This document shows positions 1 to 58,339 of a DNA stretch of 58,339 bases, in pieces. Origin of the DNA: Rouxiella silvae. GTDB taxonomy: Bacteria; Pseudomonadota; Gammaproteobacteria; Enterobacterales; Enterobacteriaceae. The notes below the pieces were generated by a model. The model was not told where the DNA came from, ran no database searches, and worked only from the letters and a program-made list of their open reading frames with translations. Position 1 is the stretch's first letter. Every line of letters starts with the position of its first letter. The stretch covers positions 1 to 58,339 of the forward strand of contig NZ_MRWD01000033.1 of NCBI RefSeq assembly GCF_002093625.1, read 5' to 3'. The translations under genes were made by a program, and so were the position numbers.

Positions 1-1
1 A

Positions 2-1330
2 AGTATATACAACGAAAATGAAAGTAAAGAGTGGGTTGAAAGATCATTCAGACAGTATCTTTTAACGCATAAGAAGATAGATTTTGACCAAGTATTGTAT
101 TTTTCACATCGTGTACTAGTTGAGCGAAAAGAGATCGCACAGGTACTAGGCAGTCTATTTGAGTTAATTTGCATAGATGAAGTACAAGATACCCAAACCC
201 TCCAGTACTCAATAATATCATCTATTTATAATGAATCCATTGTAAAGCAAAATTTGTTTTTGGTTGGGGATTTCAACCAGTCTATTTATGATGGCTTCGG
301 AGCATCAAAATCTATTGAGGAAGTAAAAAATCTTTTTATTGGTTCGAACATTAAGGATTTCCCTTTCAACGACAACTACAGATCCACACAGAGGTTAGTT
401 GACTATTTTTCTATTTTCAGAAATGTCCACGGTCAGTTGTCTAAAGCAAAACATTCCAATGAACCAGGAAAGATTTGTTTACGTGACAATGATATTGAAA
501 AAGATTATCTACCGGAAGAAATTGCAAAAATAATCAGGGCTGAGATAGCATCTGGTATTAGTGAAAAAGATATTTGCATCATTGCACCTCAATGGGCGCC
601 AATCAAATTCATGGCAAAAAGACTCACGACATTAGTTCCTGAGGTAAGATTTGATGCACCTTCTCTTTCTCCATTTTTCGGACAAAGAGATAATGTTTGG
701 TTTTATGTGGTGAAAATTTTACTTACAGACTCCTCTGGACGATTGTTTACCTCAAGAATCAGGTGGGCAAATAACATCCTGAACACATTCAGTAATTACA
801 ATCATCATTTATTTTCTTGGAAGCCAAAAGATTTACTTAAAGTCATGAATGCATTCTCATCAGAGGAAAAGAAAGGAACGCTTTTTCTGGCTGAAGCTTG
901 CGAATATTTACTTGAAAATATCGGTCTATCACTCGATGACAATGAGTCCTTGAAGCATTCATATGATATTTTTTTTGAGAAAGCGGGTAATAATATCAGT
1001 AATAATGCCGATCAATATGATGATAACATAGATGTTTTTAGAGTGTTCTTTCGGGAGTCAACCGGTGTCGTTATAAATAGTTGCCACGGTGTTAAAGGTG
1101 AAGAATACGATGTCGTTATTGCTTTTGGAATGCTTAGGGGGTTTATTCCTCACCGAGCGGAGATTAAGGAAAATCCAGCTAAAGCTGAGGATTCAGAATC
1201 AAAGCTTCTTTATGTTATTTGTTCGAGAGCGAAAAAAAACCTTTATCTAATAGCTGAGAAACGCGACTATTATGGAAAGCCCTATCAGACAGCGAAACTT
1301 CTCAAAGATTACCATTATAATTACGATTAA
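2..1330 (+). CDS. UvrD/Rep-type superfamily 1 helicase, 5' end outside window
   Basis: The reading frame is open from base 2, so the gene starts before the window and only the C-terminal part is seen. Visible SF1A helicase motifs are DEVQDT (motif II, Walker B, near base 176), GDFNQSIY (motif III), a DNYRST motif IV, NSCHGVKGEEYD (motif V) and LLYVICSRAKKNL (motif VI). The Walker A box must lie upstream. UvrD/Rep proteins are ATP-driven 3'-5' DNA helicases. The compact size of the part seen, the AT-rich composition unlike the flanking genes, and the position beside a broken umuC suggest an accessory defence helicase such as GajB of Gabija systems, but without the preceding gene this cannot be decided. 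The C-terminus ends normally with TAA. Confidence 0.88.
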   Translation, partial: SIYNENESKEWVERSFRQYLLTHKKIDFDQVLYFSHRVLVERKEIAQVLGSLFELICIDEVQDTQTLQYSIISSIYNESIVKQNLFLVGDFNQSIYDGFGASKSIEEVKNLFIGSNIKDFPFNDNYRSTQRLVDYFSIFRNVHGQLSKAKHSNEPGKICLRDNDIEKDYLPEEIAKIIRAEIASGISEKDICIIAPQWAPIKFMAKRLTTLVPEVRFDAPSLSPFFGQRDNVWFYVVKILLTDSSGRLFTSRIRWANNILNTFSNYNHHLFSWKPKDLLKVMNAFSSEEKKGTLFLAEACEYLLENIGLSLDDNESLKHSYDIFFEKAGNNISNNADQYDDNIDVFRVFFRESTGVVINSCHGVKGEEYDVVIAFGMLRGFIPHRAEIKENPAKAEDSESKLLYVICSRAKKNLYLIAEKRDYYGKPYQTAKLLKDYHYNYD

Positions 1331-1333
1331 AAC

Positions 1334-1461
1334 TTTGTCAGCGACGCATTTAACAGTTTCGAGTGACCTAAACCTTAAGAATGCGCTCTGTATTTTCGTG
1401 AGCGCATACATCTTCCAGTTCCAATAGTACCGCAAGGGTACAAGTACTCGTCGCTGACCAA
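1334..1461. repeat. 128-bp structured inverted-repeat element
   Basis: TTTGTCAGCGACG at 1334-1346 is repeated inverted as CGTCGCTGACCAA at 1449-1461 (13 bp, one mismatch). The outer stem encloses two smaller hairpins: ATGCGCTC/GAGCGCAT at 1381-1407, and a GTACC-gcaag-GGTAC hairpin around 1427-1441. The whole could fold as a three-way junction. It directly follows the helicase stop codon, so it may be a 3' RNA structure of that transcript, a small non-autonomous mobile element, or part of an element end. There is no T-run after the outer stem, so a simple intrinsic terminator is unlikely. Confidence 0.5.
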
Positions 1462-1605
1462 TGTCCGTGTCCTTGTGGCATGCTGCTGTTATGAGCTTCT
1501 TCTAATCATCCAAACTACCATTTAACTCAATGAATATATCATTCTCGTAAGGTTGGATCTCAGCCTCGCACTGTAAATTAATACAGTCCTAACGTAAAAC
1601 CCCAT

Positions 1606-2169
1606 TCATACCGTCGAAGTTGAATGATTAGCTAAAAAATGCGCCAGATTATGTGACAAGCATATGCTAGTAGCATATGTATAAAAGGCTGCAGTATCGT
1701 TATCGCGTAAAAAAAATTGATCCCTGTATAAGGCGAGTGTTTTAGTCGGGCCAATGCCGACACCAATTCTGAGGCCGGTCCATTTGTAGACTTTGTCTTT
1801 CACCTCTCGGCCAAACTCTTCCAAATTTTTACAGTAGCTAACGCCATCAAGATTCAGAAAAGCTTCATCAATCGAATAAATTTCGACCTTGGGAGACATC
1901 TCTTCAAGCACCGTCATTACGCGGATGGACATATCCGCGTACAGGGCGTAGTTACTGCTAAAAATGACCACATTATGCTGCTCACACTCGCGGCGCATTT
2001 TAAAGAACGGCGCACCCATTTTTATGCCCAGCAGCTTTGCTTCGGTATTTCTGGCAATCACACAGCCGTCATTGTTTGAGAGCACGACAATCGGGCGACC
2101 CTTCAAGTCGGGCCTGAATACCGCCTCACAGCTGGCATAAAACGAGTTAACGTCTGCGAGGGCAAACAT
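1606..2169 (-). pseudogene. umuC: umuC, truncated after about 147 codons (DNA polymerase V catalytic subunit)
   Basis: The first 146-147 residues match the N-terminus of the Y-family polymerase UmuC: FALADVNSFYASCE at the start, SNNDGCVIARN, the catalytic YSIDEAFL motif and GVGIGPTKTLA. After TKTLA (about base 1732) the similarity stops and the frame runs through 40 unrelated residues to a stop, whereas UmuC is normally about 420 residues. The little-finger and beta-clamp binding parts are missing, so translesion polymerase activity is very unlikely. The ATG at 2169 overlaps the stop of the upstream UmuD remnant (TGATG). A GTG one codon earlier is also possible. The break is probably a mobile element junction. 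Confidence 0.85.
1661..1679. repeat. perfect 19-bp palindrome in the foreign tail of umuC
   Basis: CATATGCTA-G-TAGCATATG is a perfect inverted repeat with a one-base centre. It lies in the non-UmuC tail, about 50-70 bases beyond the point where UmuC similarity ends. It may be a recombinase or regulator binding site of the element that broke umuC. It shares TAGCATATG with the palindrome upstream of mntP at 18010, which may be chance. Confidence 0.45.
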
Positions 2170-2300
2170 CACTGGAACCCGTCAATAACGAGGGTTAAGA
2201 CGGAAAAACTGGCCATCTCGTCTCCGCCGTCGAGCAGAATAATGGGGGGGAAGTTGTGGTTCATCGGTGGATCGTATTTCTCGGGTGCGCTGTTAAACAT
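2169..2300 (-). pseudogene. UmuD C-terminal remnant, a 43-codon ORF with its own RBS
   Basis: This short ORF, read from ATG at 2300 to a TGA at 2171-2169, ends in PPMNHNFPPIILLDGGDE and VIDGFQ. It aligns without gaps to the tail of the intact UmuD encoded at 4354-4779 (EPMNPNFPPIIL ... SINGFQ). The N-terminal part with the self-cleavage site and the catalytic Ser is absent. It is preceded by GAGAGGAAAT, a good ribosome binding site, and by a LexA box 90 bases upstream, so it may still be made after DNA damage. It overlaps umuC by one base. It is either the relic of a deletion in umuD or a retained small SOS peptide. Confidence 0.75.
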
Positions 2301-2390
2301 ATTTCCTCTCTGTGCACATTCGATGCTGCTGAATCGGGCATAACGATGAGTCTGTCAGTGCGTGAGACGTCATGCATGCATTCAGGTATA

Positions 2391-2406
2391 CTGTATATAA
2401 ATACAG
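2391..2406 (-). promoter_or_regulatory. LexA (SOS) box upstream of the UmuD remnant/umuC
   Basis: CTGTATATAAATACAG is an exact CTG-N10-CAG LexA operator with the AT-rich centre of strong enterobacterial sites, and flanking bases extend the symmetry. It lies about 90 bp upstream of the 43-codon ORF and points to SOS control of the broken umuDC transcript. Confidence 0.9.
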
Positions 2407-2498
2407 TGTATCTGTGCATTCAGAGATTTGGAAGTCGCCAAATGGGCCAGAATGATAATGCGATGAATTGACGAGTAAAAAATTTTTCTGACAGTAAA

Positions 2499-3428
2499 TT
2501 AGTAGCGCCAATAAGGTGGCTGGCCGAATTTTTGTAGCAGAAAGTCGATGACTGCTCGGGTATTCAGTGAAGGATGTTTCCCTCCCGGATAGAGCAGGTA
2601 CACCGATTGATCGACCGGACCATAAGCAGCAGCAAAGCCGGGCATTAGCTCGACAAGCACGCCACGTTTGAGTAACTCGCCAACCTGCCAGTCAGGGAAA
2701 AGCAGTATTCCCGCACCGTCAAAAGCGGCCTGCAGCAGCAATTCGGCATTATCAGAGACTATCTTTGCGGCAGGCGTAAACTGCCAGTTTTCCTCTCCTT
2801 TATGCAACCTCCAGCGTTGTAATCCACTCTTCCCCCGATAGGCCAGCAGGCGATGCTGTTGAAGCTCCTCAGGCGTTTTCGGGCTGCCATAACGTTTGAT
2901 ATATTCCGGACTTGCCACCAAATGACAGCGCTGCTTTGCGACCAGGCGACCGTGCAGTTCTGTATCTTCCATTGATGAAATTCGCAGCAGCAGGTCAGTG
3001 CTATCAGCGAAGGGGTCAATGTAATCATCGTTGAGATTCAATTCGATATTTAGCGCGGGATAGCGCTCGCTAAGCTCACTGATACTGGGCGCAATGTGTC
3101 GCAGGCCAAAAGAAATGGGAGCATTAATGCGGATGCGACCGCCAGGTTCACTGCGGCGCTCGTCGACCAACGTTTGCGCATCTGAAAGCTGAAGCAGCAT
3201 TTCTCGGAAAGTTTCTGCGTAAATCAGCCCCGTTTCGGTAGCAATCACCGCACGCGTGTTGCGGTACAGAAGCTGGGTTTCCAGTGCCTGTTCAAGCTGT
3301 TGAACTGTGCGTGATAGAGAAGAGGGCGCCAGACTTTCAAGTCGAGCAACTTCAGACAAATTTCCTTCCCGAACGATAGCCAGAAACAGCTGCATAGAGC
3401 GGACGTTAATTTGGTTGAGCTTATTCAT
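2499..3428 (-). CDS. LysR-family transcriptional regulator
   Basis: The 309-residue protein has an N-terminal winged HTH (about residues 5-64, with LAIVREGNLSEVARLES and PSSLSRTVQQLE) and a periplasmic-binding-like effector domain (about 90-300, beginning GRIRINAPISFGLRHIAP). The ATG at 3428 is chosen because the LysR HTH starts right after it. An in-frame extension upstream to 3506 reads no conserved sequence. It is divergent from the nitroreductase at 3524 with a 95-bp gap, the usual layout for a LysR protein controlling its neighbour. The effector is unknown; an aromatic or electrophilic compound would fit a nitroreductase target. Confidence 0.9.
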   Translation of the reverse strand: MNKLNQINVRSMQLFLAIVREGNLSEVARLESLAPSSLSRTVQQLEQALETQLLYRNTRAVIATETGLIYAETFREMLLQLSDAQTLVDERRSEPGGRIRINAPISFGLRHIAPSISELSERYPALNIELNLNDDYIDPFADSTDLLLRISSMEDTELHGRLVAKQRCHLVASPEYIKRYGSPKTPEELQQHRLLAYRGKSGLQRWRLHKGEENWQFTPAAKIVSDNAELLLQAAFDGAGILLFPDWQVGELLKRGVLVELMPGFAAAYGPVDQSVYLLYPGGKHPSLNTRAVIDFLLQKFGQPPYWRY

Positions 3429-3523
3429 CTGTGCGTAATCCGCAATGGTCTTTGCGCTATTGTAGTGTTTTTTCGAATGCGTTTCCTCGATAAAATAGAC
3501 CGACAACCACAGAGGAGACTTCT

Positions 3524-4204
3524 ATGACTACCCCAATACTGGCTTTTGATGAAACCGTTCGTCAGCGTGTCTCGACGCGTGCTTTTTTACCTACGCCATT
3601 AACCGATGAGCAACTTCAAGAAGTGCTGCAAGACGCACAGTATTCACCGTCTAACTGCAATACTCAGCCCTGGAATGTGCATGTTGTCTCAGGCGAGACC
3701 AAAAATAAGCTGGCACAGGCGATGATAGCCAACGATTTGGCGGGGAAACAGACGCCAGATTTTAGCTTCTCTTATGACGATTTTTTCGGCGACTACTACA
3801 CGCGTAGCCAGGATCAGGCACGTCTTTACTACGATTCTTTAGGGATAGCGCGTGATGATAAAGATAAGCGTCATGAGATGTACTTGAAAAACTATCAATT
3901 TTTTAACGCACCACATGCCGCTTTTTTATTTATGCCTTCATTTGGAGACAACATCCGTGTTGCCTCTGACATCGGTATGTATGCACAAAGTTTCTTGTTA
4001 TCCCTCACTGCGCGTGGCTATGCGGGCATTCCACAGACATTACTGGGTTTTCATGCGGATATAATTAGGGCGGCATTAGGTGTGCCCGACGATTATCGCC
4101 TGCTGTTTGGTATTTCATTTGGCTACGCCGATACCACCGCACCTTCTGCGAAAATACGTCAGCCCCGTTTACCCGTAGCAACAAGTGTGAGAATGCACGG
4201 CTAA
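3524..4204 (+). CDS. nitroreductase family FMN oxidoreductase
   Basis: The protein of 226 residues has the nitroreductase fold signatures: RVSTRAFLPTPL near residue 15 (FMN phosphate Arg contacts), YSPSNCNTQPWNVHVV near 40-55, and the C-terminal GYAGIPQTLLGF and GISFGYAD. Such enzymes use NAD(P)H to reduce nitroaromatics, quinones or flavins in the cytoplasm. The start is preceded by GAGGAG. A divergent LysR gene suggests inducible expression. It could in principle supply reduced flavin to flavin-dependent monooxygenases, but nothing in the context links it to the sulfur locus 30 kb away. Confidence 0.9.
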   Translation: MTTPILAFDETVRQRVSTRAFLPTPLTDEQLQEVLQDAQYSPSNCNTQPWNVHVVSGETKNKLAQAMIANDLAGKQTPDFSFSYDDFFGDYYTRSQDQARLYYDSLGIARDDKDKRHEMYLKNYQFFNAPHAAFLFMPSFGDNIRVASDIGMYAQSFLLSLTARGYAGIPQTLLGFHADIIRAALGVPDDYRLLFGISFGYADTTAPSAKIRQPRLPVATSVRMHG

Positions 4205-4353
4205 ATCGCTGCCATAGGGCCTTGAGAATTTTACTGGCCCAATTTGAATTTCAGATGCTGCGGGGGACATAGCGAAAACATTGTTCGGCTTTTAATATGT
4301 ATAGAATGAACGGTGGCAAAGAGTACTGTTTTGTTAATTGAAATCCAGCTTCC

Positions 4354-4779
4354 TTACTGAAACCCGTTAATGCTGAAGGTAACGACGCCAAAAATCTCAA
4401 CCTCGTCAACGCCATAGTTCAGAATAATGGGGGGGAAGTTAGGGTTCATTGGCTCAAGTTTCACAATCGGGTGGGTACAAAGTCGTTTCACTGTGTACTC
4501 ACCCGCCACGGAAGCAATGACGATGTCGCCGTGTTTGGCGTCAAGACTCCGGTCCACCACCAGCATCGAACCTTCATAAATCCCCGCATCAATCATCGAC
4601 ATTCCCGTCGCCATCACGAAGTAGGTCGCCGCCGGATGATTAACGCATAACTTGTTTAAATCTATGCCTTTTTCGATGTAATCCTGTGCCGGACTGGGAA
4701 AGCCTGCGGGCACCTTATCCTGAAAAAGTGGGGTGTTGAGTTCGACGGGCGAAATTGCTGGGCGAGAAAAAGTCATCAT
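4354..4779 (-). CDS. umuD: UmuD, self-cleaving subunit of DNA polymerase V (orphan)
   Basis: The full-length 141-residue UmuD has GFPSPAQDYIEKGIDLN (Ala/Gly cleavage region is upstream, in the VPAGFPSP segment), the catalytic Ser in TGMSMIDAGIYEG and Lys in GEYTVKRL, and the tail FSINGFQ. After DNA damage RecA filaments stimulate self-cleavage to UmuD', which pairs with UmuC. Here no umuC follows: the next 150 bp hold no UmuC sequence. Two adjacent ATGs (4779, 4776) follow GGAG. The LexA box and its -10 lie immediately upstream, giving a very short leader. Because the only umuC in the window is truncated, this UmuD either partners a umuC elsewhere or acts alone, for example on DinB. Confidence 0.93.
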   Translation of the reverse strand: MMTFSRPAISPVELNTPLFQDKVPAGFPSPAQDYIEKGIDLNKLCVNHPAATYFVMATGMSMIDAGIYEGSMLVVDRSLDAKHGDIVIASVAGEYTVKRLCTHPIVKLEPMNPNFPPIILNYGVDEVEIFGVVTFSINGFQ

Positions 4780-4790
4780 ACTGCTCCATG

Positions 4791-4818
4791 ATTATACTGT
4801 GCATTCATACAGTATAAT
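4791..4818 (-). promoter_or_regulatory. LexA (SOS) box with overlapping -10 for umuD
   Basis: ATTATACTGT and ACAGTATAAT form perfect 10-bp arms around an 8-bp centre, and contain CTG-N10-CAG at 4797-4812. On the minus strand TATAAT at 4796-4791 can serve as the -10 box, so LexA would block RNA polymerase directly. The umuD ATG is only 11 bases further on. Confidence 0.9.
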
Positions 4819-4861
4819 CATGATTCGAGGAATTTGGAAAGAAAGGTTTTGCCGACCCCCT

Positions 4862-5770
4862 TTATCGTACCAAGCTTATGACAAAATCCAGCAGTGCTCG
4901 GGTCTTTGCAGGAACGTGATGCCGGGAGGGATAATAGGCGTATAGCGGAAAACGATTATCCGACCAGGAAGGAAAAAGATTGATCAACTGCTTAGACTCG
5001 AGGTATTTCTCAGATCCGAACTCAAATAACTGCGCAATAACCAGACCCGCTAAACACATGCTGTCGACCGTGGCAGAATCATTAACGGTGAGGGTACCCT
5101 TTGGTTTTATAGTCAGTGAATGACGACCTTTATGGAACTCCCACGGAAAGGGTTTGCCTGTCACGGGTTCTCGAAACATGATGCAACGGTGATGAGGGCT
5201 TTCCAGCTCGCTGGGGTGGGTAGGGTGTCCGTATTTCACTGTATATGCCGGCGATGCCATCGCAAATACCCGAGTTTCGAACAACTTTCTTGCGACCAGC
5301 GAGGATGGCTGTGGATGTCCAAATCTGAGCGCGAGATCAAAGCCCTCTGCCACTAAATCACCTAGCTCATCGCGGCTGCGCAGCTCTATTTCCAGATCGG
5401 GGTGGCTTTCCATGAATGACCCAAGATTTGGCCCTAAAATATGGCTGGAAAAAAGCGGGTCGACGTTTACGCGCAGTCGTCCAGACACTTTTTGTAGATT
5501 ACCCGCCGCGCTTCCCGTGACTTCTGCCAGTGCGCTGATGAGCGGCATCACTTGTTCATAAAACTTGTGGCCTTCGTCCGTCAATCTTACCGAGCGCGTG
5601 GTGCGTTCAAAAACTCGGATACCGAGTCGTGCCTCAAGACGGGCTATGGCTCTGCTGATACCTGATTGCGACATATCCAGCATTTCAGCCGCGCCGCTAA
5701 AGCTTTTGGTGTCGACCACCGCAGCCATAACATCAACGCCTTCAAGAAGTTGCGAACTGAATACGCTCAT
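4862..5770 (-). CDS. LysR-family transcriptional regulator
   Basis: 302 residues. The N-terminal winged HTH is clear (VVDTKSFSGAAEMLDMSQSG, then ISRAIARLEARLGIRVFERT). It is followed by the effector domain from about residue 92 (GRLRVNVDPLFSSHILGP). It belongs to the CrgA-like subgroup that often binds aromatic or electrophilic ligands. It is divergent from the MFS gene at 5918, with about 150 bp between, and probably regulates that exporter. Confidence 0.9.
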   Translation of the reverse strand: MSVFSSQLLEGVDVMAAVVDTKSFSGAAEMLDMSQSGISRAIARLEARLGIRVFERTTRSVRLTDEGHKFYEQVMPLISALAEVTGSAAGNLQKVSGRLRVNVDPLFSSHILGPNLGSFMESHPDLEIELRSRDELGDLVAEGFDLALRFGHPQPSSLVARKLFETRVFAMASPAYTVKYGHPTHPSELESPHHRCIMFREPVTGKPFPWEFHKGRHSLTIKPKGTLTVNDSATVDSMCLAGLVIAQLFEFGSEKYLESKQLINLFPSWSDNRFPLYAYYPSRHHVPAKTRALLDFVISLVR

Positions 5771-5917
5771 TGTTGATTCTCAGTCATAAATGATATGCCT
5801 TCTATGCTATCGCAAAAGCGTGGCAAAAAACTCACAATTTGTTCCATACCGAGGGCTTAACTCTGGCAGACGGTAGGCTGAAATCCTTGTTTTTAAACGA
5901 TATAAGAAAAAACATTC

Positions 5918-7123
5918 ATGCACTCAAATACTACAAACACACATTCTCACGCACATGGGCCAACAATATCCAACGCGCGCAGCGTGGTTGCCGTTTTGGC
6001 GTTAAGCCTGGGCTGTTTTTCATTCGTCAGTACTGAACTGATGCCGGTCGGCGTGCTGCCATCAATGGCCGCAGGCTTGAAAGTTTCTCTCGGCACAGCA
6101 GGCTATCTGGTGACCTGCTTTGCCTTCCTGGTAGCACTTACGGCGACGCCATTAACCCGTGTTTTTGGCTCCATGAATAGAAAGGTTCTGATGGCTTCAC
6201 TTTTGGCAGTCTGCTGTCTGGGCAATCTGGTGACGTATCTGGCACCGGGTTATTTTTTGGTGCTTATCGGCCGCATTATGGTCGCCGCCGCGATAGGGGT
6301 ATTTTGGTCAACGGCAGTCGTTACTGCCGCACATCTCGTCTCTGCCCGTAACCGCATTCGCGCGACCTCAGTAGTATTCGGCGGCGTTTCTTTGGCGACC
6401 GTATTAGGCGTTCCTGCCGGAACCCTTATTGGTGAACATGAAGGTTGGCGTGCGGTGTTTGCTGCACTTGCTGTATTAAGCCTCGTGGTATTCATCATTA
6501 TCGTCTGGTCGGTGCCAGCAGTGAAAATTTCCAATTCCTCTATTCGTGGCGCAGTGTCGCGCACTCTTGGCAATAGCGGGCTGAGGGCCATTTTCGGCGT
6601 GACTGCACTGGTCGTGACCGGAAACTTTTTAGCCTATACCTACATCGCACCGTATTTGAAACAAATAGCGCACCAGAGCGCGGCGCAAATCAGCGTGATG
6701 TTGCTCATTTACGGCGGTGCCGGTGTTATTACCAACTTTGCCATCGGGCCTTTCGCGGCAAAATCATTGCGAGCCTGCTTAATCATTGTCACGACGATGC
6801 TAACTGCCAGCCTGCTTATCATGAATATGGTCGCCGTTAGTGGCACCTTGATGGTGGTTGCTTTTGGCATCTGGGGCGCGGCGTATGGCGCACTTCCTGT
6901 ACTGCTTCAAACCAGCGTATTCAATGGTGCCTCCGCAGTAAAAGGCGGAGCAGATGCCGCAACGTCGATTAACGTTGCGGTATTCAACGCCGCCATCGGT
7001 TTTGGTGCATTGATTGGTGGGCTTTTCATCAACAATATGGGTCCTGCCTATATTCCGGTCGTCTCAGCAGGTTTCGTGTTGGCTGGGTTGATTTTAATCA
7101 TGATGACTCGAGCAACCCGCTAA
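5918..7123 (+). CDS. MFS exporter of the DHA1 type (SotB/AraJ-like)
   Basis: 401 residues with about 12 membrane segments, beginning near residue 22 (VAVLALSLGCFSFVSTELMP). The TELMPVGVLP sequence after the first segment is typical of the SotB/YdhP/AraJ group of drug/H+ and sugar efflux permeases. The family exports arabinose-like sugars, purines or drugs; the substrate here is unknown. The His-rich N-terminus (HSHAHG) precedes the first segment. The RBS is weak, so a slightly later start is possible. The divergent LysR gene is the likely regulator. Confidence 0.85.
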   Translation: MHSNTTNTHSHAHGPTISNARSVVAVLALSLGCFSFVSTELMPVGVLPSMAAGLKVSLGTAGYLVTCFAFLVALTATPLTRVFGSMNRKVLMASLLAVCCLGNLVTYLAPGYFLVLIGRIMVAAAIGVFWSTAVVTAAHLVSARNRIRATSVVFGGVSLATVLGVPAGTLIGEHEGWRAVFAALAVLSLVVFIIIVWSVPAVKISNSSIRGAVSRTLGNSGLRAIFGVTALVVTGNFLAYTYIAPYLKQIAHQSAAQISVMLLIYGGAGVITNFAIGPFAAKSLRACLIIVTTMLTASLLIMNMVAVSGTLMVVAFGIWGAAYGALPVLLQTSVFNGASAVKGGADAATSINVAVFNAAIGFGALIGGLFINNMGPAYIPVVSAGFVLAGLILIMMTRATR

Positions 7124-7395
7124 AGCAGGATCTATAGGTTTAAAGGGGTGTTATGCGCCACTGCTATCATTGGCTGGGCTGGTGTGGCGCGAATGATTGA
7201 ACGTCTGAGCAGTAAAAAATCAGCAAGTCTCTACTGAAATATCGCGCTGGAAAGGAAAACATTTACTCCATAAGGAGGATTGGCAGCGGCAGTATCGGCA
7301 CTCTATTCTGGTATTAATCGTGGTGATTATTCGAACCTGTCGGAAGCTTCCGTTGTGACCCTTGCTTTCCGATTACTTTCATAAAAGAGGAAGTA

Positions 7396-8472
7396 ATGAA
7401 ATACCAGAATATCTTTACCGACCTTCAGATTGAATTGCCCATTATCCAGGCGCCGATGGCTGGCGTGAGTACGCCTGAAATGGCAGCCGCAGTCTCCAAC
7501 GCGGGGGGAATAGGGTCGCTAGGCCTGGGGAATGCCAAACCCGAGTCAGCGTTCGATCAAATTCAAAAGACAAAATCACTCACCGACAGGCCGTTCAACG
7601 TCAATTTTTTCTGCCATGCTGCGCCCAAACTTAATCATGACGTGCATCAGAAGTGGCTGGAATATCTTAATGTACATTTTCAAGCACATGATGCTCTTGT
7701 GCCGACCGTCCTTAACGAGATTTATCAGAATTTTCAATCCAGTGAAAAAATGCTCGAGGTGGTGTTAGAAACAAAACCTGCCCTTGTCAGTTTTCATTTT
7801 GGCGCGCCGTCCGAGCACGTCGTCGACAAAATTCATGCCTACGGTGGCAAAGTGCTGGTGTGTGTCACTAACCTGCGGGAAGCGCGATTGGCGGCGACTG
7901 TTCATGCTGATGCGATTGTGGCCCAAGGCGTTGAGGCCGGGGGACATCGCGGTAACTTTTTTGCAAAAGAGGATGACGCGCTAGGGCTTTTCCCGCTGCT
8001 GCGAATTCTTGCACGCAATAGCGAACTGCCGGTAATTGCCGCCGGGGGAATTATGGACGGTGTGGGTATCGATGCGGCGATGCGGCTAGGGGCTGTGGGT
8101 GCGCAGCTTGGAACGGCATTTATCCTATGCCCTGAATCTTCTGCAACCGCCGCGCATCGCGAATGCCTGAAAGGTGAGGGCGCGGCAAGAACGGCGATCA
8201 CTGCGGCCATTTCTGGGCGGCCTGCTCGCGGAATTATCGGTGTCTTCCAGCGAAGTATAGTGCCCGATGGCCAACGGCAAATCCCTGACTATCCCTTTGC
8301 CTACGATGCGGCGATGAAACTGCACGCGGCGGCCAAGGAAAAAGGCATTTTCTCCTATTCGCCAAATTGGGCGGGTCAGGGAGCCGTATTATGCCGTGAG
8401 ATGCCAGCTTTTGAACTCACGCGCGCGCTGGCTGCGGAGTGGGCCGAAGCGCGTAAATCACTTTTGGTATAA
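7396..8472 (+). CDS. nitronate monooxygenase (NMO/2-nitropropane dioxygenase family)
   Basis: The 358-residue TIM-barrel flavoprotein shows LPIIQAPMAGVSTPEMAAAV at the N-terminus, GGIGSLG, and the FMN-binding VAQGVEAGGHRG and VIAAGGIMDG blocks, followed by LGTAFILCPES. The catalytic His of class I enzymes fits EAGGHRG. These enzymes oxidise toxic propionate-3-nitronate and similar nitronates with O2. It has an excellent RBS (GAGGAAG). The 272 bp before it contain no complete gene. It may belong with the nearby nitroreductase as a nitro-compound defence group, which is inference. Confidence 0.92.
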   Translation: MKYQNIFTDLQIELPIIQAPMAGVSTPEMAAAVSNAGGIGSLGLGNAKPESAFDQIQKTKSLTDRPFNVNFFCHAAPKLNHDVHQKWLEYLNVHFQAHDALVPTVLNEIYQNFQSSEKMLEVVLETKPALVSFHFGAPSEHVVDKIHAYGGKVLVCVTNLREARLAATVHADAIVAQGVEAGGHRGNFFAKEDDALGLFPLLRILARNSELPVIAAGGIMDGVGIDAAMRLGAVGAQLGTAFILCPESSATAAHRECLKGEGAARTAITAAISGRPARGIIGVFQRSIVPDGQRQIPDYPFAYDAAMKLHAAAKEKGIFSYSPNWAGQGAVLCREMPAFELTRALAAEWAEARKSLLV

Positions 8473-8479
8473 GTAAAAG

Positions 8480-9271
8480 TTACCTAACACAACGGCAATT
8501 TTCACAATGCGCCGCTGTGGCTGTGGCTGTGGCTGTGGCTGTGGCCGTGCCCAGCACGCGCTTAAGAAAGTCTTGGGTCCGGGGTTCTTGGGGATTACCC
8601 AAAATGCGGTCAGCCGGACCCTGCTCGACAATTAATCCACCGTGTAAAAAGCACACACGGTCGGCAACTTCTCGGGCAAATTGCATTTCATGCGTCACCA
8701 CCACCATGGTCATGCCTTCTCTAGCCAAAGTGCGCATGACCTGCAACACTTCACCCACCAGCTCGGGGTCAAGGGCCGAGGTCGGTTCATCAAACAGTAT
8801 GGCCTGAGGCTGAAGCGCAAGCGTTCTTGCGATCGCCACGCGCTGCTGCTGGCCGCCGGAGAGCTGGGCGGGCCAGGCGTTAATTTTATCGGCCAAGCCA
8901 ACCAGCGCCAGCAGATCTTTGCTGCGTTTCTCCGCTACCGCACGCGATTCGCCGTTTACATGAATTGGGCCTTCCATCACATTTTCAAGCACTGAACGGT
9001 GTGGAAAAAGATTGAAGCGCTGAAAAACCATCCCTATCTGGCGGCGTAAGTCATTAATACGTTTATCTCGGCTATTAACTCGCTGATCTAATACGTGAAT
9101 ATCACCTTCCTCATAAGTCTCTAGTCCGTTAATACAGCGCAAAATTGTAGATTTTCCCGAACCGGAAGGGCCAATCAGGCAAACAACTTCTCCTTTATTG
9201 ACCTCAAAGCTCACCCCCTTCAGAACCTCAATATTTCCAAAACGTTTATGTACTTCATTAATTTTAATCAT
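8480..9271 (-). CDS. polar amino acid ABC transporter ATP-binding protein
   Basis: 263 residues. The ATPase core is of the GlnQ/HisP type: Walker [10 protein letters not shown] near residue 33, Q-loop [11 protein letters not shown], signature [16 protein letters not shown], Walker [14 protein letters not shown], and a His switch [10 protein letters not shown]. It powers uptake with the permease at 9273 and probably the binding protein at 10226. Its stop-proximal end is odd: after the normal end of the domain a Thr-Ala dipeptide repeat (six TA units) is followed by a Cys-rich tail, CENCRC. The TA run is encoded by a hexanucleotide tandem repeat. The ATG follows AGGAG and lies one base after the permease stop. 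Confidence 0.93.
8515..8544. repeat. hexanucleotide microsatellite inside the ABC ATPase gene
   Basis: Five exact copies of CTGTGG run in tandem, followed by an imperfect sixth (CCGTGC). Because the unit is six bases, slippage changes the number of Thr-Ala pairs near the C-terminus of the ATPase without shifting frame. Such repeats vary in length between strains in other bacteria. Confidence 0.85.
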
Positions 9272-9272
9272 A

Positions 9273-9923
9273 TCAGGCTCCTCTCAAACGACGCGTTTCC
9301 AGCCGCTTGGTTAACGCCATTAGCGGTAGACATAGCACCAAATAGAGGATGGCAACCAGGGTGTAAACCGTAGTGTTATCAAAGGTTGATGCCGCGATAA
9401 GCTGTCCCTGTCGGGTCATTTCTGTTACCGCAATCGTTGAGGCAAGTGCAGAATCTTTCAGCATCATCACCAGCGTATTGCTGTAGGGGGGGAGGGCAAC
9501 GTGAAACGCCTGCGGCAGCACCACTCGGCGCATTGCCTTACTGAAACTCATGCCCATTGAGCGCGCGGCCTCGAACTGTCCACGGTCAATAGACTCGATA
9601 CCCGAGCGAAAAATTTCGGCAATATAGGTTGAAAAACAGAAGGCGATACCGATGACGCTGGCCTGTAGTGAGGTGAGCGTAATTCCAATATCCGGGAAAA
9701 CGAAATAGATATAGAACAGTACAACAATCATCGGCAGGCCGCGGGTGATGTTAATAATCACCGACACCGGCCAAGAGATAAACTTCCACGGACTCATCTT
9801 ACCCGCCACCCACAGCAGGCCTAGCGGTGTGCTGATCACCAGTGAGATGAGGGTGATAAAAATCGTCGTTTCGGCCCCTTTGAGCAAAAAGGGTACATAG
9901 GTGCCAATACTACTCCAGTCCAT
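9273..9923 (-). CDS. polar amino acid ABC transporter permease (HisM/GlnP type)
   Basis: The 216-residue inner-membrane protein has about five membrane segments. The EAA-type loop typical of HisMQ permeases reads [24 protein letters not shown], written here only as a landmark from about residue 139, and is preceded by [17 protein letters not shown]. It forms the channel of the importer with the ATPase encoded immediately downstream. A single permease suggests a homodimer. The operon is divergent from the binding protein gene at 10226 across a 302-bp promoter region. Confidence 0.92.
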
Positions 9924-9985
9924 CTTCCATCCTCCTTTTTATTGCCATTAAGGGAGATTCTCTGCTGAGTTTCTTCATTATAATG

Positions 9986-10172
9986 AATATCAACACTCAT
10001 CGACTTGCTGTCAATATCTTTGCAATGCTCGCGTCATAGGGCTTTCTTATAATAGACTTCGATAAAGTAATGTAATTTAACTTATTGATATAACTCATTT
10101 AAATTTGAAAATTGAGAAAGTTTGTCAATTTTTAAATTGATGCTTGACAGTGAGGAGTGAAAATTCATTATA
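9986..10172. promoter_or_regulatory. divergent promoter region of the amino acid ABC system
   Basis: The 302-bp gap between permease and binding protein holds no gene. On the minus strand TTGACA (10014-10009) and GATATT (9991-9986) are 17 bp apart. On the plus strand TTGACA (10144-10149) and ATTATA (10167-10172) are 17 bp apart. Just before the plus -35 lies the perfect palindrome TCAATTT-tt-AAATTGA (10125-10140), a good operator candidate for the XRE-cupin regulator encoded at 11081. Confidence 0.6.
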
Positions 10173-10225
10173 TTAAATAGTACGCGGGCAACTTTGAACT
10201 CAATTTAAAATCTAGAGGGACAGTC

Positions 10226-10996
10226 ATGCAGAAATCGATGGTTTCACTCCGTAATATTAACCGTGGCATGGCCGCGATATTGCTGTTGTCGTCTACCTTT
10301 GCTTCTCACGCAGCGATGCTGACAGCTGGCTCGCCACCCTCCAGCGCACCCACGACATTTCTAGATACCAAGACGGGAAAAATTGAAGGTTTTATGCCTG
10401 ATGTGGCAAGGGAAGTGGCCAAGCGGGAAAAGCTTGATGTGGATTTTTCAGCGGTGCCATTCCCGACGCTGATTCAGTCAGTTATCTCCGGTAAAATTGA
10501 TATGATTGTTGCCGGCATGACGCCGACGCCAGCTCGTGAGAAGTTTATTTCTTACTCTCAGGAGGTGACGGCGTTTGGTGATGGTTTGATTGTGCGCGAT
10601 GACAATAAACAAAAGTATACTGACTGGAAAGACTTCAAAGGCCAGACGATTGGCAGTCCGTCGGGCACTGACTATGCGCAAAAGCTTATCAACAGCGGTA
10701 TTGCGAAAGAAGTTAAGCTGTACGACAGCCCGGCCGATATGACGCGCGATCTCCAGCTCGGGCGCATTGCCGGTGGGCTGAGTGACTACCCGATATTAAA
10801 AGCGCAGGAAAAGGCCGGAATGTTGAAAGGTCTGCACGTGGTAGAGGGATATCAGCCAATGGCCGTTTCGCCAATGGCATTTGGGGTCAAAAAAGGCAAT
10901 GACGTGTTATTGGCAAAAATTAACGATGCGTTGAACGCGATGAAGGCCGATGGCACGCTGGCAACGTTGAAATCCAAATGGAACATGCCACAGTAG
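10226..10996 (+). CDS. periplasmic amino acid-binding protein (family 3 SBP)
   Basis: The 256-residue protein has a signal peptide (basic N-terminus, hydrophobic MAAILLLSSTFA, cleavage after SHA near residue 29). The bacterial extracellular SBP family 3 fold follows, with EGFMPDVAREVAKRE, SVISGKIDMIVAGMTPTPAR and a C-terminal LKSKWNMPQ. It captures an amino acid or related compound for the divergent permease and ATPase. The neighbours, an XRE-cupin regulator and a DadA-like oxidase, suggest that the ligand is also the oxidase substrate. The RBS is GAGGGA. Confidence 0.9.
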   Translation: MQKSMVSLRNINRGMAAILLLSSTFASHAAMLTAGSPPSSAPTTFLDTKTGKIEGFMPDVAREVAKREKLDVDFSAVPFPTLIQSVISGKIDMIVAGMTPTPAREKFISYSQEVTAFGDGLIVRDDNKQKYTDWKDFKGQTIGSPSGTDYAQKLINSGIAKEVKLYDSPADMTRDLQLGRIAGGLSDYPILKAQEKAGMLKGLHVVEGYQPMAVSPMAFGVKKGNDVLLAKINDALNAMKADGTLATLKSKWNMPQ

Positions 10997-11008
10997 TGTT
11001 TCAGGGGG

Positions 11009-11025
11009 ATGCGCAAAGGGCGCAT
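11009..11025 (+). terminator. hairpin after the binding protein gene
   Basis: ATGCGC-aaagg-GCGCAT, followed by TTCCTT, lies 13 bp after the stop codon. It is a short stem with a weak T-run, so it is probably a partial terminator or mRNA-stabilising hairpin between the binding protein and the downstream regulator. Confidence 0.45.
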
Positions 11026-11080
11026 TTCCTTGGCATTAACAACGTGACGCGCGTGGCCATATTTTGACAGGAATAACCGG

Positions 11081-11692
11081 ATGACCAAAAGCAATCTCAA
11101 AGGATCTGAGCCCGTGGTGAGTTCGCTGGAGGCTGATATTGGCCTGCGCCTGAAGAAAATGCGCAAAGCACGCAATTTGACCATTAGCGAGTTGGCAACG
11201 CTGGCCGGCGTTTCTGCCGGTACTATCAGTCAAATTGAACGTAATCTCACTAACCCGACAATTCGCATGCTTGAACAACTGCGCCAAGTGTTGAACGTTC
11301 CGTTGACGACCTTTCTTGAAGGTGACGAAGCGGTGACGCAGGGCATTGAGCACTATATTCGCCGAGAAAAGGATCGCCCACATTTTCACGTCGGTAAACA
11401 CGGCATTGCAAAATCGCTGCTCTCTCCTCAGGGAGATTACGATATCAAATTCATGCTAATCGACGTACCTGCCCAGACGCGTTCCGAACAAATGCTGGTG
11501 GGCGACGGTGAAAAAGCGGGTCTGCTATTGAGCGGAGAGCTGACGCTTGAGATTGACGACGATAAAGCCGTGCTTTATCCGGGCGACAGTTTTCAATTCA
11601 AAAGTAATTTGCTGCACAACGTATTTAATCATAGCGCTACACAAGCGCAGGTTTTATGGATAATGCTGGTTCAGCCAGATAAGTATCTATGA
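11081..11692 (+). CDS. XRE-family regulator with cupin sensor domain
   Basis: 203 residues. An N-terminal helix-turn-helix (about 20-78) has LRLKKMRKARNLTISELATL and SAGTISQIERN. A C-terminal cupin_2 barrel (about 120-198) has GLLLSGELTLEIDDDKAVL, YPGDSFQF and HNVFNHS. Family members such as PuuR control polyamine, amino acid or amine catabolism and bind the substrate in the cupin. The gene sits between the binding protein and the FAD oxidase, all on one strand, so it probably regulates this uptake and oxidation unit. The RBS is AGGAAT. Confidence 0.92.
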   Translation: MTKSNLKGSEPVVSSLEADIGLRLKKMRKARNLTISELATLAGVSAGTISQIERNLTNPTIRMLEQLRQVLNVPLTTFLEGDEAVTQGIEHYIRREKDRPHFHVGKHGIAKSLLSPQGDYDIKFMLIDVPAQTRSEQMLVGDGEKAGLLLSGELTLEIDDDKAVLYPGDSFQFKSNLLHNVFNHSATQAQVLWIMLVQPDKYL

Positions 11693-11734
11693 GTTTCCTT
11701 ATCACTCAGCGTTTTACTGCTACAGGGTGGATGT

Positions 11735-13063
11735 ATGCGTGTGAAAATTGATGCGGTTTCAAACAGCACTTCTTTCCCGAAAGAGGTAGACGTTGTGGTT
11801 ATTGGTGGCGGGATAATTGGCACCGCTACGGCCTATGAGCTGGCAAAACAGGGGGTGTCGGTAGCGTTGCTCGAAAAAGGTGTGATTGCAGGTGAGCAGT
11901 CGAGCCGTAATTGGGGATGGGTTCGTCAACAGAACCGCGACCTTTATGAGTTGCCGATGGCGATGAATAGCCTGCAGCGTTGGGGAGAGCTGGGTGAAGA
12001 AATTGGCCTCGATTTAGGGTTTAGGCGCAGCGGTATTTTGTACTGCACAAATAAAGAGTCTGACCTCGAAAAATGGGAAACCTGGGGAAAAAAGGCGCAG
12101 GCGTTAGGCTTTACTAGCCAGATGCTTTCCGCGCAAGAGGCCTCAACGCGCAGCGGAACTCGTGGAGATTGGAAAGGCGGCGTCTGGTCATCCACCGACG
12201 GTCGAGCAGAACCTTCGAAAGCCGCGCCCGCGTTGGCGATCGGCGCACAGCGTTTGGGAGCCAATATTCAGCAACAGTGTGCAGTCCGAGGGCTTGAGAT
12301 AAGTGCGGGGCGAGTGACTGGCGTGTGGACTGAGCGGGGGCTGATGAAAGCGAATAAAGTGATTTGCTGTGGCGGAGCCTGGAGTGCGCGTTTTTGTCAG
12401 CGTCACGGCATTGAGCTGCCTGCCGCAAACATTCTCGGTACCGCATTTAAAACCACGTCAGCTCCAGAGGTTGTTAAGGGCTGTTTGAGCATGCCAAACC
12501 TTGCGATGCGGCGCCGACTGGACGGGAGCTACACGGTGGCAGTTCCGGGATTAGGTCGTATGGATCTTGCTCCGCAAAATCTACGTTATGTAACAAAATT
12601 CCTACCGATGTATCGCAGCAAAGTGGCTAAGAAATTGAAGTTTAGAATTAACGGCTCCTTCTTTAATGGCCCTGAGGCAGCGGGTAGCTGGGCCTTTGAC
12701 CAGACATCACCGTTCGAAAAAATCCGCGTATTAGATCCTGCTGCCGATGCACAAATTTTGCGGCTGGGATTGGCTGAAATCGAACGTGTGTTTCCCGCGT
12801 TGAAAGGGATAGCGGTTGATCACGCTTGGGGTGGCTGGATTGATACCACACCCGATCTCGTGCCGGTTATCGATGAAAGCGAAAAAATTCCCGGATTTAT
12901 TATTGCCTCGGGTTTCAGTGGTCATGGCTTTGGTATAGGTCCTGGTGCCGCACGGCTTATTACACAGCAGGTGATGAATGAAAAACCGTATACTGACATG
13001 TCGGCCTATCGGCTAAGTCGCTTCAGTGACGGCAGTAAAATACGGCAGCCGCAGATGATGTAA
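11735..13063 (+). CDS. DadA/DAO-family FAD-dependent amino acid or amine oxidoreductase
   Basis: 442 residues. An N-terminal Rossmann FAD motif (VVVIGGGIIGTATAYELAK, from about residue 19) is followed by the DAO fold with VALLEKGVIAGEQSSRN, the substrate-side GGVWSSTDGRAEP and a C-terminal FIIASGFSGHGFGIGPGA. DAO-family enzymes oxidise D-amino acids, sarcosine, glycine betaine or gamma-glutamylated amines. The order importer, regulator, oxidase supports catabolism of an imported amino compound. The exact substrate is not readable. Confidence 0.88.
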   Translation: MRVKIDAVSNSTSFPKEVDVVVIGGGIIGTATAYELAKQGVSVALLEKGVIAGEQSSRNWGWVRQQNRDLYELPMAMNSLQRWGELGEEIGLDLGFRRSGILYCTNKESDLEKWETWGKKAQALGFTSQMLSAQEASTRSGTRGDWKGGVWSSTDGRAEPSKAAPALAIGAQRLGANIQQQCAVRGLEISAGRVTGVWTERGLMKANKVICCGGAWSARFCQRHGIELPAANILGTAFKTTSAPEVVKGCLSMPNLAMRRRLDGSYTVAVPGLGRMDLAPQNLRYVTKFLPMYRSKVAKKLKFRINGSFFNGPEAAGSWAFDQTSPFEKIRVLDPAADAQILRLGLAEIERVFPALKGIAVDHAWGGWIDTTPDLVPVIDESEKIPGFIIASGFSGHGFGIGPGAARLITQQVMNEKPYTDMSAYRLSRFSDGSKIRQPQMM

Positions 13064-13100
13064 AAAAGGGTGCTCAAAGATTCATGTCATTCAACCAACT

Positions 13101-13120
13101 GGCGGAGGCGAACCTCCGCC
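13101..13120 (+). terminator. GC-rich hairpin after the DAO gene
   Basis: GGCGGAGG-cgaa-CCTCCGCC is a perfect 8-bp stem. The flanks CAACC and GGGTTG may extend it across bulges. There is no clear T-run, so it may be an mRNA 3' end structure rather than a textbook terminator. It separates the plus-strand DAO gene from the minus-strand toxin gene. Confidence 0.5.
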
Positions 13121-13131
13121 GATGGGTTGCT

Positions 13132-13284
13132 TTACCTAAAAGAGTCGCAGGCCATAATAGCCGCAACCTCCGTTTTCCCTTGTTTAATATGTAATTCGCA
13201 AAGTGAATTACGCGTTATATAGGTAAACATAATAATCGTTACGCATATAACAAGTAAACTCAGTACTTTCAGTTTTTGCGGCAT
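13132..13284 (-). CDS. hok: Hok/Gef-family type I toxin
   Basis: 50 residues. One membrane segment (about 6-24, LKVLSLLVICVTIIMF) is followed by the family signature FTYITRNSLCELHIKQGKTE and VAAIMA, very close to plasmid R1 Hok. Hok proteins insert into the inner membrane, collapse its potential and kill the cell. Two ATGs (13287, 13284) follow AAGGGGG; the second has the better spacing. A longer in-frame reading exists upstream but covers the regulatory leader. Translation is coupled to the overlapping mok frame and silenced by the antisense RNA. The chromosomal copy appears intact. Confidence 0.92.
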   Translation of the reverse strand: MPQKLKVLSLLVICVTIIMFTYITRNSLCELHIKQGKTEVAAIMACDSFR

Positions 13285-13345
13285 CATTGCCCCCTTGTCC
13301 TTGCCTTTCGGCGGGTAAGAGGCTAACCTGATGTTTCTTATGCAT
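13208..13345 (-). CDS. mok: Mok leader ORF overlapping hok
   Basis: A 45-codon ORF in another frame starts at ATG 13345 (MHKKHQVSLLP) and overlaps most of hok. The bases around its start, ATG followed by CATCAGG and AGCCTCTTACC, match the mok start region of R1 hok/sok almost exactly. In that system translation of mok opens hok translation, and the antisense sok RNA blocks mok. No independent function is expected for the peptide. Confidence 0.85.
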   Translation of the reverse strand: MHKKHQVSLLPAERQGQGGNDAAKTESTEFTCYMRNDYYVYLYNA

Positions 13346-13390
13346 GCAGATAGACCTCGGTTGATTAACATTAACTCGGGGTCTTTCTCT
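13340..13390 (+). ncRNA. sok: Sok antisense RNA
   Basis: On the strand opposite hok mRNA, a near-complete stem GACCTCGGTTGAT/ATTAACTCGGGGTC (13353-13383, with G-U pairs and one bulge) is followed by TTTCTCTTT. This is an intrinsic terminator at the place where sok ends in R1. The RNA would begin near 13340, just over the mok start codon, and so cover the mok ribosome binding region. The 5' end is an estimate and the promoter was not resolved. Confidence 0.7.
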
Positions 13391-13429
13391 TTCTGCCACA
13401 GGCACAATTATCTAACAATAAACGCTCAT

Positions 13430-13522
13430 GCTCGGGACAGAAAGATCCAGAGCACCCGAGCAAAGAGTAGCAGTATTAATGCGTCCTACCGTGTTTAATT
13501 TCGATGTAAATAATTCGTTCAA
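13430..13522 (-). promoter_or_regulatory. hok mRNA promoter and 5' leader structure
   Basis: On the minus strand TTGAAC (13522-13517) and ATTAAA (13499-13494), 17 bp apart, are a candidate promoter. The leader then holds the inverted repeat GCTCGGG/CCCGAGC (13430-13461), whose loop carries CTTTCTGTC. This can pair with GGCAGAAAG just before mok, as in the leader stem that keeps full-length hok mRNA silent. Confidence 0.55.
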
Positions 13523-13680
13523 ATTACATTATTAATGAAGTCGTTAGTGTATTGACTGTTTATTAAATGATTTAATTAAACAGGTTATTGTGTTTTTTAA
13601 GTAATAAGCCGCAATTTTTTCCAATACCTGTCTTTGACCCTGTGTTTTAGTAAGCGTCTTACTTGTCAGGGGACGATATT

Positions 13681-14319
13681 ATGATGCAATTTTCTAGCGG
13701 CTTTCTCCTTAGCCTTTCACTGTGCCTGGACATTGGCATCGCCAATATAGCGATGATTACGCTGGCAATGCAGCGGGGATATTTTCACGGATTTTGGTTA
13801 GGAATTGGCACCTGCATTGGGGATTTGATTTATGCGCTGTTGGCGCTGGCAGGGATGGCCGTTTTATTGCAGTTTGAAACGGTGCGCTGGGCTTTGTGGA
13901 TTGGTGGGGGGGCCATATTGGTGTGGTTTACAATAAAAATGTTGCTAGCGGCCTGTAAAGGAGCGGCGGATTTGCCGCTTGAAGATAATCATCAATATCG
14001 CTCTTTGCTGCGCGAATTCAGCCGAGGCGTGCTGCTAGCAATATCTTCACCTACCGCTATTTTATGGTTTGCTACCATAGGCGGTGCGCTTATTTCCCGC
14101 ATGGGTCAACATAGCGTGTTGGCTTCATCATGGTTTTTAAGCGGTTTTTTTATTGCTGGCGTGGTTTGGACCTGCGTGATGTGCGCGGTTGGGAGTTTGG
14201 GTGGCAGGTTGCTGGGTAATCGGCTGCTAAAGTACTCTTACATAGCTTCGGCGTTAATATTTAGCTATTTCGCGTTTTATGTGATTGCCTCTGGTTATCG
14301 GGAATTTATTGCTGCCTAA
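13681..14319 (+). CDS. LysE/RhtB-family amino acid exporter
   Basis: About 212 residues with six membrane segments. It begins MMQFSSGFLLSLSLCLDIGI, and the LysE motif region GFWLGIGTCIGDLIYALLAL lies near residue 35-55. Exporters of this family remove excess amino acids (Lys, Arg, Thr, Cys) or amino acid analogues. ATG 13681 is chosen over an upstream TTG because AGGGGAC lies at proper distance. It converges with, and overlaps by 66 bp, the AraC gene on the other strand. Confidence 0.88.
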   Translation: MMQFSSGFLLSLSLCLDIGIANIAMITLAMQRGYFHGFWLGIGTCIGDLIYALLALAGMAVLLQFETVRWALWIGGGAILVWFTIKMLLAACKGAADLPLEDNHQYRSLLREFSRGVLLAISSPTAILWFATIGGALISRMGQHSVLASSWFLSGFFIAGVVWTCVMCAVGSLGGRLLGNRLLKYSYIASALIFSYFAFYVIASGYREFIAA

Positions 14320-15108
14320 ATTTAGCTGGTGCACGTAGTGATAAGGCGTAACGCCCATCATTCGGCGAAAAGAATTAATAAAGTGGCTTTGATCGTAAAA
14401 GCCTAACGCCAGCGCAGCATCCAACGGATGAACATTGTCGCGCAGCAGGTCACGTGCGCGTTGCAACCGTAGCTGCATGTGATATTGCAGCGGCGGCATG
14501 CCGATTAACTGAGTGAAACGCCGTATTAAATAGTATTTGCTTAAACCACAAAGCAGTGCCAGCGTATCGAGCTGAGGTTTTATGGTTAAGTTTTCGGCCA
14601 AATAACACTTAACCTGCCTCACAGCCTGGTCTCCGTTGCTGTCTCGTGGAACGAAATCTTCCAGCAGTGCGCCGCATAACAGGAGCAGCTCCTGCTCTTG
14701 GTCTTCAGCATCTTCAGCCTTTGCTTTGTGAGCAAAGCGTCGAATGGCATTAAATAGTAGCCTGTTACCCAAAACACCTTCCTTCAACGTCGGCGGCTGA
14801 TTACTATTGCGGAGATTTTGCCGAACGACCAGATCTTTTAGTATTGATTGTGGGAGATGAATACTGACAAACTCGACGCCGTCATTGCCAAATAGGGAAG
14901 ACTGGACGGTTGCAGGGTTATAAACGGTGACTTGGCCTGCGCCCACTTGTGCATATTTTCCGTCCATCCAGATTTCTTCTGTACCGCGCAGGTTGGCACT
15001 GATGACATATTCATCGTGCAAATGACGAGGGAACGCGTCATTTTTGGCCATGACCCGTGAACATTCGACCCCTTTATTACTGAACCATTCAGAAGATTGC
15101 AGCGGCAC
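14254..15108 (-). CDS. AraC-family transcriptional regulator
   Basis: 284 residues. The N-terminal cupin-like sensor (about 20-100, FPRHLHDEYVISANLRGTEE and GAGQVTVYNP) is followed by the C-terminal double HTH (about 180-270, LALLCGLSKYYLIRRFTQLIG and ALALGFYDQSHFINSFRRMMG). This type often regulates a neighbouring LysE exporter in response to an amino acid. Its last 66 bases overlap the exporter gene tail to tail, so the two mRNAs are complementary at their 3' ends. Confidence 0.93.
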   Translation of the reverse strand: MPLQSSEWFSNKGVECSRVMAKNDAFPRHLHDEYVISANLRGTEEIWMDGKYAQVGAGQVTVYNPATVQSSLFGNDGVEFVSIHLPQSILKDLVVRQNLRNSNQPPTLKEGVLGNRLLFNAIRRFAHKAKAEDAEDQEQELLLLCGALLEDFVPRDSNGDQAVRQVKCYLAENLTIKPQLDTLALLCGLSKYYLIRRFTQLIGMPPLQYHMQLRLQRARDLLRDNVHPLDAALALGFYDQSHFINSFRRMMGVTPYHYVHQLNLGSNKFPITRGNHIKREIAKY

Positions 15109-15177
15109 GTGACATTTACCTTGGTTATTAGCGAAATAAATTTCTCATTGATAATTATAAAATCACGAGGCGCTGCG

Positions 15178-16554
15178 TTAAGCAAGTCTGGATACCAGCA
15201 ACGCGCCGCCAAGCATCATGAGCGCAGCCGTGGCAAAGCCGATAGTCGCACCGGTGTCTACTGGGAAATGAATCCCTGTCACCAAAAGACCCAACAATGC
15301 GACGCCAATCGCGCTGCCGGTTTGACGCATAGTATTAATGGCCGCTGAGGCGGTTGCGGTTTTCCCTGCGGGTGCCTGGTGCAGAAAAGTAGACAGCAGA
15401 GTGGGAGTCGCTATCCCGCCGCCAATCGGCATCAAAAATAGGAAGCAGACGAATGTTGAAAAAGCGGCGTCGAGATAGGTAAGGGTGGCTAGAATGAAGT
15501 AGTTTAAGGAGGCAAGCAAAATACCCAGAGTCAGGGTAAAACGCGGGCCGAAACGGGTAGCTAAATAGCCACTGGCGGAATTTGCCAATGCAATCACAGT
15601 GAAGGTTAGCAGCGCGAGGCCAGTCATCATTGGGGTAAAGCCGCGGTAAACCTGAAAATAGACGGTTAATAAAAAGATAGATCCATAAAATGAGAAGTTC
15701 ATTACCGCGGCCAATAAAAGGCTGAGCGAGAAAGCTGGGTTTTTCAGCAGACTAACAGGGAGAAAGGCGCGTTCCGATTTAGCAAGGTGTACGATTAAAA
15801 ACAGCAGTGCCAGAACAAATAAGCTAAGGAATAATATTTTTTCACGGGAAACAGAAAAACTTTTTCCAAACTGGATCATGACGTAAATCATCGAAAAACA
15901 GGCAATGACAAACAGTAATATTCCTTTGGCATCAATGTCTCGGCTGTCATGCGCCGTCGATTCAGGAATATAAAAAATCGTAAGAATTAACCCTGCCGCG
16001 CAAATCGGAATATTAATCAGAAACAGAGCGTGCCAGGAAATATGAGTCAACACCATCGCGCCGATGAAAGGGCCCGCCGCGCTGATAATGCCACCCATGG
16101 CGCTCCACCAGCCGATAGCCTTGGCGCATAGCAGGGGATTATTGCCGCAAGCTGAAGAAAGCAGCGCCAGCGAAGAGGGGACAATCAGCGCCGCGCCAAG
16201 TCCCTGAAGCAGGCGGCCGAAGATCATGGTTTCAATGCGGGAGGAAAACGCGCATGCCAGAGAGGCGAGGAGAAATATTCCAATACCCAGCAGATTAACC
16301 GTCCGGTTACCAAACCGGTCGCCTAATCCTCCTGCGGCCAATAGCAGAGCAGCAAAAACAACAACGTAGGCGTCGGGTATCCACTGAAGGCTAGATATGT
16401 TGGCATTGAATACCTGCGAAAAGGTCGGTAGCGCCACGTTAACAATAGTCACGTCGAGCTGAACCACCACGTATCCCAGCGAGGTAATGAGCGCACTCGC
16501 AAACAGCGGCGTTGTAGATACTTGCTCTGTTTTCAATCCCTCTTCAGAAAGCAT
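15178..16554 (-). CDS. MFS drug exporter, DHA2/EmrB-QacA type
   Basis: 458 residues with many membrane segments. The family signature VVQLDVTIVNVALPT lies in segment 1, QWIPDAYVVVFAALLLAAGGL in segment 2, and GDRFGNRTVNLLG and GRLLQGLGAALIVPSSLALL further on. Members export lipophilic drugs and toxic compounds by H+ antiport. The divergent TetR gene at 16696 and two palindromes between them point to repressor control. Confidence 0.9.
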   Translation of the reverse strand: MLSEEGLKTEQVSTTPLFASALITSLGYVVVQLDVTIVNVALPTFSQVFNANISSLQWIPDAYVVVFAALLLAAGGLGDRFGNRTVNLLGIGIFLLASLACAFSSRIETMIFGRLLQGLGAALIVPSSLALLSSACGNNPLLCAKAIGWWSAMGGIISAAGPFIGAMVLTHISWHALFLINIPICAAGLILTIFYIPESTAHDSRDIDAKGILLFVIACFSMIYVMIQFGKSFSVSREKILFLSLFVLALLFLIVHLAKSERAFLPVSLLKNPAFSLSLLLAAVMNFSFYGSIFLLTVYFQVYRGFTPMMTGLALLTFTVIALANSASGYLATRFGPRFTLTLGILLASLNYFILATLTYLDAAFSTFVCFLFLMPIGGGIATPTLLSTFLHQAPAGKTATASAAINTMRQTGSAIGVALLGLLVTGIHFPVDTGATIGFATAALMMLGGALLVSRLA

Positions 16555-16634
16555 AGACTCACCGCAATCCCAATTTTTGTTACGCGCCGCAGATTCAAAC
16601 GCAGAGATTGCGATAGTAAATGAAAAATATTTAT

Positions 16635-16675
16635 TTGTAGAGTGATCAATCTACAATACCTTTTGAAAAGGTATT
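16635..16675. promoter_or_regulatory. two palindromic operators between MFS and TetR genes
   Basis: TTGTAGA-N8-TCTACAA (16635-16656) is immediately followed, with a two-base overlap, by AATACCTTTT-G-AAAAGGTATT (16655-16675), both perfect. They lie 20 bp before the TetR start codon. One is likely the TetR protein's own operator. The second may bind another regulator or be a promoter-proximal hairpin. Confidence 0.65.
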
Positions 16676-16695
16676 CCATCTGATGTGTGAGGCTA

Positions 16696-17307
16696 ATGAT
16701 GAAAAAAAATCCTGGCAGACCGAGAGAATTTGACCCTAAAGACTTTCTGAATGCCGCGCTCGGTTGTTTCTGGTTAAAGGGGTATCAGGGCACGTCGGTC
16801 AGTGATTTGATGCAGGCTTCGGGACTGGCCAGTGCCAGCATTTACAAACTGTATCCAGATAAACGCAGCATTTTTTTTGCCGCGCTTAGCCAGTATATGG
16901 AAGAAGGACTTGGCCGAATGCGGACGCGAGCTGAAGAAAAACCGCCCGCCGTGGCGCTGCGTGAGACGCTTGATTACTGCGCGCTTCTGTCAACCGGTGA
17001 AGACGGTGAGCGCGGCTGCTTTACGATTGCCGCGGCCAGTGAGCTTTTGCCAGCGGACGACGAAGTCAGAGGAAAAGTGAAATATAAGTTTGATGGTATC
17101 AAACAGAACCTCATAACCATTTTTAGCCGTGGGCAGCAGCAGGGCGTTTTTAAAGCAGATACGCGGGCAGAAGTGATGGCAGAAACGGTATTTATGCTGC
17201 TTGAGGGGATGCGCGTTTACGGCAAGGTTAAACCGGACTATGCGATGCTTAAACTCGCGAATGACTTTGTAATGGACAGCGTACTGATAAAGCACGCTGC
17301 TGATTAA
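16696..17307 (+). CDS. TetR-family regulator
   Basis: About 203 residues. The N-terminal HTH (about 10-55) reads GRPREFDPKDFLNAALGCFW then GTSVSDLMQASGLASASIYK. A ligand-binding helical domain follows (GERGCFTIAAASELLP ... VFMLLEGMRVYGKV). The start is ATG 16696 or 16699 after GAGG; the upstream GTG is less likely. It is divergent from the MFS exporter and the most likely repressor of it. It converges with mntP, 21 bp away. Confidence 0.9.
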   Translation: MMKKNPGRPREFDPKDFLNAALGCFWLKGYQGTSVSDLMQASGLASASIYKLYPDKRSIFFAALSQYMEEGLGRMRTRAEEKPPAVALRETLDYCALLSTGEDGERGCFTIAAASELLPADDEVRGKVKYKFDGIKQNLITIFSRGQQQGVFKADTRAEVMAETVFMLLEGMRVYGKVKPDYAMLKLANDFVMDSVLIKHAAD

Positions 17308-17328
17308 TTTTTCGGCCTTTCGTGAAAA

Positions 17329-17901
17329 TTAGTTCAGAAGACCCAAGTGCTCGATGAGAATAGAGGATCCGATACCGATCAGAACAACGCCGCCCAGAAT
17401 CTCGGCCCATTTGCCAATCGCAGCACCGAGGAAGCGCCCCAGCAGCATGCCGGTGGTGGCCATGATGGTCGTTGCCGCGCCGATCGTCAGCGCCATCACC
17501 AAAATATTAACCTGAAGAAACGCGAGGCCTACTCCCACGGCCATCGCGTCAAGGCTGGTGGCGATGGCCGTCGTCACCAGTAGCCAAAAGCCGTGGCGGT
17601 TCTGAACTTCAGCTTCTTCTGCTTTATCTTTCTTGACGCCCTCGTGGATCATGCGGATACCCAGTATCAGCAGCAAGCCGAAGGCAACCCAGTGATCCCA
17701 AGCCATAACGAACTGACTGGCGGCAAGCCCAATTCCCCAACCGATAATTGGCGTAATGGCTTCTATTACGCCGAAGATTAGACCGGTCCGTAATGCTTCT
17801 TTTAGCGGAGGTCTATGCAATGTTGCCCCTTTGCCGATTGCTGCGGCAAACGCATCCATTGACATACCAAACGCTAGAATAAGAATTGCATAAATGTTCA
17901 T
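17329..17901 (-). CDS. mntP: manganese efflux pump MntP
   Basis: 190 residues, close to the 188 of E. coli MntP, with six membrane segments in two repeats. The duplicated acidic motifs are [15 protein letters not shown] (first) and [13 protein letters not shown] (second), whose Asp residues are needed for Mn2+ export. The ATG at 17901 is used because it begins the conserved MNIYAIL; the in-frame extension upstream is not conserved. An MntR-like site lies 110 bp upstream. The yybP-ykoY riboswitch found before E. coli mntP was not recognised here. Confidence 0.95.
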
Positions 17902-18009
17902 AAAACGGACCGATAGGGCTTTCCAAGGAGGCAAAAGGCCATTAATTAAAAGAGGCGGCCATTCTGCCATAAAGGAAATAATAAAAAAACCATATTTTTC
18001 ATGTACTTA

Positions 18010-18021
18010 TAGCATATGCTA
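18010..18021. promoter_or_regulatory. probable MntR operator upstream of mntP
   Basis: The perfect palindrome TAGCATATGCTA matches the TAGC-N4-GCTA core of enterobacterial MntR sites and lies about 110 bp upstream of the mntP start. MntR bound to Mn2+ activates mntP in E. coli. The rest of the 226-bp gap is AT-rich, without a recognisable gene. Confidence 0.55.
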
Positions 18022-18150
18022 ACTAATTAAGCCTTGGCTATACTTGGATAAAACACCTGCAATTAGAAGGGGAATTGAGCAGCTTAATGTGCAAAACGTT
18101 GAATAGATGTAAAAAATTAACCCAGATAGGACTAACGGCAGAAATAAAAG

Positions 18151-18175
18151 ATCCCGCAGAGTCACTCTGCGGGAT
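18151..18175 (-). terminator. intrinsic terminator of the SDR/ene-reductase operon
   Basis: ATCCCGCAGAG-tca-CTCTGCGGGAT is a perfect 11-bp stem. On the minus strand it is followed by CTTTTATTT. It lies just after the stop codon of the SDR gene at 18197. Confidence 0.88.
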
Positions 18176-18196
18176 TAACCGGCGGGATAAATACAG

Positions 18197-18919
18197 TTAA
18201 TTAATCAGCGCGCCGCCTTCTATATCAATAATTGATCCCGTGACGAAGGGGTTATCAATGGCAAAAAGATAACCTTTGGCAACGTCCTCGGCGCGTCCCC
18301 AGGTCTTGGCTGGGAGTGATTCTGCCGCCTTCTCAAGCATGAGTTGACGCGCCTGAGGCTCCATTGCCGCGTAGGCTTCGGTATCTGTCAGTCCCGGGCT
18401 CACCGCGTTGATGCGCAGAGGGGACATCTCTTTGGCGAGCACTTTTACCGCCGACTCCAGCGCCGCATTGAGTGTCGTTTTCACGATTGTGCCCGCCACT
18501 GTGCGACGTGCCAGAAAGCCGCTGGTCAAGGTCAGCGTGCCACCGGGATTGAGGATATTGCCAAGGTGTTTAGCAACCGCCATACTGCCCCAAAACTTGG
18601 TGTCAAAAGCCTTTTTGGCCGCCAACAAATCCAGAGCAGCCAGCGTGCCGCCGGGTGCCTGGGATCCCGCTGTAAACACAATGTTGTCGAGATGTCCCAG
18701 CGTTTTAGCCAATTCGCGAAGTTGCTCTTCATCAGCAACATCTAACGAGATGCTGCTGACTTTTACACTGGCCGCGTTCAACCGCTGTACTGCGGTAGCC
18801 AGTTTTTCAGCATTTCGACCGGCCAAAATCAGTGTATCGCCCCGTACTGCCAAAAGTTGTGCAACGGCAAAACCAATACCCGTTGCTCCGCCAATAATTA
18901 ACGTGCGTTGTTGATTCAT
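18197..18919 (-). CDS. short-chain dehydrogenase/reductase with altered active site
   Basis: 240 residues with an NAD(P)-binding Rossmann fold: LIIGGATGIGFAVAQLLA at the N-terminus, SLDVADE, FTAGSQAPGG in the NAG position, and INAVSPGLTDTEAY. In place of the usual YxxxK, the region after TSGFLARR reads TVAGTIVKTTLNAALES, so the catalytic Tyr appears to be missing while the Lys is kept. This subgroup may have a different mechanism or act as a sensor. It is 3 bp downstream of the ene-reductase gene and surely co-transcribed with it. Confidence 0.88.
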   Translation of the reverse strand: MNQQRTLIIGGATGIGFAVAQLLAVRGDTLILAGRNAEKLATAVQRLNAASVKVSSISLDVADEEQLRELAKTLGHLDNIVFTAGSQAPGGTLAALDLLAAKKAFDTKFWGSMAVAKHLGNILNPGGTLTLTSGFLARRTVAGTIVKTTLNAALESAVKVLAKEMSPLRINAVSPGLTDTEAYAAMEPQARQLMLEKAAESLPAKTWGRAEDVAKGYLFAIDNPFVTGSIIDIEGGALIN

Positions 18920-18922
18920 GAT

Positions 18923-20032
18923 TTACTCCTCTGCATCAGACCAAAATGGAAAGTCGGTATAACCTTCGGCCCCGCCGCCAAATAGCGTTGCCTTATTGCC
19001 AATCGGTGCCAGGGGCAGCGATTCTGCGAATCTGCGTGGTAAGTCCGGATTAGAGACAAAAGGGCGGCCAAAGGCGACGAAGTCAACGAGGCCATTCGCC
19101 AATAATTTTTCGGCTTTTTGCTGACTGTAGTTACCCGCAACAATAATGGCACCGTCGAAGGTTGCGCGCAGAATCTCGCGAAACTCATCGGGGATTTGCG
19201 GGGCATCGTCCCAGTCGGCTTCAGCCAAGTGAATAAACGCAAAGCCTTTTTGCTGGCACCATGCGGCGAGCGCTAAAATGGCGGCAATTGCCTGCGGGTC
19301 ATCCATTCCGCGCTGGGTAATAAAAGGTGCGAGGCGGATGCCGGTTCGATCAGCGCCAATGGCATTGCCAATTGCTTCAAGTACCTCCTGAGCAAAGCGA
19401 ATGCGGTTTGCTAAACTGCCGCCGTAGTGATCACTGCGTTTATTCGAGGTGCGCCGCAAAAACTGATCGATGAGATAACCGTTGCCGCCGTGGACTTCAA
19501 TGCCGTCGAATCCTGCATCGATAGCATTCACCGCCGCCTGCCGATAGTCGGCAACGATCGATTGAATATCTTCAACGCTGAGTTCGCGCGGCGTCGGACA
19601 GTCAACCATGCGGCCAATGCCATCTTTGCCGACCACCCAAACCTGAGCATCAGGCGCCAGCGGCGAGGGGGCAACCGGCTTGCCATCGACATGGAAACTC
19701 TCATGCGACATGCGGCCAACGTGCCATAGTTGAGAAAATATTTTTCCCTCAGCCTGATGCACCGCATCTGTCACCGCGCGCCAGCCGTCAATTTGCTCAG
19801 TGCTGTATATGCCCGGTGTCCAGGAATAACCCTGTCCCTGAGGTGAAATTTGCGTGGCTTCAGTGATGATAAGACCTGCACTGGCGCGTTGGCGGTAGTA
19901 CTCGGCCATGAGAAGCGTAGGTGTGTTACCCGGCTGTGCCGAGCGTGAACGGGTCATGGGTGCCATCGTAATGCGATTTTTAACCGCAATCGCTCCCACA
20001 TGACTCGCTTCAAATAAACGCTGTTCAGACAT
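18923..20032 (-). CDS. old yellow enzyme family alkene reductase (NemA-like)
   Basis: 369 residues, FMN TIM barrel: NRITMAPMTRSRS near residue 19, EATQISPQGQGYS, FSQLWHVGRMSH, the substrate-binding VHGGNGYLIDQFLRR (HxxN), and FGRPFVSNPDLPRRF. NemA-type enzymes reduce activated alkenes, N-ethylmaleimide and nitro esters with NADPH. It is first in an operon with the SDR. The divergent LysR gene at 20136 is the likely regulator. Confidence 0.93.
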   Translation of the reverse strand: MSEQRLFEASHVGAIAVKNRITMAPMTRSRSAQPGNTPTLLMAEYYRQRASAGLIITEATQISPQGQGYSWTPGIYSTEQIDGWRAVTDAVHQAEGKIFSQLWHVGRMSHESFHVDGKPVAPSPLAPDAQVWVVGKDGIGRMVDCPTPRELSVEDIQSIVADYRQAAVNAIDAGFDGIEVHGGNGYLIDQFLRRTSNKRSDHYGGSLANRIRFAQEVLEAIGNAIGADRTGIRLAPFITQRGMDDPQAIAAILALAAWCQQKGFAFIHLAEADWDDAPQIPDEFREILRATFDGAIIVAGNYSQQKAEKLLANGLVDFVAFGRPFVSNPDLPRRFAESLPLAPIGNKATLFGGGAEGYTDFPFWSDAEE

Positions 20033-20135
20033 TATTTTTCTCCTGCTTGTTAGGGTATGTATTGACTTTACCTCCCTATTCAGTTTTTGATAATGGTGAC
20101 GAAAACTGATTGTCTATTCGGAAAAGCTGAATAAT

Positions 20136-21047
20136 ATGGGCAAGCTAGAAGACATGGCACTGCTGGTTGAAGTGGTGGAGGCTGGGGGACTGGCCGCGGC
20201 TGGCAGAAGAATGAATCTGTCGGCGGCCACGATGACTGCGCGTTTAAAAGCACTTGAGGAGCGTTATCAGACACGTTTATTTAATCGCTCAACGCGCTCG
20301 ATTGCGCTGACCCGCGCAGGTGAAGAGTTTTATCATTCTGCCCTGCGTGTGCTGGAGGAAATGACTCAGGCGGAGGCCAAACTCACCCAAAAAGAGGGCA
20401 TTCTGAGTGGAAGCTTGCGTATCTCAGCCCCCTCGGACTTTGGCCGCCAATATCTCTCGCCCGCGTTGCTTGATTTTTCGCGGCTGCATCCCGAGGTGAA
20501 AAGTTCAGTATATTTAAGCGAGCAGGTGGTTGACTTAATTGCCCACCGGTTAGACATGAGCGTGCGCTTCGGGAATTTACCCGACAGCAATCTAGTAACG
20601 CGATTTATTAAAAATAATCATAGGGTTATAGTCGCTTCTCCGGCTTATCTTGAAAAGAACAGCCCGATCGAGCGGCCTCAGGATTTACTTCAACATCGGT
20701 GTTTAGCATTAGAAAGTCGTGGCACATTGCTCAATGAATGGCGATTCGAAATAGACGGTGAAGAACACATTTTGCGTGTTCCAACGGTAATGGTGTGCGA
20801 TGACGGCGCGCTGCTGCGTCAATGGGTATTGGCTGGCGCGGGTATCGCCAGCAAGTCGTGGTGGGACGTTAAGCGCGACGTTGAACAGGGGCGTTTAAAA
20901 GTGCTGTTTGCTGATACCTATATTGGTTTTAGCCGCCACGATAAAAAACAGGTCGGCCTACAGTTTGTTTACCCTCAGCGCCGTTTCCAGCCGCTGCAGG
21001 TTACAACCTTTAGCGAATTTTTTATCAACTGGCTTGAGCAGGAATAG
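20136..21047 (+). CDS. LysR-family transcriptional regulator
   Basis: 303 residues. The winged HTH starts at once (MALLVEVVEAGGLAAAGRRM, then LSAATMTARLKALEERYQ). The effector domain begins near residue 90 (GSLRISAPSDFGRQYLSP). It is divergent from the ene-reductase operon (104 bp gap) and converges with the HxlR gene, leaving 2 bp. It belongs to the CrgA/DsdC-like group that often responds to quinones or other electrophiles. Confidence 0.9.
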   Translation: MGKLEDMALLVEVVEAGGLAAAGRRMNLSAATMTARLKALEERYQTRLFNRSTRSIALTRAGEEFYHSALRVLEEMTQAEAKLTQKEGILSGSLRISAPSDFGRQYLSPALLDFSRLHPEVKSSVYLSEQVVDLIAHRLDMSVRFGNLPDSNLVTRFIKNNHRVIVASPAYLEKNSPIERPQDLLQHRCLALESRGTLLNEWRFEIDGEEHILRVPTVMVCDDGALLRQWVLAGAGIASKSWWDVKRDVEQGRLKVLFADTYIGFSRHDKKQVGLQFVYPQRRFQPLQVTTFSEFFINWLEQE

Positions 21048-21049
21048 CG

Positions 21050-21421
21050 CTAGGACTCTGAACTGGCATCAAAGGCCAACCGGGCGCGTTCAACTTCGGG
21101 TAAATGATCCATCGTCCAGATATAAAGCGCCTCGAAGGGGGCCTTGAGCGTGCGGCCAAGCGGCGTTATCTCATACTCGACGGCCACCGGAGAAGCAGTA
21201 ATAACTCGACGTTCGATAATTCCGTTGCGCTGTAGCCGGCGCAGACTCTGAGTGAGGGCCTTCTGCGTAATGCCCTCAATTTCACGTTTAAGCACGTTAA
21301 ACCTCTGCGGCTTTTCACACAGCGCGGCGAGAATAAGCACCGACCATTTATCAGCTATCTGGTCGAGCAGCAGACGGTGTGGGCAATTGACACCGGTAAC
21401 GGTGTGCACCTGAGTGGACAT
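21050..21421 (-). CDS. HxlR-family winged-helix regulator
   Basis: 123 residues, a single HxlR winged helix: CPHRLLLDQIADKWSVLILA, ALCEKPQRFNVLKREI, ITQKALTQSLRRLQRNGIIE, VEYEITPLGRTL. The N-terminal Cys (near residue 12) before the helix is the redox or aldehyde-sensing Cys seen in HypR/QorR-type members. ATG 21421 is used because AAGGAAACC precedes it. It is divergent from the second ene-reductase gene, with a perfect palindrome between, and is probably a repressor released by electrophiles. Confidence 0.9.
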   Translation of the reverse strand: MSTQVHTVTGVNCPHRLLLDQIADKWSVLILAALCEKPQRFNVLKREIEGITQKALTQSLRRLQRNGIIERRVITASPVAVEYEITPLGRTLKAPFEALYIWTMDHLPEVERARLAFDASSES

Positions 21422-21471
21422 AGTGGTTTCCTTAAGTATACCTGGTAGCTTTATAGTGCCTAATTGACACT

Positions 21472-21490
21472 TAGTATACACGGTATACTA
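21472..21490. promoter_or_regulatory. HxlR operator candidate
   Basis: TAGTATAC-acg-GTATACTA is a perfect palindrome with 8-bp arms, midway between the divergent HxlR and ene-reductase genes. A partial copy, AAGTATACC, occurs near 21433, closer to the HxlR start. HxlR proteins of the QorR/YodB type bind similar AT-rich GTATAC-containing repeats. Confidence 0.75.
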
Positions 21491-21523
21491 TGAACTCCGC
21501 TAACCTAAAACGGAGAATTACCT

Positions 21524-22645
21524 GTGACTACGTCCAATGTAGATGCTTTGTTTAAGCCTTTTCGTTTGAAAAGCCTGACCTTGAAAAACCGAATTGTTAT
21601 GGCACCGATGACGCGGTCTTTCGCGCCAGACGGCGTTCCGGGAGATAATAACGCGGCCTATTATCAGCGTCGCGCCGAAGGTGAGGTCGGACTGATTCTG
21701 TCTGAAGGAACCGTAATCAACCGACCGACCTCAAGAAATGAGCCTAACGTGCCGTTTTTCCACGGCGAGCAGGCGCTGGCAGGCTGGAAAAAAATTATCG
21801 ATGACGTTCACGCCGCGGGTGGAAAGATGGGACCCCAGCTGTGGCACACCGGTTCAGTGGCCAGCTTTATGACTGACTGGGTGCCCGACGCACCGGTTGA
21901 AAGCCCGTCAGGCCTGATAGCGCCTGACCAACCGCGCGGTAATGTGATGAGTGATGAATCCATCGCCGATACCATCGCCGCTTTCGCACAGGCCGCGGCT
22001 GATGCAAAACGTCTGGGTTTTGACGTTGCCGAAATCCACGGTGCGCACGGGTATCTGGTCGATCAGTTCTTCTGGTCAGCCACTAATTTGCGTACCGACG
22101 TTTACGGCGGGCCAACGCTCAAGCAGCGTTCGCGCTTTGCCGCCGAGGTGGTTAAAGCCATGCGCGAGGCAGTAGGGCCTGACTTCCCACTAATTTTACG
22201 TATTAGCCAGTGGAAACAGCAGGACTTTACCGTGCGATTGGCACCGACGCCGGAAGAAATGAGTGACTGGCTGGTGCCATTGGTTGAGGCGGGAGTCGAT
22301 ATTCTTCACTGCTCGCAGCGTCGTTTCTGGGAGCCAGAATTCCCTGAAATTGACGGTGAAAGTGGGCTTAATTTCGCCGGATGGGCGAAAAAACTCACCG
22401 GTGCGGCGACTATCAGCGTCGGTTCAGTCGGTCTCTCCGGAGATTTTATGGCGGCCTTTACCGGCGAAGCTTCTCAACCTGCCAGCCTTGATAATCTGAT
22501 TGAACGTCTGGACCGCAACGAGTTTGACCTGATTGCCGTGGGTCGTGCGCTGTTGAGTGACCCAGACTGGGTAACCAAAGTCCGCACTGGCAACGTTGAT
22601 GCCCTACAAGGCTTTACCGCTGCGGCATTGGCCGAGCTCGTCTAA
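21524..22645 (+). CDS. old yellow enzyme family oxidoreductase
   Basis: 373 residues: NRIVMAPMTRSF near residue 23, LILSEGTVINRP, GPQLWHTGSVAS, EIHGAHGYLVDQFFWSATN (HxxH, unlike the HxxN of the neighbour at 18923), and VGRALLSDPDWVTKV. It reduces activated C=C bonds with NAD(P)H. The start is GTG 21524 after CGGAGAA. It is probably repressed by the divergent HxlR and, with the SDR at 22690 and HxlR at 23530, forms a second copy of the same functional module. Confidence 0.92.
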   Translation: MTTSNVDALFKPFRLKSLTLKNRIVMAPMTRSFAPDGVPGDNNAAYYQRRAEGEVGLILSEGTVINRPTSRNEPNVPFFHGEQALAGWKKIIDDVHAAGGKMGPQLWHTGSVASFMTDWVPDAPVESPSGLIAPDQPRGNVMSDESIADTIAAFAQAAADAKRLGFDVAEIHGAHGYLVDQFFWSATNLRTDVYGGPTLKQRSRFAAEVVKAMREAVGPDFPLILRISQWKQQDFTVRLAPTPEEMSDWLVPLVEAGVDILHCSQRRFWEPEFPEIDGESGLNFAGWAKKLTGAATISVGSVGLSGDFMAAFTGEASQPASLDNLIERLDRNEFDLIAVGRALLSDPDWVTKVRTGNVDALQGFTAAALAELV

Positions 22646-22652
22646 TCTTTTA

Positions 22653-22684
22653 CGGACCTTGAGCGACTTACTGCTGAGGGTCCG
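22653..22684. terminator. hairpin terminator between convergent genes
   Basis: CGGACCTTGAGC pairs with GCTGAGGGTCCG over an 8-base loop (12-bp stem with two imperfect positions). It sits just after the ene-reductase stop and before the end of the convergent SDR gene, so it may stop both transcripts. Confidence 0.6.
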
Positions 22685-22689
22685 CCTCA

Positions 22690-23421
22690 TTAAACCTGCG
22701 CCATCCCTCCGTCGATGCACAGCTCTGAACCGGCGATAAAACTGCTTTCATCCGATGCCAGGAACAGCGCGGCAGCGGCAACTTCGTCGACTTTACCTAA
22801 GCGTCCTAGCGGGATTAAATCAGTGAGTGTCTTGCGCACTTCATCCGAAACAGCATCAAACATCGGCGTATCGATGGGGCCGGGACTCAGCGTATTGACT
22901 CTAATTCCTTTGCTGGCCAACTCGCGCGTCCAGGTGCGCGAATAGGCACGGACAGCGGCCTTCGACGCACCGTAAGTGGTGTAACCGGCCGATCCGATAA
23001 AGCCGGCAATCGAACCAATGAGTACGATTGCCCCGCCTTCGGACATCAGGGGAACAGCACCCTGCACGGTAAACAGTGTGGCGCGAGCATTCAGGCCGAA
23101 GGTCCTGTCAAAATGCGCTTCACTGATGGTTTCCAGCGGAGCGTACTCTGAAATACCTGAATTGGGGACCAAAATATCCAGCTTGCCACGAACGGATTTG
23201 ACGCGCGCAAACAGTCGCTCAAGGTCAGCAGAATTTGTCGCGTCGCCCTGTACAGCTTCGATCCCGTGTCCAATCAGTGAAACGGCTTTGTTCAGCTCTT
23301 CCTGTCGGCGACCCATAATAAAAACGTAAGCGCCTTCGAGGACAAAACGCTGGGCAATCGCCAGACCGATGCCACTGTTACCGCCGGTAATCACCGCCGT
23401 TTTTCCTGCTAATTTTTGCAT
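22690..23421 (-). CDS. short-chain dehydrogenase/reductase (classical SDR)
   Basis: 243 residues: TAVITGGNSGIGLAIAQRF (NADP Rossmann), GDATNSADLE, NSGISEYAP in the NAG position, catalytic IGSIAGFIGSAGYTTYGASK (Ser, YxxxK), and VNTLSPGPIDTPMF. Unlike the SDR at 18197 it has the complete catalytic set. ATG 23421 starts the conserved part; upstream in-frame sequence is not conserved. The divergent HxlR gene at 23530 is the likely regulator. The substrate is probably a quinone, aldehyde or ketone. Confidence 0.92.
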   Translation of the reverse strand: MQKLAGKTAVITGGNSGIGLAIAQRFVLEGAYVFIMGRRQEELNKAVSLIGHGIEAVQGDATNSADLERLFARVKSVRGKLDILVPNSGISEYAPLETISEAHFDRTFGLNARATLFTVQGAVPLMSEGGAIVLIGSIAGFIGSAGYTTYGASKAAVRAYSRTWTRELASKGIRVNTLSPGPIDTPMFDAVSDEVRKTLTDLIPLGRLGKVDEVAAAALFLASDESSFIAGSELCIDGGMAQV

Positions 23422-23460
23422 TTTGCTACCCGCTGAGTGTGCTTTATATTTGACCTCAGA

Positions 23461-23479
23461 AGATACACTGCGTATATCT
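23461..23479. promoter_or_regulatory. second HxlR operator candidate
   Basis: AGATACAC-TGC-GTATATCT is a near-palindrome (one mismatch per arm) in the gap between the SDR and HxlR genes, with another ATATAT-rich half site near 23508. It resembles in design, not in exact sequence, the palindrome at 21472. Confidence 0.5.
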
Positions 23480-23529
23480 AGTGTCAATTACGCACCGAGT
23501 GTAGCCTAGATATATAACAGGAAACCGAG

Positions 23530-23910
23530 ATGGAAAAATCTGTAGACGTTTTGCTCTATGACATTAATGCCACACGGCCGATTTTGGAGCAGATTGCCAA
23601 TAAGTGGTCAGTACTTATTCTTACTGTGGTTTGCCATCAGCCCTCGCGATTTAATGCGATAAAACGTCGGCTGGATCCGATTACCCACAAAGCACTGACT
23701 GAGGCGCTGCGCAGGCTGGAGAGGAATGGGTTAGTGCTTCGACGCGTTATTAACTCTTCTCCGGTAGCGGTTGAATACTCGATTACGCCATTAGGAAGAA
23801 CGCTACAACAGCCATTTGCGGCGCTGGTTTCATGGGCTTCGCAACACGGGGAGGGGATTACACGGGCACAGGAGGCGTACGATAATCGCGTTATTAACCT
23901 TGAGAAATAA
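23530..23910 (+). CDS. HxlR-family winged-helix regulator
   Basis: 126 residues, a close paralogue of the HxlR at 21050: ILEQIANKWSVLILTVVCHQ, PSRFNAIKRRLDPITHKALT, SSPVAVEYSITPLGRTL. It lacks the N-terminal Cys of its paralogue but has a Cys after the first helix (VVCHQP), so redox sensing may differ. It is divergent from the SDR at 22690. Its last codons overlap a strong hairpin. Confidence 0.9.
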   Translation: MEKSVDVLLYDINATRPILEQIANKWSVLILTVVCHQPSRFNAIKRRLDPITHKALTEALRRLERNGLVLRRVINSSPVAVEYSITPLGRTLQQPFAALVSWASQHGEGITRAQEAYDNRVINLEK

Positions 23911-23919
23911 CGCGATTAT
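23882..23919. terminator. bidirectional terminator at the HxlR/RidA convergence
   Basis: ATAATCGCGTTATT and AATAACGCGATTAT are perfect 14-bp arms around a 10-bp loop, overlapping the last codons of the HxlR gene. A T-rich stretch follows on the plus strand (TTTCTTCTTTTT). It separates HxlR from the convergent RidA gene at 23938. Confidence 0.8.
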
Positions 23920-23937
23920 TCAAAATATTTCTTCTTT

Positions 23938-24327
23938 TTAACCCAGATAAGCCGTGCATTTTATTTCGACCAGCAGGTCAGGATGGGCAAGCTCGCTGAC
24001 GCCAATACAGGTCCAGCAGCAGGTAGCGCGAGGAAAGCGACTGTCCTTTATTTTTCTGAATAGTGGCATATGTTGCGACATGTTCACGTGGTAGCTGGTG
24101 ATATCAATGACGTTGTCGAAGGTCGCACCTGCCTCACTCAACACCAATGCCAGATTATCCCAACATAGCTGAAACTGTTGCTCGGGGTTTTCAGGAATAC
24201 GTAATTGATCATCGCGACCGATTTGGCCGGACATCACCAAAAGATTATCAATCAACAGCCCAGGCAAATAGCCTGCTTTGTCGACCACTGAACGCATTTT
24301 TTCGGGGACAATTGATTTTTTGGTCAT
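23938..24327 (-). CDS. RidA/YjgF-family protein
   Basis: 129 residues: LLIDNLLVMSGQIGRDDQL, QFQLCWDNLALVLSEAGATF, VIDITSYHVNM, and a C-terminal VEIKCTAYLG. The Rid fold makes trimers, and in RidA proper an Arg deaminates reactive enamines from Ser/Thr dehydratases. Here the region is RFPRATCCWTCIGV, with unusual Cys residues where RidA has PARSCVEV, so it is one of the Rid subfamilies with unclear activity. The start overlaps the stop of YgjV (ATGA), so translation is coupled. Confidence 0.88.
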   Translation of the reverse strand: MTKKSIVPEKMRSVVDKAGYLPGLLIDNLLVMSGQIGRDDQLRIPENPEQQFQLCWDNLALVLSEAGATFDNVIDITSYHVNMSQHMPLFRKIKDSRFPRATCCWTCIGVSELAHPDLLVEIKCTAYLG

Positions 24328-24827
24328 AGACTTTCCTTAGCTAAAGCGCGTTTATTACGAAAATAAGACAATAGCGTGCTGCTTAAAAATGCCAGCTCCA
24401 TCAGCGTGGCGACGGGTGATGCAGATAAAATATTGTTAACTACCCAGAAGCCGCTGCCGAGAACGGTAAAAATACGCATCCTGGACGGGTGCTTTTGAAA
24501 AGCCGCATAGGTGACAAACAGACTTCCAATCAGCGGAAATAAATCCTTCGGCCCCTGCCATACCCAAAGACAGCACAGTATTGAAAGGGCGAGGAACATC
24601 CAGCAAAGCGCCTGCCGCGTGCTAAAAATAGCCGTAACATAGCGGCACGCCGCCAGCAGCATCAGCGCTGCGGAAGCGGGCTGACTCAGCAGTGAGAAAT
24701 GTATCGATAGCAGAAAGGTCGATAGCGCAAGAAGCAATAAAGTCTTTTTACGCGAGAAGTGAAATGCCGACACGTCCAGCACAAAAGAGACGCCAGCGAT
24801 CAATTGAGAAAGGAGAAAAGGGGTCAT
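24324..24827 (-). CDS. YgjV-family inner membrane protein
   Basis: About 167 residues with five or so membrane segments: LLSQLIAGVSFVLDVSAFHF near the N-terminus, ACRYVTAIFSTRQALCWMFL, LFPLIGSLFVTYAAFQ and SGFWVVNNILSASPVATLME. These match the pattern of E. coli YgjV (Imp_YgjV family), which has no established function. The start is uncertain because the RBS before ATG 24827 is poor and the frame is open further upstream. It is co-transcribed with the antiporter and RidA. Confidence 0.78.
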   Translation of the reverse strand: MTPFLLSQLIAGVSFVLDVSAFHFSRKKTLLLLALSTFLLSIHFSLLSQPASAALMLLAACRYVTAIFSTRQALCWMFLALSILCCLWVWQGPKDLFPLIGSLFVTYAAFQKHPSRMRIFTVLGSGFWVVNNILSASPVATLMELAFLSSTLLSYFRNKRALAKESL

Positions 24828-24885
24828 GTAAATACCGATATTTTTATTGATAAATATAAAATTTTTCACATTTGTAAATGCGAAA

Positions 24886-25104
24886 TTATTCCACCCGAGT
24901 GACATCTGGGTGCTGTTCGCTTGCGGCTTCATGATAAATGTCCCCTAACCAAAGCGGGATCTCCGCTTCGGTCAGTTCGTCGGGAATGATAACTTCGTAC
25001 AGCCGCGAAAATTTTCTTTCAGTCATATCGACGCGAAACACCTGCCAGCCAGGGGTTGAAGGCTTCACGCCGATGAAACGGCCAAATACGTTATAAATCA
25101 TCAT
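24886..25104 (-). CDS. small conserved protein, function unknown
   Basis: 72 residues, no membrane segment. It begins MMIYNVFGRFIGVKPS and continues with VIIPDELTEAEIPLWLGDIY, giving an acidic soluble protein. I recall similar small enterobacterial proteins (DUF7661-like), but the assignment is tentative. It starts three bases after the antiporter stop, so it is translationally linked to the antiporter and may be a cytoplasmic accessory to it. Confidence 0.65.
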   Translation of the reverse strand: MMIYNVFGRFIGVKPSTPGWQVFRVDMTERKFSRLYEVIIPDELTEAEIPLWLGDIYHEAASEQHPDVTRVE

Positions 25105-25107
25105 GGG

Positions 25108-26424
25108 CTATTTTCTGCTCCAGAAATTTAACAGCGGGGTAACGGTAATGCCGTGAATGAGCACGCTGGCCGTGATAATGGTGAGCGCAAAGTTGGTCAT
25201 TAACTCGGCGTCTGCACCCTGCATGCCGTGCATGTAGGCATAGGCGATATAGTTCAGGCTGCCTATTCCACGGATCCCAAGCCAGCCAAATAATAAACGC
25301 TGCTGGCGTGAATAAGAAGACTTCCAGGTTGAGATATACACCGCCAACGGGCGGATAATAAAGAACAAAATAAAGGCTAAAATAAGTCCCATAGAGTCCC
25401 AATGCTGTGCCAGCGTAATGCCCAATACGATAACAATGGCTGCCGCCAGCAGGCGTTCTATCGTATCGCCAAACGATAGCGCATCACCAATCACTAATCC
25501 GACGGATTTAAGCGGGCTTCTTGTCTCGATCGCGTGGCGCAAATGAGGATTAACCATCATTTCTGCCGGTGGATTTTCCTCCTGCTCCTCCGCTACTGGG
25601 TTTTTCTGCTGCACTCTAAGTTCTGCACTGCGCAACCCGACACCCGCGGCAAAGGCGGCTAAAAATCCAGAGGCATCGACCGCCATGGCCAGTGAAAAAC
25701 TCAAACAGATTAGCGCAAGCGCGATAAAGTCGCTGGGTGCAACGTCACCTTGAGAATGGCGAAATCGCGTGGCAATCAGGCCAATCAAGCGACCTAAGCC
25801 ATAACCAATAGCCAGACCGACGACCAATGCCCAGACTACGTCTACCGCCAGCCAGTGTAACCATTTCTCGGTTGACAGCGCGCCGTCGGCGTTGTGCCAC
25901 AGCAGCGCCAGCATCAGTAATGGCAGGGCGGTACCGTCGTTTAATCCAGCTTCACTAGACAAAGAAAGCCGTAGGCTGTCGTCATCTCGGGCATCATTAA
26001 TGGCAATCAGGCTGGCTAAAACCGGATCCGTTGGGGCAATAATCGCCGCTAACGCAAGAGAAATTGGCCACGGCAGGCCAGTCAGATAATGAGCTATAGC
26101 CATTACGCCAAGCACGGTTAAAATCATACCCGGCATGGCTAATCGGAAACCTATTTTCCAAATATTGGCTCTTAATGGTAGGCGGATTTTCAGTCCGGTG
26201 ATAAATAGCGACGTCGCGATGGCGATTTCAGTAATACGGCTGACCAACGTCGAGTGCTGCAACACGTCGAGACGCAAAACGTCGAAGCCCCATGGGCCGC
26301 AAAGTACGCCTACCAACAGATAAACGCCAAAAATAGGCACCGGTGTGCGGTTTATCCAGCCATACGATAATGACATAAGTAAAAGCAACCCCCCGGTAGC
26401 CGCTGTCCAAGCCAGATAATTCAT
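25108..26424 (-). CDS. CPA1/NhaP-type cation:proton antiporter
   Basis: 438 residues with about 12-13 membrane segments. The ion-site motif of CPA1 reads AAIIAPTDPVLASLI (near residue 130-145), then SEAGLNDGTALPLLML, and FFIIRPLAVYISTW near the end. Na+/H+ or K+/H+ exchange adjusts cytoplasmic pH and cation load. A hydrophilic loop (EEQEENPPAEMMVNP) lies near residue 280. It is the first gene of the minus-strand operon with the small protein, YgjV and RidA. Confidence 0.93.
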   Translation of the reverse strand: MNYLAWTAATGGLLLLMSLSYGWINRTPVPIFGVYLLVGVLCGPWGFDVLRLDVLQHSTLVSRITEIAIATSLFITGLKIRLPLRANIWKIGFRLAMPGMILTVLGVMAIAHYLTGLPWPISLALAAIIAPTDPVLASLIAINDARDDDSLRLSLSSEAGLNDGTALPLLMLALLWHNADGALSTEKWLHWLAVDVVWALVVGLAIGYGLGRLIGLIATRFRHSQGDVAPSDFIALALICLSFSLAMAVDASGFLAAFAAGVGLRSAELRVQQKNPVAEEQEENPPAEMMVNPHLRHAIETRSPLKSVGLVIGDALSFGDTIERLLAAAIVIVLGITLAQHWDSMGLILAFILFFIIRPLAVYISTWKSSYSRQQRLLFGWLGIRGIGSLNYIAYAYMHGMQGADAELMTNFALTIITASVLIHGITVTPLLNFWSRK

Positions 26425-26757
26425 ACTTCCCCCTGTAAAATCACTTCAAGAACACCGCAAAATATCGGCGTAAGTTCATACCTAACTCATTATAGGATAT
26501 ATGAAAAATTACTCTCAAAACTTCGCGAAAGGAGCGATGGTAGAGCGGTGATGACGCTGCAAGCCAATAAAAAATTCAGACTAAGTGCATATGTTATTAA
26601 TTGACATGCATTATGTTGCTCACTATTTTTACTGCTATTGCGCGCTTCGTCCGTTTTTATTTCATTGCGCACCGCTGAGTGAATAACATAGTCAATCCCT
26701 CTATTTTTTCATGAGCATGTTTTATGGATTTTCACATTTTTATTGGAAGGGATAACG
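26425..26757 (+). promoter_or_regulatory. 333-bp AT-rich gap with promoter for the carbamoyltransferase pair
   Basis: There is no gene in this gap. On the plus strand TTGACA (26601-26606) and TATTTT (26624-26629), separated by 17 bp, form a good sigma-70 promoter about 130 bp before the carbamoyltransferase ATG. The 130-base leader is AT-rich, without an obvious hairpin. Promoters of the divergent antiporter operon must also lie here but were not resolved. Confidence 0.55.
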
Positions 26758-28587
26758 ATGAAAACGTATATTCTAGGGCTTTCCTGTTATTCTCATGATA
26801 GTTCTGCGAGCTTAATTTGCGATGGCGAAATTGTTGCCGCCGCTCAGGAGGAGCGTTTTACACGAATAAAACAGGATAAATGTTTCCCACGTAATGCCGT
26901 TGCTTTTTGTTTGCGTTTTGCCGGTATATCTCTTGGTGATGTAAAAAAGATTTTTTATTATGAAGATCCCGAGGAGAAATTTAAAAGAATTATGTCAACG
27001 GCGTTTACCAGCGGATGGTCAGGGGCGAGATCTTTATTCTTTGATACGCCAGCGTGGCTGCTTGATAAGCTTTACGTGAAAAAGAAGTTGTCTAATGAAT
27101 TAAAAGAATTTAGCTCTACAATACCCTGCATTGAATATATCAGCCATCATCGTTCTCACGCCGCATCGGCCTTTTTCCCCGCCCCTTTTGAAAAGGCGTT
27201 AGTGCTGTGCATTGACGGCGTGGGTGAATGGGATACGACTACCGCTTGGAAAGGGGAGGGCGGAAGATTAACCAAAATTTGGGAAACGCGTTTCCCACAC
27301 TCTCTTGGCCTATTGTACTCAGCTTTCACCCACTATTGTGGGTTTAAAGTCGACGCTGACGAGGACAAAATAATGGGCCTTGCCCCCTACGGTGAGCCTA
27401 TTTTTTACGATCAGATTATGTACCATCTTATTCACGTCGCCGATGATGGCAGCTTTACGATGAATATGGACTATTTCGACTATGCAACGGGTGAGAAAAT
27501 GACCTCGCCACAGTTTGATTCATTATTTGGCGGTCCGCCGCGTGTGCCCGACAGTGAGCTTACGCAGCGTGAATTCAATCTTGCAGCTTCGGTGCAGGCC
27601 GTGCTGGAAGAGGTGGTGCTCAGGTTGGCCCGACATTGGCAAGCACAAACTGGATTTAAAACACTTTGCCTGGCAGGCGGAGTGGCGCTGAACTCTGTGG
27701 TCAATGGCAGACTGGCACGGGCGGGAATTTTTGAGCGAGTCTGGATCCAACCCGCCTCTGACGACTGTGGTGGCTCGCTCGGCGCTGCGCTGTCGGGATG
27801 TTATGAAGTGGTAGGCCAAAAAAGAGTCGTAAATGTCAACGACAGCATGAAAGGCTGCTACCTCGGTCCGGCTTACAGTCGTGACGAAATCCGCGCATTT
27901 TTACTCAGTCAGCATTGTGAGTTTACTGAATTCAGCACACACAAACTGTGCAGCAAAGTGGCAGAAATTCTCAGTGAGGGCAATGTCGTGGGGTGGTTTC
28001 AAGGACGTATGGAGTTTGGTCCTCGGTCGCTCGGTGCACGCTCAATTTTAGGTGATGCACGTAAGCCAAAAATGCAAAGCCTGATCAATCTTAAAATCAA
28101 ACATCGTGAATCGTTGCGGCCTTTGGCACCCGCCGTACTGAAACAGCACGCTGGTGAATGGTTTAATGCTGTTAAATCCAGTCCCTATATGCTTTTTGCC
28201 CATCCTGTCTGCGAACAAAAGCGTCTTGCTCGGGTCGATTCACCCCCTTTTCAGTCCGGCATTCAAAAACTTTGTGAAGTGCGCTCGCAGATCCCCGCCG
28301 TTACTCACGTTGACTGTTCTGCGCGAGTGCAAACGGTGGACGGTGTTTATAACCCGCTGTTTTACCAGCTACTCAGTGCTTTTCACCAGCAAACGGGCTG
28401 TCCTCTGCTGGTAAACACCTCTTTTAATATGTACGGAGAACCGATAGTCGAATCACCACATGACGCTTATCGCTGCTTTATGCGCACTGCGATGGACTAT
28501 CTGGTGCTCGGCAGTTTTTTGCTCAGCAAGCGTAACCAGCCGCAGTGGCGGGAACGAGTCAACTCGACGGACTCTTCACGGGATTAA
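26758..28587 (+). CDS. NodU/TobZ/CmcH-family carbamoyltransferase
   Basis: About 609 residues. The N-terminal Kae1-like half has ILGLSCYSHDSSASL at the start, SHHRSHAASAFFPAPF (metal-binding HxxxH) and VLCIDGVGEWDTT. The C-terminal YrdC-like half has GWFQGRMEFGPRSLGARSIL and PLLVNTSFNMYGEPIVESP. Members use carbamoyl phosphate and ATP to place a carbamoyl group on a hydroxyl of nodulation factors, tobramycin, cephalosporins and other small molecules. ATG 26758 follows GGAAGGG. It is followed closely by an SGNH-fold gene, which suggests a two-gene tailoring or signal pathway. No polyketide or peptide synthase is nearby. Confidence 0.93.
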   Translation: MKTYILGLSCYSHDSSASLICDGEIVAAAQEERFTRIKQDKCFPRNAVAFCLRFAGISLGDVKKIFYYEDPEEKFKRIMSTAFTSGWSGARSLFFDTPAWLLDKLYVKKKLSNELKEFSSTIPCIEYISHHRSHAASAFFPAPFEKALVLCIDGVGEWDTTTAWKGEGGRLTKIWETRFPHSLGLLYSAFTHYCGFKVDADEDKIMGLAPYGEPIFYDQIMYHLIHVADDGSFTMNMDYFDYATGEKMTSPQFDSLFGGPPRVPDSELTQREFNLAASVQAVLEEVVLRLARHWQAQTGFKTLCLAGGVALNSVVNGRLARAGIFERVWIQPASDDCGGSLGAALSGCYEVVGQKRVVNVNDSMKGCYLGPAYSRDEIRAFLLSQHCEFTEFSTHKLCSKVAEILSEGNVVGWFQGRMEFGPRSLGARSILGDARKPKMQSLINLKIKHRESLRPLAPAVLKQHAGEWFNAVKSSPYMLFAHPVCEQKRLARVDSPPFQSGIQKLCEVRSQIPAVTHVDCSARVQTVDGVYNPLFYQLLSAFHQQTGCPLLVNTSFNMYGEPIVESPHDAYRCFMRTAMDYLVLGSFLLSKRNQPQWRERVNSTDSSRD

Positions 28588-28622
28588 CCGTTACTATTCG
28601 TTCGCACAGGAGATAGATTGAT

Positions 28623-29729
28623 ATGGAAATTAAAACAATGACTCACCGGGAAGCGATTAATCGCTGCTACGAATTAACGCCTCAGCTACGTGAATACGAT
28701 GAATTCATGTATATCGGCGTGCGTTGGCTGCCTTATACAATGTTTTTTCATCCTAAAAATTACCACTCAAAGGTGATTAACACCGATAACATGGGCTTTC
28801 GCCTCACTCAGTCTCACCGAGGATGGGTATCTCCCGCTGAATTTCCGGATGACGTCGCGGTAAATATTGTTATTGGCGGTTCTACGGCAATGGGAACCGG
28901 CGCGACTTCAGACGCTTACACCGTGGCGTCGGTGCTTGCTGAACTTACCGGAGAAATATGGTTGAATTTTGGCGGGCGGGGTTATAACTGCGTTCAGGAA
29001 GCGATAATATTTATGCTCAATGAACATAGCCTCAAGAAGATTAACAACGTTATTATTTTGAGTGGTCTCAATACACTCACCCTTGAAGGGTTGCCGGATG
29101 AGTATACCACTGAGTATGGTAAATATTATTACTCCTATGAATTCAGTCATTATATGCATAAATATAATCAGAGCCAGAAAGGTGTCTCGAATGCCTGCAT
29201 TTCAAGTGACGAATCTAAAACGCAAAGAATAATCCCACGTATCACCGAAAAATTTACTGGCTGGCTCGATCAGGTGGATGAACATTCTGTGGAGAAAATA
29301 TTTACCGACGTTTATATCGATATCGACCAGCGTATTCAGCATGCCGCGCAAATGACCATTGAATCGGCTATTCAAATACAACAGCTTGCCAAAAGCCACA
29401 ACGCGCGCGTGCATTTCGTTCTTCAACCCCTTTCTCGATGGAGTAAGCAGTATTTTCATCCGTGCGAAGAGGAGATGTTTAATACCGTCGACTACTGTGC
29501 CAATAATTTTTGGCGTCTGTTTCAGCGACTGTGCACGCCAAACCTACATGAGAAATATTCTTCACAAATTAGGCAGGGTTGTATTCAGGCCGCATTGCCT
29601 TACCACGACATGAACTTGTTAATGCAAAAATCACCTGCCCTGAATGACAATATTTATATTGATCATTTGCATTTAAACGATCTGGGCTATCGAGAAATGG
29701 GCAGGCTGATTTACGAATATGTTATTTGA
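28623..29729 (+). CDS. SGNH/GDSL-like hydrolase or acyltransferase
   Basis: 368 residues without a signal peptide. The SGNH blocks are recognisable: GGSTAMG (85-91, nucleophile Ser), FGGRGYN (116-122), SGLN (147-150, oxyanion Asn), and D347-x-x-H350 in IDHLHLNDLGY. It could hydrolyse or transfer acyl groups on the product of the upstream carbamoyltransferase. The gap of 35 bp and the shared strand indicate one operon. Homologous pairs occur in some Pseudomonas and enterobacterial genomes as far as I recall, but I cannot name the product. Confidence 0.75.
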   Translation: MEIKTMTHREAINRCYELTPQLREYDEFMYIGVRWLPYTMFFHPKNYHSKVINTDNMGFRLTQSHRGWVSPAEFPDDVAVNIVIGGSTAMGTGATSDAYTVASVLAELTGEIWLNFGGRGYNCVQEAIIFMLNEHSLKKINNVIILSGLNTLTLEGLPDEYTTEYGKYYYSYEFSHYMHKYNQSQKGVSNACISSDESKTQRIIPRITEKFTGWLDQVDEHSVEKIFTDVYIDIDQRIQHAAQMTIESAIQIQQLAKSHNARVHFVLQPLSRWSKQYFHPCEEEMFNTVDYCANNFWRLFQRLCTPNLHEKYSSQIRQGCIQAALPYHDMNLLMQKSPALNDNIYIDHLHLNDLGYREMGRLIYEYVI

Positions 29730-29766
29730 CGCCCTCAAGTGCGACATGATGGTCAATATGACGACT

Positions 29767-30780
29767 TTACCACTTCACTGCACTCTGCTGCCACGCCAGC
29801 AAGCGATCGCGTACCGCAAACAGTAGCGTTATCAGGGAAGAAAACAGCAGAGCCATCACAATCAGCGCACCGTACATGTTGGCATACGCCGCCCATCCCT
29901 GCGCCCACTGGAGATACCAACCCAGACCGGACTTTACCCCCATCATTTCTGCCGCGACCAGCACAGAAAATGAGGCGCCTAACCCCATAAACAAACCGAC
30001 AAAAACGTGGGGTAAAGAGGCCGGAATGGCGACCCGAAGGATCAGAAACAGATTGCTGGCGCCCAGCGTTCTGGCCACGTCGTAATAGCGATTATCAACG
30101 CTAGATACGCCGGACCAGGTTAATACGGTGACCGGGAACCAGGTCGCCAGTGCAATAAGAAAAATCGCTGCCGAGAAGCTCGATGGGAAGAAATACAGCG
30201 ACAGCGGCAACAGGGCGGTGGAGGGTACCGGTCCCAAAAAGCGCAGGATCGGATGCACCCAATAGCCCAGCCCACGAGACCAGCCGATGGCAATACCCGT
30301 GACAAATCCGCTTAGGCTGCCAAAAATAAAACCTAGCGCCAGCAACCGCAGTGAGTTAAGCACACTGTCGCCAAGGCGATACCAGTCAGTGGCGTAGGCT
30401 TCAACCAGCGCACGCGGTGGGGCAAAAAACGGTGCAGGGAGCAGTGCCAGCTTGGCGGTCACCGTTTCCCAAATTGCAATCAACACCGCCAGCGCCACCA
30501 GCCAGCGCGCGGAACGTTGCAACGGAGAAAACAGCAAACGCCACTCAAGTGCGCGGCCCAGCAGTGCGGCAACGGTAAGCGCTGCCGCAAATGTAGCGAA
30601 CAGGCGATGCGTTTCACCGACAAAGCGCGGCGGAGCAAAACCCACCGGCTTGTCGGGCCAGAAAATCATCAGTGCCACCAGCGCCCACCATGCAATGATG
30701 GCCAGACCCAATGCAGGCGTAATGTTCTGTTTATTAAGTACAATCACTGGATTCAGTCGGTTTAACGTTTCACTGGACAT
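29767..30780 (-). CDS. sulfonate/nitrate-type ABC permease, N-terminally extended
   Basis: 337 residues, about 80 longer than usual SsuC/TauC permeases. The core has TALLPLSLYFFPSSFSAAIF and the EAA loop with VDNRYYDVARTLGASNLFLI, then RVAIPASLPHVFVGLFMGLG. The extra N-terminal part holds two additional membrane segments (about 22-42 and 60-78). It forms the channel for the Tat-exported binding protein encoded 10 bp upstream in the same operon. The ATPase gene lies across the divergent promoter at 32132. The substrate is probably an organosulfur compound, by context. Confidence 0.9.
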   Translation of the reverse strand: MSSETLNRLNPVIVLNKQNITPALGLAIIAWWALVALMIFWPDKPVGFAPPRFVGETHRLFATFAAALTVAALLGRALEWRLLFSPLQRSARWLVALAVLIAIWETVTAKLALLPAPFFAPPRALVEAYATDWYRLGDSVLNSLRLLALGFIFGSLSGFVTGIAIGWSRGLGYWVHPILRFLGPVPSTALLPLSLYFFPSSFSAAIFLIALATWFPVTVLTWSGVSSVDNRYYDVARTLGASNLFLILRVAIPASLPHVFVGLFMGLGASFSVLVAAEMMGVKSGLGWYLQWAQGWAAYANMYGALIVMALLFSSLITLLFAVRDRLLAWQQSAVKW

Positions 30781-30790
30781 CGGTGTCCCC

Positions 30791-31849
30791 TTATCCGCTC
30801 ATTTTCATATTCATGTGCTCGTGTGACGCGGGCAACAGGTCCGGTACGTAGTGGTCTGCAAACTGCTGCGCGTTGGTGTCGGGTCGAATCACATTAATCA
30901 GCTTCAGTTCGTTGACGTAGGTTGCTACCTCACCGCGAAGTTGCTCACCGGTTGAGTGATGATTATGGGTGTGCTCTTTCAGCATGGCGGTGATGTCGTC
31001 GACAGGAACATTGCCCGGCACAAATGGCGCAAAGATTTTTGCGGTTTCGGCCGGGTGTTCAGAAGTCCACTGCTGGGCGTCGATAATCGCCTGGGTGATG
31101 GCTTTCGCCACCACTGGATTGTCACGCACCAGCGAACCGCGCAGACCCAGCACGCAGCAGGTCATCGAGCTGTATTCGCCGTTCATGTTGTTATCGATTT
31201 CCTGAAGGTCGTAGCGGTGTTTAATCAACCATCCCTGTGGGTCATCGCTGGCAATGGCCTGCACTTCTCCTTTGCGCAGCGCTTCGCCAAACAGGTCGGC
31301 AGGATACTGCACCCAGTTCACCTGTTTGTCAGGGTCAATGCCCTGTTTCGCCAGTTGAATAGCAAAGAAGTTGCGCAGTGGACTGGCCTGATCGCTGACC
31401 GCCACGTTTTTGCCCACCAAATCTCGGACGTTGTTAATGCCCGAGTTTTTCGGCACCAGCAGTCGCATACAGCCGCCGTGCGTGCCTACTGTCAGGTCGA
31501 CGTCAAAGCCTTGCTCCAGCGGTTTAAGCCAGCGTAATGCCATGCCGATACCGCCGTCTGCCTGGCCGGTAGCAATGGCCTGCAGCAGTGAGTCAGTGGG
31601 GCCGCTGAAATTAACCGGCTCGACGTTGAGGCCATATTTTTTGAAAAACCCCTGCTTAAGCGCCACTGAAATAGGCGACTGACACACGGCAGTTTGCCCC
31701 CAGGCCAGCTTGACTGTGGTGAGTTTAGCGTCGTCAACTGCCGCACCGTCGGCCCAGGCGGGAAGGGCAGAAGTGAGGCCTAGCCCCGCACCCAAGAGTC
31801 CCGCTCGTTGAATAAATACGCGCCGTGAAGAGTCTGTAAATCCTGCCAT
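30791..31849 (-). CDS. ABC transporter substrate-binding protein with Tat signal (NMT1/SsuA-like)
   Basis: 352 residues. The N-terminus carries a twin-arginine signal, SRRVFIQRAG, followed by GLLGAGLGLTSALPAWA, so it is exported folded. The mature part has the NMT1/THI5-like fold: VALKQGFFKKYGLNVEPVNF, LLQAIATGQADGGIGMAL, NNVRDLVGKNVAVSDQ. Its C-terminus is His- and Met-rich (THNHHSTG, HEHMNMKMSG), suggesting metal contact. ATG 31849 is preferred over the upstream TTG, with AGGAG nine bases before. It delivers an unknown ligand, probably a sulfonate-like compound, to the permease downstream. Confidence 0.88.
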   Translation of the reverse strand: MAGFTDSSRRVFIQRAGLLGAGLGLTSALPAWADGAAVDDAKLTTVKLAWGQTAVCQSPISVALKQGFFKKYGLNVEPVNFSGPTDSLLQAIATGQADGGIGMALRWLKPLEQGFDVDLTVGTHGGCMRLLVPKNSGINNVRDLVGKNVAVSDQASPLRNFFAIQLAKQGIDPDKQVNWVQYPADLFGEALRKGEVQAIASDDPQGWLIKHRYDLQEIDNNMNGEYSSMTCCVLGLRGSLVRDNPVVAKAITQAIIDAQQWTSEHPAETAKIFAPFVPGNVPVDDITAMLKEHTHNHHSTGEQLRGEVATYVNELKLINVIRPDTNAQQFADHYVPDLLPASHEHMNMKMSG

Positions 31850-32131
31850 TATGTGCAACTCCTGTTATTTACCTGCTTTACCCATGAGTCATGAAAACAA
31901 ACATTATTATCCGTTTGTAAGTCTGTAATTGTTTATTGTCTTTTTGCCGATAATTATAGATCTTTAGATAATGTTGCAGATTAGGCGTGGCGGTTGAAAT
32001 AACAATAGCGCATTAATATTGCCATCCTTGGCTTATTCATTTTTAGGCTTAGCTTTACCGGTATTAAGCATTTACCTTTATTCTAAAACGCGGAATATTT
32101 TATTTGAGAATAACGGCAGACGAGGTAGAGC

Positions 32132-32923
32132 ATGCCATCAGGCGAAACAGTTAATGCAGTCTCAGGTTTAGCGCTGAATATTAATCAGGTCAGTCATGCC
32201 TTTTATCTGGAAGGGAAAACCTTACCGGTGCTGGATGACGTTTCTCTCAACGTCGAGCCGGGAGAATTTGTGGCGCTATTGGGGCCTTCTGGTTGTGGAA
32301 AGTCCACGCTGCTGCGCCTGGTTGCCGGACTGGATAACCCTATCGACGGCGATATTTTTGAAGATGGACGTCCGCTGCTGCAACCCGATCCCAGCCGAGT
32401 GGTGGTGTTTCAAGACCCAACGCTTTACCCGTGGCGCAGCGTGTGGGGCAACGTTTCATTGGGTCTGCAAACACGGGGTAAATTAACTGAAGACGGGCGG
32501 CGGCATATTGATAACACCCTGGAAAAGGTGGGGTTAAGCCAGTTTGCCAATGCCTGGCCGCACCAGCTTTCTGGGGGTATGGCGCAGCGAACTGCGCTGG
32601 CGAGAGCGTTGGTCAATCATCCCAGGTTGCTTATTCTCGACGAGCCGCTGGGCAAGCTTGACTCCCTGACCCGTATCCGCATGCAGCAGGAATTGGTTGG
32701 GCTGTGGCGCGAACAAAAATTTACCACCTTGATGGTCACGCACGACGTTGAGGAGGCATTGCTGATGGCCAATCGGGTGGTGATATTCAGCCCTCGTCCG
32801 GCGAGAATTATTGAAACGATAGACGTGCCGTTGCCTTATCCGCGACGTCGCGATGACCCGCGTTTGGTTGAGCTGCGCACGCGAGCGTTACAACTGCTGG
32901 GTGCCGACGTTCCCGTTGCCTAA
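32132..32923 (+). CDS. sulfonate/taurine-type ABC ATP-binding protein
   Basis: 263 residues of the SsuB/TauB type: Walker A GPSGCGKST, Q-loop VFQDPTLYPWRSVWGNV, signature LSGGMAQRTALARAL, Walker B LLILDEPLGKLDSLTR, and THDVEEALLMANRV. It is on the strand opposite to its presumed permease and binding protein, separated by a 282-bp divergent promoter region, and is followed 17 bp later by a cysteine-synthase-like gene. It energises uptake of an organosulfur compound, by context. Confidence 0.9.
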   Translation: MPSGETVNAVSGLALNINQVSHAFYLEGKTLPVLDDVSLNVEPGEFVALLGPSGCGKSTLLRLVAGLDNPIDGDIFEDGRPLLQPDPSRVVVFQDPTLYPWRSVWGNVSLGLQTRGKLTEDGRRHIDNTLEKVGLSQFANAWPHQLSGGMAQRTALARALVNHPRLLILDEPLGKLDSLTRIRMQQELVGLWREQKFTTLMVTHDVEEALLMANRVVIFSPRPARIIETIDVPLPYPRRRDDPRLVELRTRALQLLGADVPVA

Positions 32924-32940
32924 TTTTTCTGGAGTTCATT

Positions 32941-33999
32941 ATGACAATTCATAACGCCATTACCGAGCTTGTAGGCAATACGCCATTATTAAGGCTTAAC
33001 CGTTTTGGCCAGCAGTTTCAATTAAATGTCGACCTGCTTGCCAAGCTGGAATACTTTAATCCAAACCACAGTATTAAAGACCGAATTGCTTTATCCATGA
33101 TTGAGGCCGCCGAGCGTTCCGGTCAATTAAAACCCGGTGTCACGCTGGTCGATACCACCAGCGGTAATACCGGCATCGGACTGGCGGCCATCGCGGCGGC
33201 CAAGGGATATAAGTTTCGCGTTTATTTACACGATAAACTCAGTGCCGAGCGATTCGCTATTCTCAGCGCTTTCGGCGCAGAGATTATTCCCTTTAGCCAG
33301 GTCCCTGGTTTTGACAAAATTCTGGAAGACAGTGACGGTGATTTCGTTGCCGCCGCCAAGTGGTTGGCCGAAAACGTCATCCTCAAAGAGCCCAATGTAT
33401 TCTTCACTTATCAACTTGAAAATCCGGCTAATCCGCAGGCGCACTACCACAGCACAGGCCCGGAAATTTGGCAACAAACTGCCGGACAGGTGGATATCGT
33501 TATCGCCTCGGTAGGTACGGGGGGCACGCTGTCAGGTACAGGAAAATACCTCAAACAGCTGAAGCCGGACATTAAGCTGATTGCCGTTGAACCGGGCATT
33601 CATTCTATTCCCGACCGAGAAAACCCCGATGCCAAGGAAATTACCGGCGTTCATGCCTTCAGCACCGTTCTGCCCGAGCGCGTTCCCTTGACCTTGGATC
33701 GCGAGCTGTTTGATGAAGTCGTGTCGGTCGAAAGTTGGCAAGCGGTGCAGGCGGCCAGAGAAGTGGCGACTACCGACGGCATCCTGATTGGCGAGTCGTC
33801 GGGCGCAGTGCTTTATGCGGCACGCGAAATTGCCCGGAGGCCAGAAAATAGGGGCAAGCGCATCGTCACTATACTTGCCGACAGCGGTCTGACTTACCTC
33901 TCAACCGGGCTTTATGACCCGCAGCTCAGCATTGAACAAATTAAGGTTCAGGCTTTACTAAAAAGCCGTGCGGCTGAATTCGTTGAGACTCCGTTTTAA
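32941..33999 (+). CDS. cysteine synthase-like PLP enzyme (CysK/CysM family)
   Basis: 352 residues, fold type II PLP enzyme: ELVGNTPLLRL, Lys site NHSIKDRIALSMIEAA, VDTTSGNTGIGLAAIAAAKG, VGTGGTLSGTGKYLK and a C-terminal ILADSGLTYLSTGLY. CysK/CysM combine O-acetylserine with sulfide or thiosulfate to make cysteine. It is longer than CysK (about 320) and sits directly after the ABC ATPase, so it may be a dedicated enzyme that traps the sulfur released from the imported compound. A beta-substitution enzyme with another substrate is possible. Confidence 0.9.
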   Translation: MTIHNAITELVGNTPLLRLNRFGQQFQLNVDLLAKLEYFNPNHSIKDRIALSMIEAAERSGQLKPGVTLVDTTSGNTGIGLAAIAAAKGYKFRVYLHDKLSAERFAILSAFGAEIIPFSQVPGFDKILEDSDGDFVAAAKWLAENVILKEPNVFFTYQLENPANPQAHYHSTGPEIWQQTAGQVDIVIASVGTGGTLSGTGKYLKQLKPDIKLIAVEPGIHSIPDRENPDAKEITGVHAFSTVLPERVPLTLDRELFDEVVSVESWQAVQAAREVATTDGILIGESSGAVLYAAREIARRPENRGKRIVTILADSGLTYLSTGLYDPQLSIEQIKVQALLKSRAAEFVETPF

Positions 34000-34010
34000 T
34001 GAGTGCCTCT

Positions 34011-34030
34011 CCCTCATGGCCGCATGAGGG
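34011..34030 (+). terminator. hairpin after the cysteine synthase-like gene
   Basis: CCCTCATG-gccg-CATGAGGG is a perfect 8-bp stem 12 bases after the stop codon. It is followed by ATAAAATAAG rather than a T-run, so it is a weak terminator or an mRNA end structure. Confidence 0.5.
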
Positions 34031-34141
34031 ATAAAATAAGAATGCAAAAATACATAATTTTCCGTTCAATTGCCAAAGCTCCCCCTCAACACATCATCCA
34101 TCATCGCGGTAACTCATTTTCTCTCTTTTTAAGACGTTTTT

Positions 34142-34689
34142 ATGCATTCCTCCTTCTCTCTCTCCCAGAGGCTGGGCCTTCACAAGCTCAATTCCGTGCT
34201 GGACGCTCAGCGTACCGCGATGCAAAGCCTCCCTAAACGTGTCACTCACGATACCCTAAAGCAGCTGCACCAGGTCATGACTCAGGGAGAGCGATGGCAG
34301 GAAGATGAGGCGTTTTGCCAGACTCTGGAGGGTGTTATGCGCAATGATGAGTTCCGCGAAGAATTCAAGAAAGACACCGGACAGTCCTTGCTTATGAGCG
34401 CAAAACATCTGTCTACACCTCAGGCAAAACAGCTGATGTCGTTTATCTCTGCGCAGCTCGCGCCAGATGCTGCTCCCTGCGTAAAAACTGACCTTTCCGT
34501 TTCGTCCGGCCAGTCATTGTAGAACGTCATGAAGGACTGCCTGAAACGCCGTTTTTTGCGGTGGAGTATAAGCCTTATATGGAAGTTTCCCTGCCGCCGA
34601 GGCGAACCCTCTGCGTATTAGGAAACGAAACGCCAATATCTGTTGAGAAAGGCGATAACGTTTGTGACGCCAGCTTCAGCGTTAAGTAA
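34142..34689 (+). pseudogene. unidentified gene, apparently frameshifted
   Basis: The first frame from ATG 34142 gives 126 residues (MHSSFSLSQRLGLHKLNSVL ..., acidic and helical in the middle) and stops at 34522. The next frame (-1) is open from 34492 to 34689 and reads like real protein: RFVRPVIVERHEGLPETPFF and VEYKPYMEVSLPPRRTL. Joining the two between 34492 and 34522 would give a protein of about 180 residues. I see no slippery heptamer, so a mutation (or a base error) is more likely than programmed frameshifting. No family is recognised. It has a poor RBS and a terminator at 34703. Confidence 0.5.
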
Positions 34690-34702
34690 AATATTTACGC
34701 AA

Positions 34703-34731
34703 AAATGGGCCCCGAATGTCGGGGCCCATTT
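34703..34731. terminator. bidirectional intrinsic terminator
   Basis: AAATGGGCCCCGA-atg-TCGGGGCCCATTT is a perfect 13-bp stem with A-run before and T-run after. It serves both the plus-strand gene ending at 34689 and the minus-strand binding protein gene ending at 34768. Confidence 0.9.
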
Positions 34732-34767
34732 ACTTTGTGGCTTATGTTTACGCATTAGCAGAGAAAA

Positions 34768-35715
34768 TCAGTGCTTGTCTAGAGACCAGGTGGCGCTGTT
34801 GACGTTAACCGCCACCGGCAACAGGCCGACATTTTTGAATTTATCCGCTAATACTTGCTGCTCTTTAAACACTTGTGGCGTCATACGCTCGGCGCCAAAC
34901 GGCATTCTCGCCAGCGCTTTTGCCCAAATACTTTTATCGAGGCCAGTTGATTTAGACAAAATATCGGCAGTTGCATCGGAGTGTGTGTTGGCCCAATCGC
35001 TGGTGCTTTTCAATTCATCAATCAGTTTCTCGGCAGTCTGCGGATAGCCTTCGGCAAATTTTCTGCTCGCCAGGAAGAAGGTGTAGTGCGGCACTAATCC
35101 CACAGCGTTTTTCAGCTCACGGGCCTTGGCGTTGGTTTCCACTTCGGCCAGGAACGGATCCCAGATAACCCACGCGTCGATAGCGCCGCGCTGGAAGGCA
35201 GCACGGGCATCGCTTGGGGCTAAATAGACCGGGGTAATGTCTTTGTAAGTCAGGCCTGCATTTTCCAGCGCGGCTACCAGCAGGTAATTAACGTCTGAGC
35301 CTTTGTTAAGCGCCACGCGTTTCCCTTTAAGGTCGGCCACGGTTTTAATGGTCGAGTTCTCCGGTACCACAATGGCTTCGGTTTTCGGACTCGCCGGGGA
35401 GTGGGCCAGATACACCAGGTCAGCCTTGGCCGCCTGGGCAATCACCGGGGGGGCATCGCCGGTGGCCGCTAAATCGATACTGCCGACGTTGAGCCCTTCG
35501 AGCATCTGCGGACCCGCGGTAAACTCGATCCAATGCACCTCGATACCCTGTTTTTTAAAATCGGCATCCAGCGTGCCGCGATATTTTAACAGCGCGAAAA
35601 TATTGGCTTTCTGATAGCCAATATTGACCTCTTTCGGCGTGGTTTCAGCCTGCGCCACCTGCACGGTGGAGAGTAAAACGACCGCTGCGATCGCGTTGAT
35701 CACTAACTTTTTCAT
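34768..35715 (-). CDS. sulfonate ABC transporter substrate-binding protein (SsuA-like), orphan
   Basis: 315 residues with a Sec signal peptide (MKKLVINAIAAVVLLSTVQVA, cleavage after AQA; given here as a landmark from residue 1). The mature SsuA fold shows NIGYQKANIFALLKYRG, IEFTAGPQMLEGLNVGSIDL, RVALNKGSDVNYLLV and GAIDAWVIWDPFLAEVE, as in aliphatic sulfonate-binding proteins. No permease or ATPase is adjacent, so it may share the ABC system at 29767-32923 or an ssuBC elsewhere. It is clearly paralogous to the C-terminal domain of the regulator encoded just upstream at 35840. ATG 35715 is used because it starts the signal peptide. Confidence 0.92.
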   Translation of the reverse strand: MKKLVINAIAAVVLLSTVQVAQAETTPKEVNIGYQKANIFALLKYRGTLDADFKKQGIEVHWIEFTAGPQMLEGLNVGSIDLAATGDAPPVIAQAAKADLVYLAHSPASPKTEAIVVPENSTIKTVADLKGKRVALNKGSDVNYLLVAALENAGLTYKDITPVYLAPSDARAAFQRGAIDAWVIWDPFLAEVETNAKARELKNAVGLVPHYTFFLASRKFAEGYPQTAEKLIDELKSTSDWANTHSDATADILSKSTGLDKSIWAKALARMPFGAERMTPQVFKEQQVLADKFKNVGLLPVAVNVNSATWSLDKH

Positions 35716-35839
35716 GTTTATTTTCCAGGAATTGATATAGCTAAAAGATTGGTCTTTTGGGGAACATAGCAAAAATTGTAATAAGGGTTTAATAGATTAA
35801 CGGCATAAGTTAGATAAAAGTGGCGTATATGACGCGGCA

Positions 35840-37729
35840 CTACTCGGTCCACACCGCATCGCGCACTTTAATTGCTCGCGGGATCAGTCCTAGCGCATAA
35901 AACCGGTCGGCAATTGCCTGCTGGTCACGAATAATTCCCAAATCCATTCTCTGTGCCTGATGGCTGCGCCGCGCTAGCGCGTGGGTGAGTGAGTCGGTCG
36001 CCATTCCCAGCTCGGCAGAAAGCAGTGCAGCAGCCTCAAGGCGGTGGCTGTCTATGTAGCGGCCAGTTTGCTCCAGCGCACTCATTACGTGGTGAAGCAG
36101 GTCTGCGGAGTGCGCCGCAAAGTCGCGGTGTGCCAGATAAAACTGATGATTATTAACCCGGCCGCTGCCGTTGGCTATTACCCGGAGCTGGCCGCCGCGC
36201 TCTGCGTCGCTAAGCAGCGGATCCCACATCATCCATGCATCCACGGCGTGGTGGTCGCTCGGGGTTAACGGGTACTTTGGCGGAGAATAGACCACTCGCA
36301 CGTCGTCGAGGGTGAGACCTGCTTCGTCCAGAACTTGCACCAGTAGGTAGTGCACATTCGAGCCTTTATTCACCGCAATGCGCTTACCGCGCAGGTCGCC
36401 GATGGTCTCTATCGGGCTTTCATTGGCCACCACTAGCGCCACGCTTTGAGGGGCAGCCGGCTCCCAGGCGACGTACAGCATGCGATTGTCATTAGCCTGA
36501 GCAAACAGCGGCGGCACTTCGCCGGTGGTACCAAAGTCAATTTCGCCGTTGCTTAGCGCATGTAACAACTGCGGTCCGGCGGGGAATTCACTCCACAAAA
36601 CGCTGATACCCCGGTTGGAAAAATCGGATTCCAACAGCTGCCTGGCTTTGAGGATGCCGAGATTGCCAAATTTCTGATAGCCGATACGCAGTTCACGCTC
36701 GTGCGATGCGAGCGGGGTTCCCCCTCGCTTGCCGTTGACGGCCACACTGCGGCGGGGTTTGATCAATCCGAGATGGCCCAGCTGTGTACGCAGCGTGTTG
36801 CGGCTGACGCCGAGCAAAGTGGCGGTTTGCAGCTGATTGCCGCCGCTTAGCTCAAAGGCGTTGCGCACCAGTGCATCAATTACGCGCTGATAAACCTGCT
36901 CATCACCCTTTTGCAACTGCTGGCGCATGAACTCGTCAAGCGCCTCTTCGCCAACAGGCAGCGAGTCGGCACCCAGTGGACCAAGGCGCAACTGACGCGG
37001 TGTGATTATCGGTTCTTTACTCAGTAGCACCGCGTTATGCAGGGTGTTTTCAAGTTCACGAATGTTGCCCGGCCACGGATACTCCATCAGTGTCAGCAAG
37101 GTTTCATCGCTCAGTTGCAGCTGCGGGCGACCCAGGCGACGGGCATAAAGACGCAGAAAATGCTCGGCCAACAGCGGGATATCTTCTCGGCGCTGGCGCA
37201 GCGGCGGCAGGGTGACTGCGGCAACGTTTAAACGGTAGTACAGATCCTCGCGAAAGCGCCTCTCACGAATGGCCTGCGCCAAATCGACGTGGGTAGCGGC
37301 AATGACCCGCACGTTAACCTTAACGGCGCGATGTGATCCCACGCGCGTGACCTCGCGTTCTTGAAGCACGCGCAGCAGTTTAACCTGTAGCGGCAGACTC
37401 AGTTCACCAATCTCGTCGAGCAACAGCGTGCCGCCCTCGGCAGCCTCAAACCAGCCCTGATGACGGTCGCGTGCGCCGGTGAACGCGCCTTTTTCATGAC
37501 CAAAGAGTTCAGACTCAGCCAGACTTTCTGTCAATGCCCCGCAGTTAACGGCCAGAAACGGTTGCTGCCTGCGCGGGCTGTGGTGATGTAAATAACGCGC
37601 AACCACCTCCTTGCCAGTGCCGGTTTCACCGACGATGAGCACCGTGGCATCGGTAGGCGCCAGACGGTCGAGTACAGTCTGAAAAGCTATCGATGCGGGA
37701 TCGATCAACGTAGGTCCATGACTCTGCAT
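35840..37729 (-). CDS. sigma-54 activator fused to an SsuA-like sulfonate-binding domain
   Basis: 629 residues from ATG 37729 (RBS TTGGAG). Domains in order: AAA+ sigma-54 interaction domain, residues about 8-240, with Walker A GETGTGKE (34-41), the sigma-54 contact loop GAFTGA (81-86), Walker B LLLDEIGE (102-109) and [11 protein letters not shown] (218-228). A Fis-type HTH follows (297-317, [17 protein letters not shown]), then an SsuA-like binding fold (about 347-629: [58 protein letters not shown]). It has no signal peptide, so the binding domain must sense its ligand in the cytoplasm. NtrC-family proteins normally carry the sensor at the N-terminus, so a C-terminal transporter-derived sensor is unusual. 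It is divergent from ssuD and most likely drives the sulfur operon. Confidence 0.93.
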
Positions 37730-37805
37730 CTTCACTCCAAAAATTAGCCGGGAAAGAGACAATACCGCCGAGCGGGGACTTGGGCGAGAGGGAAAAATCG
37801 TGAAT

Positions 37806-37853
37806 TGTTGCGAATGCAGCAGTGACATCGCAGCAGGTGTTGCATTTGCAGCA
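37806..37853. promoter_or_regulatory. paired enhancer sites for the sigma-54 activator
   Basis: TGTTGC-gaat-GCAGCA (37806-37821) and TGTTGC-attt-GCAGCA (37838-37853) are two copies of the same 16-bp imperfect palindrome, 32 bp apart centre to centre, which is three helical turns. A further GCAGCA half site lies between them. They sit about 65-110 bp upstream of the -24/-12 promoter of ssuD and 77 bp upstream of the regulator start, ideal for an activator binding two dimers and possibly for autoregulation. Confidence 0.8.
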
Positions 37854-37915
37854 ATTTTTTAGCTGAGGATTATTTTTAATTCATTGAAATATAACAATAA
37901 TAAAATTCCTGCGCA

Positions 37916-37934
37916 TTGGCACGCTTCCTGCTTT
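37916..37934 (+). promoter_or_regulatory. sigma-54 (-24/-12) promoter of ssuD
   Basis: TTGGCACGCTTCCTGCTTT matches the RpoN consensus: GG at 37918-37919 and GC at 37930-37931 with exactly 10 bases between, inside TGGCAC and CTGCT. It lies 68 bp upstream of the ssuD ATG and downstream of the paired palindromes. Confidence 0.85.
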
Positions 37935-38001
37935 GTTGTTTATAACCAAACTGAAGTTTTTAATCTGTTAAATTCAGATATCGTTATATAGGAAAGTGAT
38001 A

Positions 38002-39174
38002 ATGAGCCATGCAGCGCAGGACAACATCAACGTATTCTGGTTTTTACCTACTCACGGCGACGGACGCTATCTCGGCACTACCGAAGGAGGCCGTCCCGTT
38101 GATTTGCCCTATTTACAACAGGTTGCGCTGGCCGCTGATAATCTCGGCTACTACGGGGTACTGATCCCGACCGGGAAAAGCTGTGAGGATTCGTGGCTGG
38201 TAGCGTCGGCCTTGGCACCGATTACCAAAAAACTGCGTTATCTGGTCGCCGTGCGTCCTGGCCTACAGCCGCCGACGCTGGCGGCGCGCATGGCGGCTAC
38301 CTTAGACCGACTTTCTGAGGGGCGTTTGTTGATTAACGTCGTGACTGGCGGTGACCCCGTTGAGAATAAGGGTGACGGAATTTTCCTCAGCCACGCCGAT
38401 CGCTACAAAGTGACCCGTGAGTTTCTTGAAGTTTATACACGGCTGCTCAAGGGCGAAAAAGTGGATTTCCACGGTGAGCATATTCGGGTTGAAGGTGCCG
38501 AAGTGTTATTCCCACCGGTTCAGGAAAACGGCCCTCCGCTGTATTTCGGTGGATCTTCCGACGAGGCTATCGACGTTGCCGCTGACCAGATTGATACCTA
38601 TCTGACCTGGGGCGAGCCGGTGGCGCAGGTGGCAGAAAAACTGGCGGTCGTGCGTCAGCGGGCTGAAGAACGCGGCCGCAAACTCAGCTACGGCATTCGC
38701 CTGCACGTGATAGTGCGCGAAACCGAAGAGGAAGCCTGGGCCGCGGCAGACCGCCTGATTGCCCATCTTGATGAAGACACTATCGCTGCCGCGCAGAAAA
38801 TCTTTGCCCGTATGGACTCAACCGGACAAGCCCGCATGAGTGCGCTACACGGCGGTTCGCGAGACGGACTGCGCATAGCTCCCAACCTGTGGGCCGGGGT
38901 GGGTCTGGTTCGAGGGGGTGCAGGCACGGCGCTGGTAGGCAATCCGCAGCAGGTCGCCGAGCGTATTCGCGAGTATCAGGCGCTGGGTATAGACAACTTT
39001 ATTTTCTCCGGTTATCCGCATCTCGAAGAGGCGCATCGTTTCGCCGAGCTGGTGATGCCGCTGCTGCCGCTGGCGACGAACGCAGAAAAGCGTCAGCGCA
39101 CGGTGAATACCGGACCTTTCGGTGAAACCATCGGCGGCGATCGTCGCCCGGTAAAACAGAATAATAGCCATTAA
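38002..39174 (+). CDS. ssuD: FMNH2-dependent alkanesulfonate monooxygenase
   Basis: 390 residues, LLM flavin monooxygenase, closely like E. coli Ssu[21 protein letters not shown] at the start, [17 protein letters not shown] with the active-site Cys, VNVVTGGDP-type loop ([16 protein letters not shown]), [16 protein letters not shown], and [11 protein letters not shown] containing the catalytic Arg and His. It splits alkanesulfonates into aldehyde and sulfite using FMNH2 and O2. ATG 38002 follows GGAAAG. It is the first gene after the sigma-54 promoter. No ssuE-like flavin reductase is in the window. Confidence 0.96.
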
Positions 39175-39181
39175 GGATATA

Positions 39182-40288
39182 ATGATGAGCCATAAAATCA
39201 GCAACGATCCTATTCAATTTGCCTACTGGGTGCCCAACGTCTCCGGCGGTTTGGTTATCAGTAATATCCCTCAGCGCACCAGTTGGGACTTTGACTATAA
39301 CCGCAAGCTGGCGCAAATTGCCGAGCGTGCCGGTTTTGACTATGCGCTAACACAGATTCGCTTCACCGCAGGCTATGGCGCAGACAATCAGCATGAGTCG
39401 GTGGCGTTCTCTCACGGACTGCTGGGCGCTACCGAAAAGTTAAAAGTGATCGCCGCGCTGTTGCCAGGCCCTTGGAATCCGACGCTGGCGGCCAAACAGA
39501 TAGCCACCATCAGTCACCTGACTAACGCACGCATCGCGGTGAATATCGTCAGCGGCTGGTTCCGAGGTGAGTTTAAGGCCATCGGCGAGCCGTGGCTGGA
39601 TCACGAAGAACGTTATTTGCGTTCCGAAGAGTTCATTCGCTGTCTGCGCGGTATTTGGCAGGACGAAACCTTCAACTTTGCCGGTGATTTTTATCGCTAT
39701 CGCGACTATGTCATGAAGCCTAAGCCACTCAACCCCTTGCCTGAAATTTTCCAGGGCGGCAGCTCGCGCGCCGCGCGTGATATGGCGGCCCGCGTGTCTG
39801 ACTGGTACTTCACCAACGGCAACAGCGTGGACGGTATTCGCCAGCAGGTTGAAGACATTGAGCATAAAGCGGCGATTAATCATCATAAGGTGAAGGTCGG
39901 GGTTAACGGCTTTGTCATCGCCCGTGAAAGCGAGAAAGAGGCAAAAGAGGTATTGCAGCAAATTATCGACCAGGCAAATCCAGACGCGGTTAAAGGCTTC
40001 CAGCATGAGGCGAAAAATGCCGGCAGCGCTTCGCCGGAAGGCGAGGGCAACTGGGCAAAATCTACCCTAGAAGATTTGGTTCAATACAATGATGGTTTTA
40101 AAACCAATCTGATCGGTACGCCGCAGCAAATTGCCGAACGCATTATTGCCCTGAAAAATGCTGGTGTAAGCCTGATGCTGCTGGGTTTTCTGCACTTCCA
40201 GGAAGAGGTCGAGTTCTTTGGCCGCGAAGTTATGCCGCTGGTGCGTGAGCTGGAGCGTCAGCAGCAGCCGGAGCTGAGTCATGGCTAG
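39182..40288 (+). CDS. sfnG: dimethylsulfone monooxygenase SfnG
   Basis: 368 residues, LLM flavin monooxygenase of the SfnG type: FAYWVPNVSGGLVISNIPQR at the N-terminus, RIAVNIVSGWFRGEFKAIGE, EIFQGGSSRAARDMAARVSD and GFLHFQEEVEFFGREVMPLV. SfnG uses FMNH2 to turn dimethylsulfone into methanesulfinate, feeding the SsuD/MsuD route to sulfite. It starts 8 bp after ssuD and overlaps the next gene by 8 bp. In pseudomonads sfnG is also under sigma-54 control, by SfnR. Confidence 0.93.
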   Translation: MMSHKISNDPIQFAYWVPNVSGGLVISNIPQRTSWDFDYNRKLAQIAERAGFDYALTQIRFTAGYGADNQHESVAFSHGLLGATEKLKVIAALLPGPWNPTLAAKQIATISHLTNARIAVNIVSGWFRGEFKAIGEPWLDHEERYLRSEEFIRCLRGIWQDETFNFAGDFYRYRDYVMKPKPLNPLPEIFQGGSSRAARDMAARVSDWYFTNGNSVDGIRQQVEDIEHKAAINHHKVKVGVNGFVIARESEKEAKEVLQQIIDQANPDAVKGFQHEAKNAGSASPEGEGNWAKSTLEDLVQYNDGFKTNLIGTPQQIAERIIALKNAGVSLMLLGFLHFQEEVEFFGREVMPLVRELERQQQPELSHG

Positions 40289-41696
40289 TCGGCATATCGT
40301 GATTGTCGGCGGTGGATTTTCCGGCACCGCGCTGGCTATTCAACTGGCGCGGCACGGCACTGCCGGGCTTAAGGTGACGGTAATTGAACCTCGCGAGCAG
40401 CTCGGGCGCGGGGTGGCCTACGGCACGCGAGACGCTGCGCACCGCATTAATGTTCCCGCCGAACGCATGCACCTTTCAGCCGCCGAAGAGGGAGATTTTG
40501 ACCGTTGGTTTCGCGCATCACCGGCCTATGAAAAAGATGCCGATGCCCGCTGGTATGACGGAAAAATCTATCCACAGCGTCAACATTTCGGTGCCTACAT
40601 CGGCGAGCAGTATGCGCTGGTGGCCGCGTCTTCGGCGGTAGTGCTCAGACACGTTCGCGACACTGCCGTCGGCTTCGATAACGGCAGTGTGATTACCGCA
40701 AGCGGTCAACGCTATCAGGCCGACGACATTGTGTTGGCCATTAGCCATCCGCCCCCCGCGTTGCCGAATATACTCAAAACGCTGAAAAATAATCCCGCGC
40801 TGATCGCCAACCCGTGGCAGGCCGACGCCTTTTCTGCCGTCGCGCCTGACGAACGTATAGCGATTATTGGCAGCGGATTGACTATGTCAGACGTGGTGGC
40901 CTCGTTGCATCGTCAGGGGCATCGGGGGTCTATTACTGCATTTTCGCGTCGGGGTCAGCTGCCGCGCCCAAATCTCAGCGGGCAATTTGAACCGCGTGCG
41001 CTGGACTACTCCCAGCCGCAGAGTGCCACGGCCCAGGGCTGGCTGCGCCGTATTCGTGATGAAGTGGCGCAAGCCGCCGAACAGAGTTTGCCGTGGCAAC
41101 TGGTGCTCGATGACATTCGCATCAACGGCCAACGCCTGTGGCAGCAGCTTTCTCTCAAAGAACAGCGACGTTTTCTGCGCCACCTTCGTCCTTGGTGGGA
41201 CGTACATCGCTATCGTATTGCGCCGCAGGTGAGTGCGGTATTACAGCAGTTGCAGGACGAACAACGTCTGAAGGTCAGAGCCGCGCGTTTAGCCGGTGCC
41301 ACCGCAGTGGGAAATGAACTGCAACTGACCCTAAAGCCGCGCGGCGCTGAACCTGAGGCACTAACCGTCGACAAAATTATCGTCACCACCGGGCCGGCGC
41401 ACGGTTCATTGCTCAGCAGTGATGCACTGCTCAGCCAACTGTCAGCGCAGGGACGCATTCAGGCTGACCCGCTAGCACTGGGTATTTGGGTGAATCCGCA
41501 GTCGCAAACGTTGAACGGCTCGGGAGAGGCTAATCCGCACCTGCTGGTGGTGGGACCAGCCGCACGAGGCCGTTTTGGCGAGCTGATGGGACTGCCGCAG
41601 GTGGCTGAACACGCCGAAAAGTTGGCCCATCAGTTACTTGATAATGCCGCGCATTCTCAGAACGGTCGATGTCCGGCCTCACTAAAAAACTTCTGA
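40281..41696 (+). CDS. FAD/NAD(P)-binding oxidoreductase
   Basis: 471 residues. The N-terminal FAD Rossmann motif is IVIVGGGFSGTALAIQLARH, followed by LGRGVAYGTRDAAHRINVPA, which is typical of the FAD-NAD(P)-binding family (NAD_binding_9). A second nucleotide motif, RIAIIGSGLTMSDVVASLHR, lies near residue 193, and LVVGPAARGRFGELMGLPQV near the end. Similar proteins accompany sulfonate or sulfone gene sets. It may reduce flavin or oxidise a sulfur intermediate. It overlaps sfnG by 8 bp, so it is translationally coupled. Its exact reaction is unknown. Confidence 0.85.
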   Translation: MASRHIVIVGGGFSGTALAIQLARHGTAGLKVTVIEPREQLGRGVAYGTRDAAHRINVPAERMHLSAAEEGDFDRWFRASPAYEKDADARWYDGKIYPQRQHFGAYIGEQYALVAASSAVVLRHVRDTAVGFDNGSVITASGQRYQADDIVLAISHPPPALPNILKTLKNNPALIANPWQADAFSAVAPDERIAIIGSGLTMSDVVASLHRQGHRGSITAFSRRGQLPRPNLSGQFEPRALDYSQPQSATAQGWLRRIRDEVAQAAEQSLPWQLVLDDIRINGQRLWQQLSLKEQRRFLRHLRPWWDVHRYRIAPQVSAVLQQLQDEQRLKVRAARLAGATAVGNELQLTLKPRGAEPEALTVDKIIVTTGPAHGSLLSSDALLSQLSAQGRIQADPLALGIWVNPQSQTLNGSGEANPHLLVVGPAARGRFGELMGLPQVAEHAEKLAHQLLDNAAHSQNGRCPASLKNF

Positions 41697-41736
41697 TTTT
41701 TTTCTGATGTCACTCTGATTTTTTTCTGATTTTTAC
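41693..41736 (+). repeat. four 11-bp tandem repeats beginning CTGAT
   Basis: CTGAT starts at 41693, 41704, 41715 and 41726, exactly 11 bp apart. The units are CTGATTTTTTT-like: three are followed by T-runs and one by GTCACT. The first overlaps the stop codon of the upstream gene. The array lies 60 bp before the next gene. Helically phased T-tracts could bend DNA or bind a regulator; a replication-slippage origin is also possible. Confidence 0.8.
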
Positions 41737-41795
41737 TCGGAACAACACCATTGGATCGGGCGGCCATGACTGACCCGTTTGCTTAGGAGTACGCT

Positions 41796-43205
41796 ATGTC
41801 ATCGCAACGTGAAATTCGCCTTAATGCTTTTGATATGAACTGTGTTGGCCACCAGTCACCTGGCTTGTGGAGGCATCCACGCGACCGCTCTTGGCAGTAT
41901 AAAGATTTATCATATTGGACTGATTTGGCCCGTTTGCTTGAGCGCGGCAAGTTTGATGGCCTGTTTATTGCCGACGTATTGGGCGTTTATGACGTGTTAA
42001 ACGGCAACAACGATGCCGCTATTCGTAACGCAACCCAGGTTCCGGTTAACGATCCGCTGGCGCTTATCACCCCGATGGCGCTGGTGACAGAACATCTCGG
42101 CTTTGGTCTGACGGCGTCACTCTCTTTTGAACATCCATACCCTTTCGCGCGCCGTCTTTCAACGCTGGATCACCTAACCAAGGGGCGTATCGGCTGGAAC
42201 ATTGTGACGTCCTATCTCGAGAGCGGTGCCCGCAATATTGGTTATAAAGAGCAAACTGGGCACGATGCGCGCTATGACTATGCCGATGAGTATCTGCAAG
42301 TGGTTTATAAGCTGCTTGAGGGCAGTTGGGAAGAGGGGGCGATTCTGCGCGATCGTGAGCGTGGTGTTTTCAGTGATCCAAGCAAAATACATCCTATTAA
42401 TCATCAGGGAACCTTCTTCCAGGTGCCCGGCATTCACCTCTGTGAACCTTCGCCACAGCGTACGCCGGTGCTTTATCAGGCGGGGGCGTCGAGCCGTGGA
42501 AAACAGTTTGCAGCCGAGCACGCCGAATGCGTGTTCGTTGCCGCGCCGTCAAAAGTGTTGCTGAAAAAAACCGTCGCCGATATCCGACGCCGCGCAGAAG
42601 AGGCAGGGCGTGACCCGCACAGTATTCTTATTTTCAATCTGCAAACGGTGATTGTGGGGGAAACCGACCAGCAGGCACAGGCTAAATGGCAAGAATACAA
42701 AAGCTATGTCAGCTATGAAGGCGCACTGGCGTTGATTTCAGGCTGGACCGGCATTGATTTTGGCCAGTATCAGCCCGATCAGGTGCTGAAACACCTGCAC
42801 ACCAACGCCATTCAATCGGCGGTAGAAACATTCTCTACCGCCGACCCAAATCGCCAGTGGACCGTGCAGGGTCTGGCTGACTGGGTCGGCATCGGCGGTT
42901 TTGGTCCGCTGCTGGTGGGCAGTGCGCAAACCGTGGCCGATGAGTTACAGAGTTGGGTAGAAGAAACCGACGTTGACGGCTTTAATCTTGCCTACGCGGT
43001 GACCCACGAAACCTTCACCGACGTTGTTGACCTGTTGGTTCCCGAGCTGCAAAAGCGCGGCGTTTACAAGCAGGATTATCAAACGGGCACTCTACGTGAA
43101 AAACTGTTTAACAAGAGTGCGCGGTTGCAGGAGCCGCATCCGGGTGCCGGTTATCGCCGTGCCGCTCACACAGAAACTCAGCCGGTGGGAGTGGACCTGC
43201 CATGA
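41796..43205 (+). CDS. NtaA/SnaA/DszA-family FMNH2-dependent monooxygenase
   Basis: 469 residues, LLM class: LNAFDMNCVGHQSPGLWRHP at the N-terminus, FDGLFIADVLGVYDV, LTASLSFEHPYPFARRLSTL, GRIGWNIVTSYLESGARNIG and VLYQAGASSRGKQFAAEHAE. DszA of this family cleaves dibenzothiophene sulfone, NtaA nitrilotriacetate. In this locus the substrate is probably a sulfone or sulfonate. The enzyme is a clear paralogue of that at 51130. It follows AGGAG and overlaps the MetN-like gene by 4 bp (ATGA), so transporter and enzyme are coupled. Confidence 0.93.
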   Translation: MSSQREIRLNAFDMNCVGHQSPGLWRHPRDRSWQYKDLSYWTDLARLLERGKFDGLFIADVLGVYDVLNGNNDAAIRNATQVPVNDPLALITPMALVTEHLGFGLTASLSFEHPYPFARRLSTLDHLTKGRIGWNIVTSYLESGARNIGYKEQTGHDARYDYADEYLQVVYKLLEGSWEEGAILRDRERGVFSDPSKIHPINHQGTFFQVPGIHLCEPSPQRTPVLYQAGASSRGKQFAAEHAECVFVAAPSKVLLKKTVADIRRRAEEAGRDPHSILIFNLQTVIVGETDQQAQAKWQEYKSYVSYEGALALISGWTGIDFGQYQPDQVLKHLHTNAIQSAVETFSTADPNRQWTVQGLADWVGIGGFGPLLVGSAQTVADELQSWVEETDVDGFNLAYAVTHETFTDVVDLLVPELQKRGVYKQDYQTGTLREKLFNKSARLQEPHPGAGYRRAAHTETQPVGVDLP

Positions 43206-44218
43206 TTGAAATCGACAGCCTGCATAAACAGTATCTTACACCGGATGGCCGAGGGGTTGAGGTGTTAAAAGGCGTCTCCCTCACTGTGCCTGCCGCCTCA
43301 ATTACTGCGGTGGTCGGGCCGAGCGGTGCGGGGAAGTCGACGCTGGCAAAATGCATCAGCCTGCTCGAAAAACCCACTTCCGGCAGCATTCGGGTCAATG
43401 GCAAAGACCTGTCAAGGCTTTCTGGGGAGGCGCTACGCCGTGAGCGTCGCGCTATTGGTACGGTTTTTCAGTCTTCTGCTCTGCTCCAGCGTAAAACAGC
43501 ATGGGAGAATATTGCGCTGCCGCTGGAGTGGCTCGGTGTTGTGCCCAAAGACATTAAACGTCACGTTGGGCAACTGCTAGAAAGCGTAGGGCTAGCGGAT
43601 AAATCCCAATTTTACCCCTCACAGCTTTCCGGTGGGCAACGCCAAAGGGTCGGTATTGCCCGCGCGCTGGCGCTGAAGCCTTCTGTGCTGTTGGCCGATG
43701 AGGCTACCTCAGGGCTGGATCCCGAGGCAACACAATCAATTTTGACTCTGCTAAAACAGCTGCGAGACCAGTTTGGTTTGGCCATTGTGTTGATAACACA
43801 CGAGATGGACGTCGTGCGCAGCGCGGCGGATGCAGTGGCTGAGATACGTGACGGCAGACTTTTGCAACACGGCACACTTCAGGCACTGCTTGCCCAACCA
43901 GAATCTCGCCTTGGTCAGCAGCTTTTCCCGCTTCAGCCGATTGATGCCAGCTGTGATTTGGTGTTGCAGCTGAGCTATGGCGATCGCCGACTCGCCACCG
44001 ATTGGATAAGCCAGCTCAGTCAGCAGCACCATTTGCAGATTGATGTGCTGGCCGCCCACGTCGAAAAGGTGGGCGACAGGCTCGCGGGAAGAATGCGCAT
44101 TGGCGTGCGTTTTAACCATCGGTCGGTCGATATTCAAACGCTCATCCAGCAGCTCTATCAACTCGGCATCAACTCGGACGTTATACAGACCACTCAGCTG
44201 TGGCAGGAGGCAGTATGA
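43202..44218 (+). CDS. MetN-like ABC transporter ATP-binding protein
   Basis: 338 residues: Walker A GPSGAGKSTLAKCISLLEKP, IGTVFQSSALLQRKTAWENI, signature LSGGQRQRVGIARALALKPS, Walker B LLADEATSGLDPEATQSIL, and ITHEMDVVRSAADAVAEIRD. A C-terminal NIL regulatory domain (about 265-335, CDLVLQLSYGDRR ... GINSDVIQTTQLW) places it in the methionine uptake MetN family. The context of sulfur monooxygenases suggests a methionine-like or other organosulfur substrate. Starts and stops overlap (ATGA) on both sides. Confidence 0.93.
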   Translation: MIEIDSLHKQYLTPDGRGVEVLKGVSLTVPAASITAVVGPSGAGKSTLAKCISLLEKPTSGSIRVNGKDLSRLSGEALRRERRAIGTVFQSSALLQRKTAWENIALPLEWLGVVPKDIKRHVGQLLESVGLADKSQFYPSQLSGGQRQRVGIARALALKPSVLLADEATSGLDPEATQSILTLLKQLRDQFGLAIVLITHEMDVVRSAADAVAEIRDGRLLQHGTLQALLAQPESRLGQQLFPLQPIDASCDLVLQLSYGDRRLATDWISQLSQQHHLQIDVLAAHVEKVGDRLAGRMRIGVRFNHRSVDIQTLIQQLYQLGINSDVIQTTQLWQEAV

Positions 44219-44919
44219 AACCGGTTGATGTGATGAGTCAGGATACACCCTGGAGCCAAATTCACACCCTAATGCTGCCAGCCTATCTTGAAACCTGGTT
44301 GATGGTCGGCATCGTTATGCTGTTTGTGGTGACCCTTGGAGGCCTGCTGGGCATCGTTTTATTCAACACCTCAAAACGCGGACTGTTTGCACAGCCAGGC
44401 GTTAATCACGCTCTGAGCTGGTTGGTGAATATGGGCCGTTCGCTGCCGTTTTTGGTGCTGATGGCGGCAATTATTCCTTTCACCTTCTGGTTAACCGGTA
44501 CCACCATCGGTATTCCTGCGGCAGTGATCCCGATGATTGTTGCCGGCACGCCGTTTTTTGCCCGCCTGGTGGAAAACGCGCTGCGGGAATTACCGGCCGA
44601 CGTCACCGCCGTAGGACTGGTTTCGGGTGGGTCAACTTGGCAAATAATTTCACGGGCGCAAATCAGCGAAGCCCTGCCGGCGATTGTGGCGGCAATCGTT
44701 CTGAATCTTATTTCGATGATTGAGTATTCCGCCATTGCCGGCACCATCGGCGCGGGTGGTATCGGTTATCTGGCCGTGGTGTATGGCTATCAGCGCTTTG
44801 ATAACCACATCATGATTGCCACCATCGTCGTGCTTATCGTCACTATTCAATTGATTCAATTTATTGGCGATCGACTGGTCGCCTCTCTTCAACACGCAAA
44901 GGGTACACATTCATCATGA
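44215..44919 (+). CDS. MetI-like ABC transporter permease
   Basis: 234 residues with five membrane segments: LETWLMVGIVMLFVVTLGGL, NMGRSLPFLVLMAAIIPFT, the coupling loop ENALRELPADVTAVGLVSGG and IEYSAIAGTIGAGGIGYLAV, all MetI hallmarks. ATG 44215, preceded by AGGAGG, overlaps the stop of the MetN-like gene. It forms the channel of the organosulfur importer. Confidence 0.93.
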   Translation: MKPVDVMSQDTPWSQIHTLMLPAYLETWLMVGIVMLFVVTLGGLLGIVLFNTSKRGLFAQPGVNHALSWLVNMGRSLPFLVLMAAIIPFTFWLTGTTIGIPAAVIPMIVAGTPFFARLVENALRELPADVTAVGLVSGGSTWQIISRAQISEALPAIVAAIVLNLISMIEYSAIAGTIGAGGIGYLAVVYGYQRFDNHIMIATIVVLIVTIQLIQFIGDRLVASLQHAKGTHSS

Positions 44920-45791
44920 CGCAGCAAGATTTTGAAATTAAAAAGAAGAAAAACTGGCCGTGGGTAGCGCTGGTCGTGGCGATAATAGTCATAGCCGCCT
45001 TGGCTTGGCATTTTACCTCTCAGCAACGCGACGCAGTGACGTTTGGCACGACGTTAAAAGTGCACTTTGAACCCGCAATGGCCGGTGAGCAGAAGCTTAT
45101 CGAGTACGTTGCACAAAATATTGCCCCCGATTACGGCATAAAAATCGAGGCTGTGGGCCTTCAGGATCCGGTTCAGGCCGACAGAGCCGTAGCCGACGGT
45201 CAGTATGCCGCCACGGTTTATCAGCATCAGTGGTGGCTCAAGCAGGTTGTTGACGCCAATAAATTTGCACTCACACCCACGATGCCGCTGTTCCAATGGG
45301 CGTTTGGAATTTACTCGGACCGCTATCATTCCATCGATGAGCTGCCGCAGGGTGCCGAAATCGTTGTGCCAAACGACGGAGCCAATCAGGGGCAGGCACT
45401 TTGGCTGCTCCAGCGTATTGGACTGATCGGCCTCAACCCGGCTGTTGAGCCACGTACCGCGAAATTGTCAGATATTAAAGAAAATCCTCACAACTTTACG
45501 TTCAAAGAGCTGGACTTGTTAACCATGCCTCGCGCTTTAAATTCGGTGGACGCGGCAATTGGCTATGTTTCTCAGTTTGATGCCGGAAAAGTGCCTCGTG
45601 ATAAAGGCATTTTGTTCCCTGCCGCGCCAAAAACCTTTGCTTCGCAGCTGGTGATCGGTACGCCTTATCTTAATGAAGAAAATATTATCAAACTGAAAAA
45701 AGCCTTTGCTGACCCACGTTTGCAGCAGTGGTTAAAAGAGACAAACGACCCGTTGGTCCGAGGTGTATTAGTGCCCGTCTCAGCAGAGTAA
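44916..45791 (+). CDS. MetQ/NlpA-family binding protein with a membrane anchor, no lipobox
   Basis: 291 residues. The fold is NlpA/MetQ: KVHFEPAMAGEQKLIEYVAQ, YAATVYQHQWWLKQV, VVPNDGANQGQALWLLQRIG, NSVDAAIGYVSQF. The N-terminus differs from MetQ: a basic stretch (KKKKNWPW) and one hydrophobic helix (about 16-31, VALVVAIIVIAALAW) without the lipobox Cys. It is probably held by an uncleaved signal anchor rather than by lipid. It binds the substrate for the MetNI-like transporter, and ATGA coupling links it to the permease. Confidence 0.9.
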   Translation: MTQQDFEIKKKKNWPWVALVVAIIVIAALAWHFTSQQRDAVTFGTTLKVHFEPAMAGEQKLIEYVAQNIAPDYGIKIEAVGLQDPVQADRAVADGQYAATVYQHQWWLKQVVDANKFALTPTMPLFQWAFGIYSDRYHSIDELPQGAEIVVPNDGANQGQALWLLQRIGLIGLNPAVEPRTAKLSDIKENPHNFTFKELDLLTMPRALNSVDAAIGYVSQFDAGKVPRDKGILFPAAPKTFASQLVIGTPYLNEENIIKLKKAFADPRLQQWLKETNDPLVRGVLVPVSAE

Positions 45792-45813
45792 ATCTTCGAT
45801 ATTTTAATCCCCC

Positions 45814-45844
45814 ACCGGGCTAGCGTAATGCTAACCCGGTTTTC
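45814..45844 (+). terminator. intrinsic terminator after the MetNIQ-like operon
   Basis: ACCGGGCTAGC-gtaat-GCTAACCCGGT forms an 11-bp stem with one mismatch, followed by TTTTCG. It lies 23 bp after the binding protein stop codon, so the genes from 45999 on probably have their own promoter in the remaining 150-bp gap. Confidence 0.85.
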
Positions 45845-45998
45845 GTGCTGAACTTAAAGTTAGATAACTTATTGATTTTAATGAATTTAATATCAATATT
45901 TGTTGTTTGTTTTTCCCCTCACTGCGTTTTATAACTTCATCTGTTCGCCTGCAAACCATTCTCAATATTTGTCTTCACATTAAAAACACGAGGGTACT

Positions 45999-47486
45999 AT
46001 GAGCACGATAAACATCGACGACGGCATCGCCTCACCGCCGCCGCAGTCAACGCCGATTCGTTCGGTTGGCGACGTCGCCAACCTGATTAACAGCCGTTCT
46101 AACAAAAACAGCTATGCCCGCTGGATTGTATTCCTTGCGCTGGGTGGCGTATTCCTAGATGCCTATGACCTGACTACGCTGTCCTACGGCATTGATGACG
46201 TGGTTAAAGACTTTGGCCTGACACCAACGATAACCGGTCTGGTGACCTCCTCAATTATGATTGGCACCATTGTGGGTAATTTGCTTGGAGGATGGCTCAC
46301 CGACAAATACGGACGCTACTCGGTATTTATGGCCGACATGCTGTTCTTCGTGGTCTCGGCTATCGCCGCAGGGCTGGCACCGAACGTTTGGGTGCTGATT
46401 GGCGCACGTTTCCTGATGGGGGTAGGCGTCGGCATTGACCTGCCGGTCGCGATGGCCTACCTGGCGGAGTTCTCGAAGTTTACCGGTAAAGCCAACAAAG
46501 CCTCGCGGCTGGCGGCCTGGTGCCCAATGTGGTACGCCGCTTCTTCGGTATGTTTCTTCATTATCTTCGGACTTTATTTTGTCCTGCCAAAAGAGCACAT
46601 CGACTGGCTGTGGCGCGCTTCGCTGCTGTTTGGTGCCGTGCCCGCGCTGTTGATTATTGCGGTGCGCAGCAAGTTTATGAATGAGTCTCCGCTGTGGGCT
46701 GCCAATCAGGGCGACCTGAGCGGCGCGGCGCGCATTCTGCGAGATTCCTACGGCATTGATGCGCATGAAGATAAATCGGTCTCTCAGACAGAGGCTAAAA
46801 AAACACCGCCTAAAGTCAGCTTCCGCATTTTGTTCCAAAAGCCTTACCGTGAGAGAACCATTGTCGCGGGCGTAATGAACGTGTGTATCTCCTTTGAGTA
46901 CACGGCGATTGCTTTCTTTCTGCCCTCGATACTGGCGCAGTTCCTGGGGGCTGGCGTCTTTGAAACTATCTCAGCTTCGCTCGGGCTCAACGCGCTGTTC
47001 GCCTTCACTGGCGGCCTGCTAGGCATGCGTCTGGCGTGGAAATTCCCTTCGCGTCACGTCGCTATTGCCGGTTTCGCCCTGCAGTTTATTGCCTTGGTCT
47101 CTCTGGCGCTGATCGGTCATCCGCAGGCGATTATCGGCGTAGTGTTTGCCATCGCGATGCTGGGTCTATGGCTGTTTGCCGAAGGCTTTGGTCCTGGGGC
47201 GCAGTTAATGATCTACCCAGCACTTTCCTATCCTACACACATTCGCGCCACCGGCGTCGGTTTCAGCCGTTCGCTTTCCGGCATCGGCAGCGCGCTGGCA
47301 CTGTTTATTCTGCCTATTCTACAGGCCAGCTTTGGCACCAACATGTTCTGGATAGTCTCTCTCAGCGCCATTATCCCCATCGTTTTCCTACTGGTCGTCC
47401 GCTTTGAGCCGACGCGCCACGACATTGATGCCCCTGAAGTTCAGGACTCTGAAAATCACGCCCACCCTGGAGAACAACATGTCTGA
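45999..47486 (+). CDS. MFS transporter of the aromatic acid/metabolite:H+ symporter type
   Basis: 495 residues with 12 membrane segments and soluble ends. Segment 1 holds LGGVFLDAYDLTTLSYGI, followed by GGWLTDKYGRYSVFMADMLF (motif A), GARFLMGVGVGIDLPVAMAY and, late, LWLFAEGFGPGAQLMIYPAL. Related MFS proteins import carboxylates and aromatic acids. The downstream monooxygenase genes suggest a sulfur-containing substrate for it. RBS GAGGG. Its last 8 bases overlap the next gene, giving coupling. Confidence 0.9.
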   Translation: MSTINIDDGIASPPPQSTPIRSVGDVANLINSRSNKNSYARWIVFLALGGVFLDAYDLTTLSYGIDDVVKDFGLTPTITGLVTSSIMIGTIVGNLLGGWLTDKYGRYSVFMADMLFFVVSAIAAGLAPNVWVLIGARFLMGVGVGIDLPVAMAYLAEFSKFTGKANKASRLAAWCPMWYAASSVCFFIIFGLYFVLPKEHIDWLWRASLLFGAVPALLIIAVRSKFMNESPLWAANQGDLSGAARILRDSYGIDAHEDKSVSQTEAKKTPPKVSFRILFQKPYRERTIVAGVMNVCISFEYTAIAFFLPSILAQFLGAGVFETISASLGLNALFAFTGGLLGMRLAWKFPSRHVAIAGFALQFIALVSLALIGHPQAIIGVVFAIAMLGLWLFAEGFGPGAQLMIYPALSYPTHIRATGVGFSRSLSGIGSALALFILPILQASFGTNMFWIVSLSAIIPIVFLLVVRFEPTRHDIDAPEVQDSENHAHPGEQHV

Positions 47487-48687
47487 ACCCCTGACAACGC
47501 AGTATGAGATTTTGGCGGCTCGTTTTCGGCCGCTGTTTGCTCGCATAGCTGAAGGCGCAGTAGAGCGCGAAACAACCCGCTCACTGGCCTTCGAGCCGAT
47601 TCGCTGGCTGAAAGAGGCTGGCTTTGGCACGCTTCGTATTCCGGTCGAAGAGGGCGGCTTGGGTGCTTCGCTGCCGCAGCTGTTTCAACTGCTGACCGAA
47701 CTGGCCGAAGCTGACTCTAATCTGCCGCAGGCGCTGCGTGCCCATTTTGCATTTGTTGAAGACAGGCTTAACCAACCCGACAGTGAAGAGAGAAAGCGCT
47801 GGTTTAGACGTTTTATCGACGGGGAGCTGGTAGGCAGCGGATGGACAGAAATTGGCAACCTCAAGCTGGGCGAGGTGGTGACTAAAGTGACCCCGACGCC
47901 AAACGGTTGGACGCTGAACGGTCATAAATTTTACAGCACAGGCACCCTGTACGCGGACTGGATCGATGTGTATGCCCAGCGTGAAGACAATGGCCGCGAC
48001 GTGATTGTGCTGGTCAATACCCAGCAGTCCGGCGTGATCCGTGAAGACGACTGGGACGGCTTTGGTCAACGGCTGACCGGCAGTGGAACGACGCGTTTCG
48101 AACAAGCGCAGGTTGAGGCCGCGCACGTTTACGATTTCAGCGAGCGTTTTCACTACCAAACCGCTTTCTATCAGCACGTGTTGTTATCCACGCTGGCCGG
48201 TATTGCGCGCGCTGTCACCCGCGATGCCGCGCACGGCGTGGCCCAGCGCAAACGTATTTATAGTCACAGCAACGCTCGGCTGGTTAAGCAGGACGTACAG
48301 GTTTTACAGGTAGTGGGACAAATTTCGAGCTGGGCCTATGCGGTTGAGGCGACGGTGCAGCAGGCCACGCACTCGCTACAAAAAGCCTATGAACGCCACG
48401 ACAGCGGCGACGAGGCGGCGATTCGTCAGGCCAACGTGCAGGCGGAAGTTGACTCGGCCAAGGCGCAGGTGATTGCCAGTGACCTGGTGCCGCGCGCTGC
48501 CACCGAGTTGTTTAATGCCCTAGGCGCGTCGGATACCCGAACCAGCAAGGCGCTGGACCGCCACTGGCGCAATGCGCGCACCGTGGCATCACATAATCCG
48601 GTGATTTATAAAACGCGCAACGTCGGCGACTGGGAAGTTAACGGCAACGAACCGACCTTTATCTGGCAAATCGGCAACGGTGAATGA
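47479..48687 (+). CDS. DszC-like acyl-CoA dehydrogenase-fold flavin monooxygenase
   Basis: 402 residues from ATG 47479 (after GGAGAACAAC). ACAD-fold landmarks: FGTLRIPVEEGGLGASLPQL, GSGWTEIGNL, LNGHKFYSTGTLYADWIDVY, DDWDGFGQRLTGSGTTRFEQ and the C-terminal ALDRHWRNARTVASHNPVIY. DszC and related group D flavin monooxygenases use FMNH2 and O2 to oxidise organic sulfur or nitrogen; they are not true acyl-CoA dehydrogenases. It is paralogous to the next two gene products. It overlaps the MFS gene by 8 bp. Confidence 0.9.
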   Translation: MSEPLTTQYEILAARFRPLFARIAEGAVERETTRSLAFEPIRWLKEAGFGTLRIPVEEGGLGASLPQLFQLLTELAEADSNLPQALRAHFAFVEDRLNQPDSEERKRWFRRFIDGELVGSGWTEIGNLKLGEVVTKVTPTPNGWTLNGHKFYSTGTLYADWIDVYAQREDNGRDVIVLVNTQQSGVIREDDWDGFGQRLTGSGTTRFEQAQVEAAHVYDFSERFHYQTAFYQHVLLSTLAGIARAVTRDAAHGVAQRKRIYSHSNARLVKQDVQVLQVVGQISSWAYAVEATVQQATHSLQKAYERHDSGDEAAIRQANVQAEVDSAKAQVIASDLVPRAATELFNALGASDTRTSKALDRHWRNARTVASHNPVIYKTRNVGDWEVNGNEPTFIWQIGNGE

Positions 48688-48697
48688 GGATAATACA

Positions 48698-49915
48698 ATG
48701 ACTCAATCGCAAGAACTCACGCCGGGAGCCGCGCCTAAAGTGGCCGTTTTAACCGATGAGAGGCAGGCACTCGAGGCAGCCCGTGCCGTGGCAGAACTGG
48801 CGGCGAAGGAGGCCGTTAGCCGTGACAGAGCGCGCATTTACCCACTGGAGGCACTGTCCCTGTTCAGCCGTCTGGGTCTGGGCAGTATTTCGGTGCCGCG
48901 AGAATTTGGCGGCGGCGGGCTCTCTTATCGCACGATTACCGAGGTGTTTCGGCTGATTTCGTCCGTCGACCCTTCGCTCGGCCAAATTCCGCAGAATCAC
49001 TTCGGTCTGATTCAGTATTTACGTGATGAGGGAACCTACGGCCAGCAAAAGTCGCTGTTTAAGGCTGTGGTGGAAGGGCAGCGTTTTGGCAACGGTGGAC
49101 CGGAAAAAAATACACGGCACACGCGTGAAGTGCTGGCTCGACTGCGTCAGCGGCCTGATGGACTGCGCCTGAGCGGCGAAAAATTTTACTCCACCGGCGC
49201 GCTGTTTGCTCACATCGTGGTCACTACCGCCGTTGATGACCAAGGGAAAGCGGTGTTGGCGTTTATTCCTCAACCTGCCGACGGGCTTGAGGTGATTGAT
49301 GACTGGTCAGGGTTCGGACAGCGCACCACCGCCAGCGGCACCGTGCGTCTTAACGAAGTGTGGGTCAATCCACAGTGGATTGTGCCGGTACCGGCTGAGG
49401 ATAAGCCTTCACTGCGTGGGCCGGTTTCACAGCTGATTCAAGCGGCCATCGATGCGGGCATTGCCCGAGGCGCATTTGATGAAGCCTGTGAATTTATTCG
49501 CACCCAGTCACGGCCGTGGGTCGATGCCGGCGTTGAGCGTAATGCTGATGATCCTCACCTGCAGGCCGACGTTGGCCGTGTGAACGTTGAACTGAGCGCC
49601 GCCGAGGCCCTGCTTAGAAGGGCAGCCGCCCTGCTTGACGGTATCGACCCCACGCAGCTTACGGCTGAAATTGCCGCCAAGGCCTCTATTGTCGTCGCTG
49701 AAGCCAAAGTTCTGACCACTTCGGTGGCATTGAAGGCCAGTGAAAAACTGTTGGAGTGGGGCGGCAGCAGGGCGACGCTGAGTCAACACGGGCTAGACCG
49801 GCACTGGCGCAATGCACGCACACACACACTGCACGACCCGGTGCGCTGGAAGTATTACGCCATCGGCAATTATTACCTTAATGGCGTTTATCCGGTGCGA
49901 CATGCCTGGATATAA
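48698..49915 (+). CDS. SfnB-family sulfur acquisition oxidoreductase
   Basis: 405 residues from ATG 48698 (RBS GAGGA). It shows the SfnB pattern: TDERQALEAARAVAELAAKE, GLGSISVPREFGGGGLSYRT, DPSLGQIPQNHFGLIQYLRD, LSGEKFYSTGALFAHIVVTT, DDWSGFGQRTTASGTVRLNE and GLDRHWRNARTHTLHDPVRW. The family is acyl-CoA dehydrogenase-like and linked to dimethylsulfone or other sulfone use in pseudomonads. It lies between two paralogues in one operon. Confidence 0.9.
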   Translation: MTQSQELTPGAAPKVAVLTDERQALEAARAVAELAAKEAVSRDRARIYPLEALSLFSRLGLGSISVPREFGGGGLSYRTITEVFRLISSVDPSLGQIPQNHFGLIQYLRDEGTYGQQKSLFKAVVEGQRFGNGGPEKNTRHTREVLARLRQRPDGLRLSGEKFYSTGALFAHIVVTTAVDDQGKAVLAFIPQPADGLEVIDDWSGFGQRTTASGTVRLNEVWVNPQWIVPVPAEDKPSLRGPVSQLIQAAIDAGIARGAFDEACEFIRTQSRPWVDAGVERNADDPHLQADVGRVNVELSAAEALLRRAAALLDGIDPTQLTAEIAAKASIVVAEAKVLTTSVALKASEKLLEWGGSRATLSQHGLDRHWRNARTHTLHDPVRWKYYAIGNYYLNGVYPVRHAWI

Positions 49916-49924
49916 GGACGTTTT

Positions 49925-51133
49925 ATGACCGCAATTCAGATTAAGCCCAAACGGCCGACCCGCATGATCAGCTCGCCAGAGCAGGCACTCAGCGTTGCCC
50001 ACGAGCTGGCCCAGGCGTTTCGCGTCGATGCTTCACGCCGCGACCGCGACCGCGAACTGCCCTTTGAGCCATTGGAGGAACTGTTTGCCTCCGGTCTTGG
50101 CGCAATCACTGTACCTCTAAAATGGGGCGGTATAGCAGTTTCTACAGCAGTATTGGCCGAAGTTATCGCCATATTAAGCGAGGCCGACGCGGCTATAGGT
50201 CAAGTGCCACAGAACCATTTTTATGCCCTCGAAGTGCTGCGCGTCAACGGCACTCAGGCTCAGCAGCAGCGATTTTATCGCGAAGTACTACAAGGGGTAC
50301 ATTTGGGCAATGCTCTGGCCGAGTTTTCGTCCCCCTCGGCGCACCAGCGCACCACCACGGTGTTGGAAAACGGCGGGCATTATTTACTTGAAGGGAGAAA
50401 GTTTTATGCCACCGGTGCACTGTTTGCCGACCGCATTCCCACGGCGGCGCGCAATGCCGAAGGGCAGGAGCAGTTGGTCTTCGTGCCAAGGCATCAGAAG
50501 GGGGTGACTGTTATTGATGACTGGTCAGGATTCGGACAGCGCACCACCGGCAGCGGCACGGTGATTTTTGAAGCAGTCGAGGTCGACGTTGAAGATATTG
50601 TGCCATTTCAGCGCGCTTTTGAACGACCCACTGCTGTCGGACCGGTTGCGCAAATTATGCATGCGGCCATTGACCAAGGCATTGCCCGCGCTGCGTTCAA
50701 CGATATGCTGCTGTTTATCAACACGCGTTCCCGGCCGTGGCCAGATTCAAATCTGGCACGCGCCAGTGACGATCCGCTGACCCTCGACCGCACCGGCCAG
50801 CTTGCTGCCCGTTTACAGGCGGGTGATGCACTGCTGCAAGAGGCGGGTGAAGTCGTGGACCTTGCACAGCTTGACCCGCACGAACAAAGCGTGGCCGCGG
50901 CTTCGGTGTCAGTTGCCACGGTGCGCGCATGGACCACGGAGGTGGCGCTGGAGGCGGGAAATTTGCTGTTTGAACTCTCCGGCACGCGATCGGCCCTGCG
51001 TGAGCACAACCTTGACCGCCACTGGCGAAATGCACGCACGCATACACTGCACGACCCGGTGCGCTGGAAATATCCGGTCATCGGCAACTATGTATTAAAC
51101 GGCGTACTTCCGCCACGCAGAGGCACCTTATGA
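49925..51133 (+). CDS. SfnB-family sulfur acquisition oxidoreductase, second copy
   Basis: 402 residues, strongly similar to its upstream neighbour: SPEQALSVAHELAQAFRVDA, GLGAITVPLKWGGIAVSTAV, AIGQVPQNHFYALEVLR, LEGRKFYATGALFADRIPTA, DDWSGFGQRTTGSGTVIFEA and NLDRHWRNARTHTLHDPVRW. RBS AAGGA. Two SfnB-like proteins and one DszC-like protein in tandem suggest either a heteromeric enzyme or separate substrates. It overlaps the next gene by 4 bp (ATGA). Confidence 0.9.
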   Translation: MTAIQIKPKRPTRMISSPEQALSVAHELAQAFRVDASRRDRDRELPFEPLEELFASGLGAITVPLKWGGIAVSTAVLAEVIAILSEADAAIGQVPQNHFYALEVLRVNGTQAQQQRFYREVLQGVHLGNALAEFSSPSAHQRTTTVLENGGHYLLEGRKFYATGALFADRIPTAARNAEGQEQLVFVPRHQKGVTVIDDWSGFGQRTTGSGTVIFEAVEVDVEDIVPFQRAFERPTAVGPVAQIMHAAIDQGIARAAFNDMLLFINTRSRPWPDSNLARASDDPLTLDRTGQLAARLQAGDALLQEAGEVVDLAQLDPHEQSVAAASVSVATVRAWTTEVALEAGNLLFELSGTRSALREHNLDRHWRNARTHTLHDPVRWKYPVIGNYVLNGVLPPRRGTL

Positions 51134-52497
51134 GTCAGTGCGGCAAGAAAGTGTTGCTTAACGCCTTCAATATGAACTGCGTGGGCCATATTCACCACGG
51201 CATGTGGACGCATCCGCAGGATCAATCCACCGACTTTACCTCGTTAAAATATTGGCTGGAGCTAGCGCGTACGCTGGAGCGCGGGCTATTCGACGGGCTA
51301 TTTATTGCCGATATTCTCGGCGTTTACGACGTTTATCAGCAAGGGATAGGCTTAACAGCCAAAGAGTCGATTCAACTGCCGGTCAACGACCCGTTGATGC
51401 TGGTGTCTGCGATGGCCAGCGTGACCGAACATCTCGGCTTCGGACTCACCGCCAATCTGAGCTACGAGGCGCCTTATCCGTTCGCGCGGCGTTTTTCTAC
51501 CCTCGATCATCTGACCAACGGCCGCGTTGGTTGGAATATTGTTACTGGTTACCTCGACAGCGCAGCTCGTGCAGTAGGGCAAACGGCGCTATTGAGCCAC
51601 GACCGACGCTATGATCAGGCCGACGAGTTTCTTGATGTCAGCTACCAGCTGTGGGAAGGCAGCTGGGAAGACGATGCGATAGTGGCAGACCGACAGCGGC
51701 GCATTTATGCCGATCCGGAAAAAATTCATCCGGTGCATCATCATGGTGAGTTTTATCAGGTTGATGGATATCACCTGTCTTCTCCGTCGCCGCAGCGTAC
51801 ACCGCTGCTTTTTCAGGCAGGAAGTTCAGCGCGCGGCATTGAATTTGCCGCCCGCCACGCCGAATGCACCTTTGTCAGCGGCAGTACATTGCAGGGCACG
51901 CGTGAGCAGGTTAACAAACTGCGTCAGGCTGCACAGGAGGCCGGTCGCAAGCCCGATGACCTGAAAGTTTTCATGGGGGTATCCGTGATTGTTGCCGCCA
52001 CTGAGCGCGAAGCGCGTGAGAAAGAGCAGGAGTATTTACGCTACGCCAGCCCCGAAGCAGGCATTGCGCATTTCTCGAGCTCGACCGGCATGGATCTGTC
52101 GCAGTTCGAACTCGATGAACCGATTCAAAGCGGACCAACGCGGGCGATTGAGTCCGTGAGCAAAGCCTACAGTGGCTGGACTCGACGCCGTCTGCTTGAG
52201 CAGCACGCCATGGGCGGGCGCTACTCTCTGATAGTCGGCAGTCCTTCGCAGGTGGCTGACGAACTGCTGAAATGGGTGGATGAATGCGGTATTGACGGTT
52301 TTAATCTGACCCGCATTCTCAATCCGCAGAGCTATATCGATTTCATCGATTTAGTGGTGCCTGAGTTGCAGCAGCGCGGGCGTTATAAGACAGAATATGA
52401 AAGTGGAACACTGAGGAAAAAACTGTTTAATCACGACAGGCTGCCGTCGCGACATCCTGCGAGCCGTTTCCGCAGACCCGCAGGCGTCATCAAATAA
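51130..52497 (+). CDS. NtaA/SnaA/DszA-family FMNH2-dependent monooxygenase, second copy
   Basis: 455 residues, paralogue of the enzyme at 41796: LNAFNMNCVGHIHHGMWTHP, FDGLFIADILGVYDVYQQGI, LTANLSYEAPYPFARRFSTL, GRVGWNIVTGYLDSAARAVG and LLFQAGSSARGIEFAARHAE. It is the last gene of the plus-strand sulfur set and coupled to the SfnB-like gene before it. A DszC-like oxidation to a sulfone followed by DszA-like ring or C-S cleavage is the biochemical model from the dibenzothiophene pathway. Substrate unknown here. Confidence 0.92.
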   Translation: MSQCGKKVLLNAFNMNCVGHIHHGMWTHPQDQSTDFTSLKYWLELARTLERGLFDGLFIADILGVYDVYQQGIGLTAKESIQLPVNDPLMLVSAMASVTEHLGFGLTANLSYEAPYPFARRFSTLDHLTNGRVGWNIVTGYLDSAARAVGQTALLSHDRRYDQADEFLDVSYQLWEGSWEDDAIVADRQRRIYADPEKIHPVHHHGEFYQVDGYHLSSPSPQRTPLLFQAGSSARGIEFAARHAECTFVSGSTLQGTREQVNKLRQAAQEAGRKPDDLKVFMGVSVIVAATEREAREKEQEYLRYASPEAGIAHFSSSTGMDLSQFELDEPIQSGPTRAIESVSKAYSGWTRRRLLEQHAMGGRYSLIVGSPSQVADELLKWVDECGIDGFNLTRILNPQSYIDFIDLVVPELQQRGRYKTEYESGTLRKKLFNHDRLPSRHPASRFRRPAGVIK

Positions 52498-52506
52498 AAT
52501 AATGAT

Positions 52507-52537
52507 GGGCGGCAAAATTTCTGTGCGCCCTTATTTT
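52507..52537. terminator. terminator closing the sulfur operon
   Basis: GGGCG and CGCCC (52507-52530) close a stem over an imperfect loop, followed by TTATTTTT. It lies 10 bp after the last monooxygenase gene and just before the end of the convergent TetR gene. Confidence 0.7.
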
Positions 52538-52543
52538 TAATGA

Positions 52544-53107
52544 TTATTCAGTCACTTTTAATACGGCGGTGGTCAGCTTTGTAGCAAAAGCTGCATCAAG
52601 CGGTCTGCCTAACAGCATTCGATACCAAAATGCCCCATGAATCATGTCTGACGCGGTATCAACGTCAAAGTTTTCATTCAGCTCACGGCGCTTAACCGCC
52701 TGCTCCAAAAACGATTTCACAATTTTCGCACGCGGTTGCAGAAATCTTTCACGGAAACTGGCAAGAAATTTGGCATCTTCCTGTGCCGAGGCCATCAGGC
52801 TTCGCAGCGCGGGTCCATCTTCGTTGAGATTGGCAAAAAGATGGGTTAAGAATCGCGTCAAAACCTCAAGAATAGGCCCTTCGGTCACAGCCGGGATGCG
52901 TCCTGCACTGTCGAGAAACGCATCCAGCACCAGTTCAGCCTTGCTTGGCCAGCGACGATATAGCGTTTGGCGACCAACGCCCGCTTCATCGAGCAGATTT
53001 TGAATACTTACCCGTTGATAACCTCGTTCGCTTACCAGGCGCCTTGCAGCTGAGAGCAAAGCAGGTCCTGCGGCATCATCTCTTGGTCGCCCTAAAACTT
53101 TATCCAT
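52544..53107 (-). CDS. TetR-family regulator
   Basis: 187 residues: GRPRDDAAGPALLSAARRLV, then the HTH ISIQNLLDEAGVGRQTLYRR-like stretch (VSIQNLLDEAGVGRQTLYRR, about 36-55), KAELVLDAFLDSA and a C-terminal ligand domain. It is divergent from the MFS exporter at 53209, with nested palindromes between, and is the likely repressor of that gene. Confidence 0.92.
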   Translation of the reverse strand: MDKVLGRPRDDAAGPALLSAARRLVSERGYQRVSIQNLLDEAGVGRQTLYRRWPSKAELVLDAFLDSAGRIPAVTEGPILEVLTRFLTHLFANLNEDGPALRSLMASAQEDAKFLASFRERFLQPRAKIVKSFLEQAVKRRELNENFDVDTASDMIHGAFWYRMLLGRPLDAAFATKLTTAVLKVTE

Positions 53108-53126
53108 TGAACCCCCCAGACAATTG

Positions 53127-53174
53127 CGAGACTACAGTATAGCATGTAGTATATGAGAACGCAGTCTCGTATAT
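53127..53174. promoter_or_regulatory. TetR operator region
   Basis: CGAGACT (53127-53133) recurs inverted as AGTCTCG (53163-53169). Between them ACTACA-N8-TGTAGT (53131-53150) is a perfect inverted repeat, and ATATGAGAAC/GTCTCGTATAT (53151-53174) is an imperfect one. The nested half sites lie in the 101-bp gap between the divergent TetR and MFS genes. Confidence 0.6.
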
Positions 53175-53208
53175 CTTGTTTTCCTTCACAACTTTCAGGA
53201 AGTAGCCT

Positions 53209-54363
53209 ATGAGTGCACTAAAACCCGTCGGGGCGTTTTCGCTTTTGTGCGTCGCCTGTTTAACCATCATGGTCGGGTGCGTTATCGTCCCAGGCTTAAA
53301 CAGCATCGCCGCAGGGCTGGGCGTCACCGGCTCGGCAAGCTGGCTGGTAACCTTGCCAGCGCTTGGCGTAGTCATATTTGGACCACTGGCCGGTATGCTT
53401 ATCACCCGCAGGGGGACCCGCTCTGCATTACGTATTGGACTGATCCTTTACGGCGCGCTTGGGGTTGCGGGTGCCTGGATGCCCGGGCCGATATTTATTT
53501 ATGCCGATCGTCTGTTACTCGGCGGGGCTACGGCGATGGTAATGTCTTCCGGCATCGCCATGATTTCCGAGTTTTATTCAGGTCATGCGCGGTTAAAAAT
53601 GATGTCGAAACAGGGCATGGCAATCGAACTCGGTGGCGTTATTTTCCTGTCCATAGGTGGACTTTTAGCACAAATAGGTTGGCGATGGCCCTTCGCGCTG
53701 TATCTGATGGCGTGGGTTTTCCTGATGATGACCGAGTTATTCGTGCCGCGTCAGCATGCGGCAGTTGCCGAGTCGAACGCTGTGGGCGGTGTGGCAAAAA
53801 ACACACTGTCTAAAGTGACAATCGTTTATTTTGCCGCGCTTTTAGCCATGATCATTTTCTTTACCGCCATTATCGGTCTGCCGTTCCGTTTGCACGGCTT
53901 TGGTTTTAATGAAGCGCAAATCGGTTATCTGCTTTCGTTTGTTTCACTGGTTGCCGTGGGCGCGGCGTCGACTTTGCCTCGCCTGACAGTCCGCATCGGA
54001 GAAAGCACCACGCTCACCCTTGGATTCATAGGCTACGGCGTAGCTCAATTTATTTTTATCGTCGCGCCAAATTCAGCCGCCATGATCTTCGCTGCCTTCG
54101 TGCTGGGTATTGGTTTTGGGCTGACGGTTCCATTAGTCAATCACATGGCGGTGGAGCGAAGTCATCCTGGCAATCGGGGCAGGGTGCTAGCTTATCTGTC
54201 GATGTCGATATTCCTGGGGCAATTCCTGTCCTCGTTTCTGCAATATCTGCCGGGGGGCAATCGGCAGACCTTTGCCGTGGCGGTCGCATTATCGGTCATC
54301 GGTGCTCTGACGTTCGGCTCAAAATCACTTCTCAAATTACGACTGCGCCCGCGCACGTTGTAG
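53209..54363 (+). CDS. MFS transporter, probable efflux
   Basis: 384 residues with about 12 membrane segments: ACLTIMVGCVIVPGLNSIAA (segment 1), ITRRGTRSALRIGLILYGAL (motif A region), AGVAGAW-like segment, and HMAVERSHPGNRGRVLAYLS in the last third. The structure is of the DHA1 type, which exports drugs or metabolites. RBS AGGAAG. Regulation is likely by the divergent TetR. Confidence 0.88.
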   Translation: MSALKPVGAFSLLCVACLTIMVGCVIVPGLNSIAAGLGVTGSASWLVTLPALGVVIFGPLAGMLITRRGTRSALRIGLILYGALGVAGAWMPGPIFIYADRLLLGGATAMVMSSGIAMISEFYSGHARLKMMSKQGMAIELGGVIFLSIGGLLAQIGWRWPFALYLMAWVFLMMTELFVPRQHAAVAESNAVGGVAKNTLSKVTIVYFAALLAMIIFFTAIIGLPFRLHGFGFNEAQIGYLLSFVSLVAVGAASTLPRLTVRIGESTTLTLGFIGYGVAQFIFIVAPNSAAMIFAAFVLGIGFGLTVPLVNHMAVERSHPGNRGRVLAYLSMSIFLGQFLSSFLQYLPGGNRQTFAVAVALSVIGALTFGSKSLLKLRLRPRTL

Positions 54364-54456
54364 CCGGCGGGGCATAAAAACTCTGTTGCAGGCGATAGGA
54401 CAGGAGACTGCCGTCGCCTGCGCTTTACGTTTTTTATTTTAACGCGAGAAAACGAT

Positions 54457-55335
54457 ATGGAACTTTGGCAACTGAAGTACTTCCTTGCCGTGGCAGAGGA
54501 GCTCAATTTTGGACGAGCGGCGCAGCGACTGTTTGTCGCACAACCGTCGGTTACCCGTGCTATTCAGGCGCTTGAAGGTTTGCTAGGGGTCATGTTGTTA
54601 CTGCGCGACAAGCGTGGGGTAGCGCTCACGCCTGCCGGGGTAGCTTTCGTCGGTGAGGCACGCGCTATTCTTGCTCGGGCAGAGTTCAGCATGCGAACAG
54701 TCCGCCGTGCTGCATTGGGCGAAATCAGTGTCTTAAACCTCGGCTTTGAAGGCTGCTCGGCGCTGAGTTTTGTTCCCGCTGCGGTGTCTCTTTTTCACCA
54801 ACGTTACCCTGAGGTAGTGATTGAATTCAATGAGATGTCGAGCCAGTTCCAAATAGAGGCTTTGAAAAAAGGGGCGATAGATATCGGCTTTGTGATACTG
54901 CCTGTAAGCGACGGCGACGTTGACATTGCAGTGATTGCTGAAGAACCGCTAGTGGTGGCGATGTCCAATACGCACCCGTTAATCGAGTCTGCGGGCATTA
55001 CCTTGGGTGATATCTCGGGAGAGCAGATCATTGGTCGTTCAGAAGGGAATGGTTGCGGTATCAGTCTGAAAGTACGCGACGTAGTGGGAAACCACCTTGG
55101 TAAACCGATGCTGCAAATTGTTGATAGTCATCTGCGAACTCATTTCATCGCTGCAGGATTTGGGCTGTCGATCTTGCCTGCATCTACGGCCAAAATGAGT
55201 GCCGGACAGTTCACTTACCGACCTTTATCTCCCCCGGCTTCCATTCAAATCGCGGTAGCGCGTAATCTTGAACATAAAGACGATATCATTACTCGCCACT
55301 TTCTGCATGCGGTCAGTGAGGTGTTATTGTCATGA
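54457..55335 (+). CDS. LysR-family transcriptional regulator
   Basis: 292 residues. The HTH is at the very start (LKYFLAVAEELNFGRAAQRL, then FVAQPSVTRAIQALEGLLGV) and the effector domain runs from about 92 (SVLNLGFEGCSALSFVPAAV). It resembles the BenM/CatM-like group. It lies on the same strand as the MFS gene (93-bp gap) and converges with the oxidase gene at 55419. Its target is uncertain. Confidence 0.9.
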   Translation: MELWQLKYFLAVAEELNFGRAAQRLFVAQPSVTRAIQALEGLLGVMLLLRDKRGVALTPAGVAFVGEARAILARAEFSMRTVRRAALGEISVLNLGFEGCSALSFVPAAVSLFHQRYPEVVIEFNEMSSQFQIEALKKGAIDIGFVILPVSDGDVDIAVIAEEPLVVAMSNTHPLIESAGITLGDISGEQIIGRSEGNGCGISLKVRDVVGNHLGKPMLQIVDSHLRTHFIAAGFGLSILPASTAKMSAGQFTYRPLSPPASIQIAVARNLEHKDDIITRHFLHAVSEVLLS

Positions 55336-55347
55336 TACACTGCTCGG

Positions 55348-55385
55348 CTCACATCCTGCTCCGCGTAACAGAGGCAGAATGTGAG
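55348..55385. terminator. hairpin between LysR and the hydroxyacid oxidase gene
   Basis: CTCACAT (55348-55354) pairs with ATGTGAG (55379-55385), and the inner CTGC/GCAG continues the stem with bulges. It sits in the 83-bp convergent gap, so it may end both transcripts, though no clear T-run follows. Confidence 0.5.
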
Positions 55386-55418
55386 TCCATCTTCACCTGT
55401 TTAAGCCGATTTTATCAC

Positions 55419-56633
55419 TCAGGCCAGCTGTGTGTGTTTAATGTCTTCCACTGTCTGCGCGCCCGCAAGCTGCATGACCATGCTAAGTTCTCTATTGATT
55501 TGCTCAAACACTGACTGCACGCCCATCCATCCCCCCAGCGCAAGGCCGTAAATGACGGGACGTCCAAGCCCAACCACATCGGCACCGGAGGCTATGGCTT
55601 TGAATACGTCCTGACCGCGTCGAATGCCACTGTCGAAAATGACCGGAACGCGACCGTTTACCGCTTTAGCGACCGCCGGTAATACGGTAAAGGTCGCCGG
55701 GCTGCCGTCGAGTTGGCGTCCACCATGGTTGCTGACCTGGATAGCCGAGGCACCGGCGGCAATGGCAATTTTTGCATCAATAGGAGATTCAATGCCTTTG
55801 ACTATCACCGGCAAACCGGTTTCTTTGATAATAAACTCAATAATTTTGGGATCCATTTTCATGGCAAAAGCGCTGTTTAGCTGATGAATATCACCACCCG
55901 AGCCGCGTATATCCAAATTGCCAAATTGCAGTGGGAATTTGAAGTTATTGCGTGCATCGGCTTCCCGATTACCGGTTGCGGTGGTGTCAACCGTGAGAAC
56001 AATCGCCTTATAACCGGCGGCTTTTGCACGATGCAGCAGCTCGCGGCTATAGCCTACGTCCTGAAGCATGTAGAGTTGAAACCACTTGGGACCCGTCGAT
56101 GCCGCCGCGACCTGCTCAAGCGTTAGCGTTGATACGGTGCTGCACGCCATGAGTGTTCCCGCGGCGGCAGCACCTTTGGCCGTTCCGGCTTCTGCCGTAA
56201 TGTGTGCAAGGCCGTGCGAGCCAATCGGCGGCACCATAATGGGTGATGCCAACGGTACGCCGAGGATTGTAGTATGCATATCCGGCATGCTCTTACCGGT
56301 TAGCACCCGCGGTATTATCTGCCGAGTATCAAAAGAGGTGCGGTTGGCGCGCAGCGTCCATTCATCACCGGCACCGCCAGAAATATAGCCAAAACCGCCT
56401 TTGGGAATGACCTGAGCCGCCATTTGTTCTATCTCGATCAGGTCGTTAAGTTGCAGACTTTTTACTTCAGTGCCCGCTTTATAACCGCCGGTGTAGATAG
56501 CCTGCGGCAATTCTGCTTTGGACGATAACGGGGCCGCAAACGCTTTCCTGACCAGTCCCGCTCCGCCAAATGCTGTGACGGCAGAACCCGCTGCGATCGA
56601 CATTAGAAGCCTGCGGCGCTTTTCATTAATCAT
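55419..56633 (-). CDS. Tat-exported FMN-dependent alpha-hydroxyacid (lactate) oxidase
   Basis: 404 residues from ATG 56633 (RBS AGGAAA). A twin-arginine signal begins the protein: INEKRRRLLMSIAAGSAVTA, with cleavage after KAFA-A. The FMN hydroxyacid oxidase domain has PPIGSHGLAHITAEAGTAKG, KWFQLYMLQDVGYSRELLHR, VIVKGIESPIDAKIAIAAGA, the active-site SNHGGRQLDG (His base, Arg) and FDSGIRRGQDVFKAIASGAD. It oxidises a 2-hydroxy acid such as lactate, with O2 or another acceptor. Periplasmic location is unusual for this family, which is mostly cytoplasmic or mitochondrial. It is downstream of the isomerase gene on the same strand. Confidence 0.92.
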   Translation of the reverse strand: MINEKRRRLLMSIAAGSAVTAFGGAGLVRKAFAAPLSSKAELPQAIYTGGYKAGTEVKSLQLNDLIEIEQMAAQVIPKGGFGYISGGAGDEWTLRANRTSFDTRQIIPRVLTGKSMPDMHTTILGVPLASPIMVPPIGSHGLAHITAEAGTAKGAAAAGTLMACSTVSTLTLEQVAAASTGPKWFQLYMLQDVGYSRELLHRAKAAGYKAIVLTVDTTATGNREADARNNFKFPLQFGNLDIRGSGGDIHQLNSAFAMKMDPKIIEFIIKETGLPVIVKGIESPIDAKIAIAAGASAIQVSNHGGRQLDGSPATFTVLPAVAKAVNGRVPVIFDSGIRRGQDVFKAIASGADVVGLGRPVIYGLALGGWMGVQSVFEQINRELSMVMQLAGAQTVEDIKHTQLA

Positions 56634-56698
56634 AATTTTTTCCTGTTGATTGAAGCACAGATTATCGAGCGATAAGGAGGCAGACCTGTGGCGGGTCG

Positions 56699-56724
56699 CA
56701 TACCCTTCAACGTGCAAGGGTATG
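56699..56724. promoter_or_regulatory. palindrome upstream of the hydroxyacid oxidase gene
   Basis: CATACCCTT-N8-AAGGGTATG is a perfect 9-bp inverted repeat, 66 bp upstream of the oxidase ATG and 100 bp downstream of the isomerase gene. It may be an operator or a processing hairpin in a shared transcript. Confidence 0.5.
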
Positions 56725-56823
56725 AGAGCGACAAAAGCCCGTCCAATGCCGAATTATCCTCACTGCAATACGTGAAAAGCATCACCAGGAAAAAGGAGAA
56801 GTGCGGGAGGGGGAGAGGAAAAT

Positions 56824-57645
56824 TTACCCCATATACTTAACCATATTCTCACGACACTCAGTCGCAATCTCAATGAGATCGTACTCCCAGCGGTTGGGGC
56901 TGAACAGTTCTGCTGACCACATGCCGTCATAACCCGTGGCTTTAACGGCATCGACCCAAGCCTGAATATCAATTTCACCCTCGCCCGGCATATAGTTTCG
57001 CAACACCATTTGGTCCCAGGGTTCACCGGGCTTAGGCAGGCGGCCGTCACAGAAATGTACGCCATAAATCAAGTTTTTATCCAAGCGCGCAATGTCCTCA
57101 GGTTTGGAACCCGAGGCATAGAGGTGCCAAAAATCAATCACCATGCCAACGTTGTCTTTGCCGACCCGGCGGATGACTTCCAGACCCTGTTCCAGGGTGC
57201 GGAATTTAGTGAAGGCGATCACTTCAATTTGATAGCGCACGCCGTATTCTTGCCCGAGGGTGGCAATGGCGCTGACGTTTTCAGTGATGATATCCATCAC
57301 CTCTTCCTCTGGCAGGTCGTCGATGCCATTGAGCGCCAGAATTTGCACCGTCGGGCAGTCAAGCTCTGCCGCCGCGCGGGTTAAACGCGTCGCTTCGGCC
57401 AGCATGGTTTTCTTCTGTTCTCCCCGGTGGCGCTCAATTTCAAGCAGGGCATTGACACAGCCCACTGACAAACCATAACCGTCAACGACCTGTTTTAATT
57501 TGGCGGTGGTGCCGCCGTTATCGAGATAACGCACCAGCTTGCTGCTCAGTATTTCCAGACTGTCATAGCCAGTTTGCTTGGCGATACGCGCATCGGTTAG
57601 TACGTTGCTGTAGTGGGTTGAAATTCCGTGTAGCGCTTTTTGCAT
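56824..57645 (-). CDS. sugar phosphate isomerase/epimerase-like TIM barrel protein
   Basis: 273 residues of the xylose-isomerase-like AP endonuclease 2 fold: GISTHYSNVLTDARIAKQTG, YDSLEILSSKLVRYLD, YQIEVIAFTKFRTLEQGLEV, VGMVIDFWHLYASGSKPEDI, VHFCDGRLPKPGEPWDQ and GMWSAELFSPNRWEYD. Glu, Asp-x-x-His and His/Glu residues form the metal site. Such enzymes isomerise or epimerise sugars, inositols or hydroxy-keto acids. It lies upstream of the exported hydroxyacid oxidase and downstream of the UPF0303 gene, so it may be a catabolic unit. The substrate is unknown. Confidence 0.88.
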   Translation of the reverse strand: MQKALHGISTHYSNVLTDARIAKQTGYDSLEILSSKLVRYLDNGGTTAKLKQVVDGYGLSVGCVNALLEIERHRGEQKKTMLAEATRLTRAAAELDCPTVQILALNGIDDLPEEEVMDIITENVSAIATLGQEYGVRYQIEVIAFTKFRTLEQGLEVIRRVGKDNVGMVIDFWHLYASGSKPEDIARLDKNLIYGVHFCDGRLPKPGEPWDQMVLRNYMPGEGEIDIQAWVDAVKATGYDGMWSAELFSPNRWEYDLIEIATECRENMVKYMG

Positions 57646-57733
57646 CTGATACTCCTGAGTTTTTCATGATTACGCCTTATTAGGGTCGTGATGGGCGTAA
57701 TCGCTGTTCATTGTGGTGTCCGTCGTGACGCCA

Positions 57734-58213
57734 TTACTGCGGGTTGTTTAAATAGTGGCTGATACCGTAAACCACCAGCGCGTGGTCTTCATGCGAAGGC
57801 AGACCGCTGACGCTGACTGCACCAAATACGGCACCGCTCTTGGTTAACAGCGGGAAACTGCCGCCGTGGTCGCAGTATTCTGCCTGATTGATAAAAGCAT
57901 GATGCTCCATACGCTGCCCGGTTTGTTCATAGTTAATGCCTGCATACAGCGAGGAGTGAGCAAGGCGCAGCACGGTATTTCTCTTACGCTTCATCCATTC
58001 AAGATTATCTGCACTTGATCCCGGTAAGGCCGAGAGGAAAAGAGTCTGGCCGAAGGCGAAAACCTCTATTGAAACAGGCGCGTTCTGCTCGCAAGCACGC
58101 TGGCGAATGGCACTGCCAATGGCCCATGCCGAGGAGAAATCGAAGTCGACATTATCAAAACGGTACTTAATTTCCTGCTGTAACAGGATGTCGGGTGTAA
58201 GGGGCTGACTCAT
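57734..58213 (-). CDS. UPF0303/haem-degrading-domain (HbpS-like) family protein
   Basis: 159 residues from ATG 58213 (RBS TTGGAG). Landmarks are DFDFSSAWAIGSAIRQRACE, VSIEVFAFGQTLFLSALPGS, NLEWMKRKRNTVLRLAHSSL, HGGSFPLLTKSGAVFGAVSV and SGLPSHEDHALVVYGISHYL. This matches the UPF0303/YBR137W-like family in the HbpS fold group (DUF336, haem-degrading). Its function is not established; members are often linked to small-molecule catabolic operons. It is first in the minus-strand run with the isomerase and the oxidase. Confidence 0.88.
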   Translation of the reverse strand: MSQPLTPDILLQQEIKYRFDNVDFDFSSAWAIGSAIRQRACEQNAPVSIEVFAFGQTLFLSALPGSSADNLEWMKRKRNTVLRLAHSSLYAGINYEQTGQRMEHHAFINQAEYCDHGGSFPLLTKSGAVFGAVSVSGLPSHEDHALVVYGISHYLNNPQ

Positions 58214-58339
58214 GGTTAACACTCCAAGGATGAAATGACGAGTTGAACTCATGAGAGGCTAAGCTATAGGAATAAAAGTTTCAATTAAGATTTGATATGA
58301 AATATTTAGATGATTAACGATGTAATACTATGATTATTG

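Follow-up and report, generated by a model that had tools for sequence, protein, structure and literature searches.

One-component sigma-54 activators such as DmpR, NorR and PrpR carry N-terminal sensors. LevR-type activators have an N-terminal helix-turn-helix (HTH), and their regulatory PRD/EII domains follow the AAA+ domain. The LysR-type regulators CysB and Cbl are cytoplasmic proteins in which an HTH is followed by an effector domain resembling a periplasmic binding protein. For sigma-54 activators in general, the accessible part of PMC4641369 gives an order with the sensor usually first and the HTH last, with some members lacking a sensor.

We describe here a protein whose engine and sensor fold are both known, but whose combination and domain order are new, and which comes with an anatomically complete target promoter. 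It is encoded in the window, by which we mean the whole stretch of 58,339 nucleotides of Rouxiella silvae DNA that was analysed. The fused regulator (35840..37729, minus strand, 629 aa) consists of a sigma-54 AAA+ domain, a Fis-type HTH and an SsuA-type binding domain, as read from its ORF, Pfam and NCBIfam. It shares the AAA+ domain, GAFTGA and the Fis-type HTH with the usual NtrC-family proteins, but their N-terminal sensor is absent. Compared with DmpR, NorR and PrpR it has the same AAA+ engine and Fis-type HTH, and ligand gating is proposed, but here the sensor comes after the HTH. CysB and Cbl likewise have an HTH and then an effector domain, but their HTH is different, they involve neither AAA+ nor sigma-54, and the effector is not of the SsuA family. 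The regulatory part is C-terminal of AAA+ in LevR too, but LevR uses an N-terminal HTH, and its PRD/EII domains are not a solute-binding protein (SBP). Like the fused regulator, relatives resembling SfnR, the Pseudomonas sigma-54 activator for dimethylsulfone, open with the AAA+ domain and lack an N-terminal sensor. The sensor-like domain itself falls under the same family model (TIGR01728) and has the same fold as periplasmic SsuA, but it has no signal peptide and is attached to a transcription activator.

We found no characterised example or description of an AAA+/HTH/SsuA fusion in the open-licence literature, and the initial annotation knew of none either; one may be in print elsewhere. 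In our view the protein is probably a one-component sigma-54 activator that responds to substrate and is devoted to the divergent desulfonation operon beside it. We infer its ligand class and the sign of its control from the sequence.

Frame and domains of the regulator

We place the start at ATG 37729, which by inspection has GGAG immediately 5' of it. Related proteins align from this start of the 629-aa frame, and the alternative 662-aa ORF would run into the upstream palindrome at 37806-37821. The initial annotation had claimed a single protein with a full sigma-54 AAA+ domain (GAFTGA included), a Fis-type HTH and a C-terminal SsuA-like domain, and Pfam and NCBIfam agree. The AAA+ activator domain with its lid occupies residues 18-248 (36986..37678, minus strand) on the basis of Pfam and AF2 matches. 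Pfam gives Sigma54_activat at residues 18-172 with 233 bits and the AAA lid at 178-248; Walker A (GETGTGKE) lies at residue 34 and GAFTGA at residue 81 (DNA 37472-37489). The Fis-type HTH occupies residues 289-321 (36767..36865, minus strand), where HTH_8 matches 289-314 with 22.6 bits, barely above its cut-off of 22.0, and the AF2 model has helices at 279-294, 299-306 and 310-319. The SsuA-type domain, the presumed sensor, takes up residues 344-628 (35846..36700, minus strand), an assignment that draws on TIGR01728, AF2 and the pocket positions discussed below. The NCBIfam model SsuA_fam (TIGR01728) matches residues 347-628 with 176.8 bits against a cut-off of 163.5, and Pfam NMT1 matches residues 370-559; the narrower PRK11553 model scores 243.8, under its cut-off of 299. 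None of the NCBIfam models names the protein as a whole, and among the matches listed (25 of 33 families) the regulator models are all under cut-off.

According to Pfam and NCBIfam the polypeptide starts at the AAA+ domain and its sole sensor-like domain is C-terminal. These searches, set beside the usual order in the accessible part of PMC4641369, uphold the earlier view that a sensor behind the AAA+ domain is unusual. A cytoplasmic location had been proposed from the lack of a signal peptide, and indeed no signal-like stretch is present: the best 17-residue Kyte-Doolittle mean anywhere in the regulator is 1.08, whereas the signal peptide of the neighbouring binding protein reaches 2.25. Structure prediction had been suggested as a check. 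The AF2 model of the SBP domain folds as SsuA, with a pTM of 0.85 and a TM-score of 0.85 to the MOPS-bound SsuA 3KSX. The whole-protein model matches AAA+ chains of sigma-54 activators, e.g. 1ny5, 6luf and 1ojl, at a pTM of only 0.48, and the arrangement of the domains is not readable from it.

The divergent operon and its promoter

A genome scan with two peptide patterns derived from fused proteins found 84 relatives, of which 80 were kept. The scan would miss distant fusions and gives no frequency. Neighbouring genes in these loci were counted when a match within the limited flanks covered half the length or more at 45% identity or higher, so the counts are lower bounds, and a match is not necessarily an orthologue.

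The presumed target operon opens with an ssuD-type FMNH2-dependent alkanesulfonate monooxygenase (37996..39174, plus strand), with 617.5 bits for TIGR03565 against a cut-off of 518.2; ATG 38002 looks likelier as its start than GTG 37996. It is followed on the same strand by SfnG, a dimethylsulfone monooxygenase (39182..40288; TIGR04021, 588.6 bits, cut-off 382.95; 20/80 loci), an FAD/NAD(P)-binding oxidoreductase (40281..41696; PF13454; 71/80), an FMN-dependent monooxygenase of the NtaA/DmoA family (41796..43205; TIGR03860, 577.5 bits, cut-off 279.7; 70/80) and a MetNIQ-like ABC importer with ATPase, permease and binding lipoprotein (43202..45791; Pfam and NCBIfam, under the MetNIQ cut-offs). 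A MetN-like ATPase is found in 40/80 loci and an MFS carrier in 20/80. On the other side of the regulator lies an exported SsuA-family binding protein (34768..35715, minus strand; TIGR01728, 230.1 bits). Its counterpart occurs in 22/80 loci, directly downstream in 17 of those. A divergent upstream ssuD-type gene, 79-94% identical, is present in 76/80, and a 77th (L089) was seen in the set of intergenic regions. The constant partner of the regulator is the divergent ssuD-type monooxygenase and not the adjoining exported binding protein.

All of this sits in a large organosulfur island (29767-52497 of the window) with sulfonate-type ABC parts, ssuD and sfnG. The island also has a cysteine-synthase-like gene at 32941 (under its cut-offs), two NtaA/DmoA-type monooxygenases (41796 and 51130) and three SfnB-family genes, of which 47404 is under the cut-off and 48680 and 49925 are above it.

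The promoter set holds 78 sequences, the ssuD-regulator intergenic regions of the window and of 77 loci, with L020, L050 and L051 dropped. A sigma-54 -24/-12 promoter, TGGCACGCTTCCTGC (37917..37931, plus strand), precedes the ssuD operon at a position conserved in relatives. The -24 TGGCAY and the -12 GC are found in 78/78 at one location, 115-120 nt away from the end of each extracted sequence; a stricter pattern with YYGC matches 76/78, and shuffled sequences have the pattern at the fixed place in 2 of 2,340 cases. Centred about 71 and 103 bases ahead of TGG are two palindromes of the form TGYTGC-N4-GCARCA, a conserved pair without assigned strand: the distal TGTTGCGAATGCAGCA (37806..37821) and, 32 bp from it, the proximal TGTTGCATTTGCAGCA (37838..37853). 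At the fixed spacing, 78, 74, 53 and 25 of the 78 sequences have a pair with at least 9, 10, 11 and 12 of 12 matches, respectively; no shuffled upstream sequence has one. When thinned to 57 sequences, the palindrome arms have conservations of 0.90 and 0.87 against a background of 0.57. The promoter reaches 0.95, a biased value since the promoter is the alignment anchor.

Taken singly these motifs are weak. With one mismatch allowed, the promoter pattern occurs 37 times in the window alone against 38.7 expected; the genome has single exact palindromes at 4 places, and a reversed control occurs at 3. What counts is the occurrence as a pair and the constant location among relatives, which are not independent of each other. 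At up to 3/24 mismatches the 5.28 Mb genome has the pair a single time (reversed control 0), and the two other exact single sites fall within mechanical ORFs, which counters the idea of a wider regulon. RpoN is encoded in the same genome. As far as one can read it from DNA, this would be a sigma-54 switch serving one operon. The initial annotation argued for a one-component sulfur regulator, and a sigma-54 promoter with paired sites before a desulfonation operon makes this the likeliest role.

An IHF-like site, of the consensus YAA-N4-TTGA-N-W, lies at about 37877-37889 of the window, some 40 bases before the -24 element. We rejected it as a conserved element between palindromes and promoter since it is present in just 24/78. 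Rfam gave two matches in 37600-38100 (E 0.11 and 0.14), both far under their gathering scores.

The strongest feature here that the activator model leaves unaccounted for is an inverted repeat in the leader, TATAAC-N36-GTTATA (37941..37988, plus strand). It lies immediately 3' of the sigma-54 promoter, spans the start region and ends adjoining the ribosome-binding site. The facing arms are present in 78/78 sequences, exactly 42 bp apart in 75 of them, with much of the intervening sequence variable. The repeat occurs once in the genome and the reversed control pattern 3 times, so its uniqueness means little and its weight is its constancy among relatives. The leader of the window shows no folding advantage over shuffles (z 0.25), and we rejected an RNA hairpin on that count; together with the invariant arms this makes a protein site look likelier. 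The repeat is possibly the operator of a second regulator.

What the SsuA domain would sense

Gln36, Gly68, Gly86 and Ser141 hold the sulfonate in Xanthomonas citri SsuA, whose pocket also contains Trp185 (PMC3839906). We transferred this numbering to the fused domain via alignment. Gln352, Gly385, Gly403 and Trp502, the equivalents of Gln36, Gly68, Gly86 and Trp185, are present in 20/20 fused rows; three of the four sulfonate-coordinating positions and the pocket tryptophan are retained. The fourth, Ser141, is Asn458 in 20/20 fused rows, so the specificity of the fused domain may differ. Of the 30 free SsuA rows, a set that in the pocket count includes two duplicates and two neighbour-type rows, 22 likewise have Asn here. 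Glu404, His460, Glu423 and Asn-His-Gln 527-529 are common to the fused rows and 21-26 of the 30 free rows, and proteins of the neighbour type carry other residues at all seven of these pocket-region positions in 22/22. Outside the pocket, Asp486 (30/30 free, 22/22 neighbour-type) is Tyr, Ile or Met in the fused rows and Arg488 (27/30 free, 22/22 neighbour-type) is Leu. The pocket is thus retained and the second-lobe segment, Asp-Ala-Arg 486-488 in free SsuA, rebuilt. The rebuilt segment means lobe movement may differ, and with the pocket retained it suggests that the transporter role has been lost.

We propose that the Fis-type HTH would bind both palindromes and that a cytoplasmic alkanesulfonate would close the C-terminal SsuA domain. 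Closure would alter its contact with the HTH/AAA+ part, a ring would assemble on the paired palindromes and remodel the sigma-54 RNA polymerase, and ssuD and its companion genes would then be expressed. Since the first enzyme of the operon is above the equivalog cut-off for an alkanesulfonate monooxygenase, the ligands of the sensor would belong to the same class as those of the enzyme. We lean, though less firmly, towards the general statement that these proteins form a class of sigma-54 activators with a complete SBP as cytoplasmic sensor after the HTH, in which a flytrap closing on a nutrient at the DNA licenses ring assembly at a single operon behind a two-operator promoter, the palindrome pair plus the TATAAC repeat.

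Sulfate repression is general for sulfur-scavenging genes, which leads to the first alternative. The C-terminal domain may sense a repressing signal, such as sulfite, a sulfate-like end product or a metabolite of sulfur plenty, and shut the activator off, with induction reporting only sulfur starvation. The dipole that binds anions in SsuA-type proteins might accept small oxyanions, and the title of one paper has SfnR regulated by CysB. We nevertheless find this alternative unlikely. According to PMC3839906, MOPS, MES, HEPES and CHES stabilised X. citri SsuA, whereas sulfate, thiosulfate and taurine did not. The fused domain retains most of the pocket positions of that protein.

It is very unlikely, in our opinion, that the domain is a docking module for the cytoplasmic side of an importer, or for the monooxygenase, through which the regulator would signal the state of transport or of the enzyme instead of free ligand. 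There are importers among the operon neighbours, and contacts of the MalT-MalK type between regulator and transporter exist elsewhere. However, what was lost is a segment that free SsuA proteins keep constant, free SsuA works on the opposite side of the membrane, and the linked importer is inconstant, as the counts for the MetN-like ATPase and the MFS carrier indicate.

We give still less credence to a structural or vestigial SBP domain that senses nothing, on an activator that is always competent, as SfnR may be, and governed by its own expression only. Such a reading would fit with the SfnR-like relatives, which are wholly without a sensor domain. It does not fit with the selection on the domain. 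Against L025, L011 and L018, the three computable pairs, dN/dS is 0.053, 0.061 and 0.049 in the SBP part, little above the 0.033, 0.050 and 0.023 of the AAA+ part; against L013 synonymous change was saturated. The SBP domain is under strong purifying selection, and its pocket positions stay invariant in 20/20 rows while the linker, the most variable part of the protein, drifts.

Spread and ancestry of the fusion

That a sequencing error joined two genes can be dismissed as practically impossible: the missed stop once feared between residues 330 and 350 does not exist, the frame being intact across the HTH-SBP junction in 77/80 loci from many genera and assemblies, the copies on Pantoea plasmids are single genes annotated 'sigma-54-dependent Fis family transcriptional regulator', and the only support found for such an artefact is three broken frames in 80 loci. 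One of these three has a stop (L020) and two are broken (L087 and L089); L051, cut by a contig end, is counted among the intact 77.

The architecture survey that the initial annotation had proposed gave the same fusion in 80/80 kept loci, all of which match from HTH through SBP (query 1 to 347-350). By record titles 79 of the 80 are Enterobacterales, and the genera include Rouxiella, Ewingella, Serratia, Pantoea, Erwinia, Klebsiella, Raoultella, Kluyvera, Hafnia, Lonsdalea and others. The exception, L087, is on the 953 kb plasmid p1 of Pseudomonas sp. T1-3-2, where ssuD-, oxidoreductase- and monooxygenase-like genes surround the broken regulator frame; this copy may represent a transfer of the module. 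In even samples, with the window's own genome counted each time, the fusion was found in 4/394 genomes of the order, 1/369 of the class and 3/398 of the phylum. The match in the class sample is a full fusion (E 1e-85). The three in the phylum sample match model position 1 to 348 and are all from the window's own family. Six more phylum-sample matches start at model positions 30-40; their frames, of 333-489 aa, leave no room for an AAA+ domain as well. In the long frames around three other SsuA-like matches (L129-L131) the match is confined to the SBP part, and by blastn, on DNA only, 0/5,426 E. coli genomes have 80% of the query in one place. The fusion is widespread across genera, yet absent at the thresholds used from most sampled genomes.

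We built trees for each half of the protein, using 20 of the 77 fused proteins in each and omitting L020, L051, L087 and L089 from both. The AAA+/HTH tree has 20 fused proteins, 19 unfused candidates and 7 other activators from the window's own genome; its outgroup branches are long and the program gave a warning. The fused proteins form one clade (100/98), united at 100/98 with 17/19 unfused proteins, the other two falling outside. We call the 17 SfnR-like, a label given here without a sequence labelled SfnR for comparison. They are the nearest relatives of the AAA+/HTH part found here, at 48-57% identity, and begin at the AAA+ domain with no N-terminal sensor. Unlike the fused regulator they stop a short way past the HTH, at 326-369 aa counted from the match start, without an SsuA domain. 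Fifteen of them come from one family, which we take for Pseudomonadaceae.

The accessible part of PMC8234197 groups msu genes with sfnR. We read the contexts of seven of the 17: two have both ssuD- and sfnG-like genes and five have no such pair. One of the two, L101 (G529:C1:296000-310000), combines an unfused SfnR-like activator with ssuD, sfnG and a free-standing ssuA-like gene nearby, an arrangement that is possibly a picture of the state before the fusion; L158 merely repeats one side of it. The other, L162, has ssuD/msuD- and sfnG-like genes. Sulfonate-type ABC genes lie around L102; at L163 and L165 the only matches are distant ones to monooxygenases, and at L161 and L164 there are none. 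No TGYTGC-N4-GCARCA site pair was found near the scanned SfnR-like loci.

The SBP tree has 68 rows, 4 of 72 having been dropped (two duplicates and two further paralogues of the same genomes). The fused domains form one clade (100/100) on a long branch, and the adjoining exported binding protein sits in a clade of its own (100/100). AU tests reject neither a grouping of the fused SBP with the neighbour clade (p 0.49) nor one with the largest free-SsuA clade (p 0.36). The initial annotation had seen kinship with the binding protein at 34768 and called the sensor a captured sulfonate-binding protein, which suggests capture of the adjoining one. The kinship stands as homology (40% identity), but descent from the neighbour is unsupported, given its own clade, its seven pocket-region differences and its presence in little more than a quarter of the loci. 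We conclude that the fusion probably arose once, when an SsuA was joined to a sensorless SfnR-like activator.

If this reading is true, a transporter's ligand-binding protein has been turned into a sensor for transcription, placed beyond the DNA-binding domain. It would give a testable cytoplasmic alkanesulfonate detector with a defined promoter, which may be of use as a biosensor. It would also offer a hypothesis for substrate-driven control of organosulfur use in many enterobacteria.
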